Of a DNA stretch of 64,000 nt, positions 1 to 64,000 are shown piece by piece. Numbering within the stretch: position 1 is the stretch's first letter; each line of letters opens with the position of its first letter. The notes below the pieces were generated by a model. That model had not been told where the DNA came from. It saw only the letters and a program-made list of their open reading frames with translations, and searched no databases. The translations under genes and the position numbers were made by a program. Source of the stretch: Polyangiaceae bacterium (lineage in GTDB: Bacteria; Myxococcota_A; Polyangia; Polyangiales; Polyangiaceae); NCBI GenBank assembly GCA_019637295.1, contig JAHBVX010000009.1, positions 62,001 through 126,000 of the forward strand, in the 5' to 3' direction.

Positions 1-1506
1 ACTGGCCAGAACCATGTGCAGTGGTACCTCCTGCGCGGGATGGATCTCGAGGCGTGGCGCCCGCACGGCAAGGCCATCTTGGACTACGCCCACGCGCGCG
101 GGGTGACGGTCGCGGTGCTGACGCAGCTGTGGCGAGGGGCATCGCTGCAAGACTCGCTCTACCTGGTGAGCAGCAGCGACGACTGGCAAGCGCAGATGGA
201 GAGCGGCATCGACGAGCTGATGACGTTGCCCTGGGACGGCATCGAGCTGTCCATGGGCGAGTTCCTGGCGGGGGATCCGGACTCGGTGGTCGAGTGGCTG
301 AACCACGCTACCGCGTACGTGCACGACCACTACCCGGGGGTGGAGCTCTCGGTGAAGAACCACATCGGCAACGAAGAGGCCTTGTGGGTCGACTACCAGG
401 GCAAGAAGACCTTCTACTACCACCTGCCGGGGCAGGCGGATCCGCGACTGGTCAACAACATCCACACGGTGATGTGGTTCGATCTGTATCGTGAGGGCGG
501 CGCCTACGGACACCCGAACTTCCACCTGCACCGGGAGTTCTTGCTCGAGCAGCTCGACACTCGCCTCATGGGGTACAGCCCCGAGTCAGCGTACTGGGTG
601 ACCGCGGACATCGACGTCCCGGCGTTCCTGCCAGAGTACATCAACGCTCGCTACATCGACATCAATGGCCTGCACCGGGACACCACCCTCGCGGGCAAGA
701 AGGCGGTTCACTCGCACGTCATGTTCTCCACCGGGCACGAGTGGGGTTACTGGCTGACGGACTACCTCGCCGCCAAGATGATGTGGGAGCCCGAGGCGCC
801 GCGCGCGCGGTTCTTCGAGCACTACGCCGCGGCCTTCGGCAACTGTCGCTCGGAGGCCTCACAGCTACTCACCGAGTTCACGGAGCTTCAGACCAAGTAC
901 CTGTTCGACCAAGCGCTGATGCCCTACGTCTCGGGCGAGGACAACGCGGACGACGCCGGCTACCTGATCGGTGTCGTGACGCACGCGCCACGCGTGGCGT
1001 TCCACGACGTGATCGCGTGGAGCGACGCGCAGCAGCGAGCCTTCGAGGCCAGCGTGGTCGACGCGCTCGACGCGGCCGCCGCCGAGACGTTGCCCCTCGA
1101 GCAGCGAGCCCGACGGCTGTGTCAGCGAGCGGACGCGGCGCTCGCGCCCTGGTGCTCGGAGCTGGCCGACGGCGTGGCGATCGTGCGCCTGCGCCTCTCT
1201 CACTCCGCCCGGCTGTATCGCGCGGTCCTGGCGTCCGCCCGGGGCACGAGCGCGAGCACGCAGCTCGGCGCCGCCAAGAGCCTGCGCGCCCAGGCGCTCT
1301 CGGTCGTGCGCCGTCGCGAGCAGGCCTATCGCTTCCCGCTCGCCGAGCTGGTGGACCCTTGGAAGAACCCCACCATCTACAAGTTCGGCTATCTCCGTCA
1401 GGCGCACACCCTCTGCCTGTGGGAGCGCCAGGCGGCGCAAGCCCAGTACGTCGTCGACAACGGAGTAGCGCCCGGCTTCGGGGACGTCCCGAGCTGCTTG
1501 GATTGA
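1..1506 (+). CDS. Unrecognised protein, 5' end outside window
   Basis: Reading frame 1 is open from the first base and ends with TGA at 1504-1506, giving 501 visible codons. A GTG at 16 is possible, but the frame continues upstream without a stop, so the gene probably starts before the window. The protein is rich in Trp, Tyr, His and acidic residues (for example MWFDLYREGG and GHEWGYWLTDYLAAKMMW) and has no obvious signal peptide or membrane segment in the visible part. The alternating hydrophobic strands and helices of the first half would fit a TIM-barrel hydrolase, but I see no diagnostic catalytic motif and do not assign a function. The second half is helical and Ala/Arg-rich. It converges with the TlpA-like gene. 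Confidence 0.8.
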   Translation, partial: TGQNHVQWYLLRGMDLEAWRPHGKAILDYAHARGVTVAVLTQLWRGASLQDSLYLVSSSDDWQAQMESGIDELMTLPWDGIELSMGEFLAGDPDSVVEWLNHATAYVHDHYPGVELSVKNHIGNEEALWVDYQGKKTFYYHLPGQADPRLVNNIHTVMWFDLYREGGAYGHPNFHLHREFLLEQLDTRLMGYSPESAYWVTADIDVPAFLPEYINARYIDINGLHRDTTLAGKKAVHSHVMFSTGHEWGYWLTDYLAAKMMWEPEAPRARFFEHYAAAFGNCRSEASQLLTEFTELQTKYLFDQALMPYVSGEDNADDAGYLIGVVTHAPRVAFHDVIAWSDAQQRAFEASVVDALDAAAAETLPLEQRARRLCQRADAALAPWCSELADGVAIVRLRLSHSARLYRAVLASARGTSASTQLGAAKSLRAQALSVVRRREQAYRFPLAELVDPWKNPTIYKFGYLRQAHTLCLWERQAAQAQYVVDNGVAPGFGDVPSCLD

Positions 1507-1512
1507 CCGCGC

Positions 1513-1573
1513 TGGGGCCCCACCCGACGCGGGCCGGCTGCGCGAACTGGAGCAGTCCTCGACAGTCCTTCAG
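1513..1573. repeat. Copy 1 of a repeat found at convergent gene ends
   Basis: Bases 1513-1543 match 55003-55033 in 29 of 31 positions (core TGGGGCCCCACCC, then ACGCGGGCCGGCT). The following block 1549-1573 aligns with 55045-55069 and more weakly with 16440-16464, ending in each case with ACAG, two variable bases and CTTCAG. In all three places the TCA inside CTTCAG is the reversed TGA stop of a minus-strand gene that converges on a plus-strand gene. It may be a repeated intergenic or terminator-like element. The core contains the palindrome GGGGCCCC. Confidence 0.6.
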
Positions 1574-2175
1574 TCGTCCATCGTCGGCGGTGTGTCCGCC
1601 GACTGACCGTGCGCCAGCGCCAGTGCGCGCCGCACGCGCGCCGCGTGACTCTGACCGTAGCCGACCTGGTAGTCCACCAGGTAGCCGTGCTTGCCGACGA
1701 TCGCGACCGCGGGCACGGTCTGCATCGGGCCGTAGGCGAGCGCGAAGCGTGGGTACTCGTCGGCGCGCACGGTCGGATAGGCGATCTGGTGGCGACGGAG
1801 GAACGACGCGACCTCGGGCCAGGTCTGGCGGTCATCCACGGCCACGCCGATGAGGGGGGTCGGCGTTGCGCTCTCGGCCACGGCCGCGTGCAGGACGGGC
1901 AGCTTGAGGTCGCACACGTCGCACCAGGTGGCGAAGAAGACCACGACGAACGCCTGCTTGCCGATCAGCGCGTTGGAGTCGAGCAGCGTCCCGTCCACGG
2001 CGCGAACGCGAAACGGCGGCACGATCTCGCGCGGGCTCAGCACTCGAAACGGCAGCTCCTCGGGCTCCTGCTCGCGGGGGGCGTGCTCGGCGCGGGGCGG
2101 CGCGGCGGGGGCCTCGGGCCTTGCGCAGGCGGCCAGCGTCAGCAGCGTGAGCAGACACGCGCAGGGCGATCTCAC
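1570..2175 (-). CDS. TlpA/ResA-type thioredoxin-like lipoprotein
   Basis: 201 aa. A lipobox (LTLAAC, Cys17) follows a short hydrophobic signal, so the protein is probably lipid-anchored on the periplasmic side. The thioredoxin-fold domain spans about residues 50-185. It has the redox motif WCDVC (Cys85 and Cys88) in the usual context FFATWC, and the cis-Pro region TVPAVAIV near residue 160. The family passes electrons to disulfides of exported or c-type cytochrome proteins. The intervening residues (Asp-Val) are not those of TlpA or ResA, so the partner is unknown. It diverges from the patatin gene across 151 bp, and its stop lies inside the repeat at 1513-1573. Confidence 0.87.
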   Translation of the reverse strand: MRSPCACLLTLLTLAACARPEAPAAPPRAEHAPREQEPEELPFRVLSPREIVPPFRVRAVDGTLLDSNALIGKQAFVVVFFATWCDVCDLKLPVLHAAVAESATPTPLIGVAVDDRQTWPEVASFLRRHQIAYPTVRADEYPRFALAYGPMQTVPAVAIVGKHGYLVDYQVGYGQSHAARVRRALALAHGQSADTPPTMDD

Positions 2176-2326
2176 CCGCCGAGCTTAGATCACAGCGCGT
2201 GACTCGCGGATGAATCTTGCCGCTGGCCCAACAATGCCCGAGAGATCCAGCGCTCGTCGGTCCGACGCGGTCCCGACGGGTCGGCGTACAAACTGTCGCT
2301 GACCTCTGCTAGCGTGGCGCTCGATC

Positions 2327-3535
2327 GTGGGTGACTCGTCGGTCAAGGGCCTGGTGCTGTCGGGTGGGGGAATGCGTGGCGCCTATGAAGCGGGCGCGGT
2401 GGCTGGCATCATGGAGGTGCTGGGGCGCAAGTCCTCGGAGCCGCCCTTGTTCCAGGTGTTCTCGGGGACCAGCGTCGGCGCCATCAACTGCGCGTTCTTC
2501 GCGTCGCACGCGCACCTCGGGGATCACGGCGCCGGCCGTCTGGTCGACATGTGGAAGAGCCTCGAGCTGAGCGAACACTTGCGGATTCGACCGTTAGGGT
2601 TGCTTCGGACCCCCTCCCTCGCGCGCGAGCTCGCGCCGCCCTTCCGCGCGGGACGCTCGCTCTTGGACTCCTCTCGCATCGAGGCCGTCGTCCGCGGCGC
2701 GATCGACTTCGATCGCTTGCACCACAACGTCCGCGACGGCCTGGTACACGCGCTCTTGATCTCCGCGCTTCACGTGGTGTCTGGGCGCACCACGGTGTTC
2801 GCCGACGTCTCCCCGGGGGCGTCGTACTCGCCGTCGCCGGCGCGCGTCGCTCGCTTTGGACGCATTGGGCCGTCGCACGTGCTGGCATCAGCCGCCATCC
2901 CCCTCTTGTTCCCCACCCGTGAGATCGACGGCCGCTTCTACTGCGACGGAGGCCTGCGCTTCAACACGCCCATCGCGCCGGCGATCCGTGCCGGGGCGGA
3001 GCGCCTCGTCGTCGTGGCGGTCGGACATCAGCGCACCGCAGACGAACAGCTCGAGCTCGACCTGACCGTGGACGAGGCCGAGGCGCGAGACATCGGCACC
3101 TTCTTCCTGCTCGGCAAGCTGCTCAACGCCCTGTTGCTCGACCCGGTCCACCAGGACCTCGCGATGCTGAGCCGGCTCAACGAGGTCGTCGATGTGCTGC
3201 GCGCCTCCCTCAGCACGGAGCAGTTCGAACGGGTTCAGGAGGTGCTCGTGCGCGTCCGGGGCGTCGCGTACCGGCCGATCCAGACCCTCGTGCTGCGCCC
3301 CTCCCAGGACCTCGGGCAGCTCGCTGGGCGCTTCCTGCAGCACGGGCTCGAGCGAGTGGAGGTTCGCCCGCTCCTACGGCGGCTGCTGCGCGCCGGCGCG
3401 CGCGGCACCATCGGTCGCGAGGCGGATTGGGCCTCTTATTTGCTGTTCGACGGGGCGTTCGCCGGGGAGTTGCTCGAGCTGGGGCGCCAGGACGCCCTCG
3501 ACAAGGCCCGAGAGATCCGCGAACTGCTCGGTTGA
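2327..3535 (+). CDS. Patatin-like phospholipase
   Basis: 402 aa, GTG start. The patatin signature is complete: glycine-rich oxyanion loop GGGMRGAYEAGA at residues 13-24, nucleophile elbow GTSVGA (Ser49), and catalytic Asp in CDGG (Asp207), forming the family's Ser-Asp dyad for hydrolysis of lipid acyl esters. There is no signal peptide, so a cytoplasmic or membrane-peripheral enzyme, or one delivered by another route, is likely. The C-terminal 170 residues are helical and charged and are not part of the core domain. The gene stands alone, divergent from the TlpA-like gene. The substrate cannot be read from sequence. Confidence 0.92.
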   Translation: MGDSSVKGLVLSGGGMRGAYEAGAVAGIMEVLGRKSSEPPLFQVFSGTSVGAINCAFFASHAHLGDHGAGRLVDMWKSLELSEHLRIRPLGLLRTPSLARELAPPFRAGRSLLDSSRIEAVVRGAIDFDRLHHNVRDGLVHALLISALHVVSGRTTVFADVSPGASYSPSPARVARFGRIGPSHVLASAAIPLLFPTREIDGRFYCDGGLRFNTPIAPAIRAGAERLVVVAVGHQRTADEQLELDLTVDEAEARDIGTFFLLGKLLNALLLDPVHQDLAMLSRLNEVVDVLRASLSTEQFERVQEVLVRVRGVAYRPIQTLVLRPSQDLGQLAGRFLQHGLERVEVRPLLRRLLRAGARGTIGREADWASYLLFDGAFAGELLELGRQDALDKAREIRELLG

Positions 3536-3579
3536 CGCGCCGAGTACCCATCGAGGCTGGCCGAGCGTAGACTCCGCCC

Positions 3580-4077
3580 ATGATGCGCGCCTCGCTTCCG
3601 CGTCTAATCCTGCTTCTGCCCGCGCTCGGCTGCAGCGCGTCCGGCGGCGGCGGAAGCGGCGGTAGCGGCGCCGTCGGAGCAGCCGGCTCGAGCTCGGGTG
3701 GCAGCGGAGCTCTCGGCGGCACGGGCGGGAGCGCCTCCGGGGGCGCCTACGGTGGCGGCACCATCGGCGATGGCTGCACCTCCGACGACGACTGCACCGA
3801 TCCACCCGACGCGGAGTGCTTTCAGACCATTGGCGGCGGGCCGGTCCCCACGATCACGTTCCCCGGCGGCTACTGCAGCAAGGGCTGCGACACGAGTGAG
3901 GACGACCAGTGTGGCACGACCGGCGGCTGCGCGAGCTCGGGGATGAGCGGCGGGCGAACCACGATCACGCTGACCATGTGCGTCGCGCCGTGCAAGGACG
4001 ACACGGAGTGCCGGCAGGCCGAGGGCTACGTGTGCCGTCAGATCATCCCGGGCGTCGGGTACTGCGCGTTGCCTTGA
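3580..4077 (+). CDS. Cys-rich lipoprotein with Gly/Ser linker
   Basis: 165 aa. The signal sequence ends in a lipobox (LPALGC, Cys18), followed by about 45 residues of almost pure Gly/Ser/Ala linker. The remaining 100 residues hold about ten cysteines spaced as in small disulfide-rich extracellular modules (SDDDCTDPP, CSKGCDTSEDDQCG, CKDDTECRQ). This layout, a lipid anchor then a flexible Gly linker then a Cys-rich head, is common for surface lipoproteins of Polyangia. No enzymatic motif is visible. Its TGA is directly adjacent to the stop of the convergent AtoE-like gene, with no base between them. Confidence 0.8.
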   Translation: MMRASLPRLILLLPALGCSASGGGGSGGSGAVGAAGSSSGGSGALGGTGGSASGGAYGGGTIGDGCTSDDDCTDPPDAECFQTIGGGPVPTITFPGGYCSKGCDTSEDDQCGTTGGCASSGMSGGRTTITLTMCVAPCKDDTECRQAEGYVCRQIIPGVGYCALP

Positions 4078-5448
4078 CTACCAGCCGACGTACAGCATCA
4101 CCAAGAATGCGGCCTGACTGACGAGCAACAGCACCGCCGTGTAGCCGATGATGTCTCGGGCCTTCGCGCCCGTGATGCCGAGCAGCGGCAGCGCCCAGAA
4201 GGGCTGGAGCATGTTGGTCCACTGGTCGCCGTAGGCGAGCGCCATCACCAAGCGAGCGGGGGGCAAGCCGTGCTCGACCGCGGCCTGCATCAGCACCGGG
4301 CCCTGCACCGCCCATTGTCCCCCGCCGCTGGGCACGAACAGGTTCACCAGCCCCGCCGCGTAGAAGCTGACCGCCGGGAGCAAGTCCGGCCCCACGGCGG
4401 CGAGTCCCGTAGCGACTCGGGCGAGCAGACCGGTGCCGGCCAGCACTCCCATGATGCCGGCGTAGAACGGAAACTGCAGGATGATCCCCGCGCACCCGCG
4501 CGCCGCCTCGGTCACCGCGTCGACGTAGGCGCGTGCCGAGCCGTGCAGCGCGAGACCGAGGAACAGGAACAGGAAGTTGATGGAGTTGGGATCGAGGCGT
4601 AGGAGCCCCTGCTTGCGTACCGCGAACCACCAGGCCACCAGCCCGGCCGCGGCGAGCAGCAGCACCAGCGCGCGGGAGTGGTCGAGGCGCGCCGCTGGCG
4701 TCGGGGCCTGGGGCTCGATGGCCGGCGAGACCTCGGCGCTGAGCAGCGGCGCCGCGACCCGCGCGCGCTCGTCCGAGGGCAGCATCTTCACGAGCACCCA
4801 GGGTAACGCGAGCACCAAGCAGAGGGTGCCGAGCAGATTGGGTGCGGTCAGCAGCGTCTGGTCGAGGGGGATCTCGCCCACGCGCGCGGCCAGCTCCGCG
4901 CCGAGGATCTCCACGAGGTCCTTGTTCAGAGTGACCTTCAGGGGTGCGGAGCCGCTCAGCCCGCCATGCCAGACGAGCATGCCGCTGTAGCCCGCGGCGA
5001 CAAGCAACGGATAGTGGACGCGAACCCCCGAGCGTCGCGCTCGCTGACCGACCTCGCGGGCCAGCAAAGCGCCACCGACCAGGCCGAGTCCCCAGTTGAG
5101 CAGCCCGAGCACCATGGCCCCGGTGGCGACGATGACGATCGCGCTCCGAGGCGTACGCGCCCGCCGAGCCAGGGCGTCCAGCGCGCGCGCGAGGGGCGGG
5201 CTCTGCGCCAGCGCGTGCCCGGTGACCAGGATGAGACACATCTGCATACCGAAGGCGAGCAGGTTCCAGAAGCCTTTGCCCCCGCCGCTGCCCTCGAGCC
5301 ACGCGACGAGCACCCGCTCGCCGTCCAGCCCGGTCTGGGCCAGCGCAGCCGCGAAGCTGATGAAGGTCAGCAGCACCGCGAGCACGAACGGGTCCGGGAT
5401 GAACCGCTGCGAGATGCGCGACAGCGCCGCTCCCACTCGCTCCAGCAT
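4078..5448 (-). CDS. Short-chain fatty acid transporter, AtoE family
   Basis: 456 aa from the ATG at 5448. The frame is open further upstream to 5619, but the extra residues are Arg/Cys/Gly-rich and unlike the family, so the internal ATG (product MLERVGAALSR) was chosen. About a dozen hydrophobic segments cover the protein. The N-terminal phrase ISQRFIPDPFVLAVLLTF, the segment LNWGLGLVGGALLAREVG and the conserved stretch FVPSGGGQWAVQGPV near residue 355 are typical of the AtoE/TIGR00366 carriers that import short-chain fatty acids such as acetoacetate or butyrate. No CoA-transferase gene lies beside it, so the substrate is unproven. Confidence 0.9.
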   Translation of the reverse strand: MLERVGAALSRISQRFIPDPFVLAVLLTFISFAAALAQTGLDGERVLVAWLEGSGGGKGFWNLLAFGMQMCLILVTGHALAQSPPLARALDALARRARTPRSAIVIVATGAMVLGLLNWGLGLVGGALLAREVGQRARRSGVRVHYPLLVAAGYSGMLVWHGGLSGSAPLKVTLNKDLVEILGAELAARVGEIPLDQTLLTAPNLLGTLCLVLALPWVLVKMLPSDERARVAAPLLSAEVSPAIEPQAPTPAARLDHSRALVLLLAAAGLVAWWFAVRKQGLLRLDPNSINFLFLFLGLALHGSARAYVDAVTEAARGCAGIILQFPFYAGIMGVLAGTGLLARVATGLAAVGPDLLPAVSFYAAGLVNLFVPSGGGQWAVQGPVLMQAAVEHGLPPARLVMALAYGDQWTNMLQPFWALPLLGITGAKARDIIGYTAVLLLVSQAAFLVMLYVGW

Positions 5449-5599
5449 GGCGCGCGCACAGTAGCGCACATTGGACGCGCTCGTCGCCAGCCCCCGACCG
5501 CGTTCGCCTCCGCCGAGACAAGGCACGATGGCTGAGCTATAACGGCCGCCTGCACGGCACGAGGGCGGGCGCGCCGACGGACACCCAGGAACTTCAGCC

Positions 5600-6643
5600 A
5601 TGACCAAGCCGCTCGTCACCTTCCTCCTCCTGACCCTGGTTCAAGGTTGCGGCGGGGACTCGGAGGCCGGCGCGAGCGCTGGCGGCGGAGGCAGCGGCGC
5701 CCAGGCCTCGGGTGGCAATGGCGGTGGGGGTACCGGGGGCAGCGGCGCCGGCGTGTCCTTCAGCACCCAGATCGGACCCATCGACGTCGCCCCGGGCTAC
5801 GAGAACACCCAGTGCGTGGTGCGGCGGCTCGGCAACCCCAGCGCCTTCCGCGTCGGTCGCATCGACAACGCCATCAGCAGCGCCTCCCATCACCTGATCG
5901 TGTACCGCTCGAGTGACACCGAGGAGCGCCTCGAGCCCTTCGACTGCGCGCCGTTCACCGAGACGCTCGATCCCAGCAAGGGGTCGCCCATCATGGTCAC
6001 GCAGAAGCACGACGACTTCCTGCAGCTCCCGCAGGGCGTTGGCTACACCTTCGAGGCCAATCAGATGATTCGCCTCGAGCTGCACTACATCAACACCAAG
6101 CTCGCGCCAGAGACGGTGACGGCGACGACGAAGTTCACCGCCGTGCCCGAGAGCGAGTACGAGCACGAGGCGGACTTCCTGTTCATCGGCGACATCGACA
6201 TCTCGATCCCCGTCGGGGCCACGGTCACGGTGGGCCCGACCTACTTCCCTTTGCCCGCCGAGTTCGCTGCCGTGAACTTCTTCGCGCTGACCGGCCACAC
6301 GCATCAGTTCGGCACCAACGTGTCCATCGCGACCACACCGAGCGCGAGCGGTCCGGACACGCCGGTGTACGACGTGCCGGGCTGGCAGTGGAGCGAGCCC
6401 GCCACCGTCCAGCACGACCCCGCCTTTCAGCTGCCATCCGGCGGCGGCTTCCGTTTTCGATGCGACTACAAGAACACGGGCACCAAGGCCGTCGGCTTCG
6501 GTGAGAGCGCCAACGCCGAGATGTGCTTCTTCTGGGCGTACTACTACCCAGCCAAGGGTCCGCGAGTCTGCTTCCAGACCGACCAGACTGGCCCCTCCCT
6601 CACCGCGTGCTGCCCCGGCAGCCCGCTGTGCAGCTTCCTCTGA
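5600..6643 (+). CDS. Lipoprotein with PHM/DBM-type type II copper monooxygenase fold
   Basis: 347 aa. It has a signal peptide and probable lipobox (VQGC, Cys17), then a Gly/Ser linker to about residue 50. The rest carries in order all six copper ligands of peptidylglycine alpha-hydroxylating monooxygenase: adjacent His97-His98 (ASHHLIVY), His162 (RLELHYIN), His233 and His235 (TGHTHQFG) and Met308 (NAEMCFFWAYY). The spacings resemble PHM: 64 residues from the His pair to the third His, as in PHM, and 75 against 72 from the HxH to the Met. Known family members hydroxylate C-H bonds using ascorbate and oxygen; the substrate here is unknown. The next gene, another oxygenase, begins 14 bp downstream with a good Shine-Dalgarno. 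Confidence 0.85.
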   Translation: MTKPLVTFLLLTLVQGCGGDSEAGASAGGGGSGAQASGGNGGGGTGGSGAGVSFSTQIGPIDVAPGYENTQCVVRRLGNPSAFRVGRIDNAISSASHHLIVYRSSDTEERLEPFDCAPFTETLDPSKGSPIMVTQKHDDFLQLPQGVGYTFEANQMIRLELHYINTKLAPETVTATTKFTAVPESEYEHEADFLFIGDIDISIPVGATVTVGPTYFPLPAEFAAVNFFALTGHTHQFGTNVSIATTPSASGPDTPVYDVPGWQWSEPATVQHDPAFQLPSGGGFRFRCDYKNTGTKAVGFGESANAEMCFFWAYYYPAKGPRVCFQTDQTGPSLTACCPGSPLCSFL

Positions 6644-6656
6644 CGCGGGGGAGACC

Positions 6657-7754
6657 ATGAGCGCTCCGGCGATCCCCACGGTCGATCTCGACGACTTGGC
6701 GAGCGAGGACTCGACGCGCCGTCACCGCGCCGCCGAGGCCCTACGGATCGGCTTCGGCACCCATGGCCTGGTGTACGTCGCGAACCACGGCGTGGACGCA
6801 CCGACCCTCACCCGCCTGTATGACGAGTTCGCTGCCTTCACGGCGCGACCACAGTCCGAGAAGGAGCTGCTCAATCGACCGGACCTCTGGTTTCAGCGCG
6901 GCTATACGCCGCCGAACACGGAGAAGGCGGTGGTCTCTTCGAGCCAACCGGACTTCAAGGAGTGCTATTTCGCCGCTCCGCTGGCGACGGATCCCGAGTG
7001 TCAGATCCAGTATCCGCAGATCTACGCCGACAACATTTGGCCCGCCCGGCCCGGTCTCGAGGAGCCGTACTTGGAGGTCGGCGGGCAGCTTCACGCGGCG
7101 GGCGAGCGCTTGCTCGTGGGCGCCGCGCTCGCGCTCGGTCTCGCCGAGGACGCCTTCACTTCACGCATCGGCGGTGGTCCGCACGTGTTTCGGCTCTTGC
7201 GCTACTTGCCCGTCACGGACTCGCAGATCGGCGCCGGTGTCGTGTGGGGCGAAGAGCACACGGACTTCAACTTGCTGACGCTGCTGCCCGGCGGTCGGTT
7301 TCACGACCTCGAGGGCCGCCCGTGCGCGCCACCGGACGACGCGAGCGGGTTGTTTCTGCGTACTCGCCCTTCTGCCGACCATCCGCAAGGCGAGAAGGTG
7401 CGCGGCACCGCACCGCCGGGTTGCATCGTGGCGCAGGTCGGACAGGCGCTCGAGATCCTGACGGGCGGGGCGTTCCTTGCGACGCCTCACGTGATCACGG
7501 CGCCCCGCACGCCCGGCTACACGCGCCTGTCGGCGGCGCACTTCGTTCACCTCCACAGCCATCAGATCTTGTTCCCACTCCCCGAGCTGCGCTCGGCGGA
7601 GAACTTGCGCGCCTACAGCCCGCCAGTGCTCGCCGGGACGTACGCGATCAAGACGCTGGTGGACATTCAGCTCGCTCCACGCGAGGCGCTCGACCGGCTC
7701 GGCTACCGGCACTACGATCGCCTCGCCGACATTCGCGCGCGCGAGTCACCCTGA
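6657..7754 (+). CDS. Isopenicillin N synthase-like 2-oxoglutarate/Fe(II) oxygenase
   Basis: 365 aa, ATG preceded by GGGGGAG. It has the N-terminal DIOX_N-like segment (IPTVDLDDLAS, then FGTHGLVYVANHGVD) and the double-stranded beta-helix core. Iron ligands are His201 and Asp203 (GEEHTDFNLLTLL) and His278 (TPHVI). Arg290 and Ser292 (TRLS) form the RxS motif that binds the 2-oxoglutarate carboxylate. The family hydroxylates, desaturates or cyclises small molecules, and the substrate is not deducible. It lies 14 bp downstream of the PHM-like gene, so the two are probably co-transcribed. No signal peptide is present, so this partner is cytoplasmic while the copper protein is exported. Confidence 0.9.
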   Translation: MSAPAIPTVDLDDLASEDSTRRHRAAEALRIGFGTHGLVYVANHGVDAPTLTRLYDEFAAFTARPQSEKELLNRPDLWFQRGYTPPNTEKAVVSSSQPDFKECYFAAPLATDPECQIQYPQIYADNIWPARPGLEEPYLEVGGQLHAAGERLLVGAALALGLAEDAFTSRIGGGPHVFRLLRYLPVTDSQIGAGVVWGEEHTDFNLLTLLPGGRFHDLEGRPCAPPDDASGLFLRTRPSADHPQGEKVRGTAPPGCIVAQVGQALEILTGGAFLATPHVITAPRTPGYTRLSAAHFVHLHSHQILFPLPELRSAENLRAYSPPVLAGTYAIKTLVDIQLAPREALDRLGYRHYDRLADIRARESP

Positions 7755-8004
7755 GGGCGACGTCGTGACGAACGACGACATCTGGCGCGAGCTGCCGCGC
7801 GCAGTCGCAGGAGCAAAGGCCGATCGTGATCGGTGGCCCAGTCGCGGGGCTCGTGCCCCTGGGCAAGCGCCCGCGACCTCGGCGGATTTCTGGGGTTGTC
7901 ACCCCGGATGGAGACGCTGGTGCCGGGCCCTCGATCGCGAGCACGGTTGGGGTCTTGGCTTCGAGCCCCTCAGCGCGCCCGTCCGAGGCCGTTGACGTCG
8001 GCGC

Positions 8005-8982
8005 TCACGTCCCGCCGTCGGGCCGTGCGTCGGGGAAGCGTCGCAGCTCCGTCCACTCGAACTCTTTGGTGTACGGCGTGATCAAGATGGACTCGGGGCG
8101 CAGCGAGAACCAGGGCCCCGCGCTGCCGAGCTTCAGCACGTACACGCTCTGGGCGGGATTGAGCGCTTGTCCGAGCAACGCGACTTTGCGCGAGTCCTCG
8201 CGCACGGCGATGTCCAGGATGATCACCGCGTGTCCCGGGGAGCCCGCGTGCACGAAGAAGTCCCCTGGTTGCACGTCGTCGGGTTGCACCGGGGAGGCCT
8301 GCTGCCCCAAGGAGGTGCTGTTGGCCCAGGTGAACACGGCGTCGAGGAAGCGACGGAACTCGGCGTGATCCAACGTCTGGGGCTTACCCTTGGTGACCCA
8401 GAACACGCTGCGTCCTTCGGCCATGACGCGCTCCCCTCGCGCCCAGCGGCCGAGCGGCATGTCGAGGCCGGTGGCGCCGCGGTAGCTGAACTCGCGGTTG
8501 CCGAGGGACCACTGCCACTCGGCGTGCAATCGGATCGCGACGTCCGGCGACTGCTGCAGGTCGATCTTGCCGACGTCGATGGCGATGACGGCGGCGAGGT
8601 ACTCGTCGTCGGCCGGGCGAACCTGCTCTCCTTTGAAGGAGACCACGGGCGTTCCCTCCGCCGCTAGCGGTAGGTCCCGCAGCCACTCCCCGAAGGAGCC
8701 GGCCGCCACCGGAACGCGGGAGTACTCGGGGGGCACGGCGAAGCGTGCGCTCAGGGTGTCCACCGGCTTGGGCATGCCATAGGGCTGCGCGAGCCAGGCG
8801 TGGTGCTCGGGGTTGGGCTTGCTCGCCACCGCAGCGGGGGCAGTCGGCTTGGGGGGCGCGACGGACACCGCGGCCGACGGTTCCGCGGAGACGGCCGCCG
8901 GTTCGTCGGGTGGGGCGCTCTTTCGGCAGCCCGTGCAGGGCAGCAGCAGGAGCAGGGCGATGCGAGCGCGGGGCCAGGGCAC
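8005..8982 (-). CDS. DUF4846 family lipoprotein
   Basis: 325 aa. The lipobox CTGC (Cys19) is followed by an Ala/Pro/Ser-rich spacer to about residue 55. The globular part matches the DUF4846 family. Recognisable phrases are SFGEWLRDLPL, a segment beginning WQWSLGNREFSYRG, and near the C terminus VQPGDFFVHAGSPGHAVIIL followed by LGQALNPAQ. The GSPGHAVIILD stretch is the most conserved part and may form the active site, but the family has no established activity that I can name. It converges on the oxygenase gene, leaving 250 bp that contain only a weak inverted repeat (7820-7833) and no convincing gene. Confidence 0.85.
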   Translation of the reverse strand: MPWPRARIALLLLLPCTGCRKSAPPDEPAAVSAEPSAAVSVAPPKPTAPAAVASKPNPEHHAWLAQPYGMPKPVDTLSARFAVPPEYSRVPVAAGSFGEWLRDLPLAAEGTPVVSFKGEQVRPADDEYLAAVIAIDVGKIDLQQSPDVAIRLHAEWQWSLGNREFSYRGATGLDMPLGRWARGERVMAEGRSVFWVTKGKPQTLDHAEFRRFLDAVFTWANSTSLGQQASPVQPDDVQPGDFFVHAGSPGHAVIILDIAVREDSRKVALLGQALNPAQSVYVLKLGSAGPWFSLRPESILITPYTKEFEWTELRRFPDARPDGGT

Positions 8983-9072
8983 GACGGCATCTTACGGTAG
9001 CTCGGACCCGAACATCGAAATTGCCGGCTACCACCGGATGCTACGGGCGAAAAGTTGGCCGAGGGGGGGCCG

Positions 9073-9336
9073 TCACGGGGTACAGAGCTGACCCGTGCAG
9101 AGGTTGCTCAGGCAGTCCCGCGCCAGCACGCACGCGGAGCCGTTCGGGCACCCCTCGCACGCGCCGCCTCCGCAGTCGGTCGCGGTCTCCTGGCCGTTGA
9201 GCACGCCGTCGCTGCACGCTGCCGGGGCGGCGTCTGCGCCGGCGTCCGCCGGGTCGCCGATCTCGTAGTCGTCGCTGACCAGGAACGGGCACCCGCTCAG
9301 CGCCAGCGAGGCCAGCGCCAGCCCGAGGGCTCTCAA
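9073..9336 (-). CDS. Small Cys-rich lipoprotein
   Basis: 87 aa, TTG start at 9336. The start overlaps the TGA of the preceding gene (sequence TTGA), which suggests translational coupling. The lipobox is LALSGC (Cys16). The mature part carries about ten Cys in the pattern CSDGVLNGQETATDCGG, CEGCPNGSACV, DCLSNLCTGQLC, a motif found repeatedly in myxobacterial surface lipoproteins. No enzymatic function is visible. It is the last gene of the kinase operon. Confidence 0.75.
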   Translation of the reverse strand: MRALGLALASLALSGCPFLVSDDYEIGDPADAGADAAPAACSDGVLNGQETATDCGGGACEGCPNGSACVLARDCLSNLCTGQLCTP

Positions 9337-10275
9337 AACTCCCCCCGGAGCGTCACGTGCCCGGGACCCACGTCGGCGTGCAGCCTCGCGCTCGACGCGG
9401 CTCGGGTCGGTCCGGGCGCGGTCAAGAGCAAGACCGCGCCGGCGGTCAGGCCCACGGCGCCCACGCCGTAGCCGATGAACGAGACCGTGCGCGTGGAGCG
9501 AAACGCGTCGAGGTCGCTCTGCGCGCTCGGGGGACAGCTCGGGCTACACTGGTCGTCGAGGCGGTCCTTCTTGTTCAGCATCAGCGCCCCGGAGACGACC
9601 CCGGTGGTGACCCCCGCGAGGCCGACGCCGAGGGACACGTAGGCCCAGGTGCGCTGCGACGTGGACTCCTCGACCGCGGGCGACCCCGCGCCTGAACCAT
9701 CCAGCGACACGAGCACCTCATCGCGCTCGGCGACGAGCACCGTCTTGCGGCCCAGCACGCGGTCACCCTGCTTGAGGACGATGTGCCGCGTACCCGGGTC
9801 GACGGGCTGGCGAACTCCGATCAGCAGCGCGGGTACGACCTCGCCATCGAGCTCGACCGTCAGGTTCGAGCGCATCGTGCCGGCGCCCACGATGCGGATC
9901 GTCAGCAGCGGGATCCTCGGTCTGAGCTCCTCGACCTCGCGCTCTGCGTCGCGCGCCGCCGCGCGAAACGCCTCCGGAGCCGCCGCGTCCAGGCTCTGCC
10001 GGCGTGCGGACTCGTAGCGCTCGGCCGCCTCGACCCAGCGCCCGAGCTGGATCAGCGCGCGAGCGTGGAGCACGGCGATCGTGGGCGCGGGGAACAGCGC
10101 ATGGGCGCGCCTCAGCAGCGCCTGAGCCCGCTCGTAGTCCCGCGCGTCGAACGCGGCTGCGCCGTCCTGCGCAAGCTGACGAGCGGCCGCACGCGTGCGG
10201 TCCTCGCTGCTGCCGGCGGCGGTCGCCGAGGTGAAGAGCGCCAACACCACGAGCAGCCAACCCAGAGCTGGTGGC

Positions 10276-10292
<17 letters not shown>
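9333..10292 (-). CDS. TPR-containing membrane protein of kinase operon
   Basis: 319 aa from the ATG at 10292. The frame is open further upstream, but the product would be an Arg/Pro-rich shadow of the kinase tail. An N-terminal signal or anchor (LGWLLVVLALFTSATAA) is followed by a helical TPR-like region at about 30-140 (AFDARDYERAQALLRRAHAL, then a second unit WVEAAERYESARR). Next comes a beta-rich PEGA-like stretch, and near the C terminus two hydrophobic segments (YVSLGVGLAGVTTGVVSGA and FIGYGVGAVGLTAGAVLLL). This architecture is common next to Ser/Thr kinases in Polyangia. The start lies 17 bp inside the kinase gene, so the two are translationally coupled. Confidence 0.85.
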
Positions 10293-11715
<1,423 letters not shown>

Positions 11716-11785
11716 GCGCTGGCCGCGGACTAGCCCTACATTTTTGTCCCGCCTCGGCGCTTCACGCAAGCGAAACCAAGGCGCG

Positions 11786-13135
11786 TCAGCTACCTTGTCG
11801 CCGCTCCAGCCGAAGCGACGGGTTTTGGGCCGTGCCGACATCTTGCCACGATGTAGGTGGACGTGAGCCGGTGGTCACCTGACCCCAGAAGGTGCTGATG
11901 CCCAGCCAGATGGCCAGACCCTTCAAGTCGCGGAACATCTCCGGCACGTACTGGGGTGCGGCCACGACACCTTCGTGCGCGCGACCCGCCAGGACGGCGA
12001 CGTCATCGAGGTGTACCTTGCCCGCGAACAGCCAGCGGACGAGATCCGCACGCCCACTCGCGATGGCGTGACGCAAGAACTCGTAGTTCTCCACGATGCC
12101 CCGCGTGTACACGATACCCTTCGTGAACGGCCCGCTGCCCTCGAGCAACCCGCCGCGAAACACGCGCTGGGTGTTCCAGAAGCACTGATCGGCGTCATAG
12201 CCCTCGGTGCGAAACCACTCGAACACATCGAGGAAGCTCGCTCCGTCTTCGGCCTTGTCCACGGCGAGCACCCGGTCGTTCAGCCGCCGCGCGCGGTTCG
12301 GGTGGCTACTCAGGGTCAGCACTTCGAGCAGGGCCGCCAGGCCCTCTTGGGCAGAGGCAGTCCGGGGCGGACCCTTCGCCAGCCAGCGCGCCACGGGCTG
12401 GCGCTGGCCGTTCAAGCTGGTCGCCACGTGCACCCAGCCCTCGTGGACCTCGAGCACGGCGATGTCCTGCTCACTGAACAGCGCGCCCTCGCGCACCTTC
12501 ACGTAGTCGCTCCCTGCCGCCGCGTCTGCGACGATGCCGTCGTCGAGCATGACGCGCACCGTGCCGTCGCCGAAGAACTGGCTCAGGCGCTCGTTGAGCA
12601 CGGTGACGACGGTGCTCGCGGGAATGTCTCGAACCGGCTTGGGGCCGAGCTCGTCCTCGTCCAGGTTGGTGAGCAGTCGATACATCTCGATGGCGTAGTC
12701 GCGGACCGGGCGATCGCCGCCCGCTACCGGATCCTTGGCCGAGCCGTACAGGCGACGCGATAGTTCGTAGAAGCGAGCGCTGCCTCGAGCGGTCAGCATC
12801 TCGACGGCGAGGGCGTACTCCTCGGCGGTCTGCAGCAGGATGTTTCCGATGGCGTCTCGCGCTCCGAGCTCGCGCACCACGTCGTCTGCGATGTCGCGGA
12901 ACTCTTGGATCTTGTGCCTCGGGTCGAAGCCGAGCGGCAGCGCGTCGTAGGACTCGCGCTCGACCTGCGGGAGCTCCCGGCAGCGTGACGCGAAGAACGC
13001 CTCGCGCACGCCGGGTCCCCACTTCAGGCAATTGAGGATGCGGATCGGCCTCTGCCCGTCGACGATGCGCGTGGCCAAGCTCGCCACGCGCTCCTTGTAG
13101 GACCGCCAGGGGCCGGGTGACTGCTCGTCTGCCAT
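11786..13135 (-). CDS. DUF1704 / MATCAP-like putative metallopeptidase (QEGLA-motif protein)
   Basis: 449 aa. The protein matches the family annotated in bacteria as flavohemoglobin expression-modulating QEGLA motif protein. Key residues are HEGWVH at 231-236 (an HExxxH zinc-binding pattern) and QEGLA at 263-267, whose Glu264 is a plausible third ligand. The related eukaryotic KIAA0895/MATCAP proteins are tubulin-tail metallopeptidases with the same HExxxH. The substrate in bacteria is not known, and the flavohemoglobin link comes from automatic naming. No signal peptide is present. The gene precedes the kinase in the same orientation, 70 bp away. Confidence 0.85.
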   Translation of the reverse strand: MADEQSPGPWRSYKERVASLATRIVDGQRPIRILNCLKWGPGVREAFFASRCRELPQVERESYDALPLGFDPRHKIQEFRDIADDVVRELGARDAIGNILLQTAEEYALAVEMLTARGSARFYELSRRLYGSAKDPVAGGDRPVRDYAIEMYRLLTNLDEDELGPKPVRDIPASTVVTVLNERLSQFFGDGTVRVMLDDGIVADAAAGSDYVKVREGALFSEQDIAVLEVHEGWVHVATSLNGQRQPVARWLAKGPPRTASAQEGLAALLEVLTLSSHPNRARRLNDRVLAVDKAEDGASFLDVFEWFRTEGYDADQCFWNTQRVFRGGLLEGSGPFTKGIVYTRGIVENYEFLRHAIASGRADLVRWLFAGKVHLDDVAVLAGRAHEGVVAAPQYVPEMFRDLKGLAIWLGISTFWGQVTTGSRPPTSWQDVGTAQNPSLRLERRQGS

Positions 13136-13312
13136 CCGGGCCAGGGTAGCGCGGCGCCGGCCTGCCCCGGCAGCCGCTGGCCGTTTCAGCGAAATATTCC
13201 CGACCCAGTCGCCCGCGCCGGTCGCTGGTGCCGTAGTGTGCTATGCCGTCAGCTGCGTCAGGCCCCGCGGCTGACCCCCCGGCCCCGCGCCGGGCGAACC
13301 CCTCGAGGACCA

Positions 13313-15166
13313 ATGAAACGAAGCGTGATTGGTTGGTCGTCCGTGCTGCTCCTGGGCACGTTCGGCTGTGGTAGTGATGGTGACGGTGGTGGTGGCGGCC
13401 CGGCGGCGCCGGTGGTCGATCTCCGAGTCGACAACAACCGCGACGGACAGATCGACTGGGGCGATCCCACCGAGGACGAGAACGAGGACGTCTGGTCCGT
13501 CACGAACGGCGCGGTGTTCCTACCGAACATCGACGACGACTCGGAGCGCTGCCCCCGCGGCGATCAAGGCATTCAAGGCATCAGCGACGTGGCGCTCAAG
13601 GCCTGTCACGATGGCGCCAACGAAGAGATCGACGGCCCGGACGATCTGGCCGACCTCGCTCGCATTCACGTCGTTCCGTGGCCTGGTGCCGGCGCCGGCG
13701 CGACCGGGCGCGTCTCGGTGAACCCGGAGGCGGCGCCCTTCGTCCGGCTGTTCCGCAACGGTGCAGACGGCTGGAAGGTGCTCGACGTCGGACAACTCAG
13801 CCAGGACACGGCGCCGACCTATGCCGCGTTTCTGAGCGCCGAAGAGATCCGAACGGGTGTCGAGCTCGCCATCGAAGGCAAAGATGTCCTGCGCGACGCG
13901 GAAGCGTGGAATGGCTTGGTCAACGTCGAGCTGCAGATCGACCCCGGCGGCGGGGCGGCGCCCAAGACGGACCTGGTGCAGATGCGCATCGCTCCGCTGC
14001 TGCTCTCGCACCACCTGCAGAAGGCCGAGCGCATCTACGTCAGCGCCACGGGCGGCCTCGATTCCGCGGCGTTCCGCCAGGACCTGCAGACCGCGATCGG
14101 CCTGGCGGGAGTGCCCGAGGGCTTGTCCGAGCACTACGTCGGCGACCAGTGGATTCAGGACTGGATGGAGACGGCCTACGTCACCATGCCGGCGCCCGGT
14201 GGCCAGCACAAGATCGACGTGTTCATGCGCTCGGTGAACATCCAGAGCAAGAACGTCGAGTCGCCGCTGCGACCGGCTGGCCGCCAAGTGTACGCGCAGC
14301 TCCACGGCAAGGACAGCGCGGGCTTCACTCCCGACTACGACATCAACTCGCCCGGCCAGATGGACTCGCTCGATTCCTACGGCAACACCGAGACCATCCC
14401 GCCCTACGAGCACAACGGGCAGAGCTACCCTGTCGGTCGCGTCTTCCGCGGTAGCGTCCCGAGCTTCTACGTGGACCCGGCGATGGCGAAGATGCTGGAG
14501 GCGCAGCAGGTTCAGCCCAGGTTGTACGTGGATACCTCCTGGCTGCTCGTGGGCCACGTGGACGAGACAGTGACCTTCTTGAAGATGAACAACGCTCGCG
14601 GTTGGGGTATGGGCGTGAACGACGCGCGCCTCGCCAAGACCATGCTCGAGCAGTACGTGTCTCAGGGCCACGGCGCAGTGACCATGTTCAAGGGCAAGAG
14701 TTGGATCGACTTCCAAGCGCAGAAGTACGTGCCCGCCGAGATCAGCATCGACGGCGTGCTGGCGGACACGGAGGTCATGGCCGAGAGCAACTCCTCCGCG
14801 GTCGAGGTGGATCACCAGATGGACATCATCAAGGCCGAGGTAGGCATCACGGATCAGGACATCATCCCGATGCCCTTCCTGCACATCCGGGCCTCCGGCT
14901 ACTCGCTGGCGTACCAGCCAGGTACCGTCAACGGCATCTACCTGTCGGACACCGATTTCGGTGTGCCCACGCCGCACGGCCCGGTCATCAACGGAGCTGA
15001 CCCGTTCGTGACTCAGCTCAACGAGCAGTTTCAACCCCACGGCATCAAGATCCACTTGATCGAGAACTGGGACCTCTACCACCGGCTGAGCGGCGAGGTG
15101 CATTGCGGAACCAACACCAAACGAGCCCTGCCGACGGGCGCGGCTTGGTGGGAGAGCGGACGATGA
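13313..15166 (+). CDS. Protein-arginine deiminase (PAD) family lipoprotein
   Basis: 617 aa from the ATG at 13313 (Shine-Dalgarno GAGGA). The signal peptide ends in the lipobox TFGC (Cys19), then a Gly linker. Residues 40-51 form a calcium-loop-like DNNRDGQIDWGD. The C-terminal half is the PAD catalytic domain. Its residues, named after human PAD4, are all visible: Asp283 in WIQDWME (Asp350), His415 and Asp417 in VGHVDE (His471/Asp473) and nucleophile Cys598 in GEVHCGTN (Cys645). PADs convert peptidyl-Arg to citrulline with calcium. This one would act outside the cytoplasm. The stop overlaps the ATG of the HEAT-repeat gene. It differs from the agmatine-deiminase-like PPAD of Porphyromonas. Confidence 0.93.
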   Translation: MKRSVIGWSSVLLLGTFGCGSDGDGGGGGPAAPVVDLRVDNNRDGQIDWGDPTEDENEDVWSVTNGAVFLPNIDDDSERCPRGDQGIQGISDVALKACHDGANEEIDGPDDLADLARIHVVPWPGAGAGATGRVSVNPEAAPFVRLFRNGADGWKVLDVGQLSQDTAPTYAAFLSAEEIRTGVELAIEGKDVLRDAEAWNGLVNVELQIDPGGGAAPKTDLVQMRIAPLLLSHHLQKAERIYVSATGGLDSAAFRQDLQTAIGLAGVPEGLSEHYVGDQWIQDWMETAYVTMPAPGGQHKIDVFMRSVNIQSKNVESPLRPAGRQVYAQLHGKDSAGFTPDYDINSPGQMDSLDSYGNTETIPPYEHNGQSYPVGRVFRGSVPSFYVDPAMAKMLEAQQVQPRLYVDTSWLLVGHVDETVTFLKMNNARGWGMGVNDARLAKTMLEQYVSQGHGAVTMFKGKSWIDFQAQKYVPAEISIDGVLADTEVMAESNSSAVEVDHQMDIIKAEVGITDQDIIPMPFLHIRASGYSLAYQPGTVNGIYLSDTDFGVPTPHGPVINGADPFVTQLNEQFQPHGIKIHLIENWDLYHRLSGEVHCGTNTKRALPTGAAWWESGR

Positions 15167-16116
15167 AGACGAACAAGCTCGTGATTTCTACGCTAGCGGC
15201 CGCCCTGCTCTGGGGCGCTACGCTGGCTTCGGCCCACGCCGCGCCGCGGGGCGCCGTACTCTCGCCCTCGGATCTCGAGGCGAGCTATCGGACCGCGCTG
15301 GTCGAGCGCATCGGCAAGGCCCGTGCAGAGCGCCCCGCGGCGTTCCGCAACGTGGACGACGTCCTCTCGGCGGTGCCCGAGCTGGATCGTCGCAAGCGTG
15401 GTCGCTTTGCGACCATCAGCCGCGAGCTCGCGGCGCTCGGTCCGGACGCGCTGATGCCCATGCTCGAGCGGTTGGCGGTGGACGGTCCGGCCCGCGGCAA
15501 GCTCACGGACACCGCGTGGCTCACGCTGCGGATGGGGTTGATCGAGGCGGTCGGCATGCGCCGAGATCCCGTCGCGGTCCCCGTCCTGTGGAAGATCTAC
15601 GAGCAGGAGAGCGAGTACTACGTGGTGCGCTCGGCGGCCGAGGCCCTCGGACGCATCGGCACGGACGACGCGGCGGCCGCCCTCATCAAGCTGGCGCGCA
15701 CGCGCGGGCCGAAGCAACTCGCGGTGCTGTCTGCCATCGGGGATTGCCGTCGTACCGTCGTCGCGCGCGGACTGGAGGAGTTCCTGCGCAGCTCGCCGGA
15801 GTACGAGGCTACTCGTCTCGCCATCCGCGCCCTGGGCGACGTGGGTAACTCTTGGGCCTGGGAGACACCTGCGGTCAAGAAGACCGGTGAAGGCGCGGTC
15901 GTGCGCAGCACCGCGGCCAAGGCGCTCGTGGACGCGTTCGCGCGTCACCATCGTGACGAGGTGCTCCGCATCGCCGCACAGAAGGCGCTGCTCGTGGTGG
16001 CTGACCCAGCCACCCCCGGCATGATCGAGGCGGCGAAGTCCGGCGCAGATCCGCGGCTCGCAGCCCGGCTCGATCAGCTGAAGCTGAAGTTCGTCAGCTA
16101 CACGACGAAGAAGTGA
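15163..16116 (+). CDS. Exported HEAT-repeat protein of PAD operon
   Basis: 317 aa. The ATG at 15163 overlaps the PAD stop (ATGA). A Sec signal (LVISTLAAALLWGATLASAHA) precedes an all-helical body with HEAT-like repeats at about 100-290, for example AVPVLWKIYEQESEYYVVRS, AAEALGRIGTDDAAAALIKLA, TRLAIRALGDVG and RIAAQKALLVV. HEAT repeats make protein-binding solenoids, so it may be a partner, inhibitor or substrate-presenting factor for the deiminase; this is inference from the operon. The terminal GTGA overlap leads into the Cys-rich lipoprotein gene. Confidence 0.85.
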   Translation: MKTNKLVISTLAAALLWGATLASAHAAPRGAVLSPSDLEASYRTALVERIGKARAERPAAFRNVDDVLSAVPELDRRKRGRFATISRELAALGPDALMPMLERLAVDGPARGKLTDTAWLTLRMGLIEAVGMRRDPVAVPVLWKIYEQESEYYVVRSAAEALGRIGTDDAAAALIKLARTRGPKQLAVLSAIGDCRRTVVARGLEEFLRSSPEYEATRLAIRALGDVGNSWAWETPAVKKTGEGAVVRSTAAKALVDAFARHHRDEVLRIAAQKALLVVADPATPGMIEAAKSGADPRLAARLDQLKLKFVSYTTKK

Positions 16117-16418
16117 GCGCCCGGCGCGCGCTCGGGCTGGCGTTGCTCTCGCTTGGAGCGGCCGGCTGCCGCTCCAAGCCCGACAGCGCGGCCCTGGCTC
16201 CCTCAACTGGCGCCGAGCCGGCTCGCTCGGTCGCGACGACTCCGGTCGCCGCGTCGGCCGCGGCTCTCGAGCCCGAGCCTACTGGCGAAGACAACTGCTG
16301 CATGGGCAAGAACTCGTGCAAGGGCAAAGGCGGCTGCGGCGTGCCCGAGAGCCACGCTTGCGCGGGACAGAACGACTGTCGCGCCAAGGGCGGCTGCCGC
16401 GCGCACTGCCCGAAGTGA
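16113..16418 (+). CDS. Small Cys-rich lipoprotein of PAD operon
   Basis: 101 aa, GTG start overlapping the HEAT-gene stop (GTGA). Signal with lipobox GAAGC (Cys19). After an Ala/Pro spacer come two related units, NCCMGKNSCKGKGGC and HACAGQNDCRAKGGC, and a final CRAHC. The twin Cys/Lys/Gly motif is typical of small exported proteins of unknown function in Proteobacteria and Myxococcota, and could bind a metal or form disulfides. Its position as third gene of the PAD operon is the only hint of its role. Confidence 0.78.
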   Translation: MSARRALGLALLSLGAAGCRSKPDSAALAPSTGAEPARSVATTPVAASAAALEPEPTGEDNCCMGKNSCKGKGGCGVPESHACAGQNDCRAKGGCRAHCPK

Positions 16419-16439
16419 CGGCTCGAGCTCGCCCACCCG

Positions 16440-16464
16440 GGGTCGATTCGTGACAGCTCTTCAG
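16440..16464. repeat. Partial third copy of convergent-end repeat
   Basis: These 25 bases match 55045-55069 in 21 positions (GGGTC.ATTC.TGACAG..CTTCAG). As in the other copies, the TCA near the right end is the reversed stop of the minus-strand gene. It lies in the 42-bp gap between the PAD operon and the formate dehydrogenase operon. Confidence 0.5.
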
Positions 16465-17345
16465 AGCACGGCGCGGGGGTCGCGCGCAGACTCGCGGCCA
16501 AGCGCGAGCCAAGCGTAACGCGAGAGCAGCGAGCCCGCGAGGAAGGCGAGCGCGGACAGCTCAGCGGCGCCGATCATCAGACCTGCCAGCGCGACCGGTC
16601 CCATCAAGAGCGTCGCGATCCGCAGGCGCGTCGCCCCGCTCCCGCGGCGCAGCGGCGCCAGGACGACGCGCCCGCGCCCGCTGACCTCGTTCTTGATCAG
16701 GAGCAGCGTCTCGACGGCAGCCGCGGCCGCGAGCAGCAGCAGCAAGGGCGTGGAGTCTCCGGCGAGCAGAACCGCCAGCGACGCCGCCGAGCCGAGGCCA
16801 GCGACGCCGAAGTGCAGCGGCAACAGCGCGCGATTGGCGGCCCAGACCGGGATGGCCGAAGCGCCCAAGAGCACGCCGGTGTAGGTGGCGAGCAGCGCGC
16901 CGAAGACCGCAGTCAGCGCGATGGCCGTGGAGAGCGCGACGGTGACCAGCTCCGCCGCGACGCCCAGCTCGCGGACCAGCACGGCGTAGCCCTCGAACAG
17001 CAGGACCGACGTGCCCGCGCAGGAGGTGAAGGCGATCAACGTCCAAACGCCCAGGCTCATGGCAGAGCGCCACTTGAATACGCGTAGCATGTTCAAGAAC
17101 CGCGCTGGTCGGCCTAGGTCGAGGATCAGGAGCACCGGTGAGACCAGCGCACCGACCAGCGCCACCCACAAGAGTCCGCGGGTGAGCAGCAGCGAGTCTT
17201 CTCCGGCTAGACTGCCGAGCGCGAGCACACCGCTCATGCCCGACGTGCCACCGACGAAGAAGTACGCTGGGACCTCCCAGGTCCACACCGGCGGCTTGAG
17301 CACCGGCTGGCCGTGGTAGCTGGTCTGGGGCTCGGGTGAGGTCAC
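16461..17345 (-). CDS. nrfD: NrfD/PsrC-family membrane anchor of formate dehydrogenase
   Basis: 294 aa, GTG start at 17345 overlapping the stop of the FeS-subunit gene (GTGA). About eight hydrophobic helices follow the conserved opening VWTWEVPAYFFVGGTSGMSG, typical of NrfD/PsrC quinone-interacting subunits. It presumably takes electrons from the FeS subunit to the quinone pool, replacing the cytochrome b subunit of FdnI-type enzymes. No haem-ligand pattern is evident. It is the last gene of the fdh operon, and its stop lies in the repeat at 16440-16464. Confidence 0.9.
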   Translation of the reverse strand: MTSPEPQTSYHGQPVLKPPVWTWEVPAYFFVGGTSGMSGVLALGSLAGEDSLLLTRGLLWVALVGALVSPVLLILDLGRPARFLNMLRVFKWRSAMSLGVWTLIAFTSCAGTSVLLFEGYAVLVRELGVAAELVTVALSTAIALTAVFGALLATYTGVLLGASAIPVWAANRALLPLHFGVAGLGSAASLAVLLAGDSTPLLLLLAAAAAVETLLLIKNEVSGRGRVVLAPLRRGSGATRLRIATLLMGPVALAGLMIGAAELSALAFLAGSLLSRYAWLALGRESARDPRAVL

Positions 17346-18172
17346 GGGCCAGCACCCCAGAACGCCAGCGCACTCGCGACGATCGCGAACAGGCTCGTCA
17401 GCAGCGCGGAGGACCACGCGGCCCGCAGGTGGGTGGTGGGGACCTCGGGGCTGCTGGGTAGCCCGAAGCGCGCGCCGTCGCCGACGGTCAAGAACAGGGC
17501 GTGGATGCCGCCAACGGAGCTGGGATCGTACACGCTCACGCCCGCGATCCCGCGGTCGAGCAGCGTCTGGCGGCGCGCCTCGGCGCGCTCGCGCAGCTCA
17601 CTGAGGGGTCCGAACTGGATGGACTCCGTCGGACAGGTCTTGGCGCAGGCGGGCACTAGGCCGTCCTTCTGGCGGTCGTAGCAGAACGTGCACTTGTGCG
17701 CGCCGCCAGCGCCGGGGACCGGCCCCTGTCGCCGATCGATGACCCCGAACGGACAGCTCACGACGCAGTAGCCGCAGCCGTTGCAGATGTCGTCTTGCAC
17801 GAACACGCCGCCCACCTCGGTGCGCACGATGGCTCCCGTGGGGCACGCTTCGAGGCATCCGGCGCGCTCGCAGTGCTTGCACACATCCGACAGGAACAAG
17901 AACCCGGGCGGCGCGTCCGGAGCGAGCGCGGTCTCCTCCACGAACTTGACGTGGCGGTAGCTAGACGCGCCGAGCGCCCCCGTGTTGTCGTAGCTCATCG
18001 CGGTGAAGACGAAGCCGTCGTGGGGCAGGGCGTTGTGCTCCTTGCACGCGACCTCACAGGCCTTGCAGCCTATGCACAGCGTGGGATCCGTGAAGAAGCC
18101 GACGGTGACCTGCTGCTCCACGTACAGGTGTCGCCGCTGGTTGTTGCTCGCGAGCCCGTCTCCGATCGCCAA
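17342..18172 (-). CDS. Formate dehydrogenase FeS (beta) subunit, four [4Fe-4S] clusters
   Basis: 276 aa, apparent TTG start at 18172, just after the catalytic-subunit stop; a GTG 22 codons further in is an alternative. Sixteen Cys form four ferredoxin-type motifs: CIGCKACEVAC (about 33-43), CKHCERAGCLEACP, CNGCGYCVVSCP and CTFCYDRQ followed by CAKTCP. A C-terminal hydrophobic helix (ALLTSLFAIVASALAFWG) probably anchors the subunit, as in FdnH. It relays electrons from the catalytic subunit to the NrfD-like protein. Stop and start of neighbours overlap on both sides, so the three genes form one transcription unit. Confidence 0.93.
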   Translation of the reverse strand: MAIGDGLASNNQRRHLYVEQQVTVGFFTDPTLCIGCKACEVACKEHNALPHDGFVFTAMSYDNTGALGASSYRHVKFVEETALAPDAPPGFLFLSDVCKHCERAGCLEACPTGAIVRTEVGGVFVQDDICNGCGYCVVSCPFGVIDRRQGPVPGAGGAHKCTFCYDRQKDGLVPACAKTCPTESIQFGPLSELRERAEARRQTLLDRGIAGVSVYDPSSVGGIHALFLTVGDGARFGLPSSPEVPTTHLRAAWSSALLTSLFAIVASALAFWGAGP

Positions 18173-18175
18173 CGG

Positions 18176-21100
18176 TCACACCCTCTCCGGCGTCGGGCGC
18201 ACCGCCATCGCGGCCAGGTAGCGGGGAATCGAAGCGTCCGGGGGTCGCGGGCCAGGGAAGAGCGCGCAGCACAGCGCTTTGGCCTCGTGGATGCCGACGT
18301 TGGGCTCGCCCAGCAGCGGGATCAGGTCGTTGGTGACGTCGCCCGTGACGTGACCGCGTCCGCCCCAGTGGAACGGCATCGCTACTTGGTGCACCCAGCG
18401 CCCCGCCACGAACAACGGCCGCATGCGCGCCGTCACGAGCGCGCGGGCTTGGACAGCGCCCCGCGGGGTGACCACCGTCGCGACGCCTCCGTGCTCGATA
18501 CCGAGGGAGGTCGCGAGCTCCGGGGACAGCTCGACGAACAGCTCCGGCATCAGCTCGGCGAGGTGCGTGAGGAAACGACTCATCCCGCCGGCGGTGTGGT
18601 GCTCGGTGAGGCGATACGTCGTGAGCACGATCGGAAACCGCGGATCCCCCGGTTCTGCCAGCGGATTGTCGGGCCGGACGTGCAGGCGCGCAACGGGGTT
18701 CTTCTGCTGCTCGTACACGCTGTTGTCCACCGGCGACTCGATGGCCTCGTAGTGACTGGGCAACGGGCCGTCGGCCAACCCCTTGGCGACGAAGAGTTGG
18801 CTCAAGCCGTCCGCCTGCATCACGAAGGGAGCATCACCGCGCAGCGCGGCAAGCCCCACGGCGCCGGGCGGCGGTCGGTAGTCCGGCGCCTTGTCGGCGA
18901 CGAAGTCGGGAACGTCGAGGCCCGTCCAGCGACGTCGCTCGTGGTCCCACCACACGAGCTTCTTCGCCTCGCTCCAGGGAGCGCCGTCCGGACGGGCTGA
19001 CGCGCGGTTGTACAGGATGCGGCGATCCGCGGGCCAAGCGTACCCCCAGCCGTGGAAATAGGCACCCTCGGGCGCGCGCTGGCGTGCCCGATTGACGCCG
19101 TCCGGGCCGAGCACTCCCGAGTAGATCCAACATCCGCAGGCGGTGGAGCCGTCCGCGCGAAGGTCGGCGAAGCCGGCGACCTGCGGCCCGTGGTGCGCGC
19201 CGTCGTCCGGCTCCGTGTGGTAGCCGTTGATCTCCGCCAGCACGGCGTGCACCTCGGGCTCGCCGTGCTCGTTCTCGGGATACCACCAGTCCAGCGCGCG
19301 TAGGGGCTCGTCCTCGCTCCGCGCCGAGACGTCGGCCATCTCCTTCAGGCGCCGGGCCAGCTGGTGGACGAACCACAGCTCGCTCTTGGCGTCCCCGGGT
19401 GGCTCGACGGCCTTGTCCCGAAACTGCAGGAGTCGCTGGGTGTTGGTGAAGGTCCCCGCCTTCTCGGCGTGTCCGGCGGCCGGCATCAGGAACACCTCCG
19501 TCCCGATCTCGGTCGTGTGCAGCTCACCACGGCGCACCTCCGGTGAGTCGTACCAGAAGCTGGCCGTCTCCACTTCCACCAGATCACGTACGACCAGCCA
19601 CTTGAGTCGTGACAGCGCGGTGCGCTCGAAGCGCGCGTGCTGACCGCCGACGGCCGGGTTCTGGCCCATCACGAACAGCCCCTCCACCTTGCCGTCCATC
19701 ATCTCCATGAAGTAGCCGAAGTGGGAGTGGTCTCGCGTGATGCGCGGCAAGAAATCGAAGCCCCAGTCGTTGTCCGCGCGGGCGCGGCCGCCGTAGTAGG
19801 CCTTGAGCAAGCTCACGACGTATCCGTCCGCGTCGTGCCAGCCGCCGCCTCGACTGCGCACGGCGCCCAAGTACTGGTCCAAGCTGGTGTGTACGCCAGC
19901 CTTGGGCATGGGGAGGTACCCGGGCAACAGGTCATAGAGCGTGGGGATGTCCGTGGAGCCCTGGATGGACGCGTGCCCACGCAGCGCCAGGATACCCCCA
20001 CCCGGACGCCCCACGTTGCCGAGCAACAACTGCAGGATGGCGCCCGCGCGAATGATTTGCACGCCCTTGCTGTGCTGCGTCCAGCCGACGGCGTAGCACA
20101 GCGCCGCCGTCTTGTCGGGACCCGAGGCGTCCGTGAGGGCGCGGGCCAGCTGCGCGAACAGCTCGGGCGGGACGCCGCACACGTCGCGCACGAGCTCGGG
20201 CGTGTAGCGTTGGAAGTGGCGGCGCAGCAGCTGCAGCACGCAGCGTGGATCCGTCAGCGTCTCGTCGCGCTCGGGGCGCGCGGGGTCGTCTCCCGCGAAG
20301 CGCCAGCTCGCTCCGTCGTAAGCCCCCTGCTCGGGGTCGTAGCCCGAGAACAGGCCTGCCAGGTCTTCGGTGTCACGGAAGTGCTCGCCCACGAGCACGC
20401 TCGCGTTGGTGAACGCCAGCACATACTCGCGGAAGTACAGCTCGTGCTCGAGCACGTGGCGGATCAGGCCGCCGAGCAGCACGATGTCCGTGCCAGCTCG
20501 CAGCGGGATCCACAGATCCGCCAGCGCGCTCGTGCGGGAGAAGCGAGGATCGACGTGGATGACGGTGGCGCCACGCTCCTTGGCTGCGACCACCCAGCGG
20601 AAGGCCACCGGATGTGCTTCGGCCATGCTCGACCCCTGGATCAGGATGCAGTCCGCGCGCAAGAGATCCTGCGGGGCGGTGGTGGCGCCGCCACGTCCCA
20701 GGGTGGTGCCCAGACCGGGCACCGTGGAGGAGTGTCATATTCGCGCTTGATTGGACACGCTGACCAGACCCAGGCCCGCCGTGAACAGCTTCTTGAGCAG
20801 GTAGTTCTCTTCGTCGTCGAGGGTCGCGCCGCCGAGGTGAGCTACCGCGCTCGAGTGACCGACACGCTCTCCCGCGACTTCCTTGACGAAGGTCCGCGCA
20901 CGCGACTCCCACACGAGCTGGGCGATGCGATCCATGGCCCAGCTCGTGCTGACTACCTCCCACGCGCGGGTGTGAGGAGCGCGATACAGCACCTGGGTAA
21001 GCCGGGCGGGATGGGTGAGCAGCTCGAGGCTGGCTGCCCCCTTGGGGCACAGGGTGCCCTGATTGATGGGGCTCTCGGGATCGCCCTCGATGGCGACCAG

Positions 21101-21289
21101 CTCACCGTCCCGGTGGTGCACCAGCTGTCCGCAGCCAACGGCGCAGTAAGGACACACCGAGCGCGTGGTCTGCGAGCCCGTGGTCCGTGCCGAGAGCTGG
21201 CGCGTACGCGGGGACATGGCCTCGGTCCCGGTGCCGTCTTTGCGACCGAAGATCTGAGCGAAGAGAGGGAGTCCGCGAAAGCCCGCCAT
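18176..21289 (-). CDS. Selenocysteine-containing formate dehydrogenase catalytic (alpha) subunit
   Basis: 1037 aa if TGA at 20735-20737 is read as selenocysteine 185. The parts before and after the TGA are in the same frame and both match the family: QARI, Sec, HSSTVPGLGTTLGRGG, as in FdnG/FdhF-type enzymes. One [4Fe-4S] cluster is bound by Cys46, Cys49, Cys53 (CPYCAVGCG) and Cys81. Molybdopterin-binding regions follow, e.g. GSSMAEAHPVAFRWV and HVDPRFSRTSALADLW. A SECIS hairpin follows the TGA. The N terminus has no twin-arginine signal, unlike FdnG, so this enzyme may face the cytoplasm. It oxidises formate to CO2. The operon continues with FeS and NrfD-like subunits. Confidence 0.94.
20705..20723 (-). 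promoter_or_regulatory. Bacterial SECIS element of the formate dehydrogenase mRNA
   Basis: On the minus strand the 7-bp stem GGTGCCC / GGGCACC is perfect and encloses the loop GGTCT. The loop begins 18 nt after the in-frame TGA. From what I know of the E. coli fdhF SECIS, the apical loop there is also GGUCU and starts 18 nt after UGA. SelB binds this loop and delivers Sec-tRNA to the UGA codon. Confidence 0.9.
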
Positions 21290-21306
21290 CCGGCGAGCTT
21301 ATCGCA

Positions 21307-23163
21307 TCACTGGCAGAACTGGGCCTTGTCGCTGCAGCAGTCGCCATAGCTGGCGCAGCCGGAGTCGCACCAACAGCCGCCGGGTGCCTTCTTCCCGCAG
21401 TTGTCCTGGCAGCTGTTCGGGTTGGCTGCCGGTGGCGGCGGCGTGCCGCCGCCGCAGGCGGCGTCCCGGTCCGCGCAGCAGTCCCCGTACTGGGCGCACT
21501 GCGCGTCGCACCAGCAGCTCTTGTCCTCGGACTGACCGCCGCAATGAGCCACGCAGCTGTTCGGGGCCGGAGGCGTCGCGGCGTCCGCCCCGCCTTCGGC
21601 GCCAGCGTCGGGCAGCGGTGGCGGCGCTGGGGGAGCGCAGGTGCTCGCGTCGTTGGCACAGTCGAGCAAGGCGCGAACCTTGGAGTACGCGACGAACGGA
21701 TTGTCGTTGCTGCCGCCGAGGTCATCAGCGTTCTCGCCCTGCCCACGATGGTTCACGGCCATCCAGAAGAAGTCCGGATGCAGGTTCTTGCTGTCCTTGC
21801 CCCAGCTCGTCGTCGGATCCTTGATCCACTCGCCGCCCAGGATGGTGTCGTTCTCGTCCAGCTCGAGCACGTAGTTCAACTCGGTGTCGTGCAGCGCAAT
21901 GCCTCGCTGGTCTGCTCGCAGCAACATCTTGTCGTCGCTCACCCCGTCCGACACCATCCAGTATGTCATCTTGATGCGGACGAACTTGCGGGCCAGGTCG
22001 TTGAACACGTACTCGCTGGCCCCCACCAGCTTGGCCGCGTCCTGCTTGCTGACCTCGACCTGCTCGCTGATCTGGTACTTGGTGAGCGGGAAGTTCCAGA
22101 CCTCCCAGTCCCAGTTGTGATCGATCACGAACGGGATCTTGCCCATCTGCTTGGTCGTGAAGTGGTCCGCGCCGCGGCTCAACAAGCCAACCACACCAAT
22201 GTGGAAGGAGCCGGGGTTCAGATCGCGGCACTCGACGTCCTTCGGCCGGCCCCACTCGTCACGCTCGACCTTGTCCGGGTCCTTGTTGCAGCGGCGACCG
22301 GAAAATGTGGCCTGATCGCTGAAGTACAGCTCGCTCATCAGCGCTTCGATGTCGCCCATGCGGAACAGCAAGCAGCCGCTGGTGTCGCCAAGTGCGTCGC
22401 AGTCGATGAGCTTGCCGCTCGAGTCCAGCTTCACGCGGATGTCCCGCTTCGGGTTGCCGCCGGCCTCGGCGATCGCGTAGGACGCCCAGCCGTTGCAGTG
22501 CCCCCACCAGGAGTCCGGGTGAGCGTGGGACTGGTAGTTGCCGTGATTCTCGAGTTCCCACTTGGTGGCGGGGCCGGCCACCGTGATGGCAGCGTGCGCG
22601 TGCTTCTCGGCGCGCTCGGCCTCGCCCTTGAGCAGTTCGCGGTAGTCCCAGTGCTTGATCTCGGCCACCTGCTTCTGCTGACCGGGATAGTGCATCAGGT
22701 CGTACTTCTCAGTCGGCGACAGGTTGTCGGTGTCGCTGAGGTCGTTGTAGTCCTGAACGCCGCCGGTCCACCGCTTGGCGATGCCGTTCTGCGATTGGGC
22801 CCACCAGTTGGACGCGAACACGTTCCACTCGGACTCGCCTGCCGTCAGGGTCGCATCGTACTTCTTGTACTCGGCCTTACCGAGTTGCGGATGGAGACGA
22901 CCCGGGTCGTTGGCGCTGTCGTACTGCTCGAACTTGCCCTCGCGGTCCTCGACGAACTTGACCACCTCGTGGGCGCCGCCGGTGATGAAGCGCCCGCTCT
23001 CGTGGTCGACGCCGAGCACATAGCGGTACACGCCGTCCTCTTGGATGGTCAGCCCGGAGCCCGGGGGGCCAGCCTTCTTGCCGTCGTCCGAGGAGCTGCA
23101 GGCCCCCGCGAGCAGCAGCAGTGGGAGGGGGGAAGCGAAGGAGAGCAGTCGCCGCGTCTTCAT
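21307..23163 (-). CDS. Transglutaminase-elicitor-type lipoprotein with two somatomedin-B domains
   Basis: 618 aa. Lipobox AGAC (Cys22). Residues about 100-500 resemble the TGase_elicitor family (Phytophthora GP42-like): putative nucleophile Cys223 in SWWGHCNGWASYA, and candidate His321 (SFHIGVV) and Asp348 (FVIDHNWDWEVWN). The family forms isopeptide cross-links between Gln and Lys. After a Pro/Asp/Ala linker come two somatomedin-B-like domains at about 535-572 and 583-618. Each has eight Cys in the pattern CxxxCG, CWC, C, GDCC, C, a disulfide knot that binds proteins in animal vitronectin. It lies 17 bp before the formate dehydrogenase gene in the same direction but is functionally unrelated. 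Assignment of His and Asp is inference. Confidence 0.87.
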   Translation of the reverse strand: MKTRRLLSFASPLPLLLLAGACSSSDDGKKAGPPGSGLTIQEDGVYRYVLGVDHESGRFITGGAHEVVKFVEDREGKFEQYDSANDPGRLHPQLGKAEYKKYDATLTAGESEWNVFASNWWAQSQNGIAKRWTGGVQDYNDLSDTDNLSPTEKYDLMHYPGQQKQVAEIKHWDYRELLKGEAERAEKHAHAAITVAGPATKWELENHGNYQSHAHPDSWWGHCNGWASYAIAEAGGNPKRDIRVKLDSSGKLIDCDALGDTSGCLLFRMGDIEALMSELYFSDQATFSGRRCNKDPDKVERDEWGRPKDVECRDLNPGSFHIGVVGLLSRGADHFTTKQMGKIPFVIDHNWDWEVWNFPLTKYQISEQVEVSKQDAAKLVGASEYVFNDLARKFVRIKMTYWMVSDGVSDDKMLLRADQRGIALHDTELNYVLELDENDTILGGEWIKDPTTSWGKDSKNLHPDFFWMAVNHRGQGENADDLGGSNDNPFVAYSKVRALLDCANDASTCAPPAPPPLPDAGAEGGADAATPPAPNSCVAHCGGQSEDKSCWCDAQCAQYGDCCADRDAACGGGTPPPPAANPNSCQDNCGKKAPGGCWCDSGCASYGDCCSDKAQFCQ

Positions 23164-23195
23164 GAGCCCCGAGTGTACACATCGGGCTGCGCCTA

Positions 23196-23226
23196 GACAC
23201 CTACATTTTCATACAGTGTAGGTGTC
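23196..23226. promoter_or_regulatory. Perfect 10-bp inverted repeat between divergent genes
   Basis: GACACCTACA (23196-23205) and TGTAGGTGTC (23217-23226) are exact reverse complements separated by 11 bp that are unusually AT-rich for this DNA. It lies 33 bp upstream of the lipoprotein start (23163) and 67 bp upstream of the methyltransferase start (23293), so an operator for a dimeric regulator is more likely than a terminator. No regulator gene is adjacent. Confidence 0.55.
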
Positions 23227-23292
23227 GAGCGTAACTGATGGAAATCAAAGAATACAGGCATCGCAGGGCGCCAGTGATCTAGGGTCGCGGCC

Positions 23293-23898
23293 ATGAGCGA
23301 GCCGGGCGTGCAGGAGCACTTCACCCGCGCGGCCGACCGCTACGTCGCCCGCGCTGGTCGCGGTCTGCTCGGCTGGCTGCGGCGCCGCGAGCGCGCCGTG
23401 TTGGCAGGCCTGCTCGCGCCAGGGCCCGAGGACTCGGTGCTCGATGCCGGCTGCGGCGCGGGCTACGACGCCGGGTGGCTGCTCCCGCGTGCGCGGGAGG
23501 TGATTGGGGTGGACGTCTCCGCGGCGATGCTCGCCGAGGCCGAGCGGCGAGGGGAGTCCGTCACCCTCATGGATCTCGCCGAGCTCGACTTGGGACGCCG
23601 CTTCGACAAGGTCTTGTGCGCAGGTGCGCTCGAGTTCTGTGAGTCGCCAGCGCGGGTGATTGGCCGCCTCGCCGCTCACCTCGAGCCCCACGGACGGCTG
23701 CTGCTGCTCGTGCCATCACGCACCCTGGGCGGCAGGGTGTACCGCGCCTACCACCGCAGCCACGGAGTCCCGGTGCGCTTGTTCGACAGCGACCAGCTCG
23801 ACGCTTGGCTCCGCCAGGCGGGCTTGGAGGTACGCGTGGTGGTCGACGTGACCCCGATCTCCTTCGTGGTCTGCGCGGAGCCCCGAGCGCGAGTGTGA
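23293..23898 (+). CDS. Class I SAM-dependent methyltransferase
   Basis: 201 aa. The SAM-binding motif I is VLDAGCGAGYDAGWLL at about 49-64, followed by the acidic end of strand 2 (VIGVDVS). Further Rossmann elements include DKVLCAGALEFCESP and HGRLLLLVPSR. The YHRSHG and late hydrophobic segments resemble ubiquinone/UbiE-like small-molecule methyltransferases rather than RNA or protein methyltransferases. The substrate is unknown. Its GT2 neighbour converges on it with a 12-bp gap. Confidence 0.88.
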   Translation: MSEPGVQEHFTRAADRYVARAGRGLLGWLRRRERAVLAGLLAPGPEDSVLDAGCGAGYDAGWLLPRAREVIGVDVSAAMLAEAERRGESVTLMDLAELDLGRRFDKVLCAGALEFCESPARVIGRLAAHLEPHGRLLLLVPSRTLGGRVYRAYHRSHGVPVRLFDSDQLDAWLRQAGLEVRVVVDVTPISFVVCAEPRARV

Positions 23899-23910
23899 AC
23901 GTGCGGCAGT

Positions 23911-24765
23911 TCAGTCAGCGCGCTCGGTCGGCTCGAGCGCTGGCTCGGCTTCGAGCAAGCGGCCTTCAGAGGTGTCCGGCCGTTCATACGCGCCTCCGTA
24001 GGCGAGCCGCTTGAGCTGCAGCAGATCGAGCAACATTCGGCCGCCGTCCCGCGCGAGCTGGAGCGACGACTCGTTACCGGCATAGTGAAAGCGCACGGGG
24101 ACCTCACCAACGCGCAGCCCGAGCCGCGATGCCGCGTACAGGAGCTCGACGTCGAACGCGAAGCGGTCCATGCGCAGCCGGGGCACGATGCTCAGGGTGG
24201 CCTCGCGGGTCAGCCCCTTCAGCCCGGCCTGGGTGTCCTCTACGCCGGGGAGCAAGGCGAGCCGGACCATCGAGTTGAACAGCCTGCCGAGCGCATGACG
24301 CTTCGAGAAGCCCTCGAGCCGCGACGGTTCCAACACGTAGCGACTCTCGGGGTGGACGCGGTTGGCAATGGCGATGTCCGCGCCGGAGATCAGACAGGCC
24401 TCGAGCGCCGGCAGGTTCTCGACGGGGTAGGCGAGGTCCGCGTCCGTGAAGACCCGCAGCGCCCCACGCGCAGCGAGGAGGCCGCGTCGTACGGCGTTTC
24501 CCTTGCCGCGGTTGGTCGGGTTGGTGAGCCGCTTGAAGTCGACGAGCTGTCGCGCCGGGGACGCGGCGAAATCGGCGAGCAGCTCGGCCGTGCCATCCGA
24601 GCTGCCGTCGTCGACCACCACCAGCTCTCCCTCACCGCGGCGCTCGAGATAGCCGCACAGCGCGAGCAGCGAATCCCGGATGCCAGGCGCGCCGTTGTAC
24701 ACCGGCACGATGATCGACAGCGTCTTCACTCCATCGATCCCGGGGCTGGGCTTGGCACGCCCCAA
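23911..24765 (-). CDS. GT2 glycosyltransferase, dolichyl/polyprenyl-phosphate sugar synthase type
   Basis: 284 aa. GT-A fold, family 2: SIIVPVYNGAPGI at the N terminus, nucleotide-binding VVVDDGSSDGT at about 48-58, GKGNAVRRGLL, the DxD-type motif FTDADLAYP near 112, and later DTQAGLKGLTR and RMDRFAFDVELLY. This order matches ALG5/DPM-like enzymes that charge polyprenyl phosphate with glucose or mannose. No membrane helix follows, so it is the soluble type. It is encoded 24 bp downstream of a methyltransferase gene in the same orientation and probably works in surface glycan assembly. Confidence 0.9.
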   Translation of the reverse strand: MGRAKPSPGIDGVKTLSIIVPVYNGAPGIRDSLLALCGYLERRGEGELVVVDDGSSDGTAELLADFAASPARQLVDFKRLTNPTNRGKGNAVRRGLLAARGALRVFTDADLAYPVENLPALEACLISGADIAIANRVHPESRYVLEPSRLEGFSKRHALGRLFNSMVRLALLPGVEDTQAGLKGLTREATLSIVPRLRMDRFAFDVELLYAASRLGLRVGEVPVRFHYAGNESSLQLARDGGRMLLDLLQLKRLAYGGAYERPDTSEGRLLEAEPALEPTERAD

Positions 24766-24789
24766 GGATGGGCCCGACGGGCACCCAAC

Positions 24790-25677
24790 TCAAGGGCCGG
24801 GCCCGGGGGTTCGAGCGATGCAGAACAGGTCGCCCGTCGCGACGTAGATGGGCAGCGCGAGCCTCTCGGGCCCGGGCAGGTGCCAGCCGAGCCCCTTCCG
24901 CAGCAGCTCCCGCGGGCGAAAGTAGTGGCCCAGGGTACCTAGCTCCGACACCCTGAAGCCGAGCCGAGCGAGCAGCCCGCAGAGTGAGGGTGGATCGAAG
25001 TAGAACAGGTGCTCGGGTGGCGTGAAATGTGGCCACCGAGCGCCCAAGAGCCGCGCGAGCGGCGAGGCGAGGTTCGGGGTGTGGACGACCACCAGTCCGC
25101 CCGGACGGAGCCACCGCCGCGCCTGCCTCAGTGCCCGATCGGGACGCTGGAAGTGCTCCAGAGAGTCGCAGAACGAGACGACGTCGATGGGCTGCGCGGG
25201 AACGCTCGCGCGCTCGAAGGTCACGTTCTCCAAGCTGAGTCCCAGCCGGGAGCGAGCCACCTCACACATCGTCGCCGAGGGCTCGGCGCCGGAAACCGAG
25301 AACCCTGACCGTCGCGCCTCGTCCAGGTAGAAGCCGGCGGCGGCACCGACATCGTACCAGTGAACGGCCCGGGGGCTCGCGCGCCGGACGCGGGAGACGA
25401 CGCGTCGCGCGAGCGCGCGGTAGCCGCTCTCGTGGCGCAGGTAGTCGAGGTAGTACTCCCCGCCGACGAAGTAGGCCGGATCCGTGTACAGCGCGTCCGT
25501 CGCTTCCTGGGTTGGGCGCTCCAGCGTTCGTCCGAGACCACAGGCCTGACAGCGGACCAGGGTGTAGCCGCTCTTGGTCCCCAGCCAGCCGTAGCGGAGG
25601 GCAGAGCACCCGGGACACGCGAACTCCGAGCCCCTGGCCGCGTCAGCTGAACTCGCGGGGGTCACCATGCTCCGCAT
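24790..25677 (-). CDS. SAM methyltransferase with N-terminal zinc ribbon
   Basis: 295 aa from the ATG at 25677; ATG 25668 and GTG 25665 are alternatives, the latter with GGAG four bases upstream. The N terminus has a Cys4 zinc-ribbon pair CPGC (about 21-24) and CQAC (about 44-47), as in C-methyltransferases that act on nucleotide sugars. The Methyltransf_23-like domain has DVGAAAGFYLDEARR (motif I), VVSFCDSLEHFQRP (motif IV region) and the loop PGGLVVVHTPNLAS. It lies directly upstream of the GT2 gene and is likely part of glycan or lipid decoration. Confidence 0.85.
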   Translation of the reverse strand: MRSMVTPASSADAARGSEFACPGCSALRYGWLGTKSGYTLVRCQACGLGRTLERPTQEATDALYTDPAYFVGGEYYLDYLRHESGYRALARRVVSRVRRASPRAVHWYDVGAAAGFYLDEARRSGFSVSGAEPSATMCEVARSRLGLSLENVTFERASVPAQPIDVVSFCDSLEHFQRPDRALRQARRWLRPGGLVVVHTPNLASPLARLLGARWPHFTPPEHLFYFDPPSLCGLLARLGFRVSELGTLGHYFRPRELLRKGLGWHLPGPERLALPIYVATGDLFCIARTPGPGP

Positions 25678-25772
25678 CGTGTCATGTGGCCGCGTGAGGG
25701 CAAGGTCGCCCTCCACGGCCACCGACGCGAAATTCGTTACAGAACCAGCGTAGCCGCACTAGGTTCAGGCCC

Positions 25773-26627
25773 ATGGTCGCCCCTCGCGAGACCGAGCAGC
25801 TCGCGCGCGAGCGCAGGGTCGTGTTCAACGCGGACGATCTGGGGATGGGCCCGGGGGTGGAGCTCGCGATCCTGCGCGCAGCGCGCGCCGGGATAGTCCG
25901 CGAGGTCAGCGTGAGCGTGACGCGAGCGGTTCCCCGCGAGGCGCTCGCGGAGCTGGTGGACCTCGGTGTCGGCATCGGGTTGCACTTCAACCTGACCGAC
26001 GGCGTGGCCCTCGGCGGTCCGTTGCGTGGGCTGACGGATGCCACCGGTCGGTTCCGGGGTCTGCCCGCGGCGCTGGCAGCGACCACGGCTCGAGTCATGA
26101 GCGCCGCGCAGACCGCGCGGGAGCTCGCCCTGCAGCTCGAGGCGCTGGCGGACTGGGCGCCTCTCAGCCACGTCAACGGACACCACCACGTTCACGTCTT
26201 CCCGGGTCTGTGCGACGTCGTGCTCCGGGGCGCACGTCGAGCTGGGATCCATCACGTCAGGTCCCTCAGCCAGCCGCGTTGGGTGCTGCCGGATCGATCG
26301 CCGCGGGGCCTGCTCTTGCGCGGGCTCGGCGCACGATTCGAGCGGCGGTTGCTCGGGGAGGGCTTCGAGGTCAGGCCGCTCGTTGGGCTCGCGTTGACCG
26401 GGCAGTCCGAGTACCGCCTTCGCTTCTGGCAACAGGCCCAGTCGGTCGCGCCAGGTCGGTACGAGTGGCTCGTTCACCCCGTCCATGCGGGAGGCGGACC
26501 GGCGCTGGCGTTCGGCGCGCGGCTCGGCAGCGACGAGGAGCTCGCGGTGCTCGAAGCCCCCGAGACTCGGGAGCGCTTGGCCGCGCTCGACATCCGACCC
26601 TGCCGCTTTCACGAGCTCGGTCCCTGA
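25773..26627 (+). CDS. ChbG/YdjC-family carbohydrate deacetylase
   Basis: 284 aa. The metal-site motifs of the family are present in order: NADDLGMGPG near residue 19, LHFNLTDG near 71, and HVNGHHHVHVFPGL near 133. In characterised members these residues hold a divalent metal and remove N-acetyl groups from chitooligosaccharides or related sugars. No signal peptide is visible, so the substrate is intracellular, for example a nucleotide- or lipid-linked amino sugar during polysaccharide synthesis. It faces the radical SAM gene tail to tail with a 3-bp gap. Confidence 0.9.
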   Translation: MVAPRETEQLARERRVVFNADDLGMGPGVELAILRAARAGIVREVSVSVTRAVPREALAELVDLGVGIGLHFNLTDGVALGGPLRGLTDATGRFRGLPAALAATTARVMSAAQTARELALQLEALADWAPLSHVNGHHHVHVFPGLCDVVLRGARRAGIHHVRSLSQPRWVLPDRSPRGLLLRGLGARFERRLLGEGFEVRPLVGLALTGQSEYRLRFWQQAQSVAPGRYEWLVHPVHAGGGPALAFGARLGSDEELAVLEAPETRERLAALDIRPCRFHELGP

Positions 26628-26630
26628 AGG

Positions 26631-27689
26631 TCAGCTCCCGGCGTCGAGGCCCAGCTCCACGTGGCGCGTGGGCCGGTTGTGGGCGCGCGGCATCAGCTCG
26701 GACAGCTTCTCGGCCAAACTGGCCTGGTCGAAGCGCAGAGACTTGCCGGCCCAGGGGGTCAGGCAGAACGACAGATCGACGCCGATGGAGTGCGCGAGCT
26801 CGTACGCTTCGAGCATCTCTTCGTCCGAGTCGTTCCACTCGAACAGGATGTACTTCCACTCGAGCACGATCTCCGGGTGCTCGAGCTCGCGGCGGGCCGC
26901 CGCCGCGTCTCGCATGAAGGCCGTCACGCGGGCGAAGTCACCGTCCCGACGGTACTGGACATAGGACTCGTTTCTCGCGCCGTCCGCCGAGATGCGCAGA
27001 TGGTTGAGCCCGCTCTCGAACAGCGCGGGGTCGAAGCGGAAGTTTCCGTTGGTCGTGGCCATGATGGTGGTGAGTGGGTAGACCACATGGAACATCTGGC
27101 AGAGGTGAGCGAGGTGGGGATGCATCAATGGGTCGCCACGACCCTCGAAGTGCAGCACGTCCACCTGCTCGACGCCGTGCATGCGGAGGTTGTGAATCAA
27201 CGCGACCCAGGTGTCCTTCTCCACGTGGTAAGGCGACGTCTTGAGGCGCTTGCGCTCGGCCTTCGGGATGCACAAAGGGCAGTCCAGGTTGCAGAGCCAA
27301 GACGACTCCACGTGCAGGATGGCGAGCCTCGAGCGGGTCAACTCCCCGGCGGGCTGGCCGCCCGTCTCGACCATGGCGCAGCGCCCGCAGAGCTCTGGGA
27401 ACGGGTAGCGCTGGTCGTGCTGGAAGGCTCGGCGGATCTCCTGGATCCGGGGGTGATTGGTCAGATCGTAGTCGGGCTGCAGTAGCTTCTGCGGCGTCAG
27501 CACATCCAGGATCAAGTCCTCGCCCACGTCACACCAGCAGGGCAGCTCCCCGTTGGCCTTGACGTACAGCCCGTCACACATGACGCAGCTCGTGCCGGGC
27601 GCCAGCGGGGCGGGCTCGGCGCCGACCGGACGTGCGCCGCCGGGCGGCACGTAGGCTTCCACGACGGGTAGGCGCACGCGCTCACTCAC
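26631..27689 (-). CDS. Radical SAM protein with N-terminal SPASM-like Cys cluster
   Basis: 352 aa, GTG start. The radical SAM cluster motif is unusually far in: CNLDCPLC (Cys133, Cys137, Cys140), with LHFEGRGDPLMHP as the GGEP-equivalent segment and LNHLRISADGA following. Before it, Cys35 and Cys38, then Cys51 and Cys53 (NGELPCWC) and Cys101 and Cys104 (CGRC) look like an auxiliary FeS-binding SPASM-type module, which is normally C-terminal. The C-terminal part has no comparable Cys set. The target is unknown. Neighbouring genes suggest glycan or lipid modification, though a peptide substrate cannot be excluded. Confidence 0.88.
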   Translation of the reverse strand: MSERVRLPVVEAYVPPGGARPVGAEPAPLAPGTSCVMCDGLYVKANGELPCWCDVGEDLILDVLTPQKLLQPDYDLTNHPRIQEIRRAFQHDQRYPFPELCGRCAMVETGGQPAGELTRSRLAILHVESSWLCNLDCPLCIPKAERKRLKTSPYHVEKDTWVALIHNLRMHGVEQVDVLHFEGRGDPLMHPHLAHLCQMFHVVYPLTTIMATTNGNFRFDPALFESGLNHLRISADGARNESYVQYRRDGDFARVTAFMRDAAAARRELEHPEIVLEWKYILFEWNDSDEEMLEAYELAHSIGVDLSFCLTPWAGKSLRFDQASLAEKLSELMPRAHNRPTRHVELGLDAGS

Positions 27690-27720
27690 GGTCTGAGCAT
27701 GTCCCGGGCGACCCTGGGGC

Positions 27721-29634
27721 TCAAGGTCGAGTGGCCGGGGCCGACGGCGCGCGCGAAGTCGGCTGAAATGCCACCGGAACTTGTCGTTCGTACGCGTAGC
27801 GCGGCGCGAGGACGTACGCGAGCACCAGTAGCGCGTTGAGCGTCAGGCATGCCAGCAAGGCGCGTCCAGGGCGGGCGAGCAGCGTGTGCCCTCGCCACAG
27901 CACGCCGGCGGCGAGCACCACGCCGGCGAACGTCATCCACAGTCCAAGGGGCCACAGCGCCGGTGCGTAGGTCACTGTCACGCGGCGCCGTCCCGGCGGC
28001 AGATCCACCGCGATTCGTCCGCGATCGATGGTCAGTGCCCCAGTGTCGCTGCGCCACCCGGGTGCGAACGTGCGGTTGAACAGCAACCGTCCGCCCTCGG
28101 GCAGTGACACGACCGCGGTCACCGTGCGCGGGGTGTCGGCCCACTCTTCCAGCTGTCCGTCCACGCCCACGGCGCGGACCTGCGGAACCTCCCCCGGCCA
28201 CAGACCGATCGCTGGCCGGTAGGCCATGCCGGTGTAGCAGTAGCCCGTCCCGAGGTTCGCCGCCGCCAGCCGCGGAGGCGCCGGATGCTGCAGGTAGGGC
28301 TCGCGCGGTCGCGGCACACTCGCGACGAAGAAGTGCCGAGCGCGATGCTGTGGAGTCGGGCGTACGTGCGGCTCCCGCCACATGCCGCGGACCGCGCCCC
28401 GGTGATGAGTCACGACGGCCGCCGTCGTCCACAGCGTCACGGCTGCCGCGAGAGCGTGGGGCAGCCACGGCGTGATGCTCGCCGCAAAGCGCGCCGGTCC
28501 GAGTCGCTCGACGAGCCAGTCGAGGGCGACGCCAGCGAGCAGCGTGAGGTAGAGCAGCAGGAGCACCGAGAAGCGCGTGGGTATGCGCAGCCCGTCGAAC
28601 ACGGGCAGCGCACTCAACAGGCCCCAGGGAGACAGCGGACCGTCTCCACCCAGGGTGAGCAGGCCGAACAGCGTCGCGCCCAACAGGAGCCGCCCACGAC
28701 CGAGCCAAGGTGCGAGCAAGGCGCCAAGCACGCCAAGCCCGGTGGCCACCCAGCCGACGTAGGCCCCGTACTCGGTCCAAACCCAGGGATGACCGCCGAA
28801 GCGTGTGTGGATGGAGGTGACGTCGCTCCGCGTGAGCATGATCACGAGCTCGCGCAGGCCTACGGCGTCCGACCCCCCGACGACTCGCGGGTAGTAGCCC
28901 AGGTGCTCCACGATGGGGACGAGCCGGACGGCGGCCATCAGGCCGCACAGCAGCGCCACGCTCGCTCCAGCGAAGAGCAGCCGAAGGCGCGCGCCCGGGG
29001 CCCGCCAGGTCGTCAGCAGGGACATCACCGCCTCGAACGCAAGCAGCAGCACGAAGAAGGGAAAGGCGTAGGCACCGCCCGCGAGGGCCACCGACGTGAG
29101 CAGCCCCGCCAAGGCCGCCGCGTAGCGCAGGTCAGTCTCCGCGCGGCGCCAGCAGAGTACGACCAACGGCGCCAAGTAGAAGGCGATGAAGTTGCCGTGG
29201 CCCGTCCCGCAATGCCAGGCGAAGTAGCCGCTGCCCGCCCACGACACCGCCGCGAAGGCCGCGCCGACGCGGCGCAGTCCGAGCTCGCGAGCGAGCCAGA
29301 ATTGTCCGAGCACGCCGACGAGCGCATGCAGCAGCAAGAACACCTTCAGCGCGAGTGTGGTCCCGATCAGGAAGCTGAGCGCGAACAGGGGATGGAAGAA
29401 CTGCGCTTGCGGGTCGGCCCAATCCGGGATGCCGCCGCACTGAAACGGGTTCCACAGCGGAAGCTCGCCGAAGTCCTGCAGGGTGACCAGGGCCGCCTCC
29501 CAGGAGTGGTGAAACGCCTGGTAGTCGCCAAAGCCCGTGCCCGCGGGCACCTGCCACAGCTCACTCCAGCACGCCGCTACGAACACCGTGGCGGCGCACA
29601 CGAGCAGCGAGCCCTGAAGCCGAGTCGATGCCAC
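27721..29634 (-). CDS. YfhO-like multispanning membrane protein
   Basis: 637 aa with about twelve hydrophobic helices and a soluble segment at about 410-550. The early conserved phrases FGDYQAFHHSWE, ELPLWNPFQCGGIPDWADPQ and FHPLFALSFLIG are characteristic of YfhO and related GT-C-like integral proteins; the Asp in the first extracellular loop is the usual GT-C active-site position. YfhO-type proteins are thought to transfer sugars from polyprenyl phosphates, for instance onto teichoic acids. Here a role in surface glycan or lipoprotein glycosylation is inferred. It lies between an epimerase and a radical SAM gene, all in the same orientation. Confidence 0.82.
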   Translation of the reverse strand: MASTRLQGSLLVCAATVFVAACWSELWQVPAGTGFGDYQAFHHSWEAALVTLQDFGELPLWNPFQCGGIPDWADPQAQFFHPLFALSFLIGTTLALKVFLLLHALVGVLGQFWLARELGLRRVGAAFAAVSWAGSGYFAWHCGTGHGNFIAFYLAPLVVLCWRRAETDLRYAAALAGLLTSVALAGGAYAFPFFVLLLAFEAVMSLLTTWRAPGARLRLLFAGASVALLCGLMAAVRLVPIVEHLGYYPRVVGGSDAVGLRELVIMLTRSDVTSIHTRFGGHPWVWTEYGAYVGWVATGLGVLGALLAPWLGRGRLLLGATLFGLLTLGGDGPLSPWGLLSALPVFDGLRIPTRFSVLLLLYLTLLAGVALDWLVERLGPARFAASITPWLPHALAAAVTLWTTAAVVTHHRGAVRGMWREPHVRPTPQHRARHFFVASVPRPREPYLQHPAPPRLAAANLGTGYCYTGMAYRPAIGLWPGEVPQVRAVGVDGQLEEWADTPRTVTAVVSLPEGGRLLFNRTFAPGWRSDTGALTIDRGRIAVDLPPGRRRVTVTYAPALWPLGLWMTFAGVVLAAGVLWRGHTLLARPGRALLACLTLNALLVLAYVLAPRYAYERQVPVAFQPTSRAPSAPATRP

Positions 29635-29637
29635 CGG

Positions 29638-30672
29638 TCACTCGAGCGCGGAGGGTTCGTCGTCCTCCGCGAGCACGGGGCCGGTGCGCGCGAGGATCAC
29701 CCCGGCCTCCGCGAGCAGCTTCATCCAGCGGATGTTGGAGGTGCGCGGATCGCTCGACGAGAGCGAGGCGTCGCCGAGCCCCGCGCAGATCTCGTCCACC
29801 GCGTCGGCTACGGTGCGCCGCGGAGTCCAGCCCGAGGCCTCCGCGAGCTTGGACCAAGAGAGCCGATAGCTGCGGTGCTTGCGCGGCTCGTCGCTGACGA
29901 CCAGCTCCACGTCTCGCGCGTGCTCGGACTTCATGCGCTCGCGGATCACGGACGCCAGCTCGGTCACGTTGTCGTTGGTCGCGCCCACGTTGTAGACCCC
30001 GGGCGCGAGCGCGTCGCGATTCAGGATCGCGACGTACGCGTCAACCAGGTCCTCGACGTGAATCTGCGGCCTCGCTTCGCGACCGCCGTACAGGATCTGG
30101 ATCTGGCGGCGTGTCCAGGCGGTGAGCGTCATGCCGTTGGTGAGCAGGTCGAAGCGCATCCTCGGCGAGCGGCCCATCACCGTTGCCTGCCGCAGCACGT
30201 AGCAGCGAGAGTGGCGGGCGAGCAGCCAGCGCTCGGCGGCGGCTTTGCTCTCCGAGTAGAAGCCGATGGGGGACACGGGCGCGTCCTCGTCCAGCAGCAG
30301 CTCGGGATTGAAGCCGTACACGCTCGCGCTGCTCGCGAAGACCAGCGCCGCGCCGGCTGCCTCGGCCAGAGCTCCCACATGCTCGGTGGCGCGCATGTTC
30401 TCTGCCCAGTTCATCCGTGGCGCGAAGTCGGCCATCGGGTCGTTCGAGAGGCCCGACAGGTGCAGCACCCAATCGGGCCGGAGCTGCTGAAAGTCCTCCG
30501 CGCAGAGGGCCTGCACGCGTTTGGGGACGAGGCGCAGGCCCGCGGGGGTTTCGCCGAAGTGGTAGCCAAAGAAGCCGGGATCCCAGCACACCACCTCGTG
30601 CCCGAGCTGGCTCAGCCTCACGCACAGCGGGGTTCCGATGTAGCCGGCGCCGCCGGTGACCAAGACCCGCAT
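29638..30672 (-). CDS. NAD-dependent epimerase/dehydratase (extended SDR)
   Basis: 344 aa from the ATG at 30672; sequence upstream in frame belongs to the shadow of the Cys-rich lipoprotein gene. It has the nucleotide-binding motif VTGGAGYIGTPL (residues 5-16), HLSGLSNDP at strand 4, the Ser of SSASVYG, and the catalytic Tyr/Lys in FYSESKAAAE (YxxxK). Substrate-side features such as YNVGATNDNVTELA match sugar-nucleotide epimerases and dehydratases. The C-terminal 30 residues (ILARTGPVLAEDDEPSALE end) are extra. It sits 3 bp downstream of the YfhO-like start region and probably supplies a nucleotide sugar for it. Confidence 0.9.
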   Translation of the reverse strand: MRVLVTGGAGYIGTPLCVRLSQLGHEVVCWDPGFFGYHFGETPAGLRLVPKRVQALCAEDFQQLRPDWVLHLSGLSNDPMADFAPRMNWAENMRATEHVGALAEAAGAALVFASSASVYGFNPELLLDEDAPVSPIGFYSESKAAAERWLLARHSRCYVLRQATVMGRSPRMRFDLLTNGMTLTAWTRRQIQILYGGREARPQIHVEDLVDAYVAILNRDALAPGVYNVGATNDNVTELASVIRERMKSEHARDVELVVSDEPRKHRSYRLSWSKLAEASGWTPRRTVADAVDEICAGLGDASLSSSDPRTSNIRWMKLLAEAGVILARTGPVLAEDDEPSALE

Positions 30673-30679
30673 GCGCCGC

Positions 30680-31282
30680 TCAGTTGCAGATGCCGTTCGA
30701 GCTGCACACGGCGGTGCCGGAGCACACCGATTCACTGCCCGGGCAGCAGCCGTTGTCCTTGGCCCCGTCGCAGTCTTCGTCCTCGTCGTTGCCGCAGATC
30801 TCCGGCGAGGGCGCCTTGCCGCCGACGCACTGGCTGGACCACAGGCCGTTGACGCACTCCTGGGTGCCGGCACACGAGAACTTGCCGCCGCAAGCCTGTT
30901 TTTCCCCGTCCGGAACCGGCGTGCCGTACTCGTCCTGGCACACGCAGCCCTCGTCGATCAGACCGTTGCAGTCGTCGTCCTTGCCGTTGCCGCAGACCTC
31001 ACTGGCGGCCGGCACACTCGGGTCGTTGTCGTCGCAGTCGAACTTCGCGCAGCCTGGCCCCACGCCCGCGCCATCACCGTCCGCGTCGGGGCAGTCTTGC
31101 TGCACGCAGAAGTTGCTGATGCAGGCCTTGGTGCCGACGGGACAGTCGCCCACCGACGTGCAGCTCGTGGGTGGCGGCTTCTTCGGCACGGGGCGGTTTC
31201 CTGCTCCGTCCACCGCGGAGCAGGCCGTGAGGACGAGCGCTAGGAGCATCCCCAGCGGACGATGTTGGACTACGATGGCCAC
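30680..31282 (-). CDS. MopE-like Cys-rich metal-binding-motif lipoprotein
   Basis: 200 aa. Lipobox LTAC (Cys21). It carries the PDADGDGAG calcium-type Asp loop and two copies of the MopE-type signature: CDDNDPSVPAASEVCGNG then DDDCNGLIDEGC, and EICGNDEDEDCDGAKDNGCC. About twenty-five Cys in total suggest a disulfide-stabilised, possibly calcium-binding surface protein. Such motifs are frequent in Myxococcota and were first noted in the copper-responsive MopE of Methylococcus. It lies 7 bp upstream of the epimerase gene in the same orientation. Confidence 0.85.
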   Translation of the reverse strand: MAIVVQHRPLGMLLALVLTACSAVDGAGNRPVPKKPPPTSCTSVGDCPVGTKACISNFCVQQDCPDADGDGAGVGPGCAKFDCDDNDPSVPAASEVCGNGKDDDCNGLIDEGCVCQDEYGTPVPDGEKQACGGKFSCAGTQECVNGLWSSQCVGGKAPSPEICGNDEDEDCDGAKDNGCCPGSESVCSGTAVCSSNGICN

Positions 31283-31339
31283 CAGAGCTGAAGGTTCGCA
31301 CGGGCCTACTCTGCCGTCCAGCTTGCCCCTCGAGAGCGC

Positions 31340-32185
31340 GTGATCTCACTCCGTTACACTTCCAGCACCGAGGACTATGGACTTGGTACGGCCTACGAGC
31401 GTCAGGCGATCTACGCGTTGCTGGAGCGCTGGGTCGGCGCGCCGCGCTCCCTCGTGGAGGGCCCTGTGGACGGCTTCGCCGGCCTCGGTGGACTGCATGG
31501 CCTCGGCTGCGCTGCGCGCGGCACCCAGGTCACGGTCGTGCTCCCGTCCGAGAGCGCGCTGAGCGCAGTGCGTGAGGTGTATCGGCGGGCGGGGCTGGCA
31601 CGACGGCTCAGCACGGTGTGCGCCGACGAGCTTCCGGCGGACCGCTGGGAGGTGGTGCTCGCGTTCAACGCGTTGCCCTTGGCACGGGACTGGCGGGGCC
31701 GGCTCGCGGAGTTGGTCAGTCGTGCCAGCCGCCATGTGGTGCTGTGCGTCACGCACTCGGGCAGCTATGGCGCGCGCTTGCGTCGCGTGCTTCGGCGGCT
31801 GGAGCGCAGCGAGCGCCGAGCCGAGCTGTTCGACCACGAGTCCACTGACTGGCGCGCGCTCGAGCCCGAGCTTCGCAAGGCCGGGCGCATCGATGCGCGG
31901 GCTTGGCTGGACTGCCCGTGGTGGCCGGACCTGTTCGTCGAGCCCGGTCGGGGTCTGCTCGACGCCACCCTCGAGCGCCTGACGTCGCGTCCGCCGTCGC
32001 GCCCGTCCTCGCGATTCCGCTACGGACCCGAGAGCTTTCCGTGGGTCGGAGGACGGCCACCCGCCGAGCTCCGTCGCGCGCTGTGCCTTCACCCCACCTT
32101 CGACGGCTGCCCCGCGCTGGGCCCGGTCTTTGCGCACCACCGCGCCTACCGGATCGCACCCGCCGCGCGCGCGAGGGATGAGTGA
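31340..32185 (+). CDS. Unrecognised protein, degenerate methyltransferase-like
   Basis: 281 aa, GTG start. The first half has the strand-helix order of a class I methyltransferase (SLVEGPVDGFAGLGGLHGLG, TQVTVVLPSESALSAVREVY, WEVVLAFNALPLARDW, HVVLCVTHSG), but motif I lacks the GxGxG residues and no catalytic motif is clear. The second half contains WLDCPWWPDLF and FRYGPESFPWVGG. It may be a divergent enzyme acting on a lipid or glycan in this cluster. It starts a three-gene overlapping run with the two following glycosyltransferase genes. Confidence 0.75.
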   Translation: MISLRYTSSTEDYGLGTAYERQAIYALLERWVGAPRSLVEGPVDGFAGLGGLHGLGCAARGTQVTVVLPSESALSAVREVYRRAGLARRLSTVCADELPADRWEVVLAFNALPLARDWRGRLAELVSRASRHVVLCVTHSGSYGARLRRVLRRLERSERRAELFDHESTDWRALEPELRKAGRIDARAWLDCPWWPDLFVEPGRGLLDATLERLTSRPPSRPSSRFRYGPESFPWVGGRPPAELRRALCLHPTFDGCPALGPVFAHHRAYRIAPAARARDE

Positions 32186-33159
32186 TACGGGGCCCGGGGT
32201 GTCGCGCTACCATGCTCCGCGTCCCGCAACGACGAACGGAAAGCGTGCGCGCCTCCATCCTGATCGTGGAATACCGCACCCGTGACTACCTCGCGGAGTG
32301 CCTCAGCGCTCTCGAGCGCAGCGAAGTCCCGCGGCATGAGTTCGAGGTGATCGTCGTCGACAATGCGTCGCCCACCCCGGCGGCCAAGGTCGTGCGCCGG
32401 TTCGAGCGCGTCCGTCTCGTCCAGAGCCGGCGCAACCTCGGCTTCGCCGGTGGGAATCTGCTCGGGCTCGAGCGTGCCCGTGGCGAGGCGGTGCTGCTCT
32501 TGAACCCCGATGCCGTCCCGGCGCCGCGCTGGCTGCCAGAGATGTTGCGCCTGCTTCGTGACCCGACCGTTGGCGTGGTCGGCTGCAAGATCCTGCATCC
32601 TGGAACTCGAGTGTTGCAGCACGCGGGAGGTGTCCTGTTTCCGAATGGTCGGAGCGAGCACCTCGGACGAGGGCAGGATGACGTGGGTCAGTTCGATCGA
32701 GAGCAAGACGTGTCGTACGTCTGCGGCGCAGGACTTGGCATTCGGCGTGACGTCATCGATCGCGTCGGATTTCTGTCGCCCGCGTATCATCCGGCATACT
32801 ACGAGGAGACCGAACTGTGTCTGCGGGTGCGCCGCGCGGGTTATCGGGTCGTCTACAATCCGCACGCCGTGCTCGAGCACCACGAGTCGGTCGCTAGCGG
32901 CGGGTCTCGGACGAGCGCGTTCCTCGAGCGCTACCACGAGGGTCGGATGCGCTTCGTGTACCGCAACTTCTCGCCGGCCGAGCTGCTCCGGCAGTTTCTG
33001 CCCTCGGAGCTGGCCTTCCTGGCTCGAGTCAGCGGCGCCGAGCGCCGGATCTGCGCCAAGTCCTACGCCCGCGCCCTGCTCTCGGCGTGGCGTGTCCGCG
33101 CTGGAACGCCGGCGCGGGGGGACGTCGCCGGCGACACGGAGGCCCCGCCGGGAGCATGA
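32182..33159 (+). CDS. GT2 glycosyltransferase, rhamnosyltransferase-like
   Basis: 325 aa from the GTG at 32182, which overlaps the preceding stop (GTGA); ATG at 32212 is an equally good start because the GT domain begins only near residue 22 (RASILIVEYRTRDYL). Motifs: VIVVDNASPTPA, NLGFAGGNLLGLE, the DxD-equivalent LLLNPDAVPAP, VCGAGLGIRRDVIDRVG, and the base-containing segment YYEETELCLRVRRAGY with LEHHES. This set is typical of WbbL/RfbF-type rhamnosyl- and related transferases of O-antigen assembly. It is translationally linked to the large fused glycosyltransferase downstream. Confidence 0.9.
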   Translation: MIRGPGCRATMLRVPQRRTESVRASILIVEYRTRDYLAECLSALERSEVPRHEFEVIVVDNASPTPAAKVVRRFERVRLVQSRRNLGFAGGNLLGLERARGEAVLLLNPDAVPAPRWLPEMLRLLRDPTVGVVGCKILHPGTRVLQHAGGVLFPNGRSEHLGRGQDDVGQFDREQDVSYVCGAGLGIRRDVIDRVGFLSPAYHPAYYEETELCLRVRRAGYRVVYNPHAVLEHHESVASGGSRTSAFLERYHEGRMRFVYRNFSPAELLRQFLPSELAFLARVSGAERRICAKSYARALLSAWRVRAGTPARGDVAGDTEAPPGA

Positions 33160-36002
33160 GTCGGGTCGTCGTGTTCGGGCTCGGCCCCATGCGCTGGGAG
33201 CAGAGCACCCGGTTGTTCGCGCTGGGGCTGCGTACTTGGCACTTCGCGCGCGCGCTGGCGCGAGCCGGGCATGACGTGCTCCTGGTGTCCATTCGTGGTC
33301 ACGCGTACGAAGGCTGGCCGCCCGAGAAGGAGACCTACGTCCAGCGCGAGGGGGTTCGCGTCTGGAGCGTGTCGGAGCACGTCTGCCATGAACGCCCCCA
33401 CCTGATCCGCAGTCGGGTGCTCCGCTTCGGGCCGGACTGCGTGGTGGGCGTGAACCGGGATCCCGCCGCCGTCGCGGTGAACTTCGCCGGCGAGCTGCCG
33501 CTCTGGGCCGACATCAACGGAGACCCGATGGCCGAAGCCCAAGCGAAGGCACACGCGCTCGCCCACGACGACGACATCCCGGAGTGGCATCGAAAGTTCA
33601 TCACCGTGCTCCGGCGCGCGGACCGGTTCTCCACCTGTTCGCGGGCTCAGCGCCTCGCGCTCATCGGCCAGCTCGGCCTGTTCGGTCGCCTCACCGCCAA
33701 GAACGATGGCTACGAGCTGGTGGCGGCCGTCCCGAACAGCATCGACGACGACGAACTGGCGTACTTCGCCGACATCGCGCGAGAGCAGCGACGTCCGTCG
33801 TCCGCGTTTCGCCTGCTCTGGAGCGGGGGGTTCAACACCTGGGCGGATCCGAGGGGGCTGTTCGCCGCGCTGGAAGCGGCCATGTCCCAGCTTCCGCAGC
33901 TGTCGTTCGTCTCGACTGGCGGCGGCATCGCTGGCCATCATGCGGGCGGCTACGCCGAGTTCGAGCGCGCGGTGGCGCGCTCGCGGTATCGCTCGCGCTT
34001 CGAGCTCTCGGGCTGGGTGCAGACACGCGAACTGCACGGCTACTACCAGGCGGCTGACGCCGCCATCCTCGTCGATCGCTTCAGCTACGAGGGCACCCTC
34101 GGTGCCCGGACCCGCATGCTGGACTGGCTCGCCGCCAGTCTTCCCATCGTCTGCACTCGACTGACCGAGATCAGTCTCGAGCTCGAACAGCGTGGCCTCG
34201 CGCTGGCTGTCGAACCAGGGGATGTCACAGGTCTGCGGGATGCCATCGCCCGACTGGTGAACGAGCCCGCGTTTGCCCACGAGATGGGCGCGCGAGGTCG
34301 GCAGTACGCGGAGCGGGAGCTGGTGGCCTCGGTGCAACTGGAGCCAGTGCTGGCCTGGGCTGCGCGCCCGGCACGGGCACCGGATGGCGAACATCGCGCA
34401 GCCGTGGGCGCCGTCGGTCACGATCTGAAGAAGCACTGGTTGACGTTCCAGCACGAAGCTCAGGCCCAGGGCGTTGGTCACGCGTTGCGCAAGACACGCG
34501 ACTTTGCCTGGAGGAGACTCCGCCACTCGTTGCTCTCGTCGCTGGACAGCGCGCCGGCTTTCGTCGCGGGTGGCGACGAGCACGGCCCTGCCGACGTCGC
34601 CTGGGACGAGAGTGTCCCGCCTCGTTCGGTCTTCGAGTGGCGCCGGATCCTCGGCCGCATGAGCACGCAGCCCGAGATCGCGCTGATCACCTGCGTGCGC
34701 GGTGACGAGGAGCCGGACTACCTGGACTGGACCCTGGAACAGCTGTTGAGGCAGTACTATCCCGCTTGGCGCGCGCTGGTGCTGCTGCCCGAGGCGGTCT
34801 CCCCTACCATCGAGCAGCGGCTCCGTCAGGTCGCTGCTCGCTTCCAGACGCAGGGTCGTGAGCTGGTGACGATGTCGGGCAACGTCGAGGCGCTGGGGCA
34901 CGCCATCGTCCGTTCGAGCAAGTACGCGATGCTGCTCGCTCCCGGAGATCTGCTCCGGCCCGACGCTCTGGCGCAGCTCGTCGTCGTCGCTGAGCGCGAC
35001 CACGCGGACGTCGCGTACGCGTCCGAGCAAGACGTGGACGAGAGCAACCTGGCTCGCCCCCCACGGCCGAAGCCGAGCGAGGCGACGCGGCTCTTGTGGC
35101 AGAGGAACGCCTTTGGCCGCGGGGTGCTCTACCGCACGGCCGTTCTCGCGGTCGACCCGACGAGGCTCACGCTGTGGCCCTTCGAGGCGCTCAGTTACGA
35201 CGTGGCGCTCCGAGCCCGACCGCGGCTCGTGCGGCAGGCGTCGATTGACGAGGTCCTCGTGCAAATCCACGTACCGGCGATGCGGCCGGAGGTCGACCGT
35301 GTTCGAAGCGAGCAAGAGATCGCGCGGCTGGAGGAACAGGCGCTGCGGGAGGCGGCGTGGCGACAGTCGCGCGCTCTCGTCGTCGCGCGAGGAGCGGAGC
35401 CTCGCACTTATCGCGTCCGCTGGCCGATCGAACCGAGCGCCCGAGTGGTGCTGCTCGTCGCCGCCAGTGACCCGGCAGCGGCGAAGCGAACGCTCGAGGC
35501 CGCGCGCGACCACACGCGCTTGGCGCTGGACCCCGTAGTCATCGGCAACCGGAGCCAGCTACGCGGCATCCGGGAGGCGGTGGTGCCTGCAGGCAAGGCC
35601 TGGTCGCACGGCCAGCGCTGGGACGCGGGTCTCGCCGCACGGCGCGCGCGCTACGTGGCGGTGCTCGATACCAGCGTGGCGGCGCTGGGCCCCGATTGGC
35701 TCGAGTCACTGGTCGAAGCCGTGCAAGCCCCGGGCGTCGCCGCCGCGTCTCCCAAGCTGGTCAGCCCTGACGGTCGGGTGGTCTGGCCGCCACCCCCACC
35801 GACCGGGTGGCCACGGGAGGCAGCTCGACCCGTGGCCGCGCCAGCGGTCGCTTGCGCTCTGTACGTGCGCAAGGCGCTGCGCCTGGCGGGTGGCTTCGGC
35901 GCAGGCGACCCGGAGGCGGTGCTCGACGTGCTGTCGGCTCGCCTCGCGAAGCGAGGCCTGGTCACCCTGGTCGTGCCCGAGGCCGTCGCCTACCTCGACT
36001 GA
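33156..36002 (+). CDS. Fused glycosyltransferase: GT4-like plus two degenerate GT2-like domains
   Basis: 948 aa from the ATG at 33156 overlapping the previous stop (ATGA). Residues about 1-420 look like a GT-B/GT4 enzyme: FARALARAGHDVLLVS, PNSIDDDELAYF, LLWSGGFNTWADP, FVSTGGG, and the sugar-nucleotide end with RTRMLDWLAASLPIVCTRLTEI. Residues about 530-760 and 770-948 resemble GT2 halves (LEQLLRQYYPAWRALVLLPE, SKYAMLLAPGDLLRP; YVAVLDTSVAALGPDWLESL, ASPKLVSPDGRV) but lack a clean DxD motif, so they may be binding or structural modules. Such modular transferases occur in O-antigen clusters. Confidence 0.85.
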   Translation: MSRVVVFGLGPMRWEQSTRLFALGLRTWHFARALARAGHDVLLVSIRGHAYEGWPPEKETYVQREGVRVWSVSEHVCHERPHLIRSRVLRFGPDCVVGVNRDPAAVAVNFAGELPLWADINGDPMAEAQAKAHALAHDDDIPEWHRKFITVLRRADRFSTCSRAQRLALIGQLGLFGRLTAKNDGYELVAAVPNSIDDDELAYFADIAREQRRPSSAFRLLWSGGFNTWADPRGLFAALEAAMSQLPQLSFVSTGGGIAGHHAGGYAEFERAVARSRYRSRFELSGWVQTRELHGYYQAADAAILVDRFSYEGTLGARTRMLDWLAASLPIVCTRLTEISLELEQRGLALAVEPGDVTGLRDAIARLVNEPAFAHEMGARGRQYAERELVASVQLEPVLAWAARPARAPDGEHRAAVGAVGHDLKKHWLTFQHEAQAQGVGHALRKTRDFAWRRLRHSLLSSLDSAPAFVAGGDEHGPADVAWDESVPPRSVFEWRRILGRMSTQPEIALITCVRGDEEPDYLDWTLEQLLRQYYPAWRALVLLPEAVSPTIEQRLRQVAARFQTQGRELVTMSGNVEALGHAIVRSSKYAMLLAPGDLLRPDALAQLVVVAERDHADVAYASEQDVDESNLARPPRPKPSEATRLLWQRNAFGRGVLYRTAVLAVDPTRLTLWPFEALSYDVALRARPRLVRQASIDEVLVQIHVPAMRPEVDRVRSEQEIARLEEQALREAAWRQSRALVVARGAEPRTYRVRWPIEPSARVVLLVAASDPAAAKRTLEAARDHTRLALDPVVIGNRSQLRGIREAVVPAGKAWSHGQRWDAGLAARRARYVAVLDTSVAALGPDWLESLVEAVQAPGVAAASPKLVSPDGRVVWPPPPPTGWPREAARPVAAPAVACALYVRKALRLAGGFGAGDPEAVLDVLSARLAKRGLVTLVVPEAVAYLD

Positions 36003-36049
36003 ACCCGTTCCTCCGTGACCCTCGGCGGAGGAAGGGGCAGGCTCCGCTC

Positions 36050-36865
36050 ATGAGCGCAGTCTCAGACCCGTGGTCCGGGCTTCGAACGCTCCTCGAATCC
36101 TCGCTTGCACGCGAGGCCGACTCGGCGGCGCCCCTCGTCGACGAGCTGATCTCGTTGGTGTTGAGGAGACATCAGTTCCTCGACCCGGGTGCGCTGCGCG
36201 CTCGACTCGAGGCTCACTGCGCGCGCAGCTGGCCCTTGCTGCGTGCGGCCCGCTCGCACGGCGTCGCGGAGCTCGCTCGTGCGCTCGACGTTCAGCTCCC
36301 GGGCTTCGTGACATTACTGGACGAGATGCTCGCAGGTGTCCCCCAGGTCGTCTGCGCCGAGTACGGTCCGGAGCTTCAGCTCGGAGTCCTCGGCTTGGCC
36401 TTGGAAGAACTGAGAGAGCCGGTGCTCGATGTGGGCGCTGGACGCGACGCACGGCTCGTCCGCGCGCTGCGAGCGGCCGGCAAGGATGCTCACGCCCTCG
36501 ATCGAGACGCCGATCCCGCCCTTGGTGTCCGCGCGGACTGGCTCGAGTTCGACTTCGGCACCGCCCGCTGGGGCAGCATCGTGTCCCACTTGGCCTTCTC
36601 GCTTCACTTCCTCCACCAGCATCTGCGCTCCGAGCACGAGGCCGGCCGCTACGCTCACACTTACATGCGCATGCTCCGAGCGCTCACACCCGGAGGACTG
36701 CTGGCCTACGCGCCGGGACTGCCCTTCATCGAGGGCCACCTCGATCCGAGTCGACACGCGCTGACGCGGCGCAGGCTCCCGCCCGACTTGAGTGAAGCGT
36801 TCCAGAGACTGGACGACGCGCTGGCGGCCGAGGTCGGCTACGCAGCGCGCATCGTGCGTTTGTGA
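36050..36865 (+). CDS. SAM-dependent methyltransferase
   Basis: 271 aa, ATG preceded by GGAGGAAGGGG. Residues 1-105 are helical with a His/Arg-rich core. Then comes a Rossmann domain with motif I VLDVGAGRDARLVRALRAAG near 125, acidic strand-2 end HALDRD, and GGLLAYAPGLPF at strand 5. The segment HLAFSLHFLHQHLRSEHEAG is characteristic of a subset of bacterial methyltransferases encoded beside glycosyltransferases, with no assigned substrate. It is the last plus-strand gene of this cluster and converges on the PLP enzyme with 3 bp between. Confidence 0.85.
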   Translation: MSAVSDPWSGLRTLLESSLAREADSAAPLVDELISLVLRRHQFLDPGALRARLEAHCARSWPLLRAARSHGVAELARALDVQLPGFVTLLDEMLAGVPQVVCAEYGPELQLGVLGLALEELREPVLDVGAGRDARLVRALRAAGKDAHALDRDADPALGVRADWLEFDFGTARWGSIVSHLAFSLHFLHQHLRSEHEAGRYAHTYMRMLRALTPGGLLAYAPGLPFIEGHLDPSRHALTRRRLPPDLSEAFQRLDDALAAEVGYAARIVRL

Positions 36866-36868
36866 AGC

Positions 36869-38332
36869 TCAGTCCGACTTCCCCGTGAGCGCGCGGCGCC
36901 ACTCGTCCCAACGATCCAGCAGTTGATTGACCTTGGCGCCATGTTGGCCGAGCAGTCGGCCCACCAATCCATCTTGCTGTCCCGGATCGATGTCCGGTGA
37001 GCCGCCTGGTCCGTACATCTGCTCCATGACCTTGATGACCGAAGACCGCACCATGCCGCGAAACGGGATCTTGGCCATCATGCCGTACATGGCGGCGTTT
37101 CCTCGGCTGGCGACCTCGGGGTGGCTGCGCACGTAGTCCACGGCCTCGCTGACGGCCGCGAGGTAGTCGTCGATCACCGGCAAGTGATTCGACGTGACCG
37201 TGCAATGGATGTTCTTCGGCTTGTGTTGTCGGTCGACGCTCCAACCGCCGTCCTCGAGTCGGTCGGCGATGGTGTACACGTCCAGAGCAGGCTCCCGGGT
37301 GGTCCAGGCCACGAGCGTGGCGTCGGGCTTGGCGACCACTTCGAGTGCAGGGTTGGCCTCGATGCCCGCGACCAGTCGATCCGTCGCCTCGAGCGCGCGG
37401 CGGGTGTGGTCCAGAAAGCCGCTCTCACCGAGCGCCATCAGCGAAGCCCAAGCCGCGGCGATGGGACCACCGGCGCGGGTGCCCGGGAACGAGGGCGAGG
37501 CGTAGATCCCGCCGGGGAACTCGGTGGCGACGAAGAACTGATGCTTCAGGTAGCTCATGTCGCGATACAAGACGACGCTGGCGCCTTTGGCTGCGAACCC
37601 GTACTTGTGCGCGTCCGCCGACATGCTCGTGACGCCGGGCACCCGGAAGTCGAAGGGCGACAGCGGCCGCCCCAGGCGCTCTACCCAGGGCAACAAGAAC
37701 CCTCCCACGCAGGCGTCCACGTGAAACGGGATGCCGCGCTTCTGCGCCAGCGCGCCGATGGCTTCGATGGGGTCGACGACGCCGTGCGGATACTGTGGCG
37801 CCGAGGCGGCCACCAGCACGGTGTTCTTGTTCAGCAACTTCTCGATCGCGCGCACGTCCGCCCGCATGTCGGGACCGATCTCGGCGTAGCGGATGCGCAG
37901 GCCGAAATAGTGAGCGGCCTTCTCGAACGCGACGTGAATGGTCCGCGGCGCCACGATCTCCGGTGAACGCAGCCTCGGCCGCTTCGCTCGAGCCCGATCC
38001 CGCGCGGCCTTGACGGCCATCAGGATGGACTCCGTGCCGCCGGAGGTCATCGTACCCACGCCCTCGGGGGGGGCGTTGAGCAGGCCGAGGGCCATGTCCA
38101 CGACCTCCGCTTCCATGCGCCGCAGGCTCTTGAAGGCCATCGGGTTGAGCGCGTTCTCGGCGAAGAACTTGGCGTGCGCGCGGCGCAGCAAGTCGTGGTG
38201 CTCGTCCCCTGCGTAGTACACGAGACTCCACGTCCTGCCATTCCGCCAGTCGGCGTCTTGTTCGCGGAATGCGTCCATTCGCGCGAGCAGTCGTTCCTTC
38301 TCGACGCCTTGGGCGGGGATGGTCGTGCGCAT
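36869..38332 (-). CDS. Sphingosine-1-phosphate lyase-like PLP enzyme
   Basis: 487 aa. PLP-dependent decarboxylase-type fold I protein. TMTSGGTESILMAVKAAR near 94-111 binds the phosphate, HVDACVGGF at 204-212 has the conserved Asp206, and the Schiff-base Lys243 is in SMSADAHKYGFAAKG. The region YLKHQFFVATEFPGGIYASPS, then GTRAGGPIAAAWASLMALGE, is characteristic of sphingosine-1-phosphate lyase rather than glutamate decarboxylase. It would cleave phosphorylated long-chain bases to a fatty aldehyde and ethanolamine phosphate. No N-terminal membrane helix is present, unlike eukaryotic lyases. Myxobacteria make sphingolipids, which supports the assignment, but the substrate was not shown. Confidence 0.88.
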   Translation of the reverse strand: MRTTIPAQGVEKERLLARMDAFREQDADWRNGRTWSLVYYAGDEHHDLLRRAHAKFFAENALNPMAFKSLRRMEAEVVDMALGLLNAPPEGVGTMTSGGTESILMAVKAARDRARAKRPRLRSPEIVAPRTIHVAFEKAAHYFGLRIRYAEIGPDMRADVRAIEKLLNKNTVLVAASAPQYPHGVVDPIEAIGALAQKRGIPFHVDACVGGFLLPWVERLGRPLSPFDFRVPGVTSMSADAHKYGFAAKGASVVLYRDMSYLKHQFFVATEFPGGIYASPSFPGTRAGGPIAAAWASLMALGESGFLDHTRRALEATDRLVAGIEANPALEVVAKPDATLVAWTTREPALDVYTIADRLEDGGWSVDRQHKPKNIHCTVTSNHLPVIDDYLAAVSEAVDYVRSHPEVASRGNAAMYGMMAKIPFRGMVRSSVIKVMEQMYGPGGSPDIDPGQQDGLVGRLLGQHGAKVNQLLDRWDEWRRALTGKSD

Positions 38333-38381
38333 GTGGCCGGCTACTATACAGCTCGCTCGTGGTGAGCGGCGGCTGATCGGC

Positions 38382-39731
38382 TCAAAGGCGTGAGGCGACG
38401 ACTAGGGTTTGGCCGTCGCGCACCACGGCCGTGCGCACCACGCGCTTGCTGCCGCGGACGAAGACCACGGTGTGCGCGCCCGGAGTCACCCGCACGCCGA
38501 GCTTCGGCGTCTGGCCGAGAGGGCGTCCATTCAATACGATGTTCGCGGCTGGCACGGAGTTGATGTTCAGTCGGGCGGTCGTCGCGCTCGCGGTGCGCGC
38601 AGGCGCCGGGCGAGGGACGCGAGGGGTCATCGGCGCCGCGAGGGCCTGCGGGGCGACCACCAAGGGCTCATCCCGTGGCTGCGCGGGCTCGGGCGGAGGC
38701 AGGGGCGCCTCCGGGGCACGCACGACCCGCACGCCACCAGCCTCGACCTCGACCGGCAGCGGCGCCGCGGGGAGGGGCGGAGTGCTCCGCTGAGCCAAGT
38801 CGAAATGGACGCGCCCTCCCGGCTCCTGCGCGGTCACTACCTCTTGCGTGGCGGACGGCTCGAAGCCCGGAGCTCTCACGGTCAACCAATGGCGCGCGCT
38901 GCGCAGCTCGAGCACGCACGGCAGCTGGGCGCAGTGGACCACCCCGTCCACCGACACCTGGCCCTCGGTTACGGCGAGTCCGTCCGGGCCAGCGGCCGTG
39001 ATCACGCGCGTCGCAGGAGCGACGCCGCGCGTGCCCAGCGACACCAACGTGGCAGCCCCAAGCGCCATGATGCTGAGCGCGCACACCGCCAGCAGCAGCG
39101 CGAGCCAGGGTTGCGCGACGAGTCTCGGGAGCCAGGGCCGTCGACTCGGCGGTGCGAACGCGGATGGCGCGACGTAGGTGTGGGTTGGCTCGGGTGCGAC
39201 GGCGGGACGGTCCGCCACACTCGGAGCACTCAGCTCGGGTGGCGGCTCCGAACGCGGTGGCACCACCACGAGCGCTTCATGCTCGTGTGCTGGGAGCATG
39301 GGGCCCCGGCCCCCTGCGAGCGGGCGCGGTGGGTAGTACTCGATACGCGTCTCCGGCAGCGCCGGAAAGCTCAGCGGCGGAAGGGCGTTCGGTCGCGCCG
39401 GAGCGGTGCTCGGCGGACGCGTAGCCTGCAGCCGCGGGCTTGGCGGCAGACTGCTCGACCGCTCCCGCGAGACCGACGCGAGGCGCGGGCGGGGCGCGGG
39501 CGGCGGCGTCGGTCGTGGCAGCGTGGTCTCCGACGGCAGCGACGGCCGCTGCCGCTCGGTCGTGCGTTGGGTCCAGACCGGATCATCATCGTCGTCCTCG
39601 AAGGGACCCTGGCCCAAGGGGATGGTGACCAACTCGATGGACGACTCGGTCGGCTGCCGGTACCGCCAGGCACGCGTCAGCGGGCGAGTGATGGTCTCGT
39701 CCAGAGTGCGGCGCAGTGCGGGCTGTCCCAT
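38382..39731 (-). CDS. PEGA-domain membrane protein
   Basis: 449 aa from the ATG at 39731 (an upstream in-frame ATG at 39782 is possible). Residues 1-210 are Pro/Arg/Ser-rich and probably disordered and cytoplasmic. One transmembrane helix lies near 215-240 (PWLALLLAVCALSIMALGAATLVSL). A first PEGA-like repeat follows (EGQVSVDGVVHCAQLPCVLEL), then a Pro/Ala linker, and a clear C-terminal PEGA domain with LNINSVPAANIVLNGRPLGQ and TPGAHTVVFVRGSKR. PEGA modules are thought to be surface-exposed adhesion or ligand-binding units, and often accompany Ser/Thr kinases in Myxococcota. No catalytic domain is present. Confidence 0.88.
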   Translation of the reverse strand: MGQPALRRTLDETITRPLTRAWRYRQPTESSIELVTIPLGQGPFEDDDDDPVWTQRTTERQRPSLPSETTLPRPTPPPAPRPRLASVSRERSSSLPPSPRLQATRPPSTAPARPNALPPLSFPALPETRIEYYPPRPLAGGRGPMLPAHEHEALVVVPPRSEPPPELSAPSVADRPAVAPEPTHTYVAPSAFAPPSRRPWLPRLVAQPWLALLLAVCALSIMALGAATLVSLGTRGVAPATRVITAAGPDGLAVTEGQVSVDGVVHCAQLPCVLELRSARHWLTVRAPGFEPSATQEVVTAQEPGGRVHFDLAQRSTPPLPAAPLPVEVEAGGVRVVRAPEAPLPPPEPAQPRDEPLVVAPQALAAPMTPRVPRPAPARTASATTARLNINSVPAANIVLNGRPLGQTPKLGVRVTPGAHTVVFVRGSKRVVRTAVVRDGQTLVVASRL

Positions 39732-39845
39732 GGCGGCTCGAAGCGACGACTTCAGCCTACATCGGAACACACCGCCTGACACCGGGCAAAGTTGGCCAAG
39801 TGCGCAGAATTATTCGAACCGAGTGATAATCCTACAGTGTGGGCG

Positions 39846-41852
39846 TCAGCCACTCCTGGGATCGACCCGCGGGTGGGTCCCCTGGCTGAGCAGGAAGCGG
39901 TGCCCCGCCGGCAGCGTCACCGTCTCCGTCGTGAGCGCGCCATCGGGCCAACGAATGGTCACTTCCGCCTCGCACGCTGCGCCGAGCCCGAAGTGCAGTA
40001 CGAGATCGTGTTGCGCGCCGTAGTGGCCGTGTCCGCCGCCGACCTCCTGGGTCTGCGTGACGCCGCCGGCCACCACCGTCACCCGCGCGCCGATCGCCGA
40101 GCGGTTCGTACCGGTGCCGCCCTCGAGGCGCAGTTGCACGAAATTGCCCGTTTCGCCCAGCACGTTCTCGAACAGGCGCACGTTGGCGGTCTCGTAGCAG
40201 TCGTTGGGCAACGTCGCGTCGCAGCGCGCGCGAGAGTGACCGACGATCACGTCGAGGTCCCCGTCGCGATCGAAGTCCGCGACGATCACGCCGTGGCTGC
40301 GGTTGTGAGCGATGCCCGCGGCGAGGGCCACCTCCGTAAACGCGAGCTTGGAGGCTTGGTGGTACAGCAACCCGCGGTTGCCCGCGTAGTCGGAGGCGCC
40401 GATGTAGATGTCCGGCCAACCGTCGTTGTCGAAGTCGAACACGGCGTTGGTCATGTGCCCCTCGTCCCAGCTGACGGTCGTGTGCTCTCGGCTCAGCCCG
40501 ACGGCCGCGTTGCCCGGCCGCTCGAGGCGCACGTCGGCCTCGCCCGTGTTGAGCAAGATCTCGCTCGCGTCCGACCCGGAGCCGGCCCACCAGTGGCGGA
40601 TCTCGCCCGTGAGCAAGTCCAGGTGGCCGTCGTTGTCGATGTCGGCGCAGGAGGTGGTGCCGCTGTTGCCTCCCAGTCGGAACGGCTGACGGTCGGTGGC
40701 GTGATTCCAGTTGGGCTGAGAGCAGCTGATCTGAGGCGCGCCCACCGTGTCGCAGTCTTCTGCGGTGGGGTTCTGTTGGCAGTAGCAGCGGGCGAACTGG
40801 TTCTCCTGCCAGCTCTGGTCGCCGTCGAAGGCGTAGCCGGCTGCGATCGAGCGGTTCACGAAGCGCGTGCCGGAGTCGTCCCGCACCGCTTGCCACAGGT
40901 GGTTCGGCGCGCGGCCGTACGCGCCTGCCAGCAGCTCGGGGTTGCCGTCGCCGTTGAGATCGCAGGCGAGCGAAGACCAGGCGTTGGCGTGCGAGCTTGC
41001 CGCGTTCATGTCGGGGATGCTGCCCCAGGGCGCGGTCGCCAGTCCGACCTGCTCGGTGACGAGTAGGAAGCTGCCCTGGCCATCACCGCGATACAGCCGA
41101 TCCTGCTGCGGGGTGGAGGTGAACTGACCGATGCCTTGATACGAACTCTGGGTGACCCACAGGTCGACGGCGCCGTCCCGGTCGAAGTCGACGAAGGTGA
41201 CGCCGGAGGGGTGGCTCGGCTCCTCGCTGCTGCGCGCGGCGCTGCCGGCGGGGCCGAAGCTGAACTTGCCGCTGCCGTCGTTGAGCATGAGCTCGCTGGT
41301 CTCCCCCAACGACTTGGCGGGATCCGAGGTGTCGAGGGCGACGAAAGCGTCGAGGTCGCCGTCGTTGTCCACGTCGGCGAACGCCATCACCTGGCCCGGC
41401 CTGCCGCGATCGCCGCTCGGGTCGGTGCGCATGGCGAGCAGCCCGGAGCTCTGCGTCACGTCTACGAAGCCCTTGGCACCCGTGTTGCGCATGACCCAGG
41501 TGCTGCGGCCCGCGTCGCCCACGAAGTCGTCGGACGCGATCGCGGCGCGGCGCACCACGAAGTCCGGATGGCCATCTCCCTCGAGGTCCACGACGCTGAG
41601 CCGGACCCCCTCCACCCCGGTCAGGCCCCACTCCGCAGTGCGCTCGACGAAGGCCGGTCCGGCGCCGGTGTAACGGCTACCGGCGTTGCACACCGCCGCC
41701 GGAAGCGGCTCGCAGTCGGCGCAGGCGTCCGTGCTACCGCCGCCGCTGCCGCCGGCGCCTGCAGGCGCTTCGCTGGACGAACAACCCGCGTAGCCGAGCG
41801 CCACCAACGCCAGGGCGAGTCCCCCAGCTCCCAATCCAAGCCGCGTTGCCAT
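39846..41852 (-). CDS. FG-GAP/VCBS-repeat lipoprotein with UnbV (ASPIC) domain
   Basis: 668 aa from the ATG at 41852. The frame stays open upstream for 2 kb but only as an antisense shadow of other genes. The signal ends in a lipobox (GYAGC), then a Gly/Ser linker. The body is a beta-propeller built from calcium-loop repeats (VDLEGDGHPDFVV, ADVDNDGDLDAFV, VDFDRDGAVDLWV, CDLNGDGNPELLA, ADIDNDGHLDLLT, FDFDNDGWPDIYI, ADFDRDGDLDVIV). The C-terminal UnbV domain has GARVTVVAGG and VTIRWPDGA. CRTAC1-like proteins of this kind are extracellular calcium-binding adhesins or structural proteins. It lies 59 bp downstream of the barrel-protein gene, same strand. Confidence 0.9.
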   Translation of the reverse strand: MATRLGLGAGGLALALVALGYAGCSSSEAPAGAGGSGGGSTDACADCEPLPAAVCNAGSRYTGAGPAFVERTAEWGLTGVEGVRLSVVDLEGDGHPDFVVRRAAIASDDFVGDAGRSTWVMRNTGAKGFVDVTQSSGLLAMRTDPSGDRGRPGQVMAFADVDNDGDLDAFVALDTSDPAKSLGETSELMLNDGSGKFSFGPAGSAARSSEEPSHPSGVTFVDFDRDGAVDLWVTQSSYQGIGQFTSTPQQDRLYRGDGQGSFLLVTEQVGLATAPWGSIPDMNAASSHANAWSSLACDLNGDGNPELLAGAYGRAPNHLWQAVRDDSGTRFVNRSIAAGYAFDGDQSWQENQFARCYCQQNPTAEDCDTVGAPQISCSQPNWNHATDRQPFRLGGNSGTTSCADIDNDGHLDLLTGEIRHWWAGSGSDASEILLNTGEADVRLERPGNAAVGLSREHTTVSWDEGHMTNAVFDFDNDGWPDIYIGASDYAGNRGLLYHQASKLAFTEVALAAGIAHNRSHGVIVADFDRDGDLDVIVGHSRARCDATLPNDCYETANVRLFENVLGETGNFVQLRLEGGTGTNRSAIGARVTVVAGGVTQTQEVGGGHGHYGAQHDLVLHFGLGAACEAEVTIRWPDGALTTETVTLPAGHRFLLSQGTHPRVDPRSG

Positions 41853-41911
41853 GGCTGGAGAGTTACCGCCGCTCGCGGCACTTCGCAACCGGTCGGCGCC
41901 GCGGGCTGCCT

Positions 41912-42664
41912 TCAGAAGCGGTAGGCCAGTCCCGTCGCGAGCCGGAAGTCCCACGAGCTCTGCGCGGTGACCTCGTAGGACGTGGGCGAGGTTGCGCGCA
42001 CCCGGTCCGTCCAGTCGGCCTCCTGGGAGAGATTGCGCGCCGCCTTGATGTCGATGGGGATCTCGAGGTTCGAGCCGACGTCGATCACGAAGCCGAGCAC
42101 GAACGCCAAGAAGGTGGAGTTCTGCTTCTTGGCCGAGACGCCGAGGGCGTCCGGGTTCGTCACGAACTGCCGACCCTCGGTGATTTCGAAGCTGCCCTCG
42201 GCGCTGCTCGGCAAGAAGAACTCCGGACCCAACCCCAGGGACAATCGCCCGAAGGGAGTCGGCAAGATCCCCTTGGCCAGCAGTCCGATGCGCGGGCCGC
42301 TGGTCTGAAACTTCTCTTGGATCTTGACGACCTGATTGATGGTCACGTTGCGCAATACGGTGGAGCTGTCGTAGCCCAGGTCGAGTTCGAGCCCGAGATG
42401 CCGTACGAAGCGGGCCTCGTAAAACAGCGCGGCGCCCCAGCCGAACCCACCGCCGTTGCCCGGAAACCCGAGCCCGTCGTAGCCGCCCGGGACGTTCGAC
42501 GGCGTGTCGTACAGATTGCCGCCGACCAGCAGCTTGACGCCAGCGGACGACGCGAAGGGTCGGTCGTCTGGTGCTGCGGGGCTTGCGCCGTCGGCCAGCG
42601 CCGGGGTCGCGAGCAGGAAGCTCGAGGCGATGAGCGGAGCGAGCAGGGTCACGCGATGGGCCAT
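41912..42664 (-). CDS. Outer-membrane beta-barrel-like protein
   Basis: 250 aa. Sec signal peptide ending in ATPALA at about residue 24. The mature protein is made of alternating amphipathic strands with aromatic and Gly girdles (GFGWGAALFYEARFVRHLGLE, PFGRLSLGLGPEFFL, WDFRLATGLAYRF) and ends in Phe, as BAM-dependent barrels usually do. No pore signature identifies a substrate. Its nearest family is the uncharacterised small barrels of Myxococcota. Upstream, 163 bp separate it from the divergent sigma-54 activator gene, so that activator could control it. Confidence 0.8.
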   Translation of the reverse strand: MAHRVTLLAPLIASSFLLATPALADGASPAAPDDRPFASSAGVKLLVGGNLYDTPSNVPGGYDGLGFPGNGGGFGWGAALFYEARFVRHLGLELDLGYDSSTVLRNVTINQVVKIQEKFQTSGPRIGLLAKGILPTPFGRLSLGLGPEFFLPSSAEGSFEITEGRQFVTNPDALGVSAKKQNSTFLAFVLGFVIDVGSNLEIPIDIKAARNLSQEADWTDRVRATSPTSYEVTAQSSWDFRLATGLAYRF

Positions 42665-42827
42665 ACCCGACCGTGTGCGTCAGCCGCCGCAGCCCGTCAA
42701 CGAGCGCTGGCGCGCGGGCCCGGTCAGCGCGCTGGACCGCCGTGTCCGCCGCATTTTCGCAGCGCCCGGCTCGGTCACACCAATCCACCCTGGCCGCGCG
42801 GGCCGCGGGAAGTAAGATGCCGCGCAC

Positions 42828-44138
42828 ATGGCAGAGCGGACCCTGACAGACCTGGCCGTGGGCTTCCCGACGCGGGGCCGCGAGCAACGGCAGGAGCTGG
42901 GCGTCGTGGTGGCCTTCTGCCGGGGAGAGCTGCCCTGGACGGCAGCGGCGGTGGCGCCCTCCCTCACGGTGGGACGGGACGCGAGCGCCGAGTTGGTGGT
43001 CGGCGACGCCGGCGTGTCGCGCATCCATGTGCGACTGGAGAATCGCGGCAACGCGCTGTACGTCACGGATCTCGGCAGCCGCAATGGGACGTTCGTCAAT
43101 GGTGACACGGTGCCATCGCGCGGCATGTTGGCGCCGCCGGGAAGCGTGGTGCGCGTGGCGCAGACGTTGCTCGTGGTGCTGCGCGACGTCTCCCCGTTCG
43201 TCGCACCGACCGCGCCGGTCCTCCCTGGCCTGATCGGTGGTGCTGCTCTGGACGACGCGCGCATCGTGATTGACACGATCGCCCGGACCAAGAGCCCCGT
43301 GCTCGTGCTCGGTGAGACCGGAACGGGCAAGGAGGTCATCGCCGCGGCGCTGCACGCCGAGAGCGGCAGACGCGGCGAGTTCGTTGCGCTCAACTGCGCG
43401 GCGGTCGCCTCGGAGTTGGTGGACGCAGAGCTGTTCGGGCACAGTCGTGGCGCGTTCTCCGGCGCGGTGGGTACCCGAGCCGGGCTTTTTCGCACCGCCG
43501 ACGGCGGCACGCTGTTCCTGGACGAGATCGGCGAGCTTCCGGCCGCCGTGCAGGCCAAGCTGCTTCGGGTCCTGGAGACGGATCAGGTCCGCGCGGTGGG
43601 TGAAGACCGGACCGTGGACGTGGACGTGCGCGTCGTCGCGGCGACCAACCGGGACCTCGATGCCATGGTGGATGAAGGTGGGTTCCGCGGCGACCTGTTG
43701 CACCGCGTCGCAGGCCTGCGCGTGTTTCTGCCGCCGCTGCGCGAGCGGGTCGAGGACATCCCCGCGCTTTGCCTGCACTTCCTGGCGCAGGAGCGCGTGC
43801 CGATTTCGGTGCACGCCCTCGAGCGCCTGATGCTCCACTCGTTCTCGGGCAATGTCCGCGAACTACGCAACGTCATTCGCGCGGCTCTCGAGGTGGCGCG
43901 TCGCCACGGACACACCGAAATCGAGCCCGGTGACGTCGCGACCGTGATGGGTGCGGTGACCGCACGCATCGGGCAACCGACCGAGGAGTCGGAGTTGGCG
44001 TCTCGAGTCGCCAGCGCGCTGTCGGAAGCACAGGGCAGCGTGCCGCTCGCGGCCCAACGCCTCGGTATGAGCCGCTCCGTGCTGTACGAGACCCTGCGCC
44101 GACTGCGGCTGGATCCGAAGAGCTTCCGGGGTCGTTGA
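42828..44138 (+). CDS. FHA-domain sigma-54-dependent activator
   Basis: 436 aa. An N-terminal FHA domain at about 46-115 (TVGRDASAE, SRIHVRLE, LGSRNGTFVNG) recognises phosphothreonine. Next is the AAA+ domain: Walker A GETGTGKE (162-169), the sigma-54 contact loop GAFSGA (208-213, in place of the usual GAFTGA), Walker B GGTLFLDE (226-233) and NRDLDAMV. The C-terminal HTH (GSVPLAAQRLGMSRSVLYETLRRLRLD) resembles Fis. FHA-linked activators respond to Ser/Thr kinases in myxobacteria, so the kinase at 10276 or another could feed this protein. The radical SAM gene begins one base after its stop. Confidence 0.95.
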   Translation: MAERTLTDLAVGFPTRGREQRQELGVVVAFCRGELPWTAAAVAPSLTVGRDASAELVVGDAGVSRIHVRLENRGNALYVTDLGSRNGTFVNGDTVPSRGMLAPPGSVVRVAQTLLVVLRDVSPFVAPTAPVLPGLIGGAALDDARIVIDTIARTKSPVLVLGETGTGKEVIAAALHAESGRRGEFVALNCAAVASELVDAELFGHSRGAFSGAVGTRAGLFRTADGGTLFLDEIGELPAAVQAKLLRVLETDQVRAVGEDRTVDVDVRVVAATNRDLDAMVDEGGFRGDLLHRVAGLRVFLPPLRERVEDIPALCLHFLAQERVPISVHALERLMLHSFSGNVRELRNVIRAALEVARRHGHTEIEPGDVATVMGAVTARIGQPTEESELASRVASALSEAQGSVPLAAQRLGMSRSVLYETLRRLRLDPKSFRGR

Positions 44139-44139
44139 C

Positions 44140-45270
44140 GTGTACGGAGCGATCGCGACGGCCGGTAGCGCGCTCCGGCTGGCAGCCAAGCTCCCACTGT
44201 ACAGGACCTTTCGCAGGGCGGGCTTTCCCGTGCTCTCACCGCTGGCGATGAGCTTCGTGATCACCGATCGGTGCAATTCGCGCTGTCTGACCTGCAACAT
44301 CGGCGCTCGTTACTTGGATGACCCGAGCGTGGCTGACGGGGAGCTCTCGCTCGACGAGTATCGCCGTCTGTTCCCGCGCATCGGGCGACCCGGGTGGGTC
44401 ACGTTCAGCGGCGGGGAGCCGCTGCTGCGCCCGGACTTCGCGGCCATCGTGAGCGAGCTTGCGCGGGTGGTTCGCCCGCAGGTGATCAACATCCCGACGA
44501 ACGCGACTCTGGTCGAGCGCACGTTGGCGGCCGTAGCCCGCATCCTGGACGGGCTCGGCCGCAGCCAGTTGGTGGTGAACCTGTCCCTGGACGGCGTGGG
44601 CGCGGTGCATGATCGCCTGCGGGGGTTCCCAGGCAACTTCGAGCGCGTGGTCGCCGTCTTCCGCGGGCTCCGCGCGCTGGGTGACCCCCGCCTGGTGGTC
44701 GGGGTGAACAGCGTGCTCTCACGCTTCAACGTGCAGGTCTCCGACGCGCTCTTCGACTACGTCATGGACGAGCTCGCGCCCGACTCCTACGTGCTGGAAG
44801 TCGCGCAGACGCGCGCCGAGTACCACAACCTGGGCCAGGATTTGCGCGGGGAGCGGGAGCAGTTGGTGCGTGCCCTGGACGGCTTCGTCCGGCGGACGCG
44901 GCGCGTCTCCCGCCACGGCGTGCCGCGGTTGGTGCAGGCGTTCAGAGAAGACTACTACGCCGCTGCGCGTCGGGGCTTGCGGTCCCCGGTGACCCACCGC
45001 TGCTACGCGGGCTTCGCGACCTGCACCGTGCTCGCCCACGGGGAAGTGTGGTCGAACACCGCGCGCGCCGAGTCCATGGGCAATGTTCGCGACTTCGAGC
45101 TCGACTTCGCGGCGCTGTGGCGCAGCCCAGCGGCCCGCGCGGTGCGCGAGCGGGTGGTGGCTGCTCCCTGCGACTGCGAGCTGTCGAACGCGAGCTATTC
45201 CAACAGACTGATGGACTTTGGCAGCTTGCCCCGCCTGCTGTGGCGCTACCTCCGCGCGCGTCAGGTATGA
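44140..45270 (+). CDS. Radical SAM protein
   Basis: 376 aa, GTG start one base after the activator stop, so the pair is co-transcribed. The [4Fe-4S]/SAM motif is CNSRCLTC (Cys45, Cys49, Cys52), followed by GGEPLLRPDF (SAM-binding GGEP near 92) and VVNLSLDGVGAVHDRL. A C-terminal Cys set (THRCYAGFATCTVLAHGEVW, and APCDCELSNASYSN) may hold an auxiliary cluster as in SPASM/Twitch enzymes. The N-terminal 35 residues are helical and basic and could bind a membrane. The substrate is unknown. Its 3' end overlaps the convergent livF gene by 10 bp. Confidence 0.92.
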   Translation: MYGAIATAGSALRLAAKLPLYRTFRRAGFPVLSPLAMSFVITDRCNSRCLTCNIGARYLDDPSVADGELSLDEYRRLFPRIGRPGWVTFSGGEPLLRPDFAAIVSELARVVRPQVINIPTNATLVERTLAAVARILDGLGRSQLVVNLSLDGVGAVHDRLRGFPGNFERVVAVFRGLRALGDPRLVVGVNSVLSRFNVQVSDALFDYVMDELAPDSYVLEVAQTRAEYHNLGQDLRGEREQLVRALDGFVRRTRRVSRHGVPRLVQAFREDYYAAARRGLRSPVTHRCYAGFATCTVLAHGEVWSNTARAESMGNVRDFELDFAALWRSPAARAVRERVVAAPCDCELSNASYSNRLMDFGSLPRLLWRYLRARQV

Positions 45271-45992
45271 ACGTCCTCGCCGAGGTACGCCGCGCGAATG
45301 CGCGGATCCTGCTTGAGCTCTGCACAGGTTCCGCTCAGGACGATCTCGCCCGTCACGAGCACGTAGGCGCGTTCGGCGGTCTGAAGCGCCAGGCGCGTGT
45401 TCTGCTCCACCAGCAGGATCGGTGGTCCGTGCTTGGCCACCGCCGTGATCGCAGCGAAGACCTCCTGCACGATCCTCGGGGCCAGGCCGAGGCTCGGTTC
45501 GTCGAGCAGCAGCAGCTTTGGCTCCGCCATGATGCCGCGGGCGATGGCGAGCATTTGCTGCTCGCCTCCGGAGAGCGTCCCGCCCTCCTGACTCATGCGC
45601 TCACCCAGGCGAGGAAACAGCGCGACGCACCGCTCCAGGTTCTGCTGCTGACGTGCCGGGTCCCGCTTCAGAAAGCCGCCCAGCAGCAGGTTGTCTCGCA
45701 CCGTCAGGTTGGTGAAGATCGCGCGCCCCTCGGGCACCAGCGCCACGCCTCGCGCCACGATCTGGTGGGTCTTCTCGCCGCGGATGTCGCGGCCGAACAC
45801 CGAGACCACTCCGCCGGCCAGGGGTACGAGCCCAACGATGCTCTTCAGGGTGCTGCTCTTGCCGGCTCCGTTCGCGCCGATCAAGGTCACGATCTCCCCT
45901 TGTCGCACCTCCAGCGAGATGCCCTTGACCGCCGCGATGCCGCCGTAGTTGACGCGCACGTCCGTCAGCGAGAGTACCGGCGCGTCGCTCAT
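45261..45992 (-). CDS. livF: Branched-chain amino acid ABC transporter ATP-binding protein LivF
   Basis: 243 aa. Walker A GANGAGKSS (about 38-46), signature LSGGEQQMLAIARG, Walker B LLLLDEPSLGLA and the His switch. The phrases VRQGEIVTLIGANGAGK and ALVPEGRAIFTNLTVRDNLLLG are LivF hallmarks. Last gene of the livKHMGF operon; the start codon overlaps the livG stop by four bases (ATGA). Its 3' end runs 10 bp into the oppositely oriented radical SAM gene, so there is no intrinsic terminator between them. Confidence 0.96.
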   Translation of the reverse strand: MSDAPVLSLTDVRVNYGGIAAVKGISLEVRQGEIVTLIGANGAGKSSTLKSIVGLVPLAGGVVSVFGRDIRGEKTHQIVARGVALVPEGRAIFTNLTVRDNLLLGGFLKRDPARQQQNLERCVALFPRLGERMSQEGGTLSGGEQQMLAIARGIMAEPKLLLLDEPSLGLAPRIVQEVFAAITAVAKHGPPILLVEQNTRLALQTAERAYVLVTGEIVLSGTCAELKQDPRIRAAYLGEDVHT

Positions 45993-46825
45993 GCGTCCGG
46001 CTCCTCGGGCCGCTCGTGGCTGGGCCGACTGACCGCCTCGTAGTCCTTCACGGCCTGCGCCTCGCTCTCTTCGCCCAGGTAGGCCGCGAGCACCTTGGGA
46101 TGCTCCCGGATTTGCTCCGGTGGACCTTCCGCGATGGTCTCGCCATGATCCACCACGTGGATCTGCTCGCAGACACTCATCACCACGCTCATGTTGTGCT
46201 CCACCAACACGACCGTGAGCCCGAGCTCGTCTCGCAAGAACCGGATCTGCTCCACCAGCGCCCGTGCCTCTTGGCTGTTCATGCCGGCCGCCGGCTCGTC
46301 CAGCAGCAGGAGCTTGGGCGACAACATCAACGCACGTGCGATCTCCAAGCGCCGTTGCGAGCCGTACGGCAGGCTCGCCGCAGGCTCCCCGGCGAGCTCG
46401 CGTAGCTTGAAGATGTCCAGTAGCTCCGCGGCCCGACGCGAGAACTCTCGCTCGTCGTCGTGGTAGCGACGGTTGCGCACGATGGCAGACAAGAGCCCGG
46501 CCTTGTGGATGCGAAAGCCCGCGACCATCACGTTCTGCTCCACGGTCATGGAGCGAAACAGGCGAATGTTCTGGAACGTTCGCGCGATGCCGCGCGCCGC
46601 AACCTTGGCCGGCAGCCAGCCGCTGATGTCTTCGCCGTCGAAGGTCACTCGGCCTCCGTCGGGTCGGTACACGCCCGTCACGACGTTGAAGATGGTGGTC
46701 TTGCCTGCGCCGTTGGGTCCAATCAACCCGAAGATCTGGCCGGGCTCGACGGCCAGGGAGACGCCACCGATGGCGCGCAGTCCGCCGAACACCTTCTCCA
46801 CGGCCGAGAGCGCGAGCAGCGTCAT
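45989..46825 (-). CDS. livG: Branched-chain amino acid ABC transporter ATP-binding protein LivG
   Basis: 278 aa from the ATG at 46825, which overlaps the livM stop (ATGA). Walker A GPNGAGKTT, signature LPYGSQRRLEIARAL, Walker B LLLLDEPAAGMN. The long insertion after Walker A (FDGEDISGWLPAKVAARGIARTFQNIRLF) and the LVEHNMSVVM end are typical of LivG. It works as the partner ATPase of LivF on the cytoplasmic face of the LivHM channel. The C terminus extends about 20 charged residues beyond the usual end. Confidence 0.96.
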   Translation of the reverse strand: MTLLALSAVEKVFGGLRAIGGVSLAVEPGQIFGLIGPNGAGKTTIFNVVTGVYRPDGGRVTFDGEDISGWLPAKVAARGIARTFQNIRLFRSMTVEQNVMVAGFRIHKAGLLSAIVRNRRYHDDEREFSRRAAELLDIFKLRELAGEPAASLPYGSQRRLEIARALMLSPKLLLLDEPAAGMNSQEARALVEQIRFLRDELGLTVVLVEHNMSVVMSVCEQIHVVDHGETIAEGPPEQIREHPKVLAAYLGEESEAQAVKDYEAVSRPSHERPEEPDA

Positions 46826-47820
46826 GGCTTCGAGGGCGCCTTCTTGCGCGCGAACATCGCGAGCGAGAGCTCTCGAGTCCCGAGCAACCCTTGGGGCCTC
46901 ACGATCATGATCACGACCAATAGCAGGGCGTACAGGATCAGGCGCCACTCCTGCAGATCCCTCATCAGCTCCAGCGTGACGGCCAGGAAGATGCCGCCGA
47001 TGATGGCCCCGGTGATCGAGCCGAGGCCGCCAATGATGATCATTACGATCATGTCGATCGACTTCTCGAACTTGAAATCCTCCGGTCGGATCCCGCTCTG
47101 CATGTGGGCGAACAGGCCGCCAGCAATGCCCGCGGTGGCGGCGCTGATGCTGAAGGCGGTGACCTTCAGGCGAGTGGTGGGCGTGGCCATCGCCTCGGCG
47201 GCGATTTCGTCTTCACGGATCGCGGTGAGCGAGCGGCCGGTCTGCGAGAACGTGATGTTGCGAATCACCAGCACGATCACCACCACCCACAGGTACACCC
47301 AGAAGAAGCTCGTGTAGGGCGGAAGCCCCGACGGGTCGTTGCCGAAGTACCCAGTGGCAGCCCCGAGGGCCTGGGTGTTGTTGAACAAGAGCCGAATGAT
47401 CTCGCCGAAGCCCAGGGTCACGATCGCCAGGTAATCGCCCTTCAGGCGCAAGCTCGGGATGCCCACCAACAGGCCCGCCACGCCAGCCATGACCGCACCT
47501 GCGAGCAGCGCGAGGTTGAACGTCACCGCCTCCGAGAGCGCCCCGGCTCCTGCGAGCCCCGAGAGCGCCGGCGCGAGCTGGACCCCGGTGAAGGCCGCGG
47601 TGTACGCGCCGATGGCCATGAACCCGGCGTGCCCGATCGAGAACTGCCCCGTGGTGCCATTGATCAAGCCCAACCCCACCGCCAAGATCACGTTGATGCC
47701 GGCGATCAGCACGATGCGCTGCACGTACTCGATCATCGTGGCCTCGACGCCAGCGCCGATGCCGTAGATGCCGGCGACCACCGCGGTGGACACGGCCACG
47801 CGGACGAGCCAGCGCGTCAC
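46822..47820 (-). CDS. livM: Branched-chain amino acid ABC transporter permease LivM
   Basis: 332 aa with about eight transmembrane helices. Diagnostic phrases are ALGLGLINGTTGQFSIGHAGFM (conserved GxxSxGHA motif), SLRLKGDYLAIVTLGFGEIIR (coupling helix that contacts the ATPases) and IIIGGLGSITGAIIGG. This is the second membrane subunit, pairing with LivH. Start and stop overlap both neighbours by four bases, as expected for stoichiometric expression. Confidence 0.96.
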   Translation of the reverse strand: MTRWLVRVAVSTAVVAGIYGIGAGVEATMIEYVQRIVLIAGINVILAVGLGLINGTTGQFSIGHAGFMAIGAYTAAFTGVQLAPALSGLAGAGALSEAVTFNLALLAGAVMAGVAGLLVGIPSLRLKGDYLAIVTLGFGEIIRLLFNNTQALGAATGYFGNDPSGLPPYTSFFWVYLWVVVIVLVIRNITFSQTGRSLTAIREDEIAAEAMATPTTRLKVTAFSISAATAGIAGGLFAHMQSGIRPEDFKFEKSIDMIVMIIIGGLGSITGAIIGGIFLAVTLELMRDLQEWRLILYALLLVVIMIVRPQGLLGTRELSLAMFARKKAPSKP

Positions 47821-48734
47821 ACCTTCTCCTGTCGTACGACGCCCAGGATCCCCTCCGGACGCAGGATCAGGATCACGATCAGGATCAGGAACGTGATGGC
47901 GTCTCGGTAGTCCGGGCTGATGTAGCCCGCCACCAGCTGCTCGGACAGCCCGATCAAGAGGCCACCCAAGGCGGCCCCGGGGATGTTGCCGATGCCGCCG
48001 AGCACCGCGGCGACGAAGGCCTTCAGCCCGGTCAGGGTGCCCATGGTGGGGTTGATGGTGATCTGGTCGAGGCCGAACAAGATGCCCCCGGCGGCGGCCA
48101 GGGCCGAGCCGATGGCGAAGGTCTTGCCGATCGTGCGATCCGGATCGATGCCCATCAGTCGCGCGGCGTCCAGGTTCATCGAGACGGCACGCATGGCGCG
48201 CCCCGTCCAGGTTCGATTCACCAGGAACCAGAGGCCTACCATCAGCGCCATCGCGACGGCGAAGATGGTCAGCTTGATGTTGGTGACGATCACGCCACCG
48301 AAGTCGAACCGGACCTCGCGCAGGATCGGCGGATAGCGCCGCGGGTTGGGCGTGAAGATCAACATGCCCAAGTTCTGCAGGAGCAGGCTCATGCCAATGG
48401 CCGTGATCAGCGGCGTGAGGCGCGGGGCGTTGCGCAGCGGCCGGTACGCGAGCCGCTCGATGGTCATGCCCAGCGTGGCCGAGACCAACATAGCGACGAT
48501 GAGCACGACCAGCGCGAGGTACAGCGGAAAGCTCTGCCCGCTCTGGTCCAGAGCATCGATGCCCAGGAACGTGGCGGCGTAGAAGCCCGAGTACGCGCCG
48601 ACCATGAACACCTCGCTGTGCGCGAAGTTGATCAACTTGAGCACGCCGTACACCATCGTGTACCCCAGCGCGATCAGCGCGTAGATCGAGCCGAGCGAGA
48701 GTCCGTTGATGACCTGCTGGATGAACTGGCTCAC
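47817..48734 (-). CDS. livH: Branched-chain amino acid ABC transporter permease LivH
   Basis: 305 aa with about eight hydrophobic helices. Family motifs: GLSLGSIYALIALGYTMVYG at the N terminus, NFAHSEVFMVGAY, the coupling sequence ERLAYRPLRNAPRLTPLI and AAVLGGIGNIPGAALGG. First membrane subunit of the transporter. The gene begins 17 bp after the binding-protein gene, so all five genes form one operon. No regulator is located next to it. Confidence 0.96.
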   Translation of the reverse strand: MSQFIQQVINGLSLGSIYALIALGYTMVYGVLKLINFAHSEVFMVGAYSGFYAATFLGIDALDQSGQSFPLYLALVVLIVAMLVSATLGMTIERLAYRPLRNAPRLTPLITAIGMSLLLQNLGMLIFTPNPRRYPPILREVRFDFGGVIVTNIKLTIFAVAMALMVGLWFLVNRTWTGRAMRAVSMNLDAARLMGIDPDRTIGKTFAIGSALAAAGGILFGLDQITINPTMGTLTGLKAFVAAVLGGIGNIPGAALGGLLIGLSEQLVAGYISPDYRDAITFLILIVILILRPEGILGVVRQEKV

Positions 48735-48751
48735 GAGCGTCTTCGGAAGCG

Positions 48752-49891
48752 TCAGGGATTCACGGTCGCCGCATACTTCGCCCGTCCGTCCTTGATCTCG
48801 AGAACGACGGCGCTCTTCTCCGGATTGCGGGCGGAGTCGATCGTGATCGAGCCCGTCACACCCTCGAAGTCCTTGGTCGCGGCGAGCGCGTCGCGCAGCG
48901 CGTCGCCGTCCGTCTTGCCGGCGCGCTTGATGGCGTCGAGCAGCACGGCGGCCGCGTCGTAGCCGAGGGCGCCGAGGCCCGTGGGCTCCGCCCCGTGCTT
49001 GGCCTTGAAATCTGCGACGAACTTCTTGGCTTTGGGCGTCGCGGCGTCCGGCGCGAAGTGGTTGCTGTAATACGAGCCGTTCAGCGCGTCCCCGCCGATC
49101 TTGAACAGGTCGGGGGCGTCCCAGCCGTCGCCGCCGAGCAGGGGAAGCTTGACGTCGAGGCGTTGCGCGGTGCGCGCGATGGCCCCGACCTCGGCGTAGT
49201 AGCCGGGCACGAAGATCGCCTGGGCATCACTGTTCTTGATGGCGGTGACTTGCGCCGAGAAGTCCGTATCCCCCTGACCGTAGGACTGCTCCATGACGAT
49301 CTTGCCGCCGAGCGCGCTGAAGGAGCCCTTGAACGCCTCCGCCAGCCCGATGGAGTAGTCGTTCTTCACGTCCTTCAGGATGGCGACGCGCTCGAGCTTC
49401 AGGTTCTCCCGGGCGAACTTGGCCATGACCTTGCCTTGGAAGGGATCGAGGAAGCACACACGGAAGATGTGATCGCCGACCTCGGTCACCTTCGGGTTCG
49501 TGGACGAGGGCGTGACCATGGGCACCTTGCGTCGCTGAGCAACCCGCCCGCCGGAGAGCGAGAGGCTGGAAGCGACCTCGCCCAGCAGCGCGACGCTCTT
49601 CTCCACGTCGATCAGGCGGGTGACGGCGTTGGCTGCCTCGGCGGAGTCGCCGCGGGTGTCGAGGGTCACCACCTTGACCTGCTTGCCGAGCACCCCACCG
49701 CCGGCGTTGACCTCGTCTACCGCCATGCGAATGGCCTTGTCCGTGTCTTGGCCGTAGTGCGCGGTGTTCCCGGACATGGAGGCGTAGTGACCGATGACGA
49801 TCTCGTCGCTCTTTCCCTTCTTGCAGGAGGAGACTCCGCTCAAGGCGAGGAGCGCGGCGATAGCCAGCCAGCTTCGGCGATTGGTGCGCAT
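48752..49891 (-). CDS. livK: Branched-chain amino acid ABC transporter substrate-binding lipoprotein
   Basis: 379 aa from the ATG at 49891; ATG 49903 is an alternative start. The lipobox is VSSC (Cys23), so the protein is lipid-anchored, unlike the free periplasmic LivJ/LivK of E. coli. It has the two-lobed periplasmic binding fold type I: EIVIGHYASMSGNTAHYG, AVDEVNAGGGVLGKQVKVV, VPMVTPSSTNPKVTEVG and GYYAEVGAIARTAQRL. It delivers Leu/Ile/Val or a related compound to LivHM; the exact ligand cannot be read from sequence. Promoter elements must lie in the 114-bp gap to the divergent nucleotidyltransferase gene. Confidence 0.95.
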   Translation of the reverse strand: MRTNRRSWLAIAALLALSGVSSCKKGKSDEIVIGHYASMSGNTAHYGQDTDKAIRMAVDEVNAGGGVLGKQVKVVTLDTRGDSAEAANAVTRLIDVEKSVALLGEVASSLSLSGGRVAQRRKVPMVTPSSTNPKVTEVGDHIFRVCFLDPFQGKVMAKFARENLKLERVAILKDVKNDYSIGLAEAFKGSFSALGGKIVMEQSYGQGDTDFSAQVTAIKNSDAQAIFVPGYYAEVGAIARTAQRLDVKLPLLGGDGWDAPDLFKIGGDALNGSYYSNHFAPDAATPKAKKFVADFKAKHGAEPTGLGALGYDAAAVLLDAIKRAGKTDGDALRDALAATKDFEGVTGSITIDSARNPEKSAVVLEIKDGRAKYAATVNP

Positions 49892-50017
49892 GAACCCTCT
49901 CATTTTCTGCGCGAACCTTACCTGGGGCCGCCTCGCGTCCGCAATCAAAGTCGTCGCTCGCGCCCCCCCTTGACGGCGCGCTGCGGCGCGGACCGGTGTA
50001 GGCTTCGCCAATCGGCG

Positions 50018-50722
50018 ATGCTGGGCGTCATTTTGGCTGGCGGGCAAGGGCAGCGGCTCAGACCGCTGACGTTGGGCGTCAACAAGCACCTGTTGCCCGT
50101 GGGCGACCGACCGATGGTCGCTCACCCGCTCGGCAGGTTGGTGGAGGCAGGGCTCGACGAGGTCGTCGTGGTCAGCAGCGCCGAGGGCGTAGCTGCGCTC
50201 GCGGCGGCCCTGGGCAGCGGCCATCGCTACGGGGCTCGCGTCAGCTTCGTGGTGCAGGACGAGCCGCTCGGCGTCGCAGACGCCCTCGGCGCGGCGCTGC
50301 CTTGGATCGCTGGTCGCGCCGTGTGCGTCATTCTTGGCGACAACGTGTTCGACTCGTCGCTGCGTGAGCACGCCCTCGCTCACCAACGGGTGGGCGGTGC
50401 GCTCGTGCTGCTCCACGAGGTGCAGGACCCGGAGCGCTACGGAGTCGCGCGCATCGAGGGCGAGCGAGTGTTGGAGATCAGCGAGAAGCCCGCGCGCCCC
50501 CCGTCCAACCTGGCGGTGACGGGCGTCTACTTCTACGATCACTCGTTGGCCGAGCGCATGGCGGGGCTCGAGCCGTCCGCTCGCGGGGAGCTGGAGATCA
50601 CCGACGTCAACCTCGCCTACCTGCGTGCCGGACTCCTCCATCACCGGCGGCTCGAAGGTCGCTGGGTCGATGCCGGGACGCTCGACGCCTACCGTCGCGC
50701 GAATCAGACGTTCCCCGCATGA
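50018..50722 (+). CDS. Sugar-1-phosphate nucleotidyltransferase, RmlA-like
   Basis: 234 aa from the ATG at 50018. The N-terminal signature GVILAGGQGQRLRPLT with KHLLPVGDRPM binds the nucleotide. VCVILGDNVF supplies the metal-binding Asp, and EKPARPPSNLAVTGVYFYD and EITDVNLAYLR are sugar-binding strands typical of glucose-1-phosphate thymidylyltransferases. It is shorter than RmlA (about 290 aa) because the C-terminal helical tail is absent, so another NTP may be used. Its stop overlaps the next ATG (ATGA). It begins the second polysaccharide cluster. Confidence 0.9.
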   Translation: MLGVILAGGQGQRLRPLTLGVNKHLLPVGDRPMVAHPLGRLVEAGLDEVVVVSSAEGVAALAAALGSGHRYGARVSFVVQDEPLGVADALGAALPWIAGRAVCVILGDNVFDSSLREHALAHQRVGGALVLLHEVQDPERYGVARIEGERVLEISEKPARPPSNLAVTGVYFYDHSLAERMAGLEPSARGELEITDVNLAYLRAGLLHHRRLEGRWVDAGTLDAYRRANQTFPA

Positions 50723-51705
50723 CGACTCGCGTCTTGGTCACCGGGGCAGCCGGATTCATCGGCGAGCATCTGCTCGCTCGGCTCACCGCCGCGGGCTTCG
50801 AGGTGCACGCCTTCGCGCACAGGACTCGCCCGCGGACCGAGGTCGCTCGGGTACTGCAGGGGGATGTGCGGGACGAGGCGGCGCTGCGCGCCGCGCTGCA
50901 GGGCGTGGAGGCGGTGGTCCATGCGGCGGCGCTGCTCGACCCCATCACCGACCAGCGCGCCGCCAGCGAGGTGAACTTCCGCGCCAGCGAGGAGCTCGCT
51001 CGGCTCGCGAGCGAGGCCAAGGTCGGCACCTTCCTGTTCCTGAGCAGCATCGCGGCCCTTGGGTTTCGCTCGAAGGCTGGGCTCGTCCGGACCGACGCGA
51101 CCTGCGCGCCCACCACCCTCTACGGAAAGAGCAAGCGCGACGCCGAGGCAGCGCTTCTCGCCGCGAGCTGGGCGATGCGCACGATCGTGGTGCGACCGCC
51201 CACCGTGTACGGCCCAGGCGAGCGACGCAACTTCTTGGCCCTGGTGCGCGCCGTGGACTCGGGGCGCATGTTCATCCCGGGTGCCGGCAGCAACCGCATG
51301 AGCACCTGCCACGTCGACAACCTGACTCACTGCATCGAGCGACTGCTCATCGACCGGCGCGCCAAGGGTATTGTCCACGTGGCGGACGAACCAACAGCCA
51401 CTTTCCGCGAACTGGTCACTGCCATCTCGTCCGCGCTTGGTCGTGCCCGTCCTCCCGTCACGCTGCCGCTGCCCCTCGCGGCGGTCGTGGCGGAGGCCAC
51501 TCCCGTGCTGGCGCGGCTGGTGGGCGTCGAGCCTCCGCTCTCGCCAGCGCGACTTCGCACCCTGACGGCGGACTTCGCTCTCGATACGCGCCGAACCCGC
51601 GAGCTGGGCATCTCGGCTCCGGTGACGCTGCAGCAGGGCTTGCGCCAGACCATCGCCTGGTATCGCAGCGCGGGTCTGCTGACGCGGAGCACGAGGCGCG
51701 AATGA
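50719..51705 (+). CDS. NAD-dependent epimerase/3-beta-HSD-like reductase
   Basis: 328 aa. VTGAAGFIGEHLLARL at the N terminus is the NAD-binding loop, FLSSIAALG the catalytic Ser strand, and LYGKSKRDAEAAL holds the Tyr/Lys pair. VVRPPTVYGPGERRNFL and the CHVDNLTHCIERLL segment match the extended SDR sugar-nucleotide and sterol-like reductases. Overlaps of four bases with both neighbours show a tight operon with the nucleotidyltransferase and the TMTC-like protein. The substrate could be a nucleotide sugar. Confidence 0.9.
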   Translation: MTTRVLVTGAAGFIGEHLLARLTAAGFEVHAFAHRTRPRTEVARVLQGDVRDEAALRAALQGVEAVVHAAALLDPITDQRAASEVNFRASEELARLASEAKVGTFLFLSSIAALGFRSKAGLVRTDATCAPTTLYGKSKRDAEAALLAASWAMRTIVVRPPTVYGPGERRNFLALVRAVDSGRMFIPGAGSNRMSTCHVDNLTHCIERLLIDRRAKGIVHVADEPTATFRELVTAISSALGRARPPVTLPLPLAAVVAEATPVLARLVGVEPPLSPARLRTLTADFALDTRRTRELGISAPVTLQQGLRQTIAWYRSAGLLTRSTRRE

Positions 51706-53450
51706 GCCGGCACCGCGTTGGCGGAGCGCCCCGTCGTCGCGAACCCTCGTTGCCGCCTTGGCTGCGAAGCGGCTTCGCGCCCCCGCTCGCGGTGTTCGCG
51801 GTCGCCGTCGTCCCCTTCTTGCGCACGCTGAGCTTCGAGCACACCTACGACGATCACGCACATGTGGTGAGAAACACGTTCTTGCACGAGCCCAGCAACG
51901 TCTGGGCGCTGCTGTCGAGTCGATACCTGGAGCTCGACGTGCCCGACCGAGGGCGTCCGCTGCTGCTGCTCTCGCACTTCCTCGATCGCGCGGTAGGGGG
52001 TGGGGCAGCGTGGGTCGGACATCTGCAGAGCAGCCTGTGGCACGGCGTCGCTGCGCTCCTGGTCTGGCTGCTCGGCCGGAAAATCGGCCTCGGACCGGGG
52101 GCGGCCCTGGCGGCGGCCGTCTTGTTCGGGGTCCACCCCGTGTGCGTCGAGGCGGTGGCAGGCATCAGCAATCGGGAGGACGTGCTCACGACCGTGTTCG
52201 CGCTGCTCGCGCTGCTCGCCGCGCTGGCTGCGCTGGCGCGCCACCCCGCGTTCGCGCTGGCGGCCTCGCTCGCCTACCTGCTGGCGCTCGCCTCGAAGGA
52301 GATGGCGCTCGCGGTTCCGCTGCTGGCGCTGGTGCTCGGCTGTTCATCGCGAGCGCGCCCGCCGGGCTGGCGTCGGGGCGCGGCCGGGCTGGCGCTGGGC
52401 TTCACGCTGGTGACAGCGGGTTTCGGCTGGGCGCAGCTCCGGCTGGGCACTCCGGGGCTGCTGCGAGATGCCGGCAGCGCGCCGCTCCAGCAGGCTCGCG
52501 CAGCGGCGTCGCTGGCGCCCCTCGCCGCGCTCACCGCGGTCTCCCCGTTGCTCCCGCCTCCGCGTAGCCGACAAGTGCACCCTCTGCGCGTCGTGCACGC
52601 CCCCGCCGTGGCGGGGCTGCGCGTGGTGCAGCTGGTCGTGGGCCACCCGACCCGCGTGGAGTACGAGCTCGCACCCCTCGCGTCGTTCTGGGCCGTCGCA
52701 TTGGGCGGAGCGCTCTTGCTGCTGCTGGCCGGAGCTGCCCGCTGGCTCGCGCCCCGCTACCCACCCCTGGGCCTCACCAGCGCGTTCGCTCTGATCGCGA
52801 CGCTGCCGGTGTCGCTGCCGTCGTTGCTCATCAACCCGGTGGCGGACCGCTTCCTGTACCTGCCGGCGGTTGGCGCGTCCTGGACCCTGGCGCTGCTGTT
52901 CTCGAGGGTGCTGCCGGGCATCCTGCGCCGACCCGTTGCCGACGTCGGCTTGCCGCTCCTCTTGCTCTGGACTTCGAGCTTCCTCGCGCTCTCTGCTCGC
53001 GCTACGGGGCGGTGGCGCGATGACGTCGAGCTCTTTTCCCACGCCACCCTCACGGCGCCTCGCTCTGCTCGCGCACACCAGAATCTCGGAGCCGCGTTGA
53101 TGGAGCGCGGTCGCGGACCCGAGGCAGAAGCGGCACTGTTCGCCGCCGTCGAGCTCGATGCGTCGCTGCTCTCGGCCCACTACAACCTGGGCCTGCTCGC
53201 GGAGCGCAGCGAGCGCGTGTCGCTCGCCATCGACCGCTATGGGGAGGCGCTCGTTCGCCCGACGGTGCGCGGCGAACTCGGGCTGCGCGAGCGCACCGTC
53301 GAGCGCCTCGGGCTCCTGCTGCTCCGCACCCGACGCTTTCGTGACCTCGACGCGCTGATCGAGCGAGAGCGGGAGGTGCTTCCAGACTCCCGAGTGCTCG
53401 ACGAGCTCGCTCGCCGCCTGGCTCAGACTCGCCCGCGGAGCGTGCCGTGA
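51702..53450 (+). CDS. TMTC-like membrane protein with TPR tail
   Basis: 582 aa from the ATG at 51702 (ATGA overlap with the epimerase stop). Conserved luminal/periplasmic Asp residues are in FEHTYDDHAHVVRN, and GISNREDVLTTVF and LASKEMALAVPL follow, as in TMTC/DUF1736 O-mannosyltransferase-like proteins. About ten hydrophobic helices are followed by a C-terminal TPR-like region (RAHQNLGAALMERGRGPEAEAAL, then SAHYNLGLLAERSERVSLAI). The segment at about residues 285-310 (LLPPPRSRQVHPLRVVHAPA) is not membrane-like and may be a compensated frameshift. It probably transfers a sugar from a lipid carrier. Confidence 0.82.
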   Translation: MSRHRVGGAPRRREPSLPPWLRSGFAPPLAVFAVAVVPFLRTLSFEHTYDDHAHVVRNTFLHEPSNVWALLSSRYLELDVPDRGRPLLLLSHFLDRAVGGGAAWVGHLQSSLWHGVAALLVWLLGRKIGLGPGAALAAAVLFGVHPVCVEAVAGISNREDVLTTVFALLALLAALAALARHPAFALAASLAYLLALASKEMALAVPLLALVLGCSSRARPPGWRRGAAGLALGFTLVTAGFGWAQLRLGTPGLLRDAGSAPLQQARAAASLAPLAALTAVSPLLPPPRSRQVHPLRVVHAPAVAGLRVVQLVVGHPTRVEYELAPLASFWAVALGGALLLLLAGAARWLAPRYPPLGLTSAFALIATLPVSLPSLLINPVADRFLYLPAVGASWTLALLFSRVLPGILRRPVADVGLPLLLLWTSSFLALSARATGRWRDDVELFSHATLTAPRSARAHQNLGAALMERGRGPEAEAALFAAVELDASLLSAHYNLGLLAERSERVSLAIDRYGEALVRPTVRGELGLRERTVERLGLLLLRTRRFRDLDALIEREREVLPDSRVLDELARRLAQTRPRSVP

Positions 53451-54910
53451 CGACGGGCTGGACGGAGCTGGGACCGGTCGGGCTGGTGGTGTTCGAGGTG
53501 CTCCGGGCGGCGCTGCGGGTCCTGCTCGTGGTCCTGTGTCTGCACTTCCTTCGGGCGGCCTGGACGAGCTTTCGGGCGCGGGACCCCGCCGCGCCTGCTC
53601 CGCTCGCCAGCCTGCCGCGGGTCACGGTTCAGATCCCCGTGCGCAACGAGTACTACGTCGTGGAGCGAGTCGTGCGTGCGGCCTCGGCCCTCCGTTACCC
53701 CAGGGAGCTACTGCAGATCCAGGTGCTCGACGACTCCAGCGACGAGACCACCGCGCGCGCGAGCAGCCTGTGCGACGAGCTTCGAGAGCTCGGGGTCGAC
53801 ATCGAGTGCCTGCACCGAGACGACAACGTGGGCTACAAGGCCGGGGCGCTCAACGCGGCACTCCCGACGGCGACAGGCCAGTTCATAGCCATGTTCGACG
53901 CCGACTGCGTGCCTCCAGCGGACTTCCTCGAACGGACCTTGCCCTGGTTCGGCGACGCCACGGTGGCTTGCGTCCAGGTTCGCTGGTCCTTCTTGAATCG
54001 GGAGCACTCGGTCCTGACGCGCGTTCAGGCGCTGGTGCTCGACGGACTCTTCGCCGTCGATCAGTTCAGCCGAGCGGTGGCCGGGTTGCCCTTGCAGTTC
54101 AACGGAACCAACGGTGTCTGGCGCCGGTCCGCGGTGGACGAGATCGGCGGCTGGAACCCCCAGATCTTGGCCGAAGATGCCGACCTGTCCTTCCGCGCCT
54201 ACCTGCTGGGTCATCGGGTGCAACACGTGCGCGACTACGCGGTGCCCACCGAGATCCCGACGGACATGGCCGCGTTTCGGGCGCAGCAGCGACGCTGGGC
54301 GCTCGGCAGCGCCCAAATGCTCAGGGCGCTCTCCCTGCCCATCCTCCGCTCCAAGCTGCCGGCCCGGGCCAAGCTCATGATGTTCATGCACCTGGGTCGG
54401 CACGGTATCGATCCGCTGATCCTGTTGGCGTGCTTGTCGTCGCCGTTCACCACGCTCTTCGACATGCCGTTTTTGGTCGACTACTCGGTTGCGTCTAACC
54501 TGATGCTGATTGGGTTCGTGGGGCTGGCCACCACGGTGTTCTACGCGCGCGCTCTCGACCAGGTCCGCGCGCCCATGCGACACGTCGTGCTCGTGCCGCT
54601 GATCGTCCTGGTCGCCATCGGCCTATCCCTCGTCTACACCGTGGCGTTCGTACGGGGACTGTTGCAGCGCGGCGGTCCGTTCGTTCGCACGCCCAAGGCG
54701 GGGGACGAGCGTCCCGGAGCGGGTCCGAGGTACAGGGCCCCGATGGACGGGTTGGCGGTAGCGGAGTTGCTCATCGCCGCGGCCCACGCGGCGTTCGCGT
54801 GGCTGGCCGCTCAGGCCGGCTACGTCGCGTACGCGGCGTTCTTTGCGGTGGTATGCGCGTCCTTCTCGTGGGTTGGCCTGTCGTCGCTCTGGGCGCGATG
54901 GCGCGCTTGA
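53447..54910 (+). CDS. Processive GT2 glycosyltransferase (CslA/cellulose-synthase-like)
   Basis: 487 aa, GTG start overlapping the preceding stop (GTGA). One N-terminal helix, then a large GT-A domain: VQIPVRNEYYVVERVV, VLDDSSDETT, GYKAGALNAAL, the DxD motif in FDADCVPP, FNGTNGVWRRSAVDEIGGW, LAEDADLSFRAYLLGH and the QxxRW motif QQRRWALGSAQ that grips the growing chain. At least four membrane helices follow. This set marks processive enzymes such as glucomannan or cellulose synthases. It is followed by three strong hairpins, so it is probably the last gene of its operon. Confidence 0.92.
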   Translation: MTTGWTELGPVGLVVFEVLRAALRVLLVVLCLHFLRAAWTSFRARDPAAPAPLASLPRVTVQIPVRNEYYVVERVVRAASALRYPRELLQIQVLDDSSDETTARASSLCDELRELGVDIECLHRDDNVGYKAGALNAALPTATGQFIAMFDADCVPPADFLERTLPWFGDATVACVQVRWSFLNREHSVLTRVQALVLDGLFAVDQFSRAVAGLPLQFNGTNGVWRRSAVDEIGGWNPQILAEDADLSFRAYLLGHRVQHVRDYAVPTEIPTDMAAFRAQQRRWALGSAQMLRALSLPILRSKLPARAKLMMFMHLGRHGIDPLILLACLSSPFTTLFDMPFLVDYSVASNLMLIGFVGLATTVFYARALDQVRAPMRHVVLVPLIVLVAIGLSLVYTVAFVRGLLQRGGPFVRTPKAGDERPGAGPRYRAPMDGLAVAELLIAAAHAAFAWLAAQAGYVAYAAFFAVVCASFSWVGLSSLWARWRA

Positions 54911-54920
54911 TCGCGGGCTC

Positions 54921-54948
54921 AAGAGCTGTCGAAGATTCGACAGCTCTT
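54921..54948 (+). terminator. Strong hairpin after the GT2 operon, terminator-like
   Basis: AAGAGCTGTCGAA (54921-54933) and TTCGACAGCTCTT (54936-54948) are perfect reverse complements, 13 bp, with only two bases between. It begins 11 bp after the GT2 stop and is followed by TCATTCT rather than a long T-run, so termination may be partial or bidirectional. The half-sites share GACAGCTCTT with 16453-16462. Confidence 0.7.
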
Positions 54949-54960
54949 TCATTCTGTCGC

Positions 54961-55007
54961 CGGGGAGGCACGCGCCTCCCCGCCCCAACGAAGTGAATTC
55001 GTTGGGG
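54961..55007. terminator. Two further tandem hairpins in the same gap
   Basis: First hairpin 54961-54982: a 9-bp GC stem (CGGGGAGGC / GCCTCCCCG) with loop ACGC. Second hairpin 54983-55007: CCCCAACGAA / TTCGTTGGGG with loop GTGAA, ending at the start of the repeat copy 55003-55069. With 54921-54948 they form three adjacent hairpins in 87 bp between convergent genes, plausibly bidirectional termination. Confidence 0.6.
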
Positions 55008-55069
55008 CCCCACCCCACGCGGGCCGGCTTCGCCAGCATGAACTGGGTCAATTCTTGACAGACCTTCAG
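55003..55069. repeat. Copy 2 of the convergent-end repeat
   Basis: 31 bases 55003-55033 match 1513-1543 with two mismatches. 55045-55069 align with 1549-1573 and 16440-16464, after a short insertion. The right end (CTTCAG) contains the stop of the following minus-strand glycosyltransferase gene. See the copy at 1513-1573. Confidence 0.65.
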
Positions 55070-56058
55070 GGCAGCGCTGGACGCCAGGGTGCGCGCCACT
55101 TGCGCTCGAAACGTGCTCGGCTGACCTCGAACTGCGCGAAGTACACCTGCGGGTCGAGACGTCGGAAGGAGCCGCCCGCGCTGTGGTGTACGAACGCGCT
55201 CCGTGCCAACACGACACGTAGTCCGCGCGTCTTCAGTGCCCGGCACAAGTCGTCGTCGTCGAAGAAGCCTCGGCCATAGCCGAGGTCGAGACCTCCGACG
55301 CTCTCGAAGGCGGCCCGAGACACGAGCGCACAGAACAGCGACAGCTTCTCGACGTCTCGTTCCGGCTGGTCCTCGATGCGAGCGCACAGCTCCAGAAGCT
55401 CGGGAACGCTCCGGTAGCTCGCCTCGATGGTCGCGACGTCGCCGGTGTCGTTCGACACTGGCCCAACCAGTCCGACGCTCGAGCGGTCGTGAACGGCGCA
55501 CAGCCGAGTGAGCCATCCGGGTGTGACGACGGCGTCGCTGTTGAGGAGGACCACGAGCTCACCCTTGGACAGCCCAAAGGCTCGGTTGACCGTCGCCGGG
55601 AAGCCCAGATTCCGTGGGTTGCGATAGAGCCTCGCGTTCGGCAAGGAGGCCACGAGCTGCGCGAGTTCCGCCGCGCCGTTGGCGGGAGAAGCGTCGTCCA
55701 CGATCACCAGCTCGACGCACGGAGGGGTGTACGCGACGATTGAACGCGCGCAGCGGCGAACGAGCTCGACGCTACCGTACACCGGGAGCAGGATACTGAC
55801 GGCGCAGGGCAGGGGGCGGGCGAGCGAGTCGGTCTCTGCGAATACCGAATCGAGCGGCAACTCCGCACCGGCGCTCGGGCCCAGCCGCAGAGGAGCGGTC
55901 AGTCGCCGCGCGCGGCCGAGCCACGCCGGCGGGATGGCCGCGCGCGCGTCCGCGACGCCGGGTGTGGCCCCGAGGCGCTGCTGCAGCCACGCCAGTCCTC
56001 GCGCCCGCAGCCGCCGCGGCCAGGGCAGCGCCTCGAAGCCGGGCACGCGCTCAGGCAT
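55066..56058 (-). CDS. GT2 glycosyltransferase
   Basis: 330 aa. An N-terminal 85-residue Arg/Ala/Pro-rich extension precedes the GT-A domain: VSILLPVYGSVELVRRC, VIVDDASPANG, RNLGFPATVNRAFGLSKG, LLNSDAVVTPGWL, SLFCALVSRAAFESVGGLD, GFFDDDDLCRALKTRGL and FVHHSAGGSF. It resembles the single-domain rhamnosyl-type transferase at 32182. The GFFDDDDLC stretch is the base and metal region. Its ATG lies 8 bp inside the upstream dTDP-sugar reductase-like gene, so both are co-transcribed. Confidence 0.9.
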   Translation of the reverse strand: MPERVPGFEALPWPRRLRARGLAWLQQRLGATPGVADARAAIPPAWLGRARRLTAPLRLGPSAGAELPLDSVFAETDSLARPLPCAVSILLPVYGSVELVRRCARSIVAYTPPCVELVIVDDASPANGAAELAQLVASLPNARLYRNPRNLGFPATVNRAFGLSKGELVVLLNSDAVVTPGWLTRLCAVHDRSSVGLVGPVSNDTGDVATIEASYRSVPELLELCARIEDQPERDVEKLSLFCALVSRAAFESVGGLDLGYGRGFFDDDDLCRALKTRGLRVVLARSAFVHHSAGGSFRRLDPQVYFAQFEVSRARFERKWRAPWRPALP

Positions 56059-56794
56059 CGCTGCTCGTGCCGTGCCGGTGCGCGCGCCAGCGCGTCGTGT
56101 CGAGCGAGGTGTCCACGGGCAGCGGGTCGGGCCCGTCTACCTCCGCCAGGGTCATGGGCTCGACGTCAGCGCCGAGGGTGCGGGCGAACTCGAGGTAACT
56201 TCGGCGAGGTCCGCCCAGATGCAACAGGCCCGATAGCTCGCTCTTCGCGGCCAGCGCGAGCTGGTGAGCCGCCACCGCCACCGGCAGCTTCGAGGTGAAG
56301 CGATCCGAAAAGGCGCGTGGATAGGGCCAGGACTCGTTGAAGGAGAGTCGCACCACGAGCGCCCCCGGGCACCCGAGGGCGAGCGGCTCCGCCGCGGCCT
56401 TCGTCAGCGGATAGTAGCCGAGCGGGCAGGGCACATCCGTTTCGCGATAGAGCCCCCCCGGCTTGCTGCCGTCGAACACGAAATCGGTGGAGACGTGGAC
56501 CAAGCGCGCGCCTACCTCCTTCGCGGCCCGTGCCACCTGCCCGGCGCCGTACACGTTGACCCGACTCATGGCCAAGCGCTGCTCCGGAGAGTCTGCGCCG
56601 CGGGAGCGGATGCGGGCCGCGCAGTGTATGACCGTGTTCGGTTCGAACTCGCGCAGGCAGCCGACCACCGCGCGCTCGTCGGTGACGTCCAGGTCGGACG
56701 AGCTCGGCGTGAGCAGTTCGTCCTCGGCGAGCGGGCTCGCGAGCACGAGATGGCGGCCGAGCGCTCCGCTGGCGCCGGTGATCAGGATGCGCAC
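56051..56794 (-). CDS. dTDP-4-dehydrorhamnose reductase-like SDR (RmlD-type)
   Basis: 247 aa from the GTG at 56794. The binding motif TGASGALGRHL is followed by VIHCAARI, and the RmlD-like phrases VHVSTDFVFDGSKPGG and YYPLTKAAAE (catalytic Tyr/Lys). The usual length is about 290 residues, and here the C-terminal substrate-binding part is shorter, so the exact reaction is uncertain. It probably makes or reduces a deoxysugar for the downstream GT2, whose start it overlaps by 8 bp. It diverges from the ABC exporter genes across 111 bp, where both promoters must lie. Confidence 0.87.
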   Translation of the reverse strand: MRILITGASGALGRHLVLASPLAEDELLTPSSSDLDVTDERAVVGCLREFEPNTVIHCAARIRSRGADSPEQRLAMSRVNVYGAGQVARAAKEVGARLVHVSTDFVFDGSKPGGLYRETDVPCPLGYYPLTKAAAEPLALGCPGALVVRLSFNESWPYPRAFSDRFTSKLPVAVAAHQLALAAKSELSGLLHLGGPRRSYLEFARTLGADVEPMTLAEVDGPDPLPVDTSLDTTRWRAHRHGTSSDA

Positions 56795-56905
56795 GACCCA
56801 GCGATGGTAGCGAACCAGAACCCCAGCGCACAGAGGCAGGCGCGAAATGGCGCTCTTGGTGCGAAGTCCTTGGGTCGTGGCCGCAGCCCGCGCTAAGAGG
56901 ACTCC

Positions 56906-57778
56906 ATGACCTCGGCGCCGGTTGCCTTCCGGCATCGCACGGCGCGCGGCACCTTCCTCGGGGACGAGTCCGGAGAGCCACGCGCCCTCGGCCGCCTGCG
57001 CTATTTCTGGCACGAGCTCTCCGAGCACCGCCACGCCCTGTCCGTGTTCACCCTCAGCCGCTTTCGGGCGACCTATCGCGCGCAAGCACTCGGGCTGCTC
57101 TGGCCGGTCGCCAACCCCACGATCTTGATGATCGTGATGACCGTGTTCTTCGGCCTGGTGTTCCCTCCGGACGTGGCCGCGTACCCGGTGTTCCTGTTGC
57201 TCGGTCTCGTTCCGTGGCACTTCTTGTCCCACGCGTGGACCGACGGAACGAACTGCCTGTTGCACCACGCGCAGGTGATCAAACGAACGAGCGTGCCTGC
57301 CTACATCGTGGCGAGCGGGAGCGTGCTGTCCCACACGTTCAACTTGGGGTTCGCGTCGTTGTCGCTGTTGCCGCTCATCGCGCTCTACCCCAGCGCGTTC
57401 CGGGTGTCGCTCGCGATGCTGGCCTTGCCCTTGGTGCTTCTGCTGCTCGTCGCGTTGGGACTCGGCCTGACGCTGCTGACCGGCATCCTCAACGTCGTGT
57501 ATCGAGACGTGGGTTATCTGGTCAACTCTGCGCTCCTGGTGCTGTTCTGGGCGACGCCCATCATTTACCCGCTGACGAAGGTGCCCGAGGGCGCTCGAGC
57601 GTGGATGCTCCTCAACCCGATGGCGTCCATCATCCATTGTATCCGGGTGATCGTGATGGACGGTGCGCTGCCCCCATGGTCTGCGCTCGGGGCGGCGTTC
57701 GGCGTGAGCTGTGGCGTCCTGGGGCTAGGCGTCTTCGTGTACGCGCGCTTCTCGAGCGTCGTGAGCGATCATGTCTGA
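56906..57778 (+). CDS. Polysaccharide ABC exporter permease, Wzm/TagG-like
   Basis: 290 aa, ABC2-type membrane subunit with six helices after a 40-residue cytoplasmic N terminus. The conserved entry SRFRATYRAQALGLLWPVANP, then FPPDVAAYPVFLLLGLVPWHF, and later LLTGILNVVYRDVGYLVN and LVLFWATPIIYPL are typical of O-antigen and teichoic acid exporters. It pairs with the downstream ATPase, whose ATG overlaps by 8 bp, to flip a lipid-linked glycan across the inner membrane. Confidence 0.93.
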   Translation: MTSAPVAFRHRTARGTFLGDESGEPRALGRLRYFWHELSEHRHALSVFTLSRFRATYRAQALGLLWPVANPTILMIVMTVFFGLVFPPDVAAYPVFLLLGLVPWHFLSHAWTDGTNCLLHHAQVIKRTSVPAYIVASGSVLSHTFNLGFASLSLLPLIALYPSAFRVSLAMLALPLVLLLLVALGLGLTLLTGILNVVYRDVGYLVNSALLVLFWATPIIYPLTKVPEGARAWMLLNPMASIIHCIRVIVMDGALPPWSALGAAFGVSCGVLGLGVFVYARFSSVVSDHV

Positions 57779-58559
57779 ACCCGGCGCTCCGCTGGTTCGC
57801 TTCAGTGACGCGGGCAAGGCCTATCGCCGGCGTCATTTGAAGTCGTTCTTGCTGCACGACCTGTGGCCTGGCCGGAGCACCGAGACCGCCGCGACCGACG
57901 ACTACTGGGCCATTCGGCACGTGTCCTTCGACTTGGTCGGGGGCGACAGCGTCGCGCTCTTCGGGACCAACGGCAGCGGCAAGAGCACGACCCTGGCGCT
58001 CGCGGCCGGAGCTTCGCACCCGAGCGAAGGCCGAGTTTCGGTGCGCGGGCGAGTCGCGCCGGTGCTGGCTCTGGGCGTGGGCTTCGAGCCCGACATGACG
58101 GCGCCGGAGAACGCGTACATCAACGCCAGCCTGCTCGGCGTGGGCCGCGAGGAAGCCCAGCAGAGACTGGAGCAGATCCTGGCGTTCGCCGACCTGCGGG
58201 ACTTCGTCGACGTGCCGGTACGCAACTACTCCACGGGCATGGTCGCGCGCCTGGGCTTTGGTGTGGCGATGCACGTGGACGCCGACGTGTTGCTCATCGA
58301 CGAGGTGCTCTCCGTCGGGGACGGCGCGTTTCAGAAGAAGTGCATAGGGCGGCTGGAGAGCCTACGCGAACAGGGCAGGACGTTGCTGGTCGTCACACAC
58401 GAGCTCGAGATGGCCGAACGCCTGTGCACCCGCGCCCTGTGGCTCAAGTCGGGCGAGCTTCACGCGGACGGACCGCTCGCCGAAGTGTTGCCCGAGTATC
58501 GTCGGTTCCTCGCAAGCCTCGCTGAGGGCGCGCCGCGTGCCTCCTCGGCCAAGGAGTGA
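57771..58559 (+). CDS. Polysaccharide ABC exporter ATPase, Wzt/TagH-like
   Basis: 262 aa. Walker A FGTNGSGKST near 62, the Wzt-type phrase GVGFEPDMTAPENAYINASLLG, signature YSTGMVARLGFGVAM and Walker B LLIDEVLSVGD. There is no C-terminal carbohydrate-binding domain, unlike Wzt of the O9a type, so export does not depend on recognition of a terminal modification by this subunit. It ends 14 bp before a convergent RCC1 gene, with the palindrome 58558-58569 between them. Confidence 0.93.
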   Translation: MSEPGAPLVRFSDAGKAYRRRHLKSFLLHDLWPGRSTETAATDDYWAIRHVSFDLVGGDSVALFGTNGSGKSTTLALAAGASHPSEGRVSVRGRVAPVLALGVGFEPDMTAPENAYINASLLGVGREEAQQRLEQILAFADLRDFVDVPVRNYSTGMVARLGFGVAMHVDADVLLIDEVLSVGDGAFQKKCIGRLESLREQGRTLLVVTHELEMAERLCTRALWLKSGELHADGPLAEVLPEYRRFLASLAEGAPRASSAKE

Positions 58560-58569
58560 CAGCGCTGTC
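58558..58569. repeat. 12-bp palindrome GACAGCGCTGTC in convergent gap
   Basis: A perfect palindrome just after the exporter ATPase stop (58557-58559) and just before the stop of the RCC1 gene on the other strand. The GACAG...CTGTC half-sites resemble those in the gaps at 16440 and 54921, so convergent ends in this DNA seem to share a short GACAG-centred motif. It is too short alone to be a certain terminator. Confidence 0.45.
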
Positions 58570-58572
58570 GAG

Positions 58573-59871
58573 TCAGAGCTGCAGTTGAACGGGAGTCGGC
58601 TCCGCGTTGGACGGGAGCGCACCGGACTGTCCCGACGCGTTGTTGCCCCAGCACCAGATCGCGTCCGGGTCGCTGCCGCCCTGCGGCAGCGTCAGGGCGC
58701 AGGTGAAGCCCGTGCCAGTGGCGACGTCGAAGGCCACCACCGAAGCGGGTAGCGACACGGGCTGGGGAGTGGGGTTCGCCTCGAGCGTCCCGTCTCCGAG
58801 TTGGCCCTTGGCATTGCTGCCCCAGCAATGGGCGCTGCCGGTGACGATGGCGCAGGTGTGGTCGCTGCCCACGGCCACGCGGATGGGCGCGAGCCCGCCG
58901 CTGACCGCGACGGGTGACAGCTCCTGTCCGCCGACGCTGCCGTTGCCGAGTTGCCCAGAATCATTGCGACCCCAACAGCGCAGGCCTGCGCCCGTGTTGG
59001 TCTTGACGATCGCGCAGGTGTGGCTCGCGCGAGAAGCCAGCTGTGTGACGTCCATGGTCAACAGCACGTCCACTGGCGTCACGCTGTCTCCCGGCGTGCC
59101 GGTGCCCAGCTGACCGCTGGTGTTGTCACCCCAACAGCGGGCGGTACCCGCCGACGGTGCCACGCAGGTGTGCTTGCCCCCGGCTGCAACGCTGAACTGC
59201 TGCGTGAGGCCGGTGGCCGTTGGCGCGGCGACGGCGCTGGGACTCTGCGTGCTGGAGGACTGAAATCCGTTGTTCGAACCCCAACACGACACCTGTCGGG
59301 TCGGTCCCGCGGCGACGCAGGTGTGCGACCCCCCCGCGGCCGCGAGGGTGACGATGCCGGGCAGCGTGATGGACACGGGCGTGGCGGACGTCTCGAGCTT
59401 TCCGTCTCCGAGCTCTCCCTGGGCGCCCTGCCCCCAACACCAGTTTCCAGCATCGCCGAAGGCGCAGGTGTGGAAGTTCCCTGTCGCGATCACGCTGACC
59501 CCCGTCACCCCAGGCACCAGCGTCGGACGACTGGTCTGGGTGGTCGAGGTGGGGAGCCCGAGCTGTCCGAATTGATTGCCACCCCAGCAGAACACCCGCT
59601 TGCTCGCGTCGATCACGCAGGCGTGATTGCCGCCCGCCGCGATCCGCTGCAGCGGCGACTGGGGTGGGACAGGCGCTCCCGAATCGTATCCGCCCAAACC
59701 ACCGCTCGCTCCAGCTCCACCCGTGCCACCGCCGCCGCTGCTCCCTCCAGTGTCCGAGCCCGTCGTCAGCGAGTCCAGATCCCGCGAGAGCGTGCAGCTC
59801 CCGAGCGACGCGACGCAGGTTAGCCGGACGACCGCGCGCAGCGCGGCGTGAGGTTTTGCGATCCATCGCAT
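58573..59871 (-). CDS. RCC1-repeat lipoprotein
   Basis: 432 aa from the ATG at 59871; an upstream ATG at 59901 is possible. The lipobox SLGSC is followed by a Gly/Ser linker to about residue 60. Seven RCC1-type repeats then form a presumed beta-propeller. Each has Cys in the HTCA or HACV strand and CWG in the next (for example HTCAIVTGSAHCWGSNAKGQ), so each blade may hold a disulfide. RCC1-like lipoproteins of this kind are abundant in Myxococcota and presumed to be surface binding proteins. No enzymatic residues are seen. Confidence 0.9.
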   Translation of the reverse strand: MRWIAKPHAALRAVVRLTCVASLGSCTLSRDLDSLTTGSDTGGSSGGGGTGGAGASGGLGGYDSGAPVPPQSPLQRIAAGGNHACVIDASKRVFCWGGNQFGQLGLPTSTTQTSRPTLVPGVTGVSVIATGNFHTCAFGDAGNWCWGQGAQGELGDGKLETSATPVSITLPGIVTLAAAGGSHTCVAAGPTRQVSCWGSNNGFQSSSTQSPSAVAAPTATGLTQQFSVAAGGKHTCVAPSAGTARCWGDNTSGQLGTGTPGDSVTPVDVLLTMDVTQLASRASHTCAIVKTNTGAGLRCWGRNDSGQLGNGSVGGQELSPVAVSGGLAPIRVAVGSDHTCAIVTGSAHCWGSNAKGQLGDGTLEANPTPQPVSLPASVVAFDVATGTGFTCALTLPQGGSDPDAIWCWGNNASGQSGALPSNAEPTPVQLQL

Positions 59872-59957
59872 GAGGGCAACGACCACTCTACAGCAGAGCA
59901 CGCGCGCCTGTCGTGCGACAACGGCCCTTCAGCTCCCCCGCGGCGCCGGCGCGCGAC

Positions 59958-62069
59958 TCACTTGCACTCGAGCGCGGAAGCCCAGAGCTGGTAGCCCGCC
60001 TGCGCCTTGACCAAGTAGAAGGCGGTGGTCTCGCCGCCGCGGACGGCGATCACGCCCTGCCCCGCCTCGGCGTCAGCCGGGGAAACGGTGATGGGCTCAC
60101 CGAGAGGCGAGAGGTCCCTCGCCAGCGTCTGCGCGCGAACCAGGCGCTTGCCCGCCGGGCCCTCCGTCCACTGCAACAGCCAGCGCTGCCCCGGCAGTCC
60201 GGTCGCCGTGGGCGCGATGGCGTCGCCGCCCGGGCCGCCGGCAGGGATCGTGAAGGTCTCCGACGCCCGCGGCAGCTCACCGTGCTTGGCGCGCGCGATC
60301 CGCACCGACCACGGCGCGTCGTCCGAAGGGCGCGCGGCGAACGTGACGAGACCTTCGGTCTCGTGAGCTGCGACGTTCGGTGTGCCGACGCGCATCCCGC
60401 CAGCGGCAATCTGGGCGAGCTCGCTCTTCTTCGCGCCGTCCGAGGTGAGCCAGCCCACCTTGATCTCGGTGCCTTGCCGGAAGGTGATCAGGTGTCCGAC
60501 GCCGTCGACCGTGGCGACCCGGGTCTCGGTGAGCTTCTCCGTCGTGCCACCCTCCCACACCGTCTCGGGCGACTGCCCGCCGACCGTGCGCGCGTAGCCA
60601 TCCTTGCTCATGCCGAGCACGAATGGTGTGGCGTGATCCACGGTGCGGGGCATGCGCAGGCTGCCCGAGTCGGTGTCCACGGCGAAGGAGACCGAGCCTG
60701 AGCCCACCATCGGCACCACACCCACGATGGCGCGTGGCTCGTTGCGATCGAACGCGCGCTTGGCCTCGAGCGTCGTCGGGTTCACCGTCAAACCCACCGC
60801 AGCGGTCGCTGAAGCGGCGAAGCCGATCGCTATCTGCCCGTCCCCGAGGGAAGCGACCTGCGGCGGAACGTTCTGTGCGATCGAGTCCGCGAGCTGGCTG
60901 CCACCCTTGGAGAGCTTGCAGGAAGCGGTGCTCGCCGCGGGCTCCGCCGGACCTGTCGAGGTCGCGCTCGGCTGGGTCCCCGGGGCCTCCGTGGCGGCCT
61001 TGTCCCAGGGCTTGAAATACAGCAGGCCCGCCGCCAGCGTCCCGCCGCCGAGCAGCAGCACGGCGACCGCGCCTCCGATCAACAGACCGGCCGACGACTT
61101 CTTGGGCGGCACGTACGAGTCGTAGGCCGCTTGGGGGTGGACACTGGGGAAGGCGGCCACCGGCGGCGGCGGCAACGGCGCGGCGACGGGGGCTGGCGCC
61201 TGCAGCTCGGCATCCACCTCGGCGCTCCAGGATGGCAGCGCGTCGTCCCGAAGCGGGGAGGCCTGCACACGAGTGGGCGCTTCGTTCTCGGGATCCGACA
61301 CCGGGACGATGGCGTCGCGCAGGATGGTGGCTCCGTCCCGATCCGACTCGGGCATGAGCACGATCGGGTTGTCGTCCTGCGTCGGTAGCTCGTCCACGAT
61401 CACCGGCGCGGGCCGGGGAGGCAGCGCTGCCTCGAGATCGGACAGCGTGGCCTTTTTTGGCTCGGGCGCCGGCGCAGGCATGGGCGCGGCCTGGACGGCC
61501 GGTGCAGTGACGGGGGCGGCCACCTCTACCCAGCTCGCGGCTGGAGGCGCGTTCGCCTCCGCCGGCTTGCCGGGGCTCTTGGGCTGCAGCATGGGCGCTG
61601 CCTTGGTGCGCGCTGCCGCCGGGCGCGGTGGGGCCGCGCTCTTCGGCGCCGTCCGCATCGATGGCGGGGGCGGCGCGGCGACGGGTGGCTCCACCGGCTC
61701 GAGATCCGTCACCGAGAGCTCCGCCTCTTCTAGGAGCTGTGTGCGCGGTTTGTCGTTCTCGGGGGTGGAGGCGACGGGGATGATGGGGTCGAGGCTCATG
61801 CCATTGCTCTTCGGAACGGGAGGAGGGTTGGTGGAGTCGGGATCCAGTTTCGGCACCCGCGGCGACAGGCGCGCGGCGGGCGCTATGGCGCGGCTGAGCT
61901 CGCTGACCTCTGCGGCACGCAGCCACTCGCCCCATCCCTGGCGCCACACGAGGGCCTGGGGAGCGATGTCACCGCTGCGTAGGCCAGCTTCGAGCTCGGC
62001 CCGGTCCACCGTCTTGAGCGCCCCTTGCGGCGACGCCCAGAACCAGAACTCCGCGTTGTCGTCAGCCAC
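59958..62069 (-). CDS. GYF_2 (DUF4339) domain membrane protein
   Basis: 703 aa from the GTG at 62069, which has GAGGA at the right distance; the open frame upstream is a shadow. A GYF_2 domain covers about residues 6-55 (EFWFWASPQGALK, then ALVWRQGWGEWLRAAEVSEL). A Pro/Ala-rich region of about 270 residues follows, then one transmembrane helix near 330-350 (AGLLIGGAVAVLLLGGGTLAAGLLYF). The periplasmic part, from about 380, is a beta-propeller-like domain ending in ECK. The domain order suggests a cytoplasmic adaptor linked to an outside sensor, but function is unknown. It diverges from the AIM24 genes. Confidence 0.85.
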   Translation of the reverse strand: MADDNAEFWFWASPQGALKTVDRAELEAGLRSGDIAPQALVWRQGWGEWLRAAEVSELSRAIAPAARLSPRVPKLDPDSTNPPPVPKSNGMSLDPIIPVASTPENDKPRTQLLEEAELSVTDLEPVEPPVAAPPPPSMRTAPKSAAPPRPAAARTKAAPMLQPKSPGKPAEANAPPAASWVEVAAPVTAPAVQAAPMPAPAPEPKKATLSDLEAALPPRPAPVIVDELPTQDDNPIVLMPESDRDGATILRDAIVPVSDPENEAPTRVQASPLRDDALPSWSAEVDAELQAPAPVAAPLPPPPVAAFPSVHPQAAYDSYVPPKKSSAGLLIGGAVAVLLLGGGTLAAGLLYFKPWDKAATEAPGTQPSATSTGPAEPAASTASCKLSKGGSQLADSIAQNVPPQVASLGDGQIAIGFAASATAAVGLTVNPTTLEAKRAFDRNEPRAIVGVVPMVGSGSVSFAVDTDSGSLRMPRTVDHATPFVLGMSKDGYARTVGGQSPETVWEGGTTEKLTETRVATVDGVGHLITFRQGTEIKVGWLTSDGAKKSELAQIAAGGMRVGTPNVAAHETEGLVTFAARPSDDAPWSVRIARAKHGELPRASETFTIPAGGPGGDAIAPTATGLPGQRWLLQWTEGPAGKRLVRAQTLARDLSPLGEPITVSPADAEAGQGVIAVRGGETTAFYLVKAQAGYQLWASALECK

Positions 62070-62310
62070 GAAGATTTCCTCGGAATGATTGGGCGCCGGC
62101 CCTCTACCACCGTTTTCTCGCGTGCGCGACGCGCCGCCGTGGAAATCCGAGTGACTGGCAAAAGGGCTCGACTGCAGCATGGCTCCGCCTCCGGCCCCTC
62201 CTACGCCCCGGTCGGTGCGCTCCTTCCCTACACCTACCGACCCCGGCCAGCGGGCCGATCGGGGCGGATTGTCAGGCAGCGGGCCCGCGACTATCCACCT
62301 CGCCGAGGCC

Positions 62311-63033
62311 ATGGTCGACGCAGCAACCGAATCGAGCGGTCCGACGCACGCGATCACCCATGGCCCGTCGTTCGCCATGTTGCGAGTCGATCTGAGCCCC
62401 GGTCAGACCCTGGTGGCGGAGGCTGGCTCGATGGTCGCGCGCCATCAGCCCGTCTCCATGCAGGTGAAGCTCAACGCGGGGCGCGGCGCGGGCCTCTTCG
62501 CCTGGCTCAAGGCGCTGCTCGTCGCGCTACTGCGCAAGGTCGTCGGTGGCGAGACGTTCCTCGTCAACCACTTCTCGGCCGCTCAGGCGGGCAGCGTCTG
62601 GCTGGCGCCCCAGATGGCGGGTCAGATTTCGCACCGGCGCCTGTCGGGCGAGCGCCTGGTGCTCAGCACCGGCGCGTACCTGGCGCACTCCGGGGACGTG
62701 GACATCGGGCTTCGCTTCGGGGGGCTGCGCGGGATCTTGGCCAAGGAGGGCGCGTTCTTCCTCGAGATCTCTGGGCACGGCGAGCTGTGGTTCTCGAGCT
62801 ACGGCGGTGTGGAGGTCGTGGAGGTGAGCCAGCCCTTCATGATCGACAACGGGCACCTCGTTGGGTACGAGGGCGATCTCACCTTCGACATCAAGAGCGC
62901 GGGTGGCGGCATGATGGGGCTCGTAGCGAGCGGGGAGGGGCTGGTCTGCGAGTTCACGGGTCACGGTCGGGTCTACATCCAGAGTCGAAACCTCGGCTCG
63001 CTGGTGAGCTGGCTCACACCCTTGGTTCCTTGA
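62311..63033 (+). CDS. AIM24/TIGR00266-family protein, copy 1
   Basis: 240 aa from the ATG at 62311. ATG at 62179 would add 44 Pro/Ser-rich residues that do not fit the family. Family motifs: FAMLRVDLSPGQTLVAEAGS, KVVGGETFLVNHFSA, LSGERLVLSTGAYLAHSG, EGAFFLEISGHGELWF and GEGLVCEFTGHGRVYIQSR. It is the largest of three adjacent copies. The Ala/Leu-rich segment LFAWLKALLVALLRKV (about 80-95) replaces the short Met-rich loop of the others. The family forms trimeric beta structures; in yeast it acts in mitochondria, and in bacteria its role is unknown. Confidence 0.88.
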   Translation: MVDAATESSGPTHAITHGPSFAMLRVDLSPGQTLVAEAGSMVARHQPVSMQVKLNAGRGAGLFAWLKALLVALLRKVVGGETFLVNHFSAAQAGSVWLAPQMAGQISHRRLSGERLVLSTGAYLAHSGDVDIGLRFGGLRGILAKEGAFFLEISGHGELWFSSYGGVEVVEVSQPFMIDNGHLVGYEGDLTFDIKSAGGGMMGLVASGEGLVCEFTGHGRVYIQSRNLGSLVSWLTPLVP

Positions 63034-63044
63034 CGGAGGCTCGG

Positions 63045-63719
63045 ATGCAGATCTCCATCGACTACCGTCCAGCTCAGGCCATGGCCACGGTCGCGCTCGC
63101 GCCGGGTGAGTCGATCGTCGCGGAGAGCGGCGCCATGGTGGGCATGAGCACCAACGTGGACATGAGCACCCAGTCCGGCGGCATGATGAGCGGCCTGAAG
63201 CGCATGCTCGGGGGGGAGACCTTCTTCCGCAACACCTTCACCGCTCGCGGGGCGCCAGGCGAAGTCTTGCTCGCCCACTCGCTGTGCGGAGACATGATCG
63301 CGCTCGATCTGGTGCCGGAGGGCTACCTGGTGCAGAGCTCGAGCTTCATCGCCTGCACTCCGAACGTGAACATCGAGACGAAAGTGGGCGGCTTTCGGAC
63401 GTTCTTCGCGGGCGAGGGCATGTTCGTGCTGCGCGCCAGCGCGCCGGATCCGGGGCAGCTCCTCCTCGGCGCGTTCGGCGGGATCCAGCAACTCGACTGC
63501 GACGGCTCGCTGGTGATCGACACCGGTCACCTGGTGGCCTGGGATGCCGCGCTCTCGTTCACCGTCGGCAAGAGCGCGCGCGGTCTCATCGCGTCGTTCC
63601 TCTCGGGCGAGGGGCTGGTGTGTCACTTCACGGGCCAAGGGCGGATCTGGATTCAGACCAGGCACCCGTCCGAGTACGGGCGGACCCTCGGCGCGCTCTT
63701 GCCACCACGCAGCGGGTGA
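63045..63719 (+). CDS. AIM24/TIGR00266-family protein, copy 2
   Basis: 224 aa, ATG with GGAGG upstream, 11 bp after copy 1. Shared motifs: ATVALAPGESIVAESGAM, GGETFFRNTFTA, VQSSSFIACTPNVNIETKVG, EGMFVLRASAPDPGQLLLGA and FTGQGRIWIQTRHPSE. A Met-rich loop (MSTQSGGMMSGLKRML) follows residue 40. No membrane or signal segment is present. Gene order indicates a tandem array derived by duplication and diversification. Confidence 0.9.
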   Translation: MQISIDYRPAQAMATVALAPGESIVAESGAMVGMSTNVDMSTQSGGMMSGLKRMLGGETFFRNTFTARGAPGEVLLAHSLCGDMIALDLVPEGYLVQSSSFIACTPNVNIETKVGGFRTFFAGEGMFVLRASAPDPGQLLLGAFGGIQQLDCDGSLVIDTGHLVAWDAALSFTVGKSARGLIASFLSGEGLVCHFTGQGRIWIQTRHPSEYGRTLGALLPPRSG

Positions 63720-63723
63720 GACG

Positions 63724-64000
63724 ATGCACTTCGATATCCTGCAGAAGCCCGATTTCTCGCTGGTGCGGCTGGTGTTCGAGCAGCCCGGCGAGCAGCTCTT
63801 GGTCGAGAGCGCCGCGATGGTCGCGCGGGACAGCGCCATACAGATGAGCACTCACATGCAGGGCGGACTGCTCGGGGCCGCCAAGCGCAAGTTGCTCGGT
63901 GGCGAGAGCGTATTCCAGAACACCTTCACCGCTACCGCGTCGGGCCAACAGCTGTACGTCGCACCCGGGCCGGAGGGGGACGTCGAGGTGGTGACGCTCG
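63724..64000 (+). CDS. AIM24/TIGR00266-family protein, copy 3, cut by window end
   Basis: The ATG at 63724 lies 4 bp after the copy 2 stop. The 92 visible codons are in frame and read as the family: FSLVRLVFEQPGEQLLVESA, AAMVARDSAIQMSTHMQGG, GGESVFQNTFTATASGQQLY. The rest is outside the window. This makes three consecutive copies in one operon. Confidence 0.88.
   Translation, partial: MHFDILQKPDFSLVRLVFEQPGEQLLVESAAMVARDSAIQMSTHMQGGLLGAAKRKLLGGESVFQNTFTATASGQQLYVAPGPEGDVEVVTL

What the first reader, a model, noticed from the sequence alone, without database searches (positions are those of the whole stretch)
13313..15166. Bacterial peptidylarginine deiminase lipoprotein with an intact vertebrate-type active site
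All four catalytic residues of human PAD4 (Asp350, His471, Asp473, Cys645) have visible counterparts: Asp283, His415, Asp417 and Cys598, in conserved surroundings WIQD, GHVDE and GEVHCGTN. Lipobox and Gly linker predict display outside the cytoplasm, and a calcium-loop-like segment lies at residues 40-51. A surface citrullinating enzyme could modify prey, host or own surface proteins.
Basis: partly seen in the sequence, partly recalled or inferred. Interest (0 to 1): 0.75.

Follow-up and report, generated by a model that had tools for sequence, protein, structure and literature searches.

The report
Citrullinating lipoprotein with coupled HEAT partner
A myxobacterial genome encodes an exported version of the human protein-citrullinating enzyme PAD, and in its relatives this gene is nearly always coupled to a gene for a secreted helical-repeat protein, which hints that bacteria keep this enzyme under the control of a dedicated partner.

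Summary
The gene is real: 13313-15166 encodes a lipoprotein-type peptidylarginine deiminase (PF03068, E 2.5e-84) with all four PAD4 catalytic residues; its model superposes on PAD4 with a bound histone peptide at Z 50.9, 2.0 A over 515 residues. PADs are common in this phylum (71 of 282 sampled genomes) and two-domain bacterial PADs are published, so the enzyme alone is a new member of a known kind. 'Vertebrate-type' holds for catalysis only: no PAD_N domain, and calcium site 2 is gone (E351 to W284, D369 to R306).

The larger finding is the next gene, 15163-16116: a secreted HEAT-repeat protein whose start overlaps the PAD stop by four bases. Strong HEAT matches occur in 44 of the 71 PAD genomes and 0 of the 211 without PAD; 52 of 53 lie beside a PAD. 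In 80 named PAD loci it is adjacent in 62 of 66 myxobacterial-type and 0 of 14 Streptomyces loci; 59 of the 62 pairs keep a four-base overlap. HEAT-linked PADs all lack calcium site 2; a second, HEAT-less PAD lineage keeps it. Most likely HEAT binds and regulates PAD; binding and activity are untested here.

The parts
13313..15166 (+). PAD gene, stop codon included (617 aa lipoprotein-type peptidylarginine deiminase)
13313..13366 (+). lipoprotein signal peptide, residues 1-18; predicted lipidated Cys19 at 13367-13369
   Evidence: sequence; pattern recalled; similar N-termini in many relatives
13370..13411 (+). Gly/Asp-rich linker (residues 20-33)
   Evidence: low pLDDT at model residues 1-11
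13430..13456 (+). calcium loop, residues 40-48 (D40, N42, D44, D48), PAD2 Ca6-like
   Evidence: alignment to PAD2
13967..15154 (+). PAD catalytic domain PF03068, residues 219-614; D283 (14159-14161), H415 (14555-14557), D417 (14561-14563), C598 (15104-15106)
14162..14230 (+). former calcium site 2: W284 (14162-14164) and R306 (14228-14230) in place of PAD4 E351 and D369
15163..15166 (+). ATGA: start of the HEAT gene overlapping the PAD stop; GGAGAG at 15151-15156 lies six bases before the ATG
15163..16116 (+). HEAT-repeat gene (317 aa, Sec-type signal peptide by eye), PAD-linked partner

Best explanation
The locus is a two-gene module: an exported, lipid-anchored PAD that should convert arginine to citrulline in proteins of the envelope or of neighbouring cells, and a dedicated exported HEAT-repeat protein made from the same message by coupled translation. 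Shown: PAD fold and catalytic residues, loss of calcium site 2, and near-obligate pairing with a conserved start/stop overlap. Inferred: that HEAT binds PAD, and that it regulates it. Calcium outside the cytoplasm is plentiful, so a calcium-activated PAD there would have no on/off switch, and these PADs have lost the calcium (Ca2) whose binding completes the active site in human PADs. A partner that blocks or orders the active-site loops would replace that switch. Whether it inhibits (self-protection until the enzyme is displayed) or activates is open; I put inhibition slightly ahead.
For: Strong HEAT matches (E under 1e-14): 53 in 44 genomes, all among the 71 PAD genomes and none in the 211 without PAD; 51 directly downstream and 1 directly upstream of a PAD, 1 on a contig fragment of a genome whose PAD sits 71 bases from a contig end. 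Named loci: HEAT adjacent in 62 of 66 myxobacterial-type loci; four-base overlap in 55 of 58 downstream pairs, and the same stop pattern and frame offset in 4 of 4 swapped pairs. PAD and HEAT distances correlate, r 0.77 over 91 distinct pairs against at most 0.15 in 500 permutations. All 97 distinct HEAT-linked PADs lack calcium site 2. The largest other neighbour cluster covers 11 of 81 loci. PAD4 can be switched on at lower calcium by a bound peptide (PMC11555231, passages).
Against: No binding was shown: the read-through PAD-HEAT model has pTM 0.68 with a disordered joint. Streptomyces PADs (0 of 14 with HEAT) and two solitary myxobacterial PADs (L100, L141) also lack calcium site 2, so its loss does not require an adjacent HEAT; the two solitary ones lie in genomes with other PAD-HEAT pairs. 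Permutation tests on related sequences overstate co-evolution, and in 5 of 11 genomes with several pairs a PAD profile fitted another HEAT better. HEAT repeats are generic binders, so the fold does not tell the effect.
Confidence: 0.55

Rival explanations
1. HEAT is an adaptor or reader: it captures target proteins, or their citrullinated forms, for PAD without changing PAD activity.
For: HEAT repeats are protein binders; weak similarity to bilin-lyase HEAT proteins CpcE and NblB, far below their cut-offs, and to alphaRep and phycocyanobilin lyase structures. Export of both proteins.
Against: A reader need not be coupled gene by gene to each PAD copy; no target gene travels with the pair.
Confidence: 0.2
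2. HEAT is a dedicated folding or export chaperone of PAD, or its main substrate.
For: Start/stop overlap suggests matched amounts; conserved Arg residues R79 (93 of 97), R196, R197 and R248 in HEAT could be substrate sites.
Against: HEAT-less PADs with the same fold exist in Streptomyces and in a second myxobacterial lineage, so a chaperone is not generally needed.
Confidence: 0.17
3. PAD acts alone as a surface effector on prey or host proteins and HEAT is a bystander.
For: Complete catalytic residues, export signal and linker; relatives are mostly myxobacteria; solitary PADs exist.
Against: A bystander would not keep the overlap across a phylum, stay beside PAD after order swaps and duplications, and be missing from PAD-less genomes.
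Confidence: 0.08

Closest known systems
Human PAD4 (PADI4), e.g. PDB 2dey, 1wda
   Same: PAD_M plus PAD_C fold (Z 50.9, 2.0 A over 515 residues), four catalytic residues, ligands of calcium sites 1, 3 and 4
   Different: No PAD_N domain, calcium site 2 lost, exported lipoprotein, coupled to a HEAT gene
Two-domain actinobacterial, fungal and proteobacterial PADs (PMC8826395; passages and sections 5, 9 and first part of 10 seen)
   Same: No PAD_N, no calcium site 2, N and D in the Ca6-like loop, groups with Streptomyces PADs
   Different: Keeps the Asp at the calcium-switch position (D334), which that paper reports as Gly; lipoprotein instead of a plain signal peptide; HEAT partner
Three-domain cyanobacterial PAD (cyanoPADI, PMC8826395 section 9)
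   Same: A bacterial PAD with the same catalytic residues; that enzyme is active and calcium-dependent
   Different: Has PAD_N and calcium sites 2 and 4; no HEAT partner mentioned in the parts I saw
HEAT-like bilin-lyase and phycobilisome proteins CpcE, NblB
   Same: HEAT-like repeats, weak profile match (E 1e-4)
   Different: Far below the family cut-offs; own conserved motifs (GxGxCRR, WAW), signal peptide, linkage to PAD

Membership tests
Peptidylarginine deiminase (PF03068) | PAD catalytic domain with D-H-D-C residues | tested here: met
   PF03068 E 2.5e-84; D283, H415, D417, C598
Peptidylarginine deiminase (PF03068) | Guanidino-modifying fold as in PAD4 | tested here: met
   Model pLDDT 94.8, pTM 0.93; PAD4 Z 51
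Peptidylarginine deiminase (PF03068) | Calcium-dependent deimination of protein arginine | not testable with these tools
   needs an enzyme assay
Vertebrate/cyanobacterial three-domain PADI | PAD_N domain | tested here: not met
   Model aligns to PAD4 residues 112-663 only; before it lie only the signal peptide and a linker
Vertebrate/cyanobacterial three-domain PADI | Calcium site 2 ligands E351, D369, N373 | tested here: not met
   W284, R306, I310
Two-domain PADI of actinobacteria and fungi (PMC8826395) | No PAD_N and no calcium site 2 | tested here: met
Two-domain PADI of actinobacteria and fungi (PMC8826395) | Triple-His motif at the PAD_M/PAD_C hinge | tested here: inconclusive
   Window has two His (SHHL); 54 of 66 named myxobacterial-type rows have HH, 3 HHH, 9 neither; Streptomyces 11 of 14 HHH
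Two-domain PADI of actinobacteria and fungi (PMC8826395) | Gly at the calcium-switch position (PAD2 D389) | tested here: not met
   D334 in the window; Asp in 56 of 66 myxobacterial-type and 12 of 14 Streptomyces rows by my alignment. I therefore file it with the Streptomyces-side PADs by tree, not by this feature
Porphyromonas-type PPAD | Its own Pfam family (recalled) instead of PF03068 | tested here: not met
   Only PF03068 matched; PMC8826395 keeps pPAD apart from PADI
Toxin-immunity pair (considered) | Partner neutralises an enzyme that harms a cell lacking the partner | not testable with these tools
   Only the gene pairing is shown; docking inconclusive

The most novel reading that the evidence does not exclude
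HEAT is the natural protein switch of a PAD: it binds the active-site loops and does the work that calcium ion 2 does in animals, or holds the enzyme shut, so that citrullination in the bacterial envelope is ruled by a dedicated protein and not by calcium. It would be a genetically encoded PAD regulator conserved across a bacterial phylum.
Probability: 0.35. Interest if true: 0.8.

Novelty: new variant of a known kind. Interest (0 to 1): 0.55.

Why it matters
How animal PADs become active at cellular calcium levels is an open question, and PMC11555231 (passages) raises protein binding partners as one answer. A PAD family that nearly always travels with one partner gene makes that idea directly testable with two purified proteins. 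The phylum also holds a second PAD lineage that keeps calcium site 2 without PAD_N, which bears on the published view that calcium sites 2 and 4 are exclusive to animal and late cyanobacterial PADs (PMC8826395, passages).

Tried and rejected
Lone effector: set low because of the conserved HEAT pairing.

Larger operon: an all-against-all comparison of neighbouring frames in 80 loci plus the window found no third family tied to the pair; the widest cluster covers 11 of 81 loci and I did not identify it. A pattern made for the Cys-rich gene after HEAT found nothing in the 80 loci; the pattern was not tried on the window itself, so this is weak.

Phage or plasmid cargo: no match in phages; 4 plasmid records, 3 Streptomyces and 1 Embleya.

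Docking by a read-through chain: both parts fold, pTM 0.68, joint disordered; not informative. A first mixed alignment laid HEAT rows over PAD and was dropped; repaired this.

Calcium site 2 of the HEAT-less lineage: a mixed alignment put D369 one column off; a separate alignment with PAD4 gave the counts used. One divergent row (L183) was left out.

PAD4 Arg374 (substrate contact, recalled) has no clear counterpart (Q311 by alignment); not interpreted.

Active-like shape of the model: closer to calcium-bound than to inactive PAD3 (Z 49.3 against 43.8), but PAD2 shows no such difference (4n20 at 0 mM calcium 43.0, 4n2b at 10 mM 42.7). Not used.

Literature: searches listed no paper whose title or abstract start treats a myxobacterial PAD or a PAD-HEAT pair; the library lacks most subscription papers. 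HEAT was not found in 198 Actinomycetota genomes, but that set had no positive control.

One search failed on a wrong coordinate; one search replaced it. Structure tickets were polled several times before they were ready.

Full report
What was claimed.

Check of the observation. The frame encodes 617 aa with one Pfam match, PAD PF03068, E 2.5e-84, residues 219-614. Single-sequence search of solved structures gives human PAD1 (1.3e-42), PAD2 (3.4e-40) and PAD4 (about 2e-37); a profile of 48 relatives matches PAD4 from residue 115 to near its end, E 7.4e-119. D283, H415, D417 and C598 align with D350, H471, D473 and C645 and do not vary in 66 named myxobacterial-type rows, 48 rows of A1 or 14 Streptomyces rows. 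AlphaFold2 with a 98-row alignment gives mean pLDDT 94.8 and pTM 0.93. Foldseek puts PADs on top; VIA-align gives Z 51.0 to 50.7, rmsd 1.9-2.0 A over 511-520 residues for the ten best PAD4 rows, among them 2dey with a histone peptide (Z 50.9, 2.0 A, 515 residues), model 14-599 on chain 112-663. So the protein is PAD_M plus PAD_C without PAD_N.

Calcium sites. PAD4 ligands come from the mutant table of PMC5445078 (passages): Ca1 Q349/E353/E411, Ca2 E351/D369/N373, Ca3 N153/D155/D157/D165/D176/D179, Ca4 D155/D157/D179/D388. In the window protein Ca1 is Q282/E286/E360, Ca3 is N72/D74/D76/D100/D111/D114 and Ca4 is D74/D76/D114/D334, all kept; Ca2 is W284/R306/I310, lost; of Ca5 residue D168 is N103. 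PMC8826395 (passages) says that Ca2 and Ca4 are exclusive to animal and late cyanobacterial PADs and that the switch residue D389 of PAD2 is Gly in actinobacteria and fungi. By my alignment the Asp is present here, in 56 of 66 named myxobacterial-type rows and in 12 of 14 Streptomyces; the paper's sample or alignment may differ. The Ca2-site triple mutant of PAD4 kept a tenth of kcat (1.45 against 14.5 per second), while N373A alone is said to be dead (PMC11402830, passages), so the effect of losing Ca2 in a bacterial enzyme cannot be foretold.

Distribution. PF03068 occurs in 71 of 282 sampled genomes of the window's phylum and in 3 of 198 Actinomycetota genomes, one of which was the centre, chosen because it has a PAD. 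The window's genome has two PADs, 51% identical. PMC8826395 counted 69 of 16,196 Proteobacteria species with a PAD (section 5). The 66 named non-Streptomyces loci bear titles such as Myxococcales, Polyangiaceae, Myxococcaceae or Deltaproteobacteria; two say only 'bacterium' and two 'Proteobacteria'.

The partner gene. The next gene, 15163-16116, encodes a HEAT-repeat protein (PF13646, E 1.3e-11) with a Sec-type signal peptide by eye; its ATG overlaps the PAD TGA by four bases and GGAGAG lies six bases before it. The genome has two copies at E up to 0.001, each directly after one of the two PADs. In the 282-genome set there were 59 HEAT matches at E up to 1e-5 in 49 genomes: 51 directly downstream of a PAD on the same strand, 1 directly upstream (G032), 7 on contigs without a PAD. 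Of these 7, one is strong (G234, 2e-16; that genome's PAD lies 71 bases from a contig end) and six are weak (1.1e-9 to 5.9e-6), probably generic HEAT proteins. Counting only matches under 1e-14 (53 places), HEAT is in 44 of the 71 PAD genomes and in none of the other 211; the tool scored at most 8 candidates a genome, so a few may be missed.

Named loci. The scan kept the best 80 of at least 507 relatives, ranked by similarity to an alignment made mostly of HEAT-linked PADs, so this set favours them. HEAT is adjacent in 62 of 66 myxobacterial-type loci (58 after the PAD; 4 before it: L112, L115, L125, L139) and in 0 of 14 Streptomyces. Of the four without it, L110 and L138 end at a contig end and L100 and L141 lack it. 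L100 and L141 lie in genomes with other PAD-HEAT pairs; in four whole genomes all 5 strong HEAT copies stand beside a PAD, one weak match (2.5e-9) does not. Seven of 8 Streptomyces genomes had no HEAT match at 1e-8; one had a partial one (1.7e-11).

Coupling. In 55 of 58 PAD-then-HEAT pairs the HEAT start overlaps the PAD stop as ATGA or GTGA; the three others are L087, L101 and L136. In the 4 swapped pairs the HEAT stop reads ATGA or GTGA with the same frame offset to PAD.

Co-inheritance. Over 97 pairs (91 distinct, since some loci come from both collections) PAD and HEAT distances correlate at r 0.77; the highest of 500 permutations was 0.18 and 0.15 for the distinct pairs. Of 11 genomes with several pairs, every PAD profile fitted its own HEAT best in 6, at times by small margins; in 5 it did not: in G276 one PAD (L064) fitted another HEAT clearly better (0.60 against 0.32), in the other four the differences were at most 0.08. 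HEAT diverges faster (mean distance 0.69 against 0.58).

Two PAD lineages. A quick maximum-likelihood tree of 101 rows (SH-aLRT support, midpoint drawing) splits 76 rows (70 HEAT-linked, counting L006 at a contig end; 4 Streptomyces; L100 and L141) from 25 rows (24 HEAT-less myxobacterial PADs and human PAD4), support 97; L183 and PAD4 are long branches whose place is unsure. Streptomyces fall inside the HEAT-linked side, which suggests that HEAT was lost there, if the root lies between the two sides. I fetched PADs of 25 of the 27 PAD genomes without strong HEAT; no HEAT was found in those loci. In 25 such PADs, E351 is kept in 25 and D369 in 24, with one Asn (L183 left out). Among 97 distinct HEAT-linked PADs none keeps the pair. 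PADs without Ca2 and without an adjacent HEAT are the Streptomyces ones and L100 and L141.

Mechanism. [quoted passage not shown] A PAD outside the cytoplasm meets ample calcium, so calcium is a poor switch there (inference). A co-translated, co-exported partner is the natural candidate. I could not show binding: a read-through chain of PAD and HEAT from L101, a relative whose two genes share a frame, gave good folds for both parts but pTM 0.68.

Verdict. The PAD-HEAT module, not seen in searches, makes it a new variant of a known kind.

Noticed in passing
18176-21298 (-), in-frame TGA at 20735-20737: Formate dehydrogenase alpha gene read through an in-frame TGA in the context QARI-TGA-HSSTVPGLG, as expected for selenocysteine; followed by genes for a ferredoxin-type beta subunit and an NrfD-like subunit.
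   Followed up: partly
16113-16418 (+): A 101-aa Cys-rich lipoprotein-like frame, weakly similar to BufA2 bufferins (E 2.9e-6, below cut-off), starts with GTGA overlap on the HEAT stop; not found beside other PADs by a pattern.
   Followed up: partly
11786-13135 (-): Divergent neighbour of the MATCAP/QEGLA family (PF08014, E 6.7e-123), relatives of vertebrate tubulin carboxypeptidases.
   Followed up: no
L002 1498-4209 (-); also L008 and L013: The second PAD of this genome and relatives carry Cys-rich repeats between lipobox and enzyme that look like somatomedin B domains (recalled motif).
   Followed up: no
L005 16-2700 (+): A PAD with a very long Asp-Thr repeat linker between lipobox and enzyme.
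   Followed up: no
L025, L029, L031, L082, L083, L164-L182: HEAT-less myxobacterial PADs with a short PAD_M and a vertebrate-like calcium site 2.
   Followed up: partly
L193, L194 (genome G490): A 2.9 Mb Actinomycetota genome with three PAD genes.
   Followed up: no
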